A DNA stretch of 25,604 nucleotides from a virus: positions 1 to 25,604 of the IMG/VR virus record IMGVR_UViG_3300023184_002342. One strand, written 5' to 3'. Position numbers and translations under genes: made by a program. Each line of letters opens with the position of its first letter. Within the stretch, counting starts at the first letter, position 1. The notes under the pieces are model-generated. The model was given only the letters and a program-made list of their open reading frames with translations, made no database searches and had not been told where the DNA came from. Of the stretch, positions 1 through 25,604 are shown piece after piece.

Positions 1-2
1 TA

Positions 3-2192
3 GTTGTAGCAGATATGGTTAATTGGGCAAAGGATAATAATATTATGGTTGGGCCAGGTCGTGGTTCCGCCGCTGGCTCCCTTGTATGCTATGCCCTAGG
101 AATTACAGATGTGGATCCAATTAAATATGATTTACTGTTCTTTCGATTTATTAACCCAGAGCGTAATGACTTTCCAGATATCGATACAGACTTTGAGGAC
201 CGCCGTCGCAAAGAGGTTAAAGATTATCTAAAGAAGAAGTTCAAGCACGTTGCTTCTATTTCCACTTACACTTATTTTAAAGACAAGGGTGTAATTAGAG
301 ATGCTGCTCGTGTATTTATGGTTCCATTATCAGATGTTAATCGTGCATTAAAACAAATAGACACGTTTGAAGACTTTATGGATTCACCAAATACTAAAGA
401 GTTTAGAATTAAATACCCAGAGGTAGTATGGCTTGCAGAAAGATTGCGTGGAAAGATTAGGTCCGTTGGCGTACATGCAGCAGGTGTAGTTGTTGCCAAA
501 GATGATTTAAGAAAATTTGCACCAGTAGAGTCTAGGGCGGATTCCGATGATGATGTATCTGGAAGAATACCAGTAGTTGCATATGACATGGATACCGTTG
601 CAGACATAGGATTGATTAAGATGGATGCTCTAGGTCTTAAGACATTGTCGGTTATCGCAGACACATTAAAGTCTATTAAAGACCGTTCTGGTAAACAAAT
701 TAATCTTTCTGAGATTCCTTTAGATGATAGTAAGGTATACAAAACACTTAGCGAAGGTTATACAAAGGGTGTGTTCCAAGCAGAAGCAACTCCATATACC
801 AACTTGCTGATTAAGATGGGCGTAGACAAATTCGAAGACCTTGCAGCATCTAACGCTTTGGTTAGACCAGGAGCTATGAATACAGTAGGTGCTTCTTACA
901 TTAAAAGAAAACATGGGCAGGAAGCAGTTCAGTATGTTCATAATATAATGAAACCATTTACGGAAAATACTTATGGTGTTATTATTTATCAAGAGCAAGT
1001 TATGCAGGCCTGCGTACACCTAGGAGGAATGACTTGGGCAGAAGCTGACAAGGTTCGTAAGATTATTGGAAAGAAGAAAGATGCAAAAGAATTCGATCAA
1101 TTCAAAGATAAGTTTATACAGGGGGCTGAGAAGCATATTAGCAAAAAACAAGCCCAGCATTTATGGCATGATTTCGAGGCTCATGCTGGCTACTCTTTTA
1201 ACCGTTCTCATGCTGTTGCTTATTCCATGCTTAGTTATTATACGGCTTGGCTTAAAACTTATTACCCTCTTGAATTTATGTTTTCAATTCTTAAAAACGA
1301 AAACGATAAAGATGTTCGTACGGAATATTTAATTGAGGCTAAGCGACTAGGTCTTAAAGTTCTTTTACCACATATCAATGAATCAGACATATATTTCTCA
1401 TTGCAAAAGGATTCTATCAGATTTGGATTAGCCGAAGTTAAGTTTATATCAGACAGTATTGCAAATAAGATCATAGAGAAAAGACCTTATGCAAACTATG
1501 CTGACTTTATTCACAAAGCTTCGGTAAAGGGTAGCGGAATTAATAGCAGGGCAATATCTGCATTAAATGCTATCGGCGGTGCAGCATTTGATGATAACTT
1601 AAGAGACGGCAAGGAAAAAGAAAACTATTACGAGTATCTTGGCATACCTACATTTAATCTAGATCTTCCTCCAAGAATTAAATCTCAGGCTAGACCAATA
1701 TCTGAGTTTGACGATCTCGGAGCATTTGTAATGTTTGGAATGGTTAAATCAATTAAGCGTGGAACTGGGTGGGCTAGAGTAGAGCTTGTAGATGAAACTG
1801 GTGCCATAGGACTATTCCATAACGAGCAAACCCCTATAGAGACTGGCCAGATGTATTTTATTTTGGTCGGAGATAATAGAATTGCTAAATATGTAAAGGT
1901 TGAAGATATTACCCCAGACTCAAAAAATACATTTGTAGACTTTTTATATAGAAAAGAATATGACTTAGCAGAAAAAGAATATATAGTTGTTGATTTTACA
2001 CCTTATAAAACAAAGGCTGGTAAAACCATGGCACATATAGTATTATCTGATAAGGATAAAAATTTAACTAGAGCAATTGTTTTCTCTAGTCTATATAAGA
2101 TTGCCTTAGCTAAAATGCGTGAGGGAATGAAATGTCAGGTCATTATATCGAAACTCGATGACGGGACTTTAAATATTAAGGAGATAAAGTGA
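3..2192 (+). CDS. dnaE: DNA polymerase III alpha subunit (DnaE-type), 5' end outside window
   Basis: Replicative C-family DNA polymerase, copying the phage genome. The frame is open to the left edge (four codons precede the first ATG at 15), so the PHP domain and N-terminal palm are cut off by the window, not lost. Counting from that ATG, the catalytic motif PDIDTDF is at residues 54-60 (D55 and D57, matching E. coli D401/D403) and the third aspartate is D204 in KMDALGL (E. coli D555). The GPGRGSAAGS loop is at 13-22. A helix-hairpin-helix region around 510-530 (SRAISALNAIGG) and a C-terminal OB-fold-like segment around 570-640 follow, as in DnaE. The stop overlaps the next GTG. Few phages carry a DnaE-type polymerase; most use family A or B. 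The family is certain; completeness cannot be judged. Confidence 0.95.
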   Translation, partial: VVADMVNWAKDNNIMVGPGRGSAAGSLVCYALGITDVDPIKYDLLFFRFINPERNDFPDIDTDFEDRRRKEVKDYLKKKFKHVASISTYTYFKDKGVIRDAARVFMVPLSDVNRALKQIDTFEDFMDSPNTKEFRIKYPEVVWLAERLRGKIRSVGVHAAGVVVAKDDLRKFAPVESRADSDDDVSGRIPVVAYDMDTVADIGLIKMDALGLKTLSVIADTLKSIKDRSGKQINLSEIPLDDSKVYKTLSEGYTKGVFQAEATPYTNLLIKMGVDKFEDLAASNALVRPGAMNTVGASYIKRKHGQEAVQYVHNIMKPFTENTYGVIIYQEQVMQACVHLGGMTWAEADKVRKIIGKKKDAKEFDQFKDKFIQGAEKHISKKQAQHLWHDFEAHAGYSFNRSHAVAYSMLSYYTAWLKTYYPLEFMFSILKNENDKDVRTEYLIEAKRLGLKVLLPHINESDIYFSLQKDSIRFGLAEVKFISDSIANKIIEKRPYANYADFIHKASVKGSGINSRAISALNAIGGAAFDDNLRDGKEKENYYEYLGIPTFNLDLPPRIKSQARPISEFDDLGAFVMFGMVKSIKRGTGWARVELVDETGAIGLFHNEQTPIETGQMYFILVGDNRIAKYVKVEDITPDSKNTFVDFLYRKEYDLAEKEYIVVDFTPYKTKAGKTMAHIVLSDKDKNLTRAIVFSSLYKIALAKMREGMKCQVIISKLDDGTLNIKEIK

Positions 2193-2392
2193 CAGATAAC
2201 ATAGAAGGCTTAGTTACTTCAATAAGTATCAACCAAGTATTGGTTGCTGTCTTAGAAGAATACGGAAAGCTAACTGTTCCTACTCTAAGGTTTTTAGATG
2301 CAGGGGCAACAGAAAAAGAATTAGTAATAGATTATGATGAGGAAGGCCCATCATTTACATTTAGTTTAAGGGACAAAATTGAACAGCAATGA
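2189..2392 (+). CDS. small hypothetical protein in the replication operon
   Basis: A 67-residue acidic protein of unknown function. The GTG start at 2189 overlaps the polymerase stop (GTGA), with an AGGAG ribosome binding site inside the end of dnaE, which implies translational coupling. No signal peptide, membrane segment or metal site is visible. The alternating hydrophobic pattern in the second half (ELVIDYDEEG, SFTFSLRD) suggests beta strands. Its position suggests a replication-linked role, but nothing in the sequence names one. Confidence 0.7.
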   Translation: MTDNIEGLVTSISINQVLVAVLEEYGKLTVPTLRFLDAGATEKELVIDYDEEGPSFTFSLRDKIEQQ

Positions 2393-2726
2393 AATTCTAG
2401 CCGATTACGGACTTGATGCATTAGCAGCAATGCTTCATGAAACAGCAAGAGAGAAAGGGTTTTGGGATGGAGAATATTCTCATGACAAGATTGGAAACAA
2501 ACTTGCACTTGTACATTCAGAAGTTACTGAAGTATTAGAAGCAATTAGAAAATCTAAAGGAAGTGAACAGGTAGTTGAAGAAATGGCTGACGTTATTATT
2601 CGATTACTAGACGTGTACGCAGCAATGAGGAATGAAGAACAAATTCTTCATAGCCTAGATGAAATACTGGACGCAAAAATAAATAAAAATAAAGAACGTC
2701 CAAGACTTCACGGCAACCTATTTTAA
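2379..2726 (+). CDS. MazG-like nucleotide pyrophosphohydrolase
   Basis: All-alpha NTP pyrophosphohydrolase of the MazG superfamily, which hydrolyses (d)NTPs to the monophosphate and PPi; phage members are thought to shape nucleotide or alarmone pools. The 115 residues suit a single-domain member. The metal-binding pattern is present as E48-x-x-E51 in HSEVTEVLEAIRK and E68-x-x-D71 in VEEMADVIIR. The start is taken as TTG at 2379, overlapping the previous gene by 14 bases. The only ATG nearby (2389) is in another frame and stops at once, and the next in-frame ATG would remove the first helix. It lies between the polymerase and recA, fitting nucleotide supply during replication. Substrate is not predictable. 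Confidence 0.82.
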   Translation: MNSNEILADYGLDALAAMLHETAREKGFWDGEYSHDKIGNKLALVHSEVTEVLEAIRKSKGSEQVVEEMADVIIRLLDVYAAMRNEEQILHSLDEILDAKINKNKERPRLHGNLF

Positions 2727-2735
2727 TGATATAAT
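2727..2735 (+). promoter_or_regulatory. extended -10 promoter for recA operon
   Basis: TGATATAAT is an extended -10 element (TGnTATAAT) directly after the mazG-like stop. No convincing -35 lies 16-18 bases upstream. The expected start of transcription is near 2742, giving a leader of about 18 nt with a purine-rich AGAGAAGAAAG ribosome binding site before the recA ATG. Confidence 0.6.
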
Positions 2736-2759
2736 AAGCAGAGAGAAGAAAGAATAATA

Positions 2760-3764
2760 ATGGAAATTGTATTAGACGATATATTAGCAAAACTAGATCC
2801 AAAAACAAGAGCACGAGTTCAATCAGCAGTAGATGTAAATGTAGATAAGCAACCAACACCAAGCATAGGTCTGAACCTTGCTCTTAAGGGTGGACTTGCT
2901 TATGGAAGACAGATTCTTGTTTGGGGAAATAAGTCTGCTGGTAAATCTTCTTTCTGCTTACAGATGTTGGCCTTAGCACAAAAAGAAGGCAAGAGTTGTG
3001 CTTGGATTGATGCAGAGCATTCTTATGATCCAGAGTGGGCGAAGAGTCTCGGCGTAGATTCAGAAAAATTAATTTATTCACAGGCAAAAACTGTAAATGA
3101 TATGGTAGATGTTGCAACCAAGTTAATGGAAGCAGAAGTCGATATCATTGTTGTTGACTCTATCTCGGCATTGCTACCAGCAATCTATTTTGAAAAAGAT
3201 GGAAACGAATTAAAAGATTTGCAAGACACTAAGCAAATCGGTGCAGAAGCAAAGGATATGACTCACGCAGTCAAAATGTTAAACTATGCAAACAAAAATA
3301 CATTACTTATTCTCATTTCACAACAGAGAAACCAGTTTGGATCTATGCATGCTAGCCACATACCCACGGGCGGAATGGCAGTTAAGTTCTTCTCCTCTAC
3401 CGTTATTAAATTATGGTCTTCGGAAGCCGAAGCTAATGCTATTAAAGCTGGCATTAAAGTTGGTGACAAGATTATCGAACAAAGAGTTGGCAGACCAGTC
3501 AATTGGATTATTGATTACAACAAAGTCGGTCCCCCAAATTTATCAGGACAATATGACTTCTACTATCAAGGAGAAAACTTAGGGGTAGATTTAGTTGGCG
3601 AGACATTAGATGTTGCAGAAATGTGTGGCATAGTTGAAAAGGGCGGCGCTTGGTATACCGTAGACGGAGAAAGATTTCAAGGAAGAGTGAAGGCAGTGCA
3701 GTATCTTCGTGACAACCCTAAAGTAGTTGCAAAACTACAGGAGGAAATTCGTGCCAAATCTTAA
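2760..3764 (+). CDS. recA: RecA/UvsX-like recombinase
   Basis: ATP-dependent strand-exchange protein that coats ssDNA and pairs homologous duplexes, serving recombination-dependent replication and repair. At 334 residues it is slightly shorter than bacterial RecA (about 350). Walker A is GNKSAGKS at 56-63. The DAEHSYDPEWAKSLGVD segment at 84-100 matches the RecA block with catalytic Glu (E86). Walker B is VDIIVVD ending at D133, and a Q-rich segment LISQQRNQFG lies where loop L2 begins. The acidic C-terminal tail of bacterial RecA is absent. An extended -10 promoter precedes it, so it can be transcribed separately from dnaE. Its last 14 bases overlap the next gene. Phylogeny would be needed to separate a phage UvsX branch from a host-derived RecA. 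Confidence 0.93.
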   Translation: MEIVLDDILAKLDPKTRARVQSAVDVNVDKQPTPSIGLNLALKGGLAYGRQILVWGNKSAGKSSFCLQMLALAQKEGKSCAWIDAEHSYDPEWAKSLGVDSEKLIYSQAKTVNDMVDVATKLMEAEVDIIVVDSISALLPAIYFEKDGNELKDLQDTKQIGAEAKDMTHAVKMLNYANKNTLLILISQQRNQFGSMHASHIPTGGMAVKFFSSTVIKLWSSEAEANAIKAGIKVGDKIIEQRVGRPVNWIIDYNKVGPPNLSGQYDFYYQGENLGVDLVGETLDVAEMCGIVEKGGAWYTVDGERFQGRVKAVQYLRDNPKVVAKLQEEIRAKS

Positions 3765-3936
3765 TGAGTTCTTTAACAAAGAAGAGATTAAGCCAGTAGA
3801 ACTTGAAAAGTTTGGTGGCAAAAAGCCTTGCGCTAAATGTGATAAGGATGCAGAAGAGTATTTCTGGGATGCAATGTCTCTTACAATGAGCTGGGAATGT
3901 CCAGATGGTCATAAAAACTCATTTAAGGTTAACTAA
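3751..3936 (+). CDS. small zinc-ribbon protein
   Basis: A 61-residue protein with likely zinc ligands C-x2-C (CAKC) and a later C-x3-H (CPDGH). The GTG at 3751 is chosen over an upstream in-frame TTG because ACAGGAGG lies 7 bases before it. It overlaps the recA end by 14 bases, and its stop overlaps the next ATG by one base, so it is probably coupled to recA. It may be a nucleic-acid-binding accessory, which is inferred from context only. Confidence 0.72.
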   Translation: MPNLNEFFNKEEIKPVELEKFGGKKPCAKCDKDAEEYFWDAMSLTMSWECPDGHKNSFKVN

Positions 3937-4247
3937 TGTCAGAAAGATCTGAAATAAAAAGAGATGGCGCAAAAGCTCAAAAGAACTCTGGGCGTGGGCA
4001 ATATCAAAAAGGTGATGCCAAGTGGTACTCCTTTGTAGTAGATTACAAAGAAGCTAATTCTTCTTTTACATTAAATAAAGATATTTGGGCTAAGATATGC
4101 ACAGATACATTTAAAGTAAATAGAAACATGCATCCATGCTTGAAGATTATTATTGGAGAAGATTCAAAAGTCCGATTAGGTATTGTTGAATGGGCAATGC
4201 TAGAAGAACTGATTACGTTTTGGGAGGATAACCATGGGATCAAATAA
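3936..4247 (+). CDS. predicted PD-(D/E)xK nuclease, Hjc-like Holliday junction resolvase
   Basis: A 103-residue basic N-terminus followed by a compact alpha/beta domain. KNSGRGQYQKGDAKW is followed after about ten residues by FVVDYKEA. The KGD aspartate plus the D-Y-K triplet fit the PD...(D/E)xK metal site, and the downstream pattern (S-F-T-L, then W-A-K, then a P-x-L-x-I strand) is the arrangement of archaeal and phage Hjc-like resolvases. The likely role is cleaving branched intermediates made by the neighbouring RecA-like protein before packaging. Its start overlaps the previous stop by one base. The assignment is by motif reading, not by alignment. A VRR-NUC-type endonuclease is the main alternative. 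Confidence 0.55.
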   Translation: MSERSEIKRDGAKAQKNSGRGQYQKGDAKWYSFVVDYKEANSSFTLNKDIWAKICTDTFKVNRNMHPCLKIIIGEDSKVRLGIVEWAMLEELITFWEDNHGIK

Positions 4248-4365
4248 CAAAATACCTTTTAATAAAACTATTATTAAAAATGGTAGAATTGTCAGGGTTA
4301 GAAAAGATGGTACCGTAAAGGCCGACTTAGGCCCTTACAAGGTAAATCATAAGAAAGATAAGTAA
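4234..4365 (+). CDS. very small basic hypothetical protein
   Basis: A 43-residue lysine-rich protein starting at an ATG that overlaps the end of the resolvase-like gene by 14 bases. GGGAGGAT upstream is a strong ribosome binding site and supports this otherwise easily missed frame. Residues 16-26 (NGRIVRVRKDG) suggest a beta hairpin; the C-terminus is basic (HKKDK). It may bind nucleic acid. Function unknown. Confidence 0.6.
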   Translation: MGSNNKIPFNKTIIKNGRIVRVRKDGTVKADLGPYKVNHKKDK

Positions 4366-4370
4366 AGGCT

Positions 4371-4526
4371 ATGAAAGAAATATTTTTAACTACAGCGGTA
4401 GGAGCAGCAGTAGGAGCAGTGTTTAGTATATTTAAATTACCTATTCCTGCCCCTCCAGTATTTGCAGGATTAATGGGAATCGTAGGTCTATGGATAGGCT
4501 ACGGTATTGTTCAAAGGTTTATCTGA
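4371..4526 (+). CDS. XapX-domain small membrane protein
   Basis: A 51-residue integral membrane protein. Two hydrophobic helices (about 4-20 and 29-45) flank the XapX hallmark KLPIPAPPVFAGLMGIVG. The XapX family (DUF1427) consists of proteins of this size in bacteria and some phages; no reaction is known. It overlaps the next ATG by one base (TGATG), so it is co-translated with a second tiny membrane protein. A role in altering the cell envelope during early infection is possible but unproven. Confidence 0.8.
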   Translation: MKEIFLTTAVGAAVGAVFSIFKLPIPAPPVFAGLMGIVGLWIGYGIVQRFI

Positions 4527-4639
4527 TGGAAATATTTTTACTGTCTGGAATTGCAATAGGTTTTTTAATTGGATACCCTTTTGGACTATTCATAGATAAA
4601 TTAGACAAGAAAGATAAGGCTAAAAATGGCGGAAGATAA
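4526..4639 (+). CDS. single-pass membrane microprotein
   Basis: A 37-residue protein with one hydrophobic helix at about 3-22 (SGIAIGFLIGYPFGLFI) and a highly charged lysine-rich tail, predicted to face the cytoplasm. The ATG overlaps the XapX stop, and the end overlaps the following gene by 14 bases, the same overlap pattern as its neighbours. Pairing with the XapX protein suggests a small membrane complex, which is inference. Function unknown. Confidence 0.6.
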   Translation: MEIFLLSGIAIGFLIGYPFGLFIDKLDKKDKAKNGGR

Positions 4640-4964
4640 AAATACATTAGAGTTAATTAGTTCTATTACAGAATTCAATGAACTACATGAATACATGAAA
4701 GATGATCAACTAGATAAAGCCCTTGCTATTGTGGTAAAGCTGTTGATGAATCCAGATGTTCCTTCAGCCAAAGCCCCATACTTAATTATAGAATTACAAG
4801 CAATGTCAACAAAATTTTCTATGATGGCTTCAGTTTATTCAACAATTGCTAAAGATAAGGCTGGAACTGTAAATAATAATAAGAAAAACATTTATTATTC
4901 AGCAAAAGAATCTATAGATAAACTAGTAGATGCACTTAAGTATGTCGTTAGGTACAGTTCATAA
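4626..4964 (+). CDS. conserved-looking phage protein of unknown function, alpha-helical
   Basis: A 112-residue, mostly helical protein with an acidic first half (residues 4-50 suggest three amphipathic helices). The conserved-looking C-terminal block has MASVYSTIAKD at 67-77 followed by KNIYYSAKESIDKLVDALKY. No catalytic or metal motif is visible. It sits between membrane microproteins and the cobalamin enzyme, with a 14-base overlap upstream and 1 base downstream. Proteins of this look occur beside recombination genes in other phages as far as I recall; function unassigned. Confidence 0.7.
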   Translation: MAEDKNTLELISSITEFNELHEYMKDDQLDKALAIVVKLLMNPDVPSAKAPYLIIELQAMSTKFSMMASVYSTIAKDKAGTVNNNKKNIYYSAKESIDKLVDALKYVVRYSS

Positions 4965-5461
4965 TGGTTATATTAAGTAAAATTTATACAAAGACTGGTG
5001 ATGATGGCCAAACTTCTACAGCTAATAATGAAAGAGTTTCTAAAACAAGTCCAATAATGGAAGCCATAGGTGCTGTAGACGAAGCCAATTCGGCTATTGG
5101 AATGGCAACAGATGAGTATAATGATATTATTGAAAGAGTTCAAAGCGATTTGTTCGATCTTGGGGCAGAGCTTGCTGGTGCTCCAACAATAACAATATCT
5201 GAAAGTAGAGTGACATATCTAGAAAATGTAATTGATGACTACAATGAATACTTAGAGCCGTTGAAATCATTTGTTTTACCTACAGGACCATTACACAATG
5301 CAAGAACAATTGTTCGAAGAGCAGAACGTGAAGTTTGGAAAATAGAAAATGTTAATCCAAACATTGCTAAGTATTTAAATCGTCTATCAGACTTGTTGTT
5401 TGTTATGGCTAGATATCACAATAAAGGAAAAGAAAAGTTATGGGTGCCAAGTAATGGGTAG
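4964..5461 (+). CDS. cob(I)alamin adenosyltransferase, PduO-type
   Basis: Transfers the adenosyl group of ATP to cob(I)alamin, making adenosylcobalamin. The 165 residues are close to stand-alone PduO/MMAB enzymes. Family motifs are in order: IYTKTGDDGQTS at 7-18 (ATP loop), ERVSK at 23-27, a variant of the DELN motif (DEAN, 39-42), RTIVRRAERE at 114-123 with the catalytic arginines, and YLNRLSDLLFVMAR at 137-150. All key residues I can place are intact, so an active enzyme is expected. In a phage the most likely client is an adenosylcobalamin-dependent (class II) ribonucleotide reductase, phage or host encoded; none lies in this window. Its place between DNA metabolism genes supports that. 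It is an auxiliary metabolic gene. Confidence 0.9.
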   Translation: MVILSKIYTKTGDDGQTSTANNERVSKTSPIMEAIGAVDEANSAIGMATDEYNDIIERVQSDLFDLGAELAGAPTITISESRVTYLENVIDDYNEYLEPLKSFVLPTGPLHNARTIVRRAEREVWKIENVNPNIAKYLNRLSDLLFVMARYHNKGKEKLWVPSNG

Positions 5462-6239
5462 AGATATTGTAAAGAACCTTAAGTTTAAGAAGCATGCAGG
5501 CAAGCATTTTGATCCTGAAAGATTTGCCCAGCTATTGGACGAGTCATATCGTAATACCAAACGTGCAGATGGAGAGATGACTAAGAAGTCATTTAGTCCA
5601 AGCACACTTGGATATGGTCACGGAACATGCCCAAGATATTGGTATATGGCTTTTAGTGGCGCTATGTTTATTGATGATAACGATGCGGTAGCAGTTGCTA
5701 ACATGGCACAGGGAACACAAGCCCATGAAAGATTGCAGAATCTAATTAAAACAATGCCAGAGTGGAGAGCGGAAGAAGAAGAGATTGTAAACGAGTATCC
5801 TCCAATTCGTGGTTTTATAGATTTAATTATGGAGTATGATTCAGAAACTGTTATTGGTGAAATTAAGACGGCTAAGCAAGAGGTCTGGGATCAAAGACAG
5901 GCAGAGATGAAGCCTACAACAAATCATTTACTTCAACTACTTACATATATGAAACTAAAGAATGCAAAAGAAGGATTCTTCCTTTATGAGAATAAAAATA
6001 CTCAAGAGATTATTGTTATTCCTGTGTCCATGAATGATAAGAACAAAGAGATTATAGAAGAAGCTTTTACATGGATGTGTGAAGTATGGGATAACTTCAA
6101 GGAAGGCGACCTTCCAATGCGTCCAGCAGGTGCCTCAAAGTCTAAGATGCCTTGCACATATTGTCCAATTAAAAAAGAATGTTATGCAGGATTAATTGGA
6201 ACTGTTCAAATTGAGTCTTATAAGGTTCCAAAATTGTGA
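5454..6239 (+). CDS. Cas4/RecB-like PD-(D/E)xK nuclease with predicted 4Fe-4S cluster
   Basis: DNA exonuclease of the Cas4/AddB-like group. The 261 residues show the layout C59 (GTCPRYW), H91, D123 (RGFIDLIM), the E136-x-K138 pair (GEIKTAK), Q161 in HLLQLLTYM and then C234-x2-C237-x5-C243. That is the full PD-(D/E)xK site plus four cysteines for an iron-sulfur cluster. The ATG at 5454, overlapping the adenosyltransferase by 8 bases, is preferred to a longer in-frame TTG start at 5400 that would lie deep in that gene. Phage relatives serve recombination and DNA degradation near RecA. There is no CRISPR array or other cas gene here, so a spacer-acquisition role is not supported. Confidence 0.85.
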   Translation: MGRDIVKNLKFKKHAGKHFDPERFAQLLDESYRNTKRADGEMTKKSFSPSTLGYGHGTCPRYWYMAFSGAMFIDDNDAVAVANMAQGTQAHERLQNLIKTMPEWRAEEEEIVNEYPPIRGFIDLIMEYDSETVIGEIKTAKQEVWDQRQAEMKPTTNHLLQLLTYMKLKNAKEGFFLYENKNTQEIIVIPVSMNDKNKEIIEEAFTWMCEVWDNFKEGDLPMRPAGASKSKMPCTYCPIKKECYAGLIGTVQIESYKVPKL

Positions 6240-6520
6240 TTTGTGCAAACAAAGAGTGTTTAAATGGTAAGGAGTTTACTCCTAAAACTCATAACCAAAA
6301 ATATTGTTCTGATGAATGTTGCAGAATTGCAACAAACAAAAGAATTATGGAAAAGTATTATGAGAAAAAGGCTATTAGGAATGGCGCTGCTCGTGGATGC
6401 AAGAAATGTGGTGCACAGTTAAGTAGATATAATGATACTCCGTTGTGTGCCTCTTGCCAAAAGAAAATAGATATTACTAAAAGATCTAAGATAAAAGGAA
6501 TGATAGATGAAATTAGCTGA
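6236..6520 (+). CDS. double zinc-finger protein
   Basis: A 94-residue basic protein with two likely zinc sites. The first is C3/C8 with C24 and C28 (YCSDEC); the second is CKKCG with a later CASC. It starts with GTG at 6236 inside the previous stop (GTGA). The N-terminal half resembles the zinc-binding part seen near HNH nucleases and RNA-binding zinc ribbons, but no HNH catalytic histidines are present. Probably binds nucleic acid and is coupled to the nuclease upstream and the RuvC-like gene downstream (14-base overlap). Confidence 0.72.
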   Translation: MICANKECLNGKEFTPKTHNQKYCSDECCRIATNKRIMEKYYEKKAIRNGAARGCKKCGAQLSRYNDTPLCASCQKKIDITKRSKIKGMIDEIS

Positions 6521-7073
6521 TTTAGTAAAAACAAAAGCCAGCAGAGTTCTTGGTATTGATGCTTCTACAAATTCAGTAGCGTTTTGTCTTATGGAAAATG
6601 ATAAGCCATTGAAGTGGGGCAAGATTAATTTTGTTGGTCAAGATATATATGAAAAGATTCATGACGCTAAAATTAAAACAAGTTCTATGTTAGATGAGTT
6701 AAAGAGTGATTACATTGCCGTAGAAGGTGCAATACTTGTCAGATCCCCTGATGCCGTGATAAAATTATCTTATGTCTATGGTGTTGTTATTGCTGAGCTC
6801 ATGTCTACTGGCGCTTCCGTTATTACTATATCCCCTAGTTCTTGGCAGGCATATATTGGAAATAAAAACCCAACCAAAGACGAAAAGGCGGCTATCAGAG
6901 TAAAGAATCCAGGATACGCAGATTCTTGGTATAAGACTCAATTAAGAAATATGCGTAAACAAAGAACTGTAGATTATTTTAATAAAAAATATAATCTATC
7001 TTTAACAGATTTTGATGTGGCAGATGCATTCGGCATTGCTCATTATGCTAACAAGGTGTTGACAGAACGATGA
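6507..7073 (+). CDS. RuvC-like Holliday junction resolvase
   Basis: RNase H-fold endonuclease of 188 residues expected to cut four-way junctions. The acidic tetrad is visible: D18 in VLGIDASTNS, E73 in YIAVEGA, and D170 with D173 in DFDVADAFGIAHYA. The size is close to bacterial RuvC (about 170-190). An insertion at about 118-150, rich in K and R, may contact DNA. With the Hjc-like nuclease at 3936 this gives the phage two predicted junction-cutting enzymes of unrelated folds. The start overlaps the zinc-finger gene by 14 bases and the stop overlaps the next ATG (ATGA). Confidence 0.85.
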   Translation: MKLADLVKTKASRVLGIDASTNSVAFCLMENDKPLKWGKINFVGQDIYEKIHDAKIKTSSMLDELKSDYIAVEGAILVRSPDAVIKLSYVYGVVIAELMSTGASVITISPSSWQAYIGNKNPTKDEKAAIRVKNPGYADSWYKTQLRNMRKQRTVDYFNKKYNLSLTDFDVADAFGIAHYANKVLTER

Positions 7074-7216
7074 AGTTGTATCAAAGTCAGACATGGCTAT
7101 ACAGAAGGTATGTAGTTCAAAAGAAAACGGTAACCGAGATTGCCGATGAGTGTAAGGTCTCTGCTATGACGATACAGAGATATTTAGAGAAGTTTCAGTT
7201 AATTAAAAAAAGATGA
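7070..7216 (+). CDS. small helix-turn-helix DNA-binding protein
   Basis: A 48-residue protein that is essentially one HTH unit. KKTVTEIADECKVSAMTIQRYLEKFQL at 18-44 has the A-x3-G-like turn (ADECKVS) and a recognition helix starting at about 32. It overlaps the RuvC-like stop (ATGA) and the next ATG. It may be a transcriptional regulator or a stand-alone piece of the HTH often found at the end of homing endonucleases. No effector domain is present. Confidence 0.68.
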   Translation: MKLYQSQTWLYRRYVVQKKTVTEIADECKVSAMTIQRYLEKFQLIKKR

Positions 7217-7857
7217 GTATACCAGTCCTTGTAGTTCCAATATTAAATAGATACGATCTATTAGAGTCTATGCTTGACTCTATTAATTATTCAATAGATA
7301 ATATTTTAATTATAGATAATGGTGGAGGATTTAAAACAGAAAAAGAAAATGTTAAAGTTTTAAATATGCCAGCAAATCTAGGGTTATCTGCTTCGTGGAA
7401 TTTAGCAATAAAGTGTTATCCTCATTCTAAATACTGGTTGTTTGCTTCTGCAGATACTAGGTGGGGAGATAGCGCCTTAGAAGAAATAGATAAATTAAGT
7501 GGCCCAGATAAATTAATTCTTACAAATGATGCATATGGATGTTTTTCTGTAGGTGAAAATGTAATAGAAAAAATTGGATTATTTGATGAGTATTACTACC
7601 CAATTTACTTTGAAGACAATGATTTCCATGAAAGAGTTGCAAGATTCTGTCCAGAAAATACTATAGTATCAACAGCTATTGACACAGCTCCTGAAGTAGG
7701 AAGCCAAACAATTAATAGTGATGATAAGTTAAAGAATATAAATCATCAGACGTTTGTTAAGAATGAAGAATATTATAAATATAAGCAGACTAATAATTTT
7801 GAAATTTCAAAACAATGGTCTTTATCGAGAAGAAGGGATCACGAATGGCTACGATAG
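7213..7857 (+). CDS. family 2 glycosyltransferase (GT-A fold)
   Basis: Transfers a sugar from an activated nucleotide sugar. Over 214 residues it shows PILNRYDLLE at 9-18, the strand ILIIDNGGG at 31-39, PANLGLSASWN at 53-63, the metal-site region FASADTRW around D81, and the acceptor/catalytic segment FDEYYYPIYFEDNDFHER at 124-141, as in rhamnosyltransferase-like GT2 proteins. No membrane segment is seen, so it is cytoplasmic. It overlaps the next gene, a sugar nucleotidyltransferase, by 13 bases, suggesting a short pathway that makes and uses one sugar. Targets could be modified phage DNA bases, a virion protein or host wall polymer. The acceptor cannot be read from sequence. Confidence 0.85.
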   Translation: MSIPVLVVPILNRYDLLESMLDSINYSIDNILIIDNGGGFKTEKENVKVLNMPANLGLSASWNLAIKCYPHSKYWLFASADTRWGDSALEEIDKLSGPDKLILTNDAYGCFSVGENVIEKIGLFDEYYYPIYFEDNDFHERVARFCPENTIVSTAIDTAPEVGSQTINSDDKLKNINHQTFVKNEEYYKYKQTNNFEISKQWSLSRRRDHEWLR

Positions 7858-8513
7858 GAGTATTGCCTGCTTCAGGTAAAGCATCTAGAATTGGAGGCAT
7901 ACCTAAATTTTGCCTTCCGATATCTGATGAAAGATCACTGCTTCAATGGCATGTAGAACAAATGCTTGAGGTATGTGATGAGGTTCGTGTGTCTACTAGA
8001 CCAGAATGGATTCCAATTATTCAAAATATGGATATGAATATTAAATTAATTGTAAAAGAACCATCTACCATGTCTGATGCAATTAAGTTTATGATAGGGG
8101 AATACAATGATACCGTGCTGGTAGGAATGCCAGACACTTATATTTTAAATGCTCCGTCAAATATATATAAAGAAATGATGAAAGAAACTAACGCAGATTT
8201 GGTACTAGGTATATGGGAATGCCTAGGAGAATTAAAAGGCAGGGTAGGACAAGTACTTGTTTCAAATGATAATAAGGTAATTGCTTCAAAGGATAAGGTT
8301 TCAGATTGCGATTATAAAGATATGTGGGGTACTATGCTATTCCGAAAAAATATGATAAGATACATAGATCCAAGTTTAGACCACCCAGGAAAACAAATTC
8401 AAGAGTGGATAGATGAGGGAACAAATATTCAATCTGTTCGACCAGGCGGCAGATATATGGACATAGGTACACTACGTGGACTTAAACAGCTATATAAAGA
8501 AATGGACGTATGA
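7845..8513 (+). CDS. sugar-phosphate nucleotidyltransferase
   Basis: Makes an NDP-sugar from NTP and sugar-1-phosphate, probably feeding the adjacent glycosyltransferase. The 222 residues begin with the signature GVLPASGKASRIGGIPKFCL at 5-24 (GxGxxxR and PK), followed by VGMPDTYI at about 93-100 for metal binding and a C-terminal RYMDIGTLRGL segment like that closing the active site of RmlA/GlmU-type enzymes. The start is placed at the ATG 7845 after GAAGAAGGGA rather than at the ATG 7815. The protein is shorter than RmlA (about 290). The sugar and nucleotide are unknown. Confidence 0.85.
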   Translation: MATIGVLPASGKASRIGGIPKFCLPISDERSLLQWHVEQMLEVCDEVRVSTRPEWIPIIQNMDMNIKLIVKEPSTMSDAIKFMIGEYNDTVLVGMPDTYILNAPSNIYKEMMKETNADLVLGIWECLGELKGRVGQVLVSNDNKVIASKDKVSDCDYKDMWGTMLFRKNMIRYIDPSLDHPGKQIQEWIDEGTNIQSVRPGGRYMDIGTLRGLKQLYKEMDV

Positions 8514-8836
8514 TGTTAAAACCAGTATTTCAAGATGTGTCAGAGTTTAATTGCAGTGATTTATATTTACATTCTGTAGGTGCCCCATCTGGTTCAAAGA
8601 TATGGGAGGCATGCCATGAGATTGCTCATATGCTTATTGATAAGAATATATCATACGGAGACTCGGCCTTGAACCCAATTAGAATATTTTCTACAACAGA
8701 TGCAACAGAACAGTTAAAGGTTCGCATTGATGATAAATTAAATAGAGTAAAGAATAACCAGGGATTTGCTGGAGATAATGACATTGATGACCTTATCGGA
8801 TATCTAATTCTATATAAAATAGCTAAATCTAGTTGA
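8510..8836 (+). CDS. Nmad1 (DUF1599) nucleotide-modification-associated protein
   Basis: A 108-residue protein whose pattern matches the Nmad1/DUF1599 domain: H-E-I-A-H-M, NISYGDSALNPIRIFS at 50-65, KVRIDDKLNRVKN at 75-87 and GDNDIDDLIGYLILYKIA at 92-109. The domain is common in phages and is associated in the literature with genes for modified DNA bases. Its reaction is not established. It ends the operon behind a glycosyltransferase and a nucleotidyltransferase, so a DNA-sugar modification pathway is a fair hypothesis. Two ATGs in tandem (8510 and 8513) could serve as start; the first overlaps the previous stop. Confidence 0.75.
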   Translation: MMLKPVFQDVSEFNCSDLYLHSVGAPSGSKIWEACHEIAHMLIDKNISYGDSALNPIRIFSTTDATEQLKVRIDDKLNRVKNNQGFAGDNDIDDLIGYLILYKIAKSS

Positions 8837-8861
8837 TTTTTTAGTCGACTAAGAGTATACT
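8833..8861 (+). promoter_or_regulatory. promoter of terminase unit, predicted leaderless
   Basis: TTGATT (8833-8838) and TATACT (8856-8861) are separated by exactly 17 bases. The ATG at 8869 begins 7 bases after the -10 box, so transcription should start at or next to the start codon. No ribosome binding site is present, which agrees with a leaderless mRNA. It separates the replication operon from the packaging genes. Confidence 0.75.
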
Positions 8862-8868
8862 CTAATAT

Positions 8869-9411
8869 ATGTCCGAAATTGAATTAGCTGATCACTTTGA
8901 TCGTATGAACATGGTAGTCTCAGAACTGCTTAAGGGAAACAACCCTACCCAAATTGCCACCGTAACAGGCTTTAAAAGAGCCGAAGTGGTCGAGTTGATA
9001 GATGAGTGGAAAAGTGTTGTACACAACGACACAGCGGCCCGTGAAAGGGCTAAGGAAGCCATCTCAGGAGCAGACCAACACTATGCCATGCTTATTAAAG
9101 AAGCGTGGAAAACTGTAGAAGATGCAGATCAGGCGGGCCAATTAAATGTTAAGGCTACAGCCCTAAAATTAATTGCAGATATTGAAGGTAAAAGAATTGG
9201 AATGCTGCAAGAAGTGGGCTTGTTAGATAATGCCGAGTTAGCAAACCAGATTGCAGAAACAGAACGCAAACAAGATATCCTTGTCAAGATTTTAAAAGAA
9301 GTAACAGCCGCATGTCCTAAATGTAAGATGGATGTTGCAAAGCGATTATCGCAAATTACTGGAATCGTTGAACCAGTAATACTAAACGAAGAAGAGGCTA
9401 ATGTACTGTGA
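8869..9411 (+). CDS. probable terminase small subunit (TerS)
   Basis: A 180-residue protein with an N-terminal helix-turn-helix-like region (about 22-48, GNNPTQIATVTGFKRAEV), a long helical middle and a C-terminal CPKC pair. The layout (DNA-binding N-terminus, oligomerising helices) and the position just before TerL fit a small terminase, which recognises the packaging site on phage DNA and loads TerL. It begins a transcription unit at a consensus promoter with no leader. The last 11 bases overlap a small zinc-ribbon gene. Identification rests on fold-like pattern and neighbourhood, since TerS proteins share little sequence. Confidence 0.68.
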   Translation: MSEIELADHFDRMNMVVSELLKGNNPTQIATVTGFKRAEVVELIDEWKSVVHNDTAARERAKEAISGADQHYAMLIKEAWKTVEDADQAGQLNVKATALKLIADIEGKRIGMLQEVGLLDNAELANQIAETERKQDILVKILKEVTAACPKCKMDVAKRLSQITGIVEPVILNEEEANVL

Positions 9412-9556
9412 GCATGTCTATAAAGAAATGGATACAGACCTGTGTCCAAAATGTGGCCTGCCTACACACAGAATTGATTGGAAAGAAGTAGCAAGACTAC
9501 ACAAGGATTGGATATCTAGTGGAAAAGCTACTGCTCAGGGATGGTGGTCAATTTAA
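9401..9556 (+). CDS. small zinc-ribbon protein between TerS and TerL
   Basis: A 51-residue protein with C3-x-H5 and C15-x2-C18 as likely zinc ligands, then HRIDWKEVARLHKDW. It overlaps the TerS gene by 11 bases and the TerL ATG by one base, so the three are translated as a set. It could be a packaging accessory protein. No function is known to me for it. Confidence 0.7.
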   Translation: MYCEHVYKEMDTDLCPKCGLPTHRIDWKEVARLHKDWISSGKATAQGWWSI

Positions 9557-11346
9557 TGGATCTTAATTTTAATGATTTAATTGATATGCTGGATGGCGAA
9601 GAGTTTGATGAACGTCCAGTAGATCTAAGAACATTTGTACAGAGCCCAGACTATTTAGGCCTGCCGCCACTATCTGAATATCAATACACTCTTATTGAAA
9701 AGAGTTCTCAGATTTATAAAGAGTCTACCCTTGTTAAACTGTTTGGTGAAGATGAAGGCGTTAGAATGTTTAAGCAAACAGCCAATGAGGTTGTTGCTCA
9801 GTTAGGTAAAGGTTCTGGAAAAGATTACTGCTCAACCATATCAGTAGCCTATATAGTATATTTACTATTGTGCCTTAAAGATCCAGCATCTTATTACGGT
9901 AAGCCGCCTGGAGATTCTATTGATATTATTAATATTGCTATCAACGCACAGCAGGCAAATAACGTATTCTTTAAAGGGTTTAGAACACGCATAGATAAGT
10001 GCCCTTGGTTTGTTGGAAAATACACAGAAAAAGCTTCTGAAATTAAATTTAATAAAAATATTACAGTTCATTCAGGTCACTCAGAGCGTGAGGCTTGGGA
10101 AGGATACAACGTAATTGTTGTGATTCTTGACGAAATTTCTGGTTTTAGCGTAGAGAATACAACTGGTCATGAACAGGCAAAGACTGGAAGTCTTATATAT
10201 GAAATGTATCGTGCATCGGTAGACTCACGTTTCCCAGATTACGGCAAAGTTATTTTGCTCTCATTCCCAAGATATAAAAACGATTATATCCAACAAAGAT
10301 ATGACGATGTAGTTGCTGAAAAAGAAACGGTAGTAAGAACACATCATTTTAAATTAGACAATACTCTACCAGACGGCACGGAAGGTAATGAGTTTGATAT
10401 TGAATGGGAAGAAGATCATATCCTATCTTATAAATATCCTAGGATGTATGCTCTGCGTAGACCTACATGGGAAATTAATCCTACACGAAGCATAGAAGAT
10501 TTTAAAGTTGCTTTCTATAAAAATACTCCAGATGCACTAGGAAGATTTGCATGTATGCCATCAGAAGCAATTGATGCATTCTTTAAGTCTCGTGAAAAAA
10601 TTGAAAAAGCATTTAGCAATATGGCTCTAGCAGTAGATGAGTTTGGAAGATTTGAAACTTGGTTTGCGCCAGATCCAGACAAGGAGTACTTCTTGCACGT
10701 AGACCTTGCACAAAAACATGACCATTGTGCGGTCTCTATGGCACATGTACAGAAATGGGTGAATGTAAAAGTAACAGACACGTACTCACAGCCTGCCCCT
10801 ATTGTTGAAGTTGATGCAGTTAGATATTGGACACCTACTCCAGATAAATCTGTAGACTTTACAGAAGTTAAAGATTATATATTATCTCTTAGAACAAAAG
10901 GTTTTAAGATCCGTGTCTGCACGTTTGACCGTTGGAACTCTCACGACATGATGCAGCAATTAAAACAATATGGTATTAACACAGAAACATTGTCAGTTGC
11001 AAAAAAACATTACGATGACATGGCTATGGTCGTTGCAGAAGATAGATTAAGCGGACCTGCAATTAAATTGCTTATAGACGAATTACTTCAGTTAAAAATT
11101 ATGAGAGACAGGGTTGATCACCCACGAAAAGGATCAAAAGACTTGGCTGATGCTGTTTGCGGTTCTGTATATAACGCAATTAGTAGAAGCAGGCCACAAA
11201 ACAACGAAGAGATAGACATACATACCTACAGCTCTTTGAAGTGGGATAGAGAAAAAGAAGAAGACGAGATCGTAATGAACATGATAAGGCCACCAAGAAT
11301 GCCCAAGGATTTATCAGATGTATTAGACGGAATGGAAATAGTATGA
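9556..11346 (+). CDS. terL: terminase large subunit (TerL)
   Basis: Packaging motor of 596 residues: an ATPase that translocates DNA into the prohead plus an RNase H-fold nuclease that cuts concatemers. Walker A is LGKGSGKD at 83-90, Walker B VIVVILDE at 186-193 with D192 and the catalytic E193. Nuclease acids are D383 (FLHVDLAQ), D458 (VCTFDRW) and D532 (KDLADAV). The ATG at 9556, overlapping the upstream stop by one base, is preferred to the ATG at 9541, which lies inside the zinc-ribbon gene. The Walker A follows an unusually long N-terminus of about 80 residues. The assignment is firm. Confidence 0.95.
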   Translation: MDLNFNDLIDMLDGEEFDERPVDLRTFVQSPDYLGLPPLSEYQYTLIEKSSQIYKESTLVKLFGEDEGVRMFKQTANEVVAQLGKGSGKDYCSTISVAYIVYLLLCLKDPASYYGKPPGDSIDIINIAINAQQANNVFFKGFRTRIDKCPWFVGKYTEKASEIKFNKNITVHSGHSEREAWEGYNVIVVILDEISGFSVENTTGHEQAKTGSLIYEMYRASVDSRFPDYGKVILLSFPRYKNDYIQQRYDDVVAEKETVVRTHHFKLDNTLPDGTEGNEFDIEWEEDHILSYKYPRMYALRRPTWEINPTRSIEDFKVAFYKNTPDALGRFACMPSEAIDAFFKSREKIEKAFSNMALAVDEFGRFETWFAPDPDKEYFLHVDLAQKHDHCAVSMAHVQKWVNVKVTDTYSQPAPIVEVDAVRYWTPTPDKSVDFTEVKDYILSLRTKGFKIRVCTFDRWNSHDMMQQLKQYGINTETLSVAKKHYDDMAMVVAEDRLSGPAIKLLIDELLQLKIMRDRVDHPRKGSKDLADAVCGSVYNAISRSRPQNNEEIDIHTYSSLKWDREKEEDEIVMNMIRPPRMPKDLSDVLDGMEIV

Positions 11347-11600
11347 GTATATATCAAGAAAGAGCAAAAGAATGTAAGTGTTGCGGCAAACACGTCCCGC
11401 TGCCTACAGTATTAAAAGAATATAATGGAGTACCACTTTGCCCTACTACATTTGCTAATGTGATAGAATATAAGAGAATCTGGAAGTCTGCTGGCTCTAG
11501 ACCGCTAGGAAGTATTAGAAAACACTTTTCTGAATATGTTCAGCAGATAGTAGAAACAACAATTGATAAAAATGAGGACGGAACCATAAATGAGTCTTGA
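11343..11600 (+). CDS. small cysteine-containing protein after TerL
   Basis: An 85-residue protein whose ATG overlaps the TerL stop (ATGA). The N-terminus has CKCCGKHVPLP and a later PLCP, a possible zinc knuckle. The rest is helical and basic. It is co-transcribed with TerL. The motif resembles short zinc-binding modules that recognise nucleic acid, but no named family is recognised. Confidence 0.7.
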   Translation: MSIYQERAKECKCCGKHVPLPTVLKEYNGVPLCPTTFANVIEYKRIWKSAGSRPLGSIRKHFSEYVQQIVETTIDKNEDGTINES

Positions 11601-11922
11601 AGATAAGAATGACGATGAAATGTTGGCATATTATCTAGAGATAGGAGTGGTTAATTTAGAGGGCATGGATGAAAATGGAGAGATGATTTATTCCATAAAT
11701 CAAGAACTTGCAAAAGATCTAGCCCCAGAATTATGGCAGTCCCATGTTGATTATGTTGATAGGTCTTTGATTGAATTGTATGAAGCTGGTTTAGTAGAAA
11801 TTGAATATGATGAAAATTTACAGGCAACTTTGCATTTAAGTCCAGAAGGACAAAAAATAGCTAAAGAAAAAGGTCTTGTGGAAATAGATCCAAAAGACTT
11901 TAAAGATATACCAAACGACTAG
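11590..11922 (+). CDS. acidic hypothetical protein, possibly winged-helix
   Basis: A 110-residue strongly acidic protein overlapping the previous gene by 11 bases. Residues 35-105 have a helix-helix-wing look: ELWQSHVDYVDRSLIELYEAG, then a two-strand VEIEYDENLQATLHLS and SPEGQKIAKEKGL, as in winged-helix proteins where the last segment follows the wing. The cluster position with packaging genes hints at a virion or packaging role. No family recognised with confidence. Confidence 0.68.
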   Translation: MSLEDKNDDEMLAYYLEIGVVNLEGMDENGEMIYSINQELAKDLAPELWQSHVDYVDRSLIELYEAGLVEIEYDENLQATLHLSPEGQKIAKEKGLVEIDPKDFKDIPND

Positions 11923-11931
11923 GAGAAAAAT

Positions 11932-12114
11932 ATGCCTTGGGAAATTAAACAAAACGTAGCAGGATGTAAAGGGTACGCTGTTGTAAAACAGGGTAGCGGA
12001 GAATTAGTAGGATGCCATTCAGGAGAATCTGCCGCTAAAGCCCAACTAAGAGCCCTGTATGCATCTGAAGCAGACGCAGAAAAAATGAAAGATAAGAAAA
12101 AAAAGATTTTTTAA
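11932..12114 (+). CDS. stand-alone module resembling the N-terminus of phage prohead proteases
   Basis: A 60-residue protein preceded by AGGAGAAA. The core CKGYAVVKQGSGELVGCH followed by AKAQLRALYASE matches a small module I associate with the start of capsid maturation proteases and neighbouring head proteins in actinophages. Here it stands alone, with a lysine-rich tail, and no serine protease domain follows. It may be a head-associated accessory protein. Resemblance is from memory of the motif, not from a search. Confidence 0.62.
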   Translation: MPWEIKQNVAGCKGYAVVKQGSGELVGCHSGESAAKAQLRALYASEADAEKMKDKKKKIF

Positions 12115-12117
12115 ATA

Positions 12118-12126
12118 TGATATAAT
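12118..12126 (+). promoter_or_regulatory. extended -10 promoter of hsp20
   Basis: TGATATAAT, an extended -10 element, just after the stop of the preceding gene. No good -35 is seen; the expected region is a run of A. Transcription would begin near 12133, at the left arm of the leader hairpin. Confidence 0.65.
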
Positions 12127-12131
12127 TATCC

Positions 12132-12154
12132 TAGGATGCCCTAAAGGGGTCCTA
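12132..12154 (+). promoter_or_regulatory. 5' leader hairpin of hsp20 mRNA
   Basis: TAGGA (12132-12136) pairs with TCCTA (12150-12154), and CCC with GGG inside, leaving loop TAAA. It forms at the extreme 5' end of the predicted transcript. The TCCT of the right arm could alternatively pair with AGGA of the strong AAGGAGGA ribosome binding site (12173-12180), so a two-state thermosensor is possible. Confidence 0.5.
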
Positions 12155-12185
12155 AATTAACTTATTCGCTTGAAGGAGGAATAAA

Positions 12186-12608
12186 ATGGTAACAACATTT
12201 GCATGGGACCTTTTTAAGGACCCATTTTTTATTGGGTTTGATAGGGCGCTAGATACATGGAATCATGTCCAAACAGTATCTGCTTCTACAAATTACCCAC
12301 CATATAACGTAATCAAGGTAGACGAAGACAACTTTGTTGTCGAATTAGCCGTTGCTGGTTTTGGTAAAACAGACATTGATGTATCAACAGCAGACGGCAA
12401 GCTTACAGTAAAGGGAGAATCAAAAACGGAGGATAGCGATTCGAAGTTTATCCACCGTGGTATTGCTGCCCGTAAATTTACTCGTGAGTGGGCTCTTGGT
12501 GAGTATATGGAAGTAAAGGCTGCTGAACTAAAGGATGGAATGCTTAAGATTGATATTGTACGCATTTTGCCAGAAGAGAAAAAGCCAAAGACTATCAAGA
12601 TCAAATAA
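12186..12608 (+). CDS. Hsp20 / IbpA-type small heat shock protein
   Basis: Holdase chaperone of 140 residues. The N-terminal FDRALDTWN segment and YPPYNVIKVDEDNFVVELAV are like IbpA. The alpha-crystallin domain runs about 38-128, with VAGFGKTDIDV, LTVKGE, HRGIAARKFTREW at 91-103 and the closing LKDGMLKIDI. The C-terminal IKIK tail replaces the usual I-x-I anchor and may serve it. Hsp20 genes recur in marine and freshwater phages, where they may protect capsid assembly. The leader has a hairpin and a near-perfect ribosome binding site, and an own promoter suggests separate regulation from the packaging genes. Confidence 0.92.
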   Translation: MVTTFAWDLFKDPFFIGFDRALDTWNHVQTVSASTNYPPYNVIKVDEDNFVVELAVAGFGKTDIDVSTADGKLTVKGESKTEDSDSKFIHRGIAARKFTREWALGEYMEVKAAELKDGMLKIDIVRILPEEKKPKTIKIK

Positions 12609-12612
12609 ATAG

Positions 12613-12618
12613 TATAAT
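12613..12618 (+). promoter_or_regulatory. -10 box for the structured RNA / thermonuclease transcript
   Basis: TATAAT five bases after the hsp20 stop. No extended -10 and no clear -35. A transcript would begin near 12624, exactly at the first stem of the RNA described next. Confidence 0.5.
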
Positions 12619-12622
12619 AAAG

Positions 12623-12737
12623 ATCTGCACCCCGTCACTGGGGAGTCGCAGATATGGGCATCGCTGCCCAGGATAGTCGGGGGAGACAGCGACTTAAAAC
12701 AACTGGAATAGTCCTGAGCATGACTGTAAACTGCTCA
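12623..12737 (+). ncRNA. candidate structured RNA or riboswitch-like leader
   Basis: About 115 nt of unusually G/C-rich DNA in an A/T-rich genome. Visible pairings: ATCTGC (12623-12628) with GCAGAT (12648-12653) around a CCCC/GGGG hairpin; TGGGCA (12655-12660) with TGCCCA (12665-12670). The segment CAGCGACT (12687-12694) can pair with AGTCGC (12644-12649), with TCGCTG (12661-12666) or with AGTCG (12675-12679), which are mutually exclusive. At the 3' end AGTC (12710-12713), TGAGCA (12715-12720), GACT (12722-12725) and TGCTCA (12732-12737) are ordered as an H-type pseudoknot. That knot ends 8 bases before the AAGGAG of the thermonuclease gene. It could be a cis switch or a trans-acting RNA; no known class is recognised. 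Confidence 0.6.
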
Positions 12738-12755
12738 TCAAAATTAAGGAGAATT

Positions 12756-13163
12756 ATGTTTGAATACAGAGTTAAGCAAGTAACAAAGATAGTGGACGGA
12801 GATACTATTGATGTTGACATTGATCTTGGTTTCAGCATATCGTATTCTCAAAGACTTAGACTAGCTGGCATTGATACACCAGAGTCAAGAACAACAGATA
12901 AACTTGAAAAAACATTAGGCTTAGAGTCAAAAGAATATCTTAAGTCTAAGTTTAAAGATGCCAAAGATATTATAGTAAAGACAGAAAAGCCAGATAGTTC
13001 AGAGAAATATGGAAGAATACTTGGCTGGGTTTATCTTGACGGCAATACAAAGTCAGTTAATGAGCAGATGATTGAAGATGGTTATGCGTGGGGATACATG
13101 GGAGAGACTAAGGTCAAAGACTTTGTTGCCTTAGCTGAAAAGAGAAAAAAGAGCGGTAAGTAA
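12756..13163 (+). CDS. staphylococcal-nuclease-like thermonuclease
   Basis: Calcium-dependent DNA/RNA nuclease of the SNase family, 135 residues with no signal peptide, so it acts inside the cell. The active-site residues are R35, D40, T41 and E43 in LRLAGIDTPE and R87 in KYGRILG, with D16 in VDGDT as a metal ligand. AAGGAGAATT precedes the ATG at 12756, which is chosen over an upstream in-frame ATG at 12654 lying inside the structured RNA. The probable role is host DNA degradation or nucleotide recycling. The leader structure suggests translational control. Confidence 0.9.
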   Translation: MFEYRVKQVTKIVDGDTIDVDIDLGFSISYSQRLRLAGIDTPESRTTDKLEKTLGLESKEYLKSKFKDAKDIIVKTEKPDSSEKYGRILGWVYLDGNTKSVNEQMIEDGYAWGYMGETKVKDFVALAEKRKKSGK

Positions 13164-13348
13164 TGCCTATTTACGAGTACAAGTGTGAGTGTTCACCAGA
13201 CAGTATAGTGCCAAAAGAAAGATCAATAACTTCTGTAGAGCCAATATACTTATGTAATGAATGTGGTAAGAGATTGCAAAGACATTACGGTGGGTTTGGC
13301 ATACAGTTTAAAGGTAATGGTTTTTATAAAACAGATAACGCAAAGTAG
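13163..13348 (+). CDS. FmdB-family zinc ribbon protein
   Basis: A 61-residue protein beginning MPIYEYKCEC, with C31-x2-C34 (CNECG) and the FmdB-like ending GIQFKGNGFYKTDN. FmdB-type zinc ribbons were first noted as putative regulators; the true role is unclear. It overlaps the nuclease stop by one base (TAATG), so it is translationally coupled. In phages these small ribbons may bind nucleic acid or act in transcription. Confidence 0.85.
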   Translation: MPIYEYKCECSPDSIVPKERSITSVEPIYLCNECGKRLQRHYGGFGIQFKGNGFYKTDNAK

Positions 13349-13377
13349 TTAACTAGTTTAATTTAATAAGATCATTG

Positions 13378-13386
13378 TGTTATAAT
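13378..13386 (+). promoter_or_regulatory. extended -10 promoter for the large exported protein
   Basis: TGTTATAAT, a TGnTATAAT extended -10, 44 bases before the TTG start. The upstream 80-base gap is A/T-rich with no clear -35. Transcription would begin near 13393, at the hairpin noted next. Confidence 0.6.
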
Positions 13387-13390
13387 TCTT

Positions 13391-13416
13391 AAGTAAACAA
13401 AAGTATTGTTTTACTT
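13391..13416 (+). promoter_or_regulatory. leader hairpin before the large exported protein
   Basis: AAGTAAACAA (13391-13400) and TTGTTTTACTT (13406-13416) form an inverted repeat with a five-base loop and one unpaired T. It sits at the 5' end of the predicted mRNA, ending at the TAGGAGAAA ribosome binding site. It may protect the 5' end or affect initiation. Confidence 0.4.
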
Positions 13417-13429
13417 AGGAGAAACCTAA

Positions 13430-15910
13430 TTGACTAGAAGGGTAAAATACCTACTATCCAGCCTCATTGTTGTGGGCTGGCTTTTTATTTTTGGACCAAC
13501 TACTTCATATGCAGAAGAGCCTCCAGCTCCATCAGAACAAGTAGTTGTAAGCCCTGCTCAACAAGCAGTCAATGAGGCATTGGCGACAGCTAATACAGAA
13601 GTTCAACAGGCTATTGCCTCCACAGATACAGCAACTGCCGCAATTAGTGTTGCTCAATCAGAAAGAGCAGAAGCTGTTGCAGAAGTATCCCAAATAAACC
13701 AACTGGTTAGTGTGGCTCAAGCAAGCGTTGCGGCAATTGATACAGCAACTGCTGAAATTAATGCAGTAGATCTTACAGTTACTCCAATAGACCAAAGCTC
13801 ACAATTAGTTCAAGATGCCAAAGAAACTATATCTACAGCTCAAAATGCAATAAATAATATTGATACTTCAACTGCTCAAACAGCAGTATCTGAAGCAGTG
13901 TCTGCACGAAATGTTGCAGTAACAGCACAGGCAACAGCACAAACAGAATTAACTCAAGCAAATATTGCTATTGATAATGCTCAGACAGCAGTAAATAATT
14001 TACAAGCAACCATAGGCACAACTACAAATGTTTTGGCTGGGGTAGACGATGCTGGCATAAGAATGAATCTTCCATTTAATTTATTAATGGGAAACACTCT
14101 ATATACCAACGTATATGTTGGATCTAATGCCACAATAACATTTGGCGTAGATCAAGGTTGGATATATTATCAAACTCCAAATGCTCCATCTGTTTCTATT
14201 GCTGGTTGGGACTGGACAACTTGGAGTACAGGAACTGGAATTACATATTCAACTACAGGAACAAGTCTAGATATTGCTTGGGATGTAAGACCATATCCGC
14301 AACAAGATGCCTCTACACAAATGGTTCAAATTAGATTTAATGCTGATGTAAATCCAACAGATGGTGCCTGGATGGCAAATGTAACTGCAGTTGGACCAAT
14401 ACCAAATGGGGCAAGATTTAATTACAGAGAAACAACTAATGGAACAATTATTCCAATACAGGATACAAATACTGGATCAGGTTTTGCGGGACAAATAAGC
14501 CAGGGCTCAGCATTTACTCCATACGTAGATCCTAATACTTCATCAGTTCAGGCAGCAGTAGATGCAGCAAATGCAACTATTACTCAATTAAATCAAAGCC
14601 TTAGCCCAGTTGTTGCTCAGAATACAGTAAATAATGCTGCTAATGCTTCTCTTGCGTCTAGCATATCATCATTAAATAATTCAATAAATACTGCCTCTGT
14701 TGCAAAAACAAATTTACAAACAGCATTGAATACAAATGCTCAAGAATTAAATACAGCAATTAGTAATAATATTCCAACTCCCGCTCCAATTATTTCAGAA
14801 ACAACTATTGAAGGTACAACTGTTACTATAGCCCCAGAACTTCCATCAGGATATACAGCCAACACTTGGTTTTATCAAGTAATTGCTAATAGTCCAGATG
14901 CCGAAAATCCTTATGCTGGTCAAACATTAAATACTGACGGAGCCCCAGAATCAATACAGCTAACAGGACTTGAAGAAGGAGCAACATATACAATAAGAAT
15001 TGCAAACTGGTCTGGACCTGTAAGTAATTATGCTGAAACTGTAATTTCAATTCCTTCTACTCAAAGTTCAAATTTAGTTGCTAATCCTCCAGTCGTAATA
15101 GATCTTGGTCCAATTACAGAGCCACCAGCAGAAGAACCACCAGCAGAAGAGCCACCAGCAGAAGAGCCACCAGCAGAAGAACCACCTGCAGAAGAACCAC
15201 CTGCAGAAGAACCACCTGCTGAAGAGCCACCTGCAGAAGAACCACCTGCTGAAGAGCCACCAGCAGAAGAGCCACCAGCAGAAGAACCACCTGCTGAAGA
15301 GCCACCTGCAGAAGAAGCACCATTAACTGTAGAAGAAATTGTTTCGGTATTAGAAAATTTAATTAATGATGGAAACTTAACAGCATCAGATGCGGAAGCC
15401 GTATTAGATGCATTAATGTCTGACGGAGAAATAACATCTTCTGAGGTTAATAATCTTTCTGACGCATTAACTGCAGATGGAACATTTACTATTGCAGAAA
15501 AAGAATTAGTTGCAGATGCATTAATTCAAGCAGCAGAAGGAAAGCCAGTAACTGCATCAGATATTGCAGCAGCGGGACTTGAATATCGTGATCTTCCTCC
15601 ACAAATACCAGTTGAAGTTAGAGAAGACGCAAATGGCAACCCAGTAGTTATTACAGCGGAAGTTGCTTCTGCTTTACTTACTTTAGAAAGCCCAGCAGCA
15701 CTTGTAAATGCAATTGCTGGATGTTTTAATCCAGAAGAAGCTATAGAAGGACTTACTGAAGAACAAAAATGTGAGTTAGGAAAAGCCCTTGCAAATATTG
15801 GAGCTGATATGTCTCCACAAGAACGACAAAAGGCTAAAGAAGTTTTAGTAGCAGCAATTTTAGTGGGTCAAGTAATACTTGGCAGCGCAATTTTAAGAAT
15901 AAGGGGGTAA
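13430..15910 (+). CDS. very large exported surface protein with coiled, FN3-like and (PPAEE)13 regions
   Basis: An 826-residue protein with a Sec signal: RRVK, a hydrophobic core at 7-22 and a predicted cut after SYA at residue 28. Alanine/threonine-rich helical regions (about 40-190 and 370-455) flank a beta-rich domain (about 200-350). An FN3-like segment spans about 460-545. Thirteen PPAEE repeats occupy 565-629. Next come three helical repeats with D-G-x-(L/I/F)-T, each followed by an acidic residue (about 640-700), resembling half EF-hands. A hydrophobic stretch near 809-822 could anchor the C-terminus. The TTG start follows TAGGAGAAA. Phage virion proteins rarely carry Sec signals, so export to the host surface is inferred. 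An adhesion or superinfection-blocking role is possible. No enzyme motif seen. Confidence 0.85.
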   Translation: MTRRVKYLLSSLIVVGWLFIFGPTTSYAEEPPAPSEQVVVSPAQQAVNEALATANTEVQQAIASTDTATAAISVAQSERAEAVAEVSQINQLVSVAQASVAAIDTATAEINAVDLTVTPIDQSSQLVQDAKETISTAQNAINNIDTSTAQTAVSEAVSARNVAVTAQATAQTELTQANIAIDNAQTAVNNLQATIGTTTNVLAGVDDAGIRMNLPFNLLMGNTLYTNVYVGSNATITFGVDQGWIYYQTPNAPSVSIAGWDWTTWSTGTGITYSTTGTSLDIAWDVRPYPQQDASTQMVQIRFNADVNPTDGAWMANVTAVGPIPNGARFNYRETTNGTIIPIQDTNTGSGFAGQISQGSAFTPYVDPNTSSVQAAVDAANATITQLNQSLSPVVAQNTVNNAANASLASSISSLNNSINTASVAKTNLQTALNTNAQELNTAISNNIPTPAPIISETTIEGTTVTIAPELPSGYTANTWFYQVIANSPDAENPYAGQTLNTDGAPESIQLTGLEEGATYTIRIANWSGPVSNYAETVISIPSTQSSNLVANPPVVIDLGPITEPPAEEPPAEEPPAEEPPAEEPPAEEPPAEEPPAEEPPAEEPPAEEPPAEEPPAEEPPAEEPPAEEAPLTVEEIVSVLENLINDGNLTASDAEAVLDALMSDGEITSSEVNNLSDALTADGTFTIAEKELVADALIQAAEGKPVTASDIAAAGLEYRDLPPQIPVEVREDANGNPVVITAEVASALLTLESPAALVNAIAGCFNPEEAIEGLTEEQKCELGKALANIGADMSPQERQKAKEVLVAAILVGQVILGSAILRIRG
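15122..15316 (+). repeat. 13 tandem 15-bp repeats encoding PPAEE
   Basis: Thirteen in-frame 15-base units. Each is CCA-CC(A/T)-GC(A/T)-GAA-GA(A/G), and units with CCT-GCA, CCT-GCT and CCA-GCA alternate in blocks. The blocks of synonymous variants point to past unit duplication. The encoded Pro/Glu stretch should be an extended, charged spacer. Confidence 0.95.
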
Positions 15911-15913
15911 ATT

Positions 15914-16099
15914 ATGAACTGGTTGAAAAAAAGAGCAATAGCCGTACTTAGCGAAAACTTCACGTTCCTAGGGTTTTTTGTAGCCTGGGTAGTATTAGAA
16001 GGAAGCGCTAAAACAGTAGTGGGCTATGTAACCCTAGCCTCTGTAGCATTATGGTTCCTAACCATAGGAATTAGAGAGCGGGCAGAAAAAGACGAATAA
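15914..16099 (+). CDS. small two-helix membrane protein, possible holin
   Basis: A 61-residue protein with a positively charged start (NWLKKR), hydrophobic helices at about 16-30 and 35-52 and a charged C-terminus (RERAEKDE). It follows the large exported protein by 3 bases and precedes the lipoprotein, holin-like protein and endolysin, fitting a class II holin or a membrane partner. There is no motif that proves hole formation. The second membrane protein at 16327 is an equal candidate. Confidence 0.68.
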   Translation: MNWLKKRAIAVLSENFTFLGFFVAWVVLEGSAKTVVGYVTLASVALWFLTIGIRERAEKDE

Positions 16100-16100
16100 A

Positions 16101-16109
16101 TGATATAAT
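16101..16109 (+). promoter_or_regulatory. extended -10 promoter, leaderless lipoprotein gene
   Basis: TGATATAAT with the ATG at 16116 just 6 bases after the box. No ribosome binding site lies before that ATG (the intervening bases are AGGGTT), and no clear -35 is visible. Confidence 0.65.
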
Positions 16110-16115
16110 AGGGTT

Positions 16116-16334
16116 ATGAAGAGAATAACTACTATTGCTTTGTCAGGTCTATTAATGCTATCATTAACTAGCTGTGGCTATCAGGGATCATATAGATACC
16201 CATGCCAAGACCCTGCTAATTGGGAGAAGGCGGAATGCAATCCTCCAATTTGTGAAGCATCAGGCACATGCACTAAAGATGTAATTGGTAAAGCATCAAC
16301 TACTACTACTGAAACAGGTACAACAAATGGCTAA
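16116..16334 (+). CDS. small lipoprotein in lysis cluster
   Basis: A 72-residue precursor with a lipobox: after KRITTIALSGLLMLS the sequence LTSC places the lipidated cysteine at 20. The mature part has five further cysteines in short spacing (YPCQDPANWEKAECNPPICE and SGTC), suggesting two disulfides. From memory, similar Cys-rich lipoproteins recur near endolysin genes in other aquatic phages. In a monoderm-like host it would sit on the outer leaflet of the membrane. It could serve lysis or surface exclusion. Leaderless start; overlaps the next gene by 8 bases. Confidence 0.8.
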   Translation: MKRITTIALSGLLMLSLTSCGYQGSYRYPCQDPANWEKAECNPPICEASGTCTKDVIGKASTTTTETGTTNG

Positions 16335-16737
16335 AGAAAGACTAAGTCCACAAGATCTGGACGCTAGATTAAAATTTATTTTAGGAATTACGCTTGGAAC
16401 AATCCTATTGGCTACATCATTAGGAATATTATATGGACTTTTATTTGTAACACAACCAATTGGAGCACAATCAGAAAATGATAAAATGTTTTTCAACGTA
16501 CTTGGATCTGTTGCAACATTTATTACAGGAACACTTGCTGGACTATTAATTGGTCAATCAGGTGCTAAAGATATTATGAAAGCACAACTTGATAATAAAG
16601 AGATGGATGCTAAAAATACACAAGCAGATAAAAAGCTTGAAGCAGAAATTGATGCAGTCGCAGCACGTTTAGCAGCTAAGCCAGATGGCGCAATGCCAGA
16701 AGTACAACCAGTAGACACTGATTGGGATAAGGATTAA
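16327..16737 (+). CDS. holin-like two-TM membrane protein
   Basis: A 136-residue protein with two hydrophobic segments (about 16-38 and 56-74, the latter VATFITGTLAGLLIGQSGA) and a long acidic C-terminal tail with a coiled-coil look (about 78-115). The start is the ATG at 16327, not the upstream TTG at 16285 that lies well inside the lipoprotein gene. It is followed after 2 bases by the endolysin, the classical place for a holin that times lysis. The tail is longer than in simple class II holins. Confidence 0.75.
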   Translation: MAKERLSPQDLDARLKFILGITLGTILLATSLGILYGLLFVTQPIGAQSENDKMFFNVLGSVATFITGTLAGLLIGQSGAKDIMKAQLDNKEMDAKNTQADKKLEAEIDAVAARLAAKPDGAMPEVQPVDTDWDKD

Positions 16738-16739
16738 TC

Positions 16740-17306
16740 ATGGCAGAACAAGGTACAGCGGCACGTTTAATTGAAGTTGCTACAGCAGAATTAGGATATA
16801 TTGAAGGTCCTAAAGATAATGAAACTAAATACGGTGCATTTACAAAAGCTAACTTTCAGCCATGGTGCGGATCATTTGTTATGTGGTGCGCTAACGAAGC
16901 TGGTGTAAAAGTTCCAAATACTGTTTATACTCCAGGTGGGGCACAAGCATTTAAAAAAGCTGGCTCATGGATTGACGGAGATCTAGCAGATCCAGAACCA
17001 GGAGATATTGCCTATTTTGATTTTCCTTCAGATGGTGTTGATAGAATTTCTCACGTAGGAATTGTTATTAAAGATAACGAAGACGGAACAGTTTGGTGCA
17101 TTGAAGGAAACACAAGCCCAGATAAAAAAGGAAGTCAGAGAAATGGCGGACAGGTTTCAAAAAAGCTTCGTGCATTTAGAAAAAATAAACAAGGTGAAAT
17201 GATTTCTATTGTAGGATTTGGTCGCCCAAAGTTTAAAGGTGCTGGTGCTGCAAAGCCAAAAGCTTCTGAATCAACTGCTTCAAAATGCCCAACTTGCGGT
17301 AAGTAA
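16740..17306 (+). CDS. CHAP-domain endolysin (cysteine amidase/peptidase)
   Basis: Peptidoglycan hydrolase for lysis, 188 residues without signal peptide, so release should depend on the holin. The catalytic C43 lies in PWCGSFVMWC, H105 in ISHVGIVI, and E122/N124 in IEGNTSP, the CHAP/NlpC arrangement. An Asp/Gly region LADPEPGDIAYFD precedes the histidine. The C-terminus after about 165 is a basic, Lys/Ala/Ser linker ending in CPTCGK, an isolated C-x2-C that might bind zinc with a partner or dimerise. No wall-binding repeat is present. A tail-associated hydrolase is less likely given the neighbours. Confidence 0.88.
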   Translation: MAEQGTAARLIEVATAELGYIEGPKDNETKYGAFTKANFQPWCGSFVMWCANEAGVKVPNTVYTPGGAQAFKKAGSWIDGDLADPEPGDIAYFDFPSDGVDRISHVGIVIKDNEDGTVWCIEGNTSPDKKGSQRNGGQVSKKLRAFRKNKQGEMISIVGFGRPKFKGAGAAKPKASESTASKCPTCGK

Positions 17307-17450
17307 ATGAAAAAATACAAAGTTAAGCTTGAAGTAGATGTAGAAGTAGAAGCCTTCGATGAAGGCGATGCTTTAGATTATGCCAACGACATATTTGGCG
17401 TAGATGATGAAATTAAAAACGTAAAAGTTATAAACGTAAAGGAGAAATAA
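17307..17450 (+). CDS. small acidic hypothetical protein
   Basis: A 47-residue acidic protein directly after the endolysin stop (no spacer). VKLEVDVEVEAFDEGDALDYA suggests two strands and a helix; the pattern is like short phage proteins with an alpha-beta fold that react to crowded acidic residues. It is followed after 1 base by the next gene, with GGAGAAATAAA at its end serving as ribosome binding site. Function unknown. Confidence 0.62.
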   Translation: MKKYKVKLEVDVEVEAFDEGDALDYANDIFGVDDEIKNVKVINVKEK

Positions 17451-17451
17451 A

Positions 17452-18351
17452 ATGGCAACAGAAGGGTACAAACCGACAGCAGGTATGCAATCAGCAGCCC
17501 GTCGTGCAATTAAATTAAAAGAGCAGGGTAAAGCAAAGGGTGCTGGAACTGCAGTAGGATGGACTCGTGCAGGACAGCTTGCTCGTGGCGAGACGCTAAG
17601 CCTTTCTACAGTAAAGCGTATGTATTCTTTCTTCTCACGCCATGAAGTAGACAAGAAGGGTAAAGACTGGGATAACGCAGAGAATCCTTCTAATGGAAAG
17701 ATTATGTGGCTAGCTTGGGGCGGAGATGCAGGTTTTTCTTGGTCTCGTAAAATTGTAGAACGTGAAAAAAATAAAAGCATGAAAAAGTCTTTAATGACAG
17801 AAGAATTAGTAGAAGAGATTAAGGATATTCTTGAAGAAGCAGTAAATCCAATTGATACAGTTATTGAAATTGATGATGATGAAGACATTAAAAAAGCACT
17901 TCGTCCAGAAATTACAAAGGAACAATTAGGGATGGTAGTTGAGCACCTCATGGAAACAATTGAAGCAATGATTGAAATTCCAGAAGAAGGTGAAGAAGAT
18001 ATGCCAGAGCCAGGAGATCCAGAAGATGCTGGAATTGAAAGAGCTGTTTCGGTTGAAAAAGCTTATGAAAATTGTGGTTGTGAAACATGTAAGGCAATGA
18101 ATGTCTCTTGCGATAAATGTCCAGTATGCTCAGAAGAAATGAGCAAATCTTATGAATCAGATAATGAAGAAGAAGATAAATGGGATAATATGGAAAAAGC
18201 CTGCTGGTCAGGATATACCCAAAGAGGTATGAAAGAAAAAAACGGTAGAATGGTTCCAAATTGCGTACCTGTAGAAAAGGCTTATGACGTAGAAGATAGA
18301 GAAGAGCCTAAAATTAAAAAGTCCATATGGGATGGAACTTTTCTTAAATAG
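17452..18351 (+). CDS. head-assembly-like protein with prohead-protease-associated segments
   Basis: A 299-residue protein. The N-terminus (YKPTAGMQSAARRAIKLKEQ) and its GWTRAGQLARGETLS, MYSFFSRHEVDKKGKDW and MWLAWGGDAGFSW blocks match a module I associate with the start of phage prohead proteases and scaffold-like proteins. The middle (120-200) is very acidic and helical, as in scaffolds. Cysteine clusters (NCGCETCKAMNVSCDKCPVCS, shown in parts) may bind zinc. The C-terminal ACWSGYTQRGMKEKNGRMVP segment is a second such module. No protease catalytic domain is present. A scaffold, internal head or accessory protein is likely; export is not. Confidence 0.7.
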   Translation: MATEGYKPTAGMQSAARRAIKLKEQGKAKGAGTAVGWTRAGQLARGETLSLSTVKRMYSFFSRHEVDKKGKDWDNAENPSNGKIMWLAWGGDAGFSWSRKIVEREKNKSMKKSLMTEELVEEIKDILEEAVNPIDTVIEIDDDEDIKKALRPEITKEQLGMVVEHLMETIEAMIEIPEEGEEDMPEPGDPEDAGIERAVSVEKAYENCGCETCKAMNVSCDKCPVCSEEMSKSYESDNEEEDKWDNMEKACWSGYTQRGMKEKNGRMVPNCVPVEKAYDVEDREEPKIKKSIWDGTFLK

Positions 18352-18354
18352 TCA

Positions 18355-18384
18355 TTGACATAGCCGTGGTGCTTACTGTATAAT
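18355..18384 (+). promoter_or_regulatory. strong consensus promoter upstream of the whiB operon
   Basis: TTGACA (18355-18360) and TATAAT (18379-18384) with an 18-base spacer, the best match to consensus in the window. Start is expected near 18391, giving a leader of about 32 nt with AGGAAA before the ATG at 18423. Confidence 0.85.
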
Positions 18385-18408
18385 ATATATCAGTGGGTGC
18401 TACGGTTT

Positions 18409-18423
18409 ATGTTTAGGAAATAA
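18409..18423 (+). other. possible four-codon upstream ORF in leader
   Basis: ATG TTT AGG AAA TAA ends by overlapping the ATG of the next gene (TAATG). The AGG AAA codons are also the ribosome binding site of that gene. It may be chance, but the exact stop-start overlap would allow coupling. Confidence 0.25.
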
Positions 18424-18650
18424 TGTTAAATCTAACAGAACTGGGTGTAGAAGTCTTTATAAAGAAGGCTAAAAATGTCACCCCATTTTGGGACAATTAC
18501 GATTTAGTAATTTGGAAAAAAGATATTAATGGGTTCACAAATGTAAAAGGCATGTTCAAAGAGAACGCTTGGGGGACAGCAGAAAGAATTTCTGTTGATA
18601 GTAACGGAATATGGAAGTTGCCCAAAAAGCATGTCAAACATTTTAAATGA
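18423..18650 (+). CDS. small conserved-looking phage protein
   Basis: A 75-residue protein rich in aromatic and basic residues: PFWDNYDLVIWKKDINGF, then KGMFKENAWGTAERI and IWKLPKKHVKHF. The pattern of strands ending in a turn suggests a compact beta fold. It starts the operon at the strongest promoter in the window and overlaps the WhiB gene by 20 bases. No family name is recognised, and no membrane or metal site is seen. Confidence 0.72.
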   Translation: MLNLTELGVEVFIKKAKNVTPFWDNYDLVIWKKDINGFTNVKGMFKENAWGTAERISVDSNGIWKLPKKHVKHFK

Positions 18651-18942
18651 TTTAGGCATAGACGAAGATGATTTAGATTGGTTCCATCTTGCAATATGCA
18701 GGGGAATGGATACAAATTTATTTTACGAAAAGTATGAGTCTGATGCTAATGTAGCAAGAAATATAGATGAGATGTGTTTTAGTTGTCCAGTAATGAAAAT
18801 GTGTTATGAATCTGGAGTAGACAATAATGAGTATGGAGTATGGGGCGGAGTATATTTAAGTTCTGGATCTATAGATAGATCAAAGAATTTACATAAGACA
18901 GCAGAAGACTGGAAGAGGTTAAAGAAAAAAAATGTTTATTAA
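18631..18942 (+). CDS. WhiB-family iron-sulfur transcription regulator
   Basis: A WhiB-like (Wbl) protein of 103 residues. It has the four iron-sulfur ligands C23, C49, C52 and C58 with spacing C-x25-C-x2-C-x5-C, then the turn GVWGG at 69-73 and a basic C-terminus (DWKRLKKKN) for DNA contact. The ATG at 18631 is chosen; an in-frame upstream TTG at 18595 would lie inside the previous gene. Wbl proteins bind the sigma factor and redirect transcription, and they are confined to actinobacteria and their phages, so this is the best host marker in the window. Phage members (for example WhiBTM4) can repress host Wbl genes. Confidence 0.92.
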   Translation: MSNILNDLGIDEDDLDWFHLAICRGMDTNLFYEKYESDANVARNIDEMCFSCPVMKMCYESGVDNNEYGVWGGVYLSSGSIDRSKNLHKTAEDWKRLKKKNVY

Positions 18943-19252
18943 TAAAAAAGATATTAACGAGCATTTTAAATATGGAATAAATGAATGGACTGGCGAACCA
19001 AACAAACCTGTTTTTTACACTGAAGAGATGAGAAAAGCAGTTCATCAAGTAAAGAAGCCATCAATGCTTCTTATGGACATAGTAATGTACCCAGAGTTTT
19101 TAGCGTTAAGACTGTATGAAGATAATTTTTTACAATTTGAAGGAACCAAGAAAGAAATGGTTATTGATTATGTAGGAAAGATCAAGCGTTTGCTTGAGTC
19201 ATACGGAGTAAGATGCGAGCTGGAGGGTAAACCTAGTGAAAGAATACTATGA
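18932..19252 (+). CDS. conserved-looking phage protein next to WhiB
   Basis: A 106-residue protein with a start overlapping the WhiB end by 11 bases. PVFYTEEMRKAVHQVKKPSM and MYPEFLALRLYEDNFLQFEG precede a helical end YVGKIKRLLESYGVRCELEG. It has an alpha/beta look with no catalytic motif recognised. The fixed order WhiB, this gene, then two small genes suggests a regulatory or early-function module. Function unknown. Confidence 0.72.
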   Translation: MFINKKDINEHFKYGINEWTGEPNKPVFYTEEMRKAVHQVKKPSMLLMDIVMYPEFLALRLYEDNFLQFEGTKKEMVIDYVGKIKRLLESYGVRCELEGKPSERIL

Positions 19253-19433
19253 TGTTGTTCACGTTGTATACATTCATTCAGAGGAATGTCACGGTACAGT
19301 TGAAAAACTTGGTGCATGGGCATCAATTGTTAAATATAATAAGGATGGCATGGAGCACACCGAACTAATGGAAAATGAAGATTTTAGTATTATAGATGAA
19401 ATAGTTTTTAAACACATTGAGGAATCAGAATAA
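19236..19433 (+). CDS. small hypothetical protein
   Basis: A 65-residue acidic protein with a GTG start at 19236, preceded by TGGAGGGT and overlapping the previous gene by 17 bases. YYDVVHVVYIHSEECHGTVEK and the following strand suggest a small beta sheet with a single Cys and His pair. It ends one base into the next ATG. Function unknown. Confidence 0.65.
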   Translation: MKEYYDVVHVVYIHSEECHGTVEKLGAWASIVKYNKDGMEHTELMENEDFSIIDEIVFKHIEESE

Positions 19434-19669
19434 TGGAAAAAATATTATGTTACAGTTGCAACAAGTCTAAGAATAAATTAGATGTAAAGAAGTCTTCTCT
19501 TCTACCAATTAATTTATTTATTTGCGAAACCTGTTCGTCTTCTAAGTTTGAGCCACGCTGGGTAATTATCTTGGCTGGTAGATCTCAAGGCCCAGATCAT
19601 GTCAAAGAATATATTGTAAAAAGACGGTATGTTGGCACTGAAATTTCAGCATCGGAATTGTTGGTTTAA
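19433..19669 (+). CDS. small zinc-ribbon protein
   Basis: A 78-residue protein with two C-x2-C pairs (CYSC at 6-9 and CETC at 31-34), the form of a zinc ribbon. This is followed by FEPRWVIILAGRSQGPDHVKE and a basic RRY segment. It is the last gene of the WhiB operon and has a one-base overlap upstream. Probably a nucleic-acid or protein-binding adapter. No named family. Confidence 0.72.
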   Translation: MEKILCYSCNKSKNKLDVKKSSLLPINLFICETCSSSKFEPRWVIILAGRSQGPDHVKEYIVKRRYVGTEISASELLV

Positions 19670-19693
19670 ATAGGTTTATCATTCATTTTAAGG

Positions 19694-19699
19694 TATAAT
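19694..19699 (+). promoter_or_regulatory. -10 box, near-leaderless start
   Basis: TATAAT ends 9 bases before the ATG at 19709. No good -35 is found at 16-18 bases. No ribosome binding site lies between, so a leader of at most about 3 bases is expected. Confidence 0.55.
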
Positions 19700-19708
19700 T
19701 GACTTACA

Positions 19709-20038
19709 ATGAATCTAGATTACACCGCCGCCGTTATTGCTATTCTTGCCGCTATTTTATCTGGCATGGGAACAGCAATAATTGCTGGGCTTAGGGACAA
19801 TAAAAAAGAAAAGATACGCAGGGCTGAGCGTGACCAAGACCACCTTAAATTAGAGGTTAAAGATTTAAAAATAGAATTATACAAAATTGAGCGTGAGTTG
19901 ACTGAATGGAAAGATAAATATTATAACACTATTCAGGAATTAATTGCAGTTAAATCTGAGCTTGAAGAGACCTTACTTAAATTATCATATATAGACCATC
20001 ATATAGAGGATTTAGAGGCGCTGGACAGAGAATTTTAA
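19709..20038 (+). CDS. membrane-anchored coiled-coil protein
   Basis: A 109-residue protein with one membrane helix (about 6-27, AAVIAILAAILSGMGTAIIAG) and then a basic stretch and a long heptad-like coiled coil (about 35-105). It has no signal cleavage site, so it stays anchored with the coil in the cytoplasm or, if inverted, outside. It could be a spanin-like, holin-like or membrane-tether protein. It is a single-gene unit with its own near-leaderless promoter. Confidence 0.72.
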   Translation: MNLDYTAAVIAILAAILSGMGTAIIAGLRDNKKEKIRRAERDQDHLKLEVKDLKIELYKIERELTEWKDKYYNTIQELIAVKSELEETLLKLSYIDHHIEDLEALDREF

Positions 20039-20050
20039 AAATAGTATACT
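20022..20050 (+). promoter_or_regulatory. promoter of Ntn hydrolase, leaderless
   Basis: TGGACA (20022-20027) and TATACT (20045-20050) with a 17-base spacer. The -35 lies inside the end of the preceding gene. The ATG at 20058 is 7 bases after the -10 box, and no ribosome binding site is present. Confidence 0.75.
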
Positions 20051-20057
20051 AGGGTAT

Positions 20058-20624
20058 ATGACCTGTATAGTAGCCCTTATCCATGAAAATAAAGTCCTCC
20101 TAGGAGGAGATGCTGCTGCGTCTGATGAAAAATCTGGTTTAATATTTCAAAGAACAGATCCTAAAGTTTTTAAGGTAGGACAATTTGGAATTGGCTTTGT
20201 TGATAGTTTTAGAATGGGTCAAATTTTACAATATTCTTGGACTCCGCCAGTTTATAAACCAACCGCAGGATATAGAAATTTAGATAAGTTTATTAGAACA
20301 AAGTTTGTTGAATCTATTAAAGATGCTTTTAAAGAACAGGGTTATGGTAACTTTAGTTCTGGAACTGAAGATGGCGATGAAGGCGGAATATTTTTAATAA
20401 CAGTTCAGGGCGCTGGTAGGATTTTTACAATGGACTCTGACTTTCATATTGGAGAAGCCGATGTTCAATATATGGCTGAAGGTGCAGGCCAAGAGCTTGC
20501 GCTTGGTTCTTTGTTTTCTACAGCAGCAGTTAAAACCCCACGTAAGCGTGTTAGAATGGCTTTAGAGGCGGCTGCAAAGTTTAATATGTCGGTTAGACCT
20601 CCCTTTACAATTATAGAAGTCTAG
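20058..20624 (+). CDS. proteasome-like Ntn hydrolase
   Basis: A 188-residue protein with the N-terminal nucleophile layout. The start is M-T-C-I-V-A-L, so removal of Met would leave Thr1 as nucleophile. GGDAAAS at 16-22 gives the conserved Asp (D18) and the Lys in DPKVFKVG (about 34-41) is the expected base, as in HslV and proteasome beta subunits. GGIFLITVQGAGRIFTMDSD and the GAGQELALGSLF segment match later parts of that fold. Host 20S proteasomes of actinobacteria have a longer propeptide, so this is more like HslV or the phage/bacterial Anbu-like branch. Substrate is unknown; peptidase or amidase activity is expected. It has its own leaderless promoter, and the exact N-terminus matters for activity. 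Confidence 0.8.
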   Translation: MTCIVALIHENKVLLGGDAAASDEKSGLIFQRTDPKVFKVGQFGIGFVDSFRMGQILQYSWTPPVYKPTAGYRNLDKFIRTKFVESIKDAFKEQGYGNFSSGTEDGDEGGIFLITVQGAGRIFTMDSDFHIGEADVQYMAEGAGQELALGSLFSTAAVKTPRKRVRMALEAAAKFNMSVRPPFTIIEV

Positions 20625-20632
20625 AGTATAAT
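20604..20632 (+). promoter_or_regulatory. promoter, leaderless gene downstream
   Basis: TTTACA (20604-20609) and TATAAT (20627-20632), spacer 17. The -35 box is inside the Ntn hydrolase gene. The ATG at 20639 follows after 6 bases, with no ribosome binding site. Confidence 0.8.
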
Positions 20633-20638
20633 AGATTT

Positions 20639-20965
20639 ATGAAATGGGTTAATCGTTTAGCAGCAACCCTAGTTGGATTGATCGGTATTGGGGTTATTAG
20701 ACAATTTTTTAACAAATACGATGTTTTAGTGTTTGACAAAAATGATGTTGAAGAAGCTAGACAAGAAATGGCCCATCCAATGTTAAATCCTATAGATTTG
20801 CGTGGAACTCCAACCCATGCTTGTGTATGTGGGTCACAACATTTTTATATAAGAGCCATGTTTGACAATTACGAATTGGCAACATATTTCTTAGATATGC
20901 AGTGTACTGAGTGTGGAGCTTTATTAACAGCCCCCACTCCTTTAGACAGAGAGATAACAGAGTGA
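20639..20965 (+). CDS. membrane protein with zinc-ribbon tail
   Basis: A 108-residue protein with a membrane helix at about 7-22 (RLAATLVGLIGIGVIRQF) and a C-terminal zinc-ribbon pattern, C-x-C (ACVCGS) and C-x2-C (MQCTECG). The soluble part is predicted on the cytoplasmic side. No signal cleavage site seen. It overlaps the next GTG by 4 bases (GTGA). It could recruit a partner to the membrane. Function unknown. Confidence 0.7.
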   Translation: MKWVNRLAATLVGLIGIGVIRQFFNKYDVLVFDKNDVEEARQEMAHPMLNPIDLRGTPTHACVCGSQHFYIRAMFDNYELATYFLDMQCTECGALLTAPTPLDREITE

Positions 20966-21132
20966 GAAAATCAGAAAGAATTAGACTACTTGAAATGGAA
21001 ATGTTAAGAATGCAGTTCCAAATTGAATATGTCAGTAGGGCTATCGATATATTGTTACAAGAAAATAAGATAGCGGGACCAGAATTAGACGCTGGTAAAT
21101 GGTATAAAACTAAACTAGATAAAAATAAATAA
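20962..21132 (+). CDS. small helical basic protein
   Basis: A 56-residue protein starting with GTG at 20962 inside the preceding stop (GTGA). RIRLLEMEMLRMQFQIEYVSRAI forms a probable coiled coil, then an acidic turn and a basic end (KTKLDKNK). Earlier in-frame start codons lie inside the previous gene and are unlikely. Function unknown. Confidence 0.65.
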   Translation: MRKSERIRLLEMEMLRMQFQIEYVSRAIDILLQENKIAGPELDAGKWYKTKLDKNK

Positions 21133-21138
21133 TACCTA

Positions 21139-21167
21139 TTGACAGGATCAGGGCTATTTAGTATTAT
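21139..21167 (+). promoter_or_regulatory. consensus promoter of the subtilisin gene, leaderless
   Basis: TTGACA (21139-21144) and TATTAT (21162-21167), 17 bases apart. The ATG at 21174 is 6 bases after the box, with no ribosome binding site. Confidence 0.85.
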
Positions 21168-21173
21168 TAGTTC

Positions 21174-22103
21174 ATGAACAAAAAAATACTACTGGGCCTA
21201 ATTGCCCTTACACTAGCAATACCATCAACATCGCATGCAAACGTAAAGAACAGGACCGTATCGGTTCCTACCCTTGCAATTCTTGATACGGGGCTAGACA
21301 CATCAGTTCCTTCTATCAAAGATAAATTAATTTATGAAGTATGTATTTTAGAGTGGACAACTTGTCCAAATGGTCAATCATTTATGGAAGGACCAGGAGC
21401 ATCAGCTATCCCATCACAATTAATTACAAAAAATGGATTTAGTCATGGAACTCAAATGGCTTCTGCTGCTGTATCAACAAATCCTAATATGAACATTGTA
21501 TTTGTTAGAATTATTGGACAAAATATTAATGGTGACCGACAAATAACAAATGAGAAAACTATTTATAATGCTTTAAATTGGGTTTATTCTAATAAAGATA
21601 AATTTAATATTCAAGCAGTTTCTCTTTCTCAAGGAAGTCATGCACTAGCAGATTCTGCAAATTACTGTCCTTCTACTCCAACAACACAGAAATCAATTAC
21701 GGATCTATTATCTGCAGGAATTCCTACATTTACAGCAGTAGGTAATAATAGCGATTATAAACGAATTGATTGGCCTTCATGCATACCACAAGCAGTTGCC
21801 GTGGGCGCTGGATCAAAGAACGGCATTGAGACTTATAATAATTATGACCCACTGTTACTAGATATCTACTCAATTGGTCAACTAAAAGTATATTCACCAG
21901 GAAACAATTTGGGTTTTGCATCAGGATCATCTATTGCTGCTCAAACTGCTGCTGCTAACTGGATTGCTTTAAAGCAATTTAAGTCAGGATATACAACTCT
22001 TCAATTAAACGATTTAATTTCTACTAAATCTACAGTAATTAAGATGGGCAAACGTTTTCCACAAATTGGAAAACTTTTTGAGTTAAGCACTGCGTTGAGT
22101 TAA
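21174..22103 (+). CDS. exported subtilisin-like (S8) serine protease
   Basis: A 309-residue secreted serine protease. The signal peptide is NKKILLGLIALTLAIPSTSHA, with cleavage after residue 22. The catalytic triad is D38 (AILDTGLD), H91 (GFSHGTQMAS) and S253 (FASGSSIAAQ), with oxyanion N191 (AVGNNSD). The Ser loop differs from the usual GTSMAxP (GSSIAAQ: Gln in place of Pro). There is no clear propeptide, and four cysteines in the mature part could form disulfides. The mature domain is near minimal for S8. A phage secreted protease could alter surface proteins of the host. Strong consensus promoter, leaderless. Confidence 0.9.
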   Translation: MNKKILLGLIALTLAIPSTSHANVKNRTVSVPTLAILDTGLDTSVPSIKDKLIYEVCILEWTTCPNGQSFMEGPGASAIPSQLITKNGFSHGTQMASAAVSTNPNMNIVFVRIIGQNINGDRQITNEKTIYNALNWVYSNKDKFNIQAVSLSQGSHALADSANYCPSTPTTQKSITDLLSAGIPTFTAVGNNSDYKRIDWPSCIPQAVAVGAGSKNGIETYNNYDPLLLDIYSIGQLKVYSPGNNLGFASGSSIAAQTAAANWIALKQFKSGYTTLQLNDLISTKSTVIKMGKRFPQIGKLFELSTALS

Positions 22104-22107
22104 TAAT

Positions 22108-22329
22108 ATGTCAGATAGAATGACTGTATTAGAATCAATCATTCAAGATGTAGCAAAGGCCCTTTTTCAAAAATGGGCCAATGCTCTTCCTGAAGATCAA
22201 CGCACAGAAGAAACAATTGCTAGTTTAAATAAAAATGCCACAGAGTCCACATATTTTGTAGTTAAAATGTTTATGGACAGATTTAATGAGGCAGCAGAAC
22301 AATTAAAATCTCAGCCTGATGAGCAGTGA
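22108..22329 (+). CDS. small helical hypothetical protein
   Basis: A 73-residue helical protein beginning 4 bases after the subtilisin stop, with no strong ribosome binding site (GTTAATAAT precedes). QDVAKALFQKWANALPEDQRTEE and MDRFNEAAEQLKS form two amphipathic helices. It has no Cys, no signal and no motif. It may share the upstream mRNA. Function unknown. Confidence 0.6.
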   Translation: MSDRMTVLESIIQDVAKALFQKWANALPEDQRTEETIASLNKNATESTYFVVKMFMDRFNEAAEQLKSQPDEQ

Positions 22330-22334
22330 CCCTA

Positions 22335-22363
22335 TTGACTCATCTTTACTAATTTAGTAGAAT
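22335..22363 (+). promoter_or_regulatory. promoter of the dimer-glycosylase-like gene, leaderless
   Basis: TTGACT (22335-22340) and TAGAAT (22358-22363), spacer 17. The ATG at 22371 is 7 bases after the box, with no ribosome binding site. Confidence 0.78.
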
Positions 22364-22370
22364 AGATACT

Positions 22371-22841
22371 ATGCAAACATTCTTACCAGAGGCGGACTTT
22401 GCAGAAACCGCAAAGCATCTAGACCGTAAACGTTTAATTAAACAAAGTGTAGAAAACCTACAAGTTCTCAAATCATTAGCTGGGCTATATAGTTCAGGTG
22501 CATGGAAAAATCATCCAGCAGTAAAAATGTGGGATGGTCATGAGGACTGGCTATTTCTTTATAATGAATCAATCATTAAAGAGATCATCCTTCGTGGTTA
22601 TAAAAATACAACTCACGAGACATTTGACAAGATATACCAAGATCATTTTATGTTGCTTGAGTCTGACAAACCTTGGTGGCTTGGAAACAACAAACTTCAT
22701 TACTCACATAAAGGTAGGCTTCATGAGAAAGATCCAGAAAAATATTACTTCTATTCAGAGTTTTCTGACTTTAGAGAACTGGGATATACATGTTGCGAGG
22801 CATGCAGTTATTATTGGCCAACCCATGTGGAGTCAAAATGA
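22371..22841 (+). CDS. pyrimidine-dimer DNA glycosylase-like protein
   Basis: A 156-residue protein of the family annotated in actinophages as pyrimidine dimer DNA glycosylase (related to T4 DenV only in part). Seen: MQTFLPEADFAETAKHLDRK at the start, KQSVENLQVLKSL, WKNHPAVKMWDGHEDWLFLYN at 45-65, and DKPWWLGNNKLHYSHKGRLHEKDPEKY at 99-125. The ATG begins the mRNA. UV damage repair would suit a phage in sunlit water. Note that the name rests on family transfer, and the catalytic residue is not proven in this group. Confidence 0.72.
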   Translation: MQTFLPEADFAETAKHLDRKRLIKQSVENLQVLKSLAGLYSSGAWKNHPAVKMWDGHEDWLFLYNESIIKEIILRGYKNTTHETFDKIYQDHFMLLESDKPWWLGNNKLHYSHKGRLHEKDPEKYYFYSEFSDFRELGYTCCEACSYYWPTHVESK

Positions 22842-23140
22842 TAGTAACTGACGAGAGCTTTGAGCAGGCAATTAAAGAAAATAAAACAATATTAATAGAT
22901 TTTTGGGCAGACTGGTGCGGTCCTTGTAGAAGGGTGGCTCCAATTTTAGAAGAACTCTCAACTGAAACTGGACTGTTGGTTGGAAAGTTAAATATTGATG
23001 AGAATCAAAAAAAACCTCAAGAATACTCTGTACATTCAATACCAACTATGGTATTATTTGTAGATGGAAATCCAGTCCATACAGTGGTTGGCGCAAAGCC
23101 CAAACACATGCTCCTAAAGGAGTTGGCGGAATGGCTCTAA
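22838..23140 (+). CDS. thioredoxin
   Basis: A 100-residue thioredoxin: DFWADWCGPCRRVAP at 21-35 holds the redox pair C27 and C30, and SIPTMVLF carries the cis-proline. It has no signal peptide, so it is cytoplasmic. The ATG at 22838 overlaps the previous stop by 4 bases (ATGA); an in-frame TTG at 22790 lies in the glycosylase-like gene and is rejected. It may serve ribonucleotide reductase reduction, which pairs with the cobalamin enzyme at 4964, though that is inference. Confidence 0.93.
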   Translation: MIVTDESFEQAIKENKTILIDFWADWCGPCRRVAPILEELSTETGLLVGKLNIDENQKKPQEYSVHSIPTMVLFVDGNPVHTVVGAKPKHMLLKELAEWL

Positions 23141-23364
23141 GTTACGACGAATGGATGACCTACGGAATTAAAAAAGGTTGGTGCGGACCTCCTGTATGTT
23201 ATACACATGATGGACTACCAATGTCTGAGCAAGAAGATGTAGAATTTGGCGAAGGTCAAGATCCCTGCATTCACATTGTTCGAATGTATGAAGACATTGA
23301 TATGAAGAAAGAAATTGAGTCTAATCACTCACCGACCCAATGGCGGAACTCATACATAAACTAG
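23131..23364 (+). CDS. conserved-looking small phage protein
   Basis: A 77-residue protein with a WCGPPVCYTHDGLPMSEQED block at 17-36 and DPCIHIVRMYED at about 44-55. The two cysteines and two histidines could bind metal. I recall similar small proteins in actinophages without known function. It overlaps thioredoxin by 10 bases, with AAAGGAG upstream as ribosome binding site. Confidence 0.72.
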   Translation: MALSYDEWMTYGIKKGWCGPPVCYTHDGLPMSEQEDVEFGEGQDPCIHIVRMYEDIDMKKEIESNHSPTQWRNSYIN

Positions 23365-23411
23365 AATTCCACGCTCATCTAGAGGTGGATAAATTAAGGA
23401 GAATAAATTAA

Positions 23412-24434
23412 ATGAAGTCATTTAAGAAAGTATCGCTAATCATCGCTGCAGCCCTGACTAGCACAATGCTTGTATCGCCAGCGGCTAATGCCAATGCTGG
23501 AACTGTCACACTAACAGTGGCGGGATCTGCAGCAACGGGTGGAACAGTTGTAACAACACCTGTATCACTACCAGTGCCAGCAGATAACAGCATCGACGCA
23601 GCAGATGCGTTGAAAATTGCAGTTACTGGTGTAGACACTGGAACTGTAGTAACAGCAGTTGCAGTAAATGCAACTATCGTACCAGCACTTGCAACAACTG
23701 CATCAGCAGTAACAGCATCTTCTGGAACATCAACACTGTCAATTGCGACAGGAACTGGAACAGCAGCAGACTTTTATGTATATACTAAAAGTACAGCAGT
23801 AGGATCAGTATCTATTACTCGTGCAGGAACAACAACAGTTTATTATGTACAAGGTACCGCAGGTGCTTTGAACTCAATTACTTTGTCTGCTCCAGCATCA
23901 GCAGCAGCAGGTACATCACAAGTTCTTAAGGTATCTGGATACGATGTATTTGGAAACCTAAAGGGCGGAGCCACAATTAATACTTTGGTTTCAAGCTCAG
24001 GAGCAGCAACAGCAACTGTATTAACTACAGACACAGCAACAGCAACTGTTGGAACCAAGGAGCAGACCATTACAATGCCTGCCTCTGGCTCAGTAACAGT
24101 TGTTGCATACGCAACCGTAGCATCAGCAGTAACTGGACTTGCAACTCCAATTGGATCAACATCAGCAACTATTGTTGTTCGTGATCTAGTAACAGAGTTG
24201 GCAACAGTTAATGCAGCACTAGCAGCCGAAAAGGTAGCACGTGCAGCAGATGCAGCGGCAGCAGCAAAGGCTCTTGCAGATGCAAAAGCAGCATCAGACT
24301 CAGCAACAGCAACTTTGAAAGCAGAAAATGATGCCCTAAAGAAGACTATTGCAGATCTAAAGGCTAGCTTCAATGCTTTGGCTAAGAAGTGGAATGCTAA
24401 GTTCCCTAAGCTAAAAGTAAACTGGATTAAGTAA
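23412..24434 (+). CDS. exported Ala/Thr-rich surface protein with C-terminal coiled coil
   Basis: A 340-residue protein with a signal peptide (KSFKK, hydrophobic core at 8-20, and ANANA cleavage region around 25-29). The mature part (30-250) is a run of beta-like Ala/Thr/Ser/Val segments with no cysteine, of bacterial Ig or invasin-like look, including SAAAGTSQVLKVSGYDVFG, a typical Ig-like strand pair. Residues 255-330 are an alanine-rich coiled coil, ending in a basic KKWNAKFPKLKVNW tail. The domain style resembles exported wall-associated proteins of small actinobacteria. AAGGAG is 10 bases before the ATG. Codon use is G/C-richer (GCA, ACA, GGA) than neighbours, which may mean high expression or transfer from a host gene. 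Confidence 0.85.
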   Translation: MKSFKKVSLIIAAALTSTMLVSPAANANAGTVTLTVAGSAATGGTVVTTPVSLPVPADNSIDAADALKIAVTGVDTGTVVTAVAVNATIVPALATTASAVTASSGTSTLSIATGTGTAADFYVYTKSTAVGSVSITRAGTTTVYYVQGTAGALNSITLSAPASAAAGTSQVLKVSGYDVFGNLKGGATINTLVSSSGAATATVLTTDTATATVGTKEQTITMPASGSVTVVAYATVASAVTGLATPIGSTSATIVVRDLVTELATVNAALAAEKVARAADAAAAAKALADAKAASDSATATLKAENDALKKTIADLKASFNALAKKWNAKFPKLKVNWIK

Positions 24435-24450
24435 TCCAAATATTGTTTGT

Positions 24451-24472
24451 GGGGCAAGGGAAACCTTGCCCC
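24451..24472 (+). terminator. strong terminator-like hairpin
   Basis: GGGGCAAGG (24451-24459) and CCTTGCCCC (24464-24472) form a 9-bp perfect stem closed by the GAAA tetraloop, 16 bases after the stop of the exported protein. The tail is ATTTACAT, with no long T-run, so it may also be an mRNA-stabilising end. Confidence 0.85.
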
Positions 24473-24485
24473 ATTTACATATAAA

Positions 24486-24494
24486 TGATAGAAT
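24486..24494 (+). promoter_or_regulatory. extended -10 promoter, leaderless small gene
   Basis: TGATAGAAT ends 6 bases before the ATG at 24501. A weak -35-like TTGCCC (24466-24471), 17 bases upstream, lies in the 3' arm of the terminator hairpin. No ribosome binding site is present. Confidence 0.65.
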
Positions 24495-24500
24495 ATATAC

Positions 24501-24626
24501 ATGGAATATATAGAGGATGCTATCAGAGAAAAAATAGCAAACGAAATAAAGTATTTAGAATTACCACCAGAGTGGAAACCTAATGATGTAATATCGTACA
24601 TTGTTAGAAAGATTGAAAGGCAGTAA
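24501..24626 (+). CDS. small leaderless hypothetical protein
   Basis: A 41-residue helical protein beginning with EYIEDAIREKIANEIKYLE and ending with DVISYIVRKIERQ. The gene is supported by the promoter geometry and by the stop directly preceding the next ATG (no spacer). No family recognised. Confidence 0.65.
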   Translation: MEYIEDAIREKIANEIKYLELPPEWKPNDVISYIVRKIERQ

Positions 24627-24809
24627 ATGTTTAATAAGCTAAGATTATGGATCCTTGAGCAACAGGTTAAGGCTGTAGTTGCAGAGGGTTCAGGAAAGAA
24701 GGAATCAACTGTGTCAGCACCAAAGAAGACAGCCCCTAAAAAGAAGGCTCCAGTAAAGAAGACGGCTCCTAAGAAGACCGCTCCTAAAAAGACAACTAAA
24801 AAGAAGTAA
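24627..24809 (+). CDS. lysine-rich basic protein with PKKTAPKK repeats
   Basis: A 60-residue protein. Residues 1-30 form a short helix and linker; 31-60 are nearly all Lys, Ala, Pro and Thr in repeats of (A/T)PKK. The composition is like histone H1 tails and the C-terminal tail of actinobacterial HU (HupB). Expected to bind DNA or RNA without specificity, perhaps helping to compact DNA. No HU fold precedes the tail. It abuts the upstream gene directly. Confidence 0.68.
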   Translation: MFNKLRLWILEQQVKAVVAEGSGKKESTVSAPKKTAPKKKAPVKKTAPKKTAPKKTTKKK

Positions 24810-24931
24810 TGCCCTTAGAAGAAATATGTGAAATGGAGGGTTGCACCAAGCAGGCAACCCACATAACCAGCACAGAGAGCAAATACATAGTGGTTTGTGA
24901 CGATTGCTGGGGAGACAAATATAGAAAATAA
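24809..24931 (+). CDS. small zinc-ribbon protein
   Basis: A 40-residue protein with C7, C12, H18, and C30-x2-C33 (CDDC), a possible zinc ribbon. It overlaps the stop of the lysine-rich gene by one base, so the two are coupled. Function unknown. Confidence 0.62.
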   Translation: MPLEEICEMEGCTKQATHITSTESKYIVVCDDCWGDKYRK

Positions 24932-24935
24932 TAAA

Positions 24936-24944
24936 TGCTATAAT
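24936..24944 (+). promoter_or_regulatory. extended -10 promoter
   Basis: TGCTATAAT. Downstream, an ATG at 24951 follows after 6 bases, the spacing seen at other leaderless starts in this window. No clear -35. Confidence 0.6.
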
Positions 24945-24950
24945 AGTATG

Positions 24951-24992
24951 ATGGATGGTATTCTAGACCCATCTAAATACAACAACCTATAG
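24951..24992 (+). CDS. possible 13-codon leaderless mini-ORF
   Basis: Encodes MDGILDPSKYNNL, ending TAG 9 bases before the next ATG. It is included because its ATG is 6 bases after a good -10 box and a ribosome binding site (AGGAG) overlaps its stop region. It could be a leader peptide coupling translation of the next gene; it may also be a chance reading frame. An ATG directly before it (24948) is in the same frame. Confidence 0.35.
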   Translation: MDGILDPSKYNNL

Positions 24993-25001
24993 GAGAATAA
25001 A

Positions 25002-25166
25002 ATGTCAGACGGATTAAATTTAGACGGCTTTACAGCAAATCGTAAGCCAGCAGGAACAAATGATATCAATGCATCTGGTGAGTATTCACCAGCAACTGGA
25101 TCATTCCCACCAGCTAAGGATGTATCATCACAAGATGGTGCAGGACTCGGCAACAACGGTAAGTAA
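25002..25166 (+). CDS. small Gly/Asn-rich hypothetical protein
   Basis: A 54-residue, unstructured-looking protein rich in Gly, Ser, Asn and Asp, preceded by TAGGAGAATAAA. No membrane segment, cysteine or motif. It is one base from the next gene. Such proteins are common as minor phage products. Function unknown. Confidence 0.6.
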   Translation: MSDGLNLDGFTANRKPAGTNDINASGEYSPATGSFPPAKDVSSQDGAGLGNNGK

Positions 25167-25167
25167 C

Positions 25168-25323
25168 ATGTGCGTAGAATGCGGATGTGAAGCTTTAGGA
25201 AGCTCAACTGGTATTGCAAATATCCCAGGAGGCATATTAGATGTTTCTAGGGATGGAGAAGCAGGATTGACACTAAACATGACTGCAACTCCAGAACAAA
25301 GAGAAAACTTTATTAATGAGTAA
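25168..25323 (+). CDS. small cysteine-containing hypothetical protein
   Basis: A 51-residue protein with the N-terminal metal-site-like CVECGC (C2, C5, C7), then GILDVSRDGEAGLTLN, a beta hairpin, and a helical end. The ATG at 25168 is chosen; other in-frame starts upstream are in the preceding gene. No strong ribosome binding site. Overlaps the next gene by 8 bases. Confidence 0.58.
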   Translation: MCVECGCEALGSSTGIANIPGGILDVSRDGEAGLTLNMTATPEQRENFINE

Positions 25324-25531
25324 TAATGGCACTGGTATGGATACTCCGCCAAATAATCAACCATCTGGCGCAGTAACCTCACAAGAGGCAGCAAGAAAAA
25401 ATCCTTCGCAAGGTAAGTTTAGATCTGGATTTTCTGGTCCAAGACCAGCAACAAAGATCGATACAAACAAGCATGGTATTCGTAGAGAAACCGTACTTGG
25501 ACAAAAGAAAACCAAGCCGAAGAAAGTTTAA
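25316..25531 (+). CDS. small basic low-complexity protein
   Basis: A 71-residue protein rich in Pro, Gly, Ser, Asn and Lys, ending in KKTKPKK. It appears disordered and basic, so nucleic acid binding is possible. The start overlaps the previous gene by 8 bases. It is followed by a strong hairpin, so it ends a transcription unit. Confidence 0.58.
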   Translation: MSNNGTGMDTPPNNQPSGAVTSQEAARKNPSQGKFRSGFSGPRPATKIDTNKHGIRRETVLGQKKTKPKKV

Positions 25532-25540
25532 TTAAGTATT

Positions 25541-25573
25541 CCCCGCTAAGCCCTACTCTTAGGGCTGGCGGGG
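25541..25573 (+). terminator. strong hairpin, probable terminator
   Basis: CCCCGC and AGCCCT on the left (25541-25554) pair with AGGGCT and GCGGGG on the right (25561-25573), broken by TA against G. The loop is ACTCTT. Twelve base pairs, ten of them G/C. No T-run follows (ATCCTCATT), so an RNA-end or insulating role is equally possible. Confidence 0.7.
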
Positions 25574-25590
25574 ATCCTCATTGGAGAAAT

Positions 25591-25604
25591 ATGTGTAAAG
25601 AATG
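25591..25604 (+). CDS. start of a gene cut by the window edge
   Basis: ATG at 25591 with TTGGAGAAAT before it and four complete codons plus two bases (M C K E) before the edge. The upstream hairpin and ribosome binding site make this a probable start, but the product cannot be named. Confidence 0.35.

Follow-up and report, generated by a model that had tools for sequence, protein, structure and literature searches.

The interval between an Hsp20 gene and an SNase-like nuclease gene in this viral DNA raises the question of whether it encodes a switch for the nuclease, or an RNA element of a more general kind. The window analyzed here is a 25.6-kb stretch of the IMG/VR virus record IMGVR_UViG_3300023184_002342, in which the interval forms a GC-rich island (up to 48.5% GC, compared with ~30-40% around it) with a TATAAT box in front and the sequence AAGGAG behind, as reported in a first-pass annotation. 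That annotation described the island as an undescribed structured RNA with competing stems and an H-type pseudoknot, which would place a toxic nuclease under ligand or phage-timing control. The features of the locus are as follows:

12186-12608, + strand: Hsp20 gene, the upstream cistron (PHROG 432 Hsp20, E 5.5e-42)
12613-12618, + strand: TATAAT box, probable -10 element of a phage promoter, found in 33 of 34 related leaders
12623-12653, + strand: hairpin A (ATCTGC...GCAGAT), a modular leader hairpin (-13.6 kcal/mol, z -2.7), found in 27 of 34 related leaders
12655-12670, + strand: hairpin B (TGGGCA/TGCCCA; -9.2 kcal/mol, z -2.3)
12675-12694, + strand: hairpin C (AGTCG/CGACT), which holds the 8-nt segment earlier proposed to switch partners; found in 11 of 34 related leaders
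12710-12737, + strand: conserved H-type pseudoknot of 28 nt, with covariation in both stems
12710-12713 (AGTC) with 12722-12725 (GACT), + strand: pseudoknot stem 1
12715-12720 (TGAGCA) with 12732-12737 (TGCTCA), + strand: pseudoknot stem 2
C12714, 12721 and 12726-12731 (GTAAAC), + strand: pseudoknot loop 1, junction nucleotide and loop 3
12746-12751, + strand: Shine-Dalgarno sequence AAGGAG, 8 nt 3' of the pseudoknot
12756-13163, + strand: SNase-like nuclease gene, the downstream cistron, with its ATG at 12756 (PHROG 452 endonuclease, E 4.9e-47)

The distance of 8 nt between the pseudoknot and the Shine-Dalgarno sequence leaves the SNase start region free. The Pfam SNase domain was found in a close relative of the window's nuclease gene. 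No clear -35 element was seen ahead of the TATAAT box, no tRNA or tmRNA occurs in the window, and by inspection no small open reading frame in the window ends just 5' of the pseudoknot. Two more TATAAT boxes are present in the window (12121-12155 and 13381-13425), each followed by a hairpin-forming leader and then a gene start, and 5' leader hairpins behind TATAAT boxes may thus be general in this phage.

The proposed switch centers on the segment CAGCGACT (12687-12694), which does have three perfect partners: 12644-12649 (AGTCGC), 12661-12666 (TCGCTG), and 12675-12679 (AGTCG). Hairpins A, B, and C each form more stable local structures than shuffled sequences (z -2.3 to -2.7). The fold energy of the whole 129-nt stretch is unremarkable (z -1.5, with 12 of 200 shuffles equally good), and we rejected so ordinary an energy as evidence for a single 129-nt RNA. 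For comparison, 80 SNase relatives yielded 34 distinct upstream regions (the window counted) carrying the 5' half of the pseudoknot motif, most of them situated between an Hsp20-like gene and SNase. Between the TATAAT box and the pseudoknot of these leaders, the hairpins come and go as modules: A and C occur at the frequencies listed above, B is swapped for hairpins of unrelated stem sequence (e.g., CGGG/CCCG, TTTGAGC/GCTCAAA), and the 8-nt segment is present in only 8 of 34. The outer pair of hairpin A changes in both strands (TCTGC/GCAGA to CCTGC/GCAGG). Where hairpin C is kept with altered ends, both ends change together (AGTCG/CGACT to TGTCG/CGACA), which favors the local hairpin over its distant partners. 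The three-partner switch is therefore not conserved, whereas the pseudoknot is, although in some relatives in this family stem 2 is only 5 bp long or loop 3 is extended (e.g., L275 and L283). Locus L321 lacks both the promoter and the hairpins, and its pseudoknot follows the Hsp20 stop codon after 5 nt, an arrangement that further counters a role in nuclease control. A coding explanation for the island (an ATG at 12654, in frame with SNase) was rejected, as leader lengths of 33-97 nt in the relatives do not keep the frame and this ATG is not a conserved start.

The order of the four pseudoknot segments, with loops of 1, 1, and 6 nt, is as first annotated, and compensatory change across phages, which the annotation had put forward as a test, is strong. 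The consensus of the element is NNNC C UGNNCA N GNNN NNAAAC UGNNCA; it was partly imposed by the search patterns, such that invariance of the pattern-fixed letters constitutes no evidence. Covariation was therefore assessed with a looser pattern of 15 fixed letters that requires no pairing, for which at least 239 distinct instances were obtained in all fetched DNA, and 238 of these 239 satisfy the pseudoknot. Among the free pairs of stem 1, positions 2-15 are paired in 99.6% of the instances (44% when shuffled) and 3-14 in 100% (60%); in stem 2, both 8-26 (90% when shuffled) and 9-25 (88%) are paired in 100%. The end pair, 1-16, is weaker (77%, compared with 42% when shuffled), and there is no fifth pair in these instances. 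Up to four Watson-Crick types are seen at the free pairs, with all four at 2-15, and stem 2 varies as well (GGAC, GACC, GGGC, and CAAU types, down to UCAAUA/UGUUGA in S-CRM01). Scanned for structure only, the first set of loci gave another 28 copies that differ from the consensus at four positions at most; in every one, loop 1 contains C and loop 3 finishes with AAAC. Additionally, position 12 and the two bases that follow the element almost never hold G (0-1%); a G at these sites would base-pair with C22 or C5, which would destroy the loops. The core pattern occurs 260 times in 2.68 Mb, compared with 0 occurrences of a reversed control pattern, in DNA largely fetched with such patterns; within the window the pseudoknot occurs once (0.01 expected, with 3 mismatches allowed).

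On this comparative evidence, assignment to the H-type fold class, with two stems in pseudoknot order that each show compensatory change, is near-certain, and the predicted pseudoknot is shown by its covariation to be under selection as a gene-independent, intercistronic element of the coding strand. It belongs to no family in Rfam 15, in which the window has no match at gathering or relaxed thresholds, the sole match with E<5 being a chance snoRNA on the other strand. We found no description of the element in the literature searched, the coverage of which is incomplete, and we use "undescribed" to mean this together with its absence from Rfam 15. The earlier view of an undescribed structured RNA thus holds for the pseudoknot and fails for the competing stems.

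The distribution of the element extends well beyond the SNase family. In a sensitive blastn search of the region against 50,697 phage records, only the 3' part was matched, by Synechococcus phage S-EIV1 and two gut phages, and all three carry the same 28-nt knot, one with a compensatory stem-1 change (CTGTC/GACAG). Pattern scans of viral contigs returned at least 120 stretches with a first pattern and at least 120 with the looser 15-letter pattern, these loci being related to one another. Across unrelated phages there are hundreds of occurrences, mostly just 3' of a stop codon, and several contigs contain the element two or three times, with every copy on the same strand. Phages whose hosts are cyanobacteria, Actinomycetota, Bacillota, or Alphaproteobacteria have clear copies, as do Chaseviridae, crAss-like phages, and an ssDNA microvirus. 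Carriers span a 4.7-kb microvirus to giant phages. Those found by rule include cyanophages (Synechococcus S-EIV1, S-H35, S-RIM4, S-SM2, and S-CRM01, and a Nostoc phage); phages of Paracoccus, Roseobacter, and Lentibacter (Zobellviridae); phages of Mycobacterium (Labelle), Arthrobacter (Molivia), Moorella, and Lactobacillus (phiEF-1.1, phig1e); the thermophilic phage D6E; and Chaseviridae of Escherichia, Erwinia, and Pectobacterium. Matches of the Vibrio D456 type and the Staphylococcus DW2 type differ from the consensus and were excluded from the secure copies.

Three contigs have unusual arrangements. In the crAss-like phage cr7_1 (L360), a second knot-like sequence (GAG C TTAGCA T CTC CGTAAAC TGCTA) lies ~60-30 nt upstream of the copy found, and its stem-1 closing C-G pair may be reversed to G-C. 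A Sneathiella contig (L148:4178-4251) has two identical pseudoknot copies 48 nt apart, a tandem duplication, while in a Leptolyngbyaceae contig (L147:5975-6100) the pseudoknot is flanked on both sides by a near-identical stretch of ~33 bases (GGGCATACTCAATTcAAGGTTTGGTTACCTGTA), as though it had entered together with a repeat.

Bacterial genome contigs contributed 66 matching stretches. The strict pattern was found in 1 of 391 genomes of the class Clostridia, that one being the genome used as the center of the search, which indicates that the element is mainly viral; of the two variants searched for, neither was found in 5,426 E. coli genomes. In ~20 bacterial genomes there is a conserved tiny gene of ~20 codons, with its own ribosome binding site, whose stop codon overlaps the knot (UCC UGA GCA) (L141:1869-1896, L191:3855-3882, L143:7497-7524, L144:6900-6927, L164:3278-3305, L170:2321-2348, L193:3480-3507, and about a dozen more genome loci). 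The products of this gene (e.g., MKRFTMPRTAHCSEGCKLKS or MRWMFPHATHCSTCGSIRWS) gave no match in an NCBIfam search, and a terminator is often found downstream.

The placement of the viral copies relative to stop codons is narrowly bounded on one side. Spacers were counted from the calls of a simple ORF caller, for viral copies among the matches listed. Among 171 viral copies located no more than 40 nt from a stop codon, the spacer between the stop and stem 1 is 4 nt in one, 5 nt in 38, and 6 nt in 23, followed by a tail; an independent tally of 196 copies agrees with the 5-nt floor. Published CDS ends for 12 named phages, one of which is a prophage-carrying plasmid, give spacers of 4, 5, 6, 6, 6, 7, 7, 9, 9, 10, 10, and 12 nt. 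Typical spacers measure 5-12 nt, and longer ones extend to 40 nt or more. In the bacterial ribosome, the mRNA channel has room for 11 nt, counted downstream from the first nucleotide of the P site (PMC7282821). When the stop codon occupies the A site, a spacer of 5 nt therefore reaches precisely to the channel entry, and the knot can stay folded during termination. These distances show that the element is placed as near to the stop codon as possible without entering the mRNA channel of the terminating ribosome. On the other side, start codons are mostly 18-40 nt 3' of the element, which leaves the initiation region free, and ~18 nt or more usually remain ahead of the next start codon. Stop codons upstream of the element are more often UAA (122 of 171) than those of long ORFs (630 of 1,213). 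We also observed that G is depleted on both flanks of the viral copies (the spacer and the 10 nt behind), at 9% compared with 21% behind stop codons generally.

Enough flanking sequence to classify the neighbors was available for 248 viral copies. In 95 of these, a stop and a start codon are both close by; in 64 there is just a stop; in 30, a stop and, 3' of the element, a tRNA; in 39 (the window's own family among them), just a start; and in 3, just a tRNA, while 17 have neither codon nearby. A tRNA occurs within 120 nt 3' of 38 of 264 viral copies; the corresponding figure for gene ends in these data, counted within 100 nt, is 89 of 4,975. Of the copies, 36 end 3-13 nt before a tRNA. As 30 of these 36 adjoin tRNA-Asp, the tRNA association is probably mostly one inherited arrangement. 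A tRNA-like CCA end was considered and rejected, with CCA following only 28 of 274 copies. The neighboring proteins fall into 73 upstream and 82 downstream clusters, among them DUF932, Hsp20, ribonucleotide reductase, SNase, RNA polymerase, and helicases, and this variety, along with the tRNA genes, speaks against ligand or phage-timing control of a toxic nuclease. Intrinsic terminators (a G+C hairpin with a U run) are present within 110 nt downstream of only 2 of 274 viral copies (1 of 274 when shuffled), and ahead of opposite-strand genes for 1 of 27.

Taken together, the pseudoknot most likely marks and protects the borders of phage messages rather than switching the nuclease gene. In its specific form we advance this reading tentatively, at slightly less than an even chance: the functional unit would be the 28-nt pseudoknot at 12710-12737, acting as a gene-independent mRNA boundary element. 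Neither termination upstream of the knot nor initiation downstream of it would unfold the structure. Once the polycistronic transcript has been cleaved, whether between cistrons by RNase E or Y or by RNase P at a tRNA that follows, the knot would probably pose a physical roadblock to exoribonucleases. It would thereby determine where mRNA segments end and how long they last, chiefly by capping the 3' end of the message upstream. Where a tRNA follows after 3-13 nt, RNase P cleavage would leave a new 3' end beside the knot, of the kind that RNase E makes in T4, in which such ends are potential entry sites for 3'-5' exonucleases (PMC3014915). In the window, the knot lies in the leader of the SNase message, behind the TATAAT box and the modular 5' hairpins. 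In its broadest form, and again with somewhat less than even confidence, an undescribed RNA element common to unrelated phages with DNA genomes (tailed dsDNA phages as well as an ssDNA microvirus) could mark message borders universally: situated behind stop codons at a distance of exactly one ribosome channel, the 28-nt knot would stay folded under translation and determine where phage transcripts are trimmed. Against a purely 3' role, the 39 of 248 viral copies near a start codon and not behind a stop, the window's family included, fit a 5' role. In the structural operons of a Lactobacillus phage, a related prophage, and D6E-type phages, the element precedes scaffold and capsid genes, a position in which a stabilizer of the downstream segment is equally sensible. 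The bacterial copies that overlap the stop codon of the tiny gene, together with their terminator, are unexplained by a simple 3' cap, and the strict sequence of the loops and outer stem 2 may reflect specific recognition by a protein, the ribosome, or the polymerase rather than mere stability.

Several of these features can be read differently. The knot might instead act on the ribosome, by stalling it at termination or by preventing it from sliding afterwards; neighboring cistrons would then be translated independently, or the ribosome would stay longer on the stop codon. The preferred 5-6 nt spacer agrees with such an action: the first base pair meets the channel entry while the stop codon occupies the A site. 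Frameshift stem-loops impede entry into the A site from just this distance, 11-12 nt counted from the P-site codon (PMC7282821), and the excess of UAA upstream points the same way. We nevertheless regard this as unlikely, since spacers reach 40 nt and beyond, and copies before tRNAs or in leaders far from stop codons would have no target. Slightly less probable again is that the knot protects the segment downstream of it, by blocking 5'-3' decay (of the RNase J type) or 5'-end sensing in the manner of exonuclease-resistant viral RNA. Such a role is consistent with the start-only copies, with the element's presence in the SNase leader of the window and 33 related leaders, with its position before scaffold and capsid genes, and with the lack of a match in E. 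coli, a host without RNase J, for the two variants searched. It accounts poorly for the 64 copies behind a stop codon with no start codon within 60 nt or tRNA, and for the 30 in which a tRNA follows, and a strict link to hosts with RNase J is weakened by the copies in enterobacterial Chaseviridae.

The uniformity of the loop and outer stem-2 nucleotides, beyond what stability alone requires, and the several copies per genome on one strand would also suit a binding or modification site for a protein or RNA polymerase, for antitermination as at HK022 put, or as a translational operator like that of T4 gene 32. This is improbable: a phage gene common to all carriers was not found, the range of carrier genomes implies that only a host factor could serve all of them, and the placement relative to stop codons is unexpected for antitermination. 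The ligand switch originally proposed is the least credible alternative and is largely refuted; it draws on the alternative pairings in the window's one sequence, and a new class is formally possible given the lack of an Rfam match, but the competing segment is mostly missing from related leaders and the conserved part is tied to no pathway gene.

The occurrence of so minimal a pseudoknot, conserved in sequence across very different hosts and genome types, suggests a gene-expression problem shared by phages and solved by RNA alone. If the message-border reading is correct and exonucleases are blocked, this could explain the differing RNA levels of neighboring genes in dense, terminator-less polycistronic phage genomes, and the element would provide a portable 28-nt mRNA insulator for synthetic biology. 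The 5-nt floor behind stop codons also gives a natural, genome-wide readout of the length of the ribosomal mRNA channel.

Comparison with known RNA elements helps to place the knot. The gene 32 mRNA pseudoknot of the T-even phages (T2, T4, RB69) is likewise an H-type phage structure in an intercistronic region, with coaxially stacked helices and two loops (PMC3014915). It is the operator of one gene, bound by gp32 and located 67 nt upstream of the gene 32 start, whereas the element described here is gene-independent, has a fixed sequence across unrelated phages, and usually lies behind stop codons. Rather than occupying the leader of an ssDNA-binding protein gene, it varies in location, and the copy in Arthrobacter phage Molivia lies behind the SSB gene. 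DUF2800 RNA (Rfam RF02960) is a separate 158-nt motif whose model lacks the pseudoknot. This RNA begins directly behind a pseudoknot copy in L004:1500-1687 and L152:2824-3009, a similar sequence is present behind the copies in L161, L171, and L198, and the Rfam model may lack its 5' part. A riboswitch of any class is improbable, as the many neighboring clusters and tRNAs show no association with one pathway, and an intrinsic terminator was rejected on the near-identical real and shuffled counts.

The frameshift pseudoknots of BWYV-type luteoviruses have a very short loop 1 with a C, an A-rich loop 3, and a spacer of 5-9 nt behind the codon, all of which resemble the phage element. The phage element has no overlapping frame; instead, the codon in front is a natural stop, with a new gene or tRNA behind, and a -1 frameshift stimulator was rejected given the stop codon 5 nt or more ahead. 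The stop spacing would suit a readthrough pseudoknot; in the copies that a tRNA follows, an in-frame extension is excluded. The REP/BIME sequences of enteric bacteria are imperfect palindromic hairpins of chromosomes with a proposed block to 3'-5' decay. They share with the phage element its many gene-independent, intercistronic copies behind stop codons, and differ in that the latter is a pseudoknot rather than a palindromic hairpin and, in the two variants searched, has no match in E. coli, a REP host. Viral xrRNAs adopt a ring-like fold and act on eukaryotic 5'-3' enzymes; the phage element shares with them a compact pseudoknot near the start of a 3' untranslated region, and its own resistance to exonucleases is putative.
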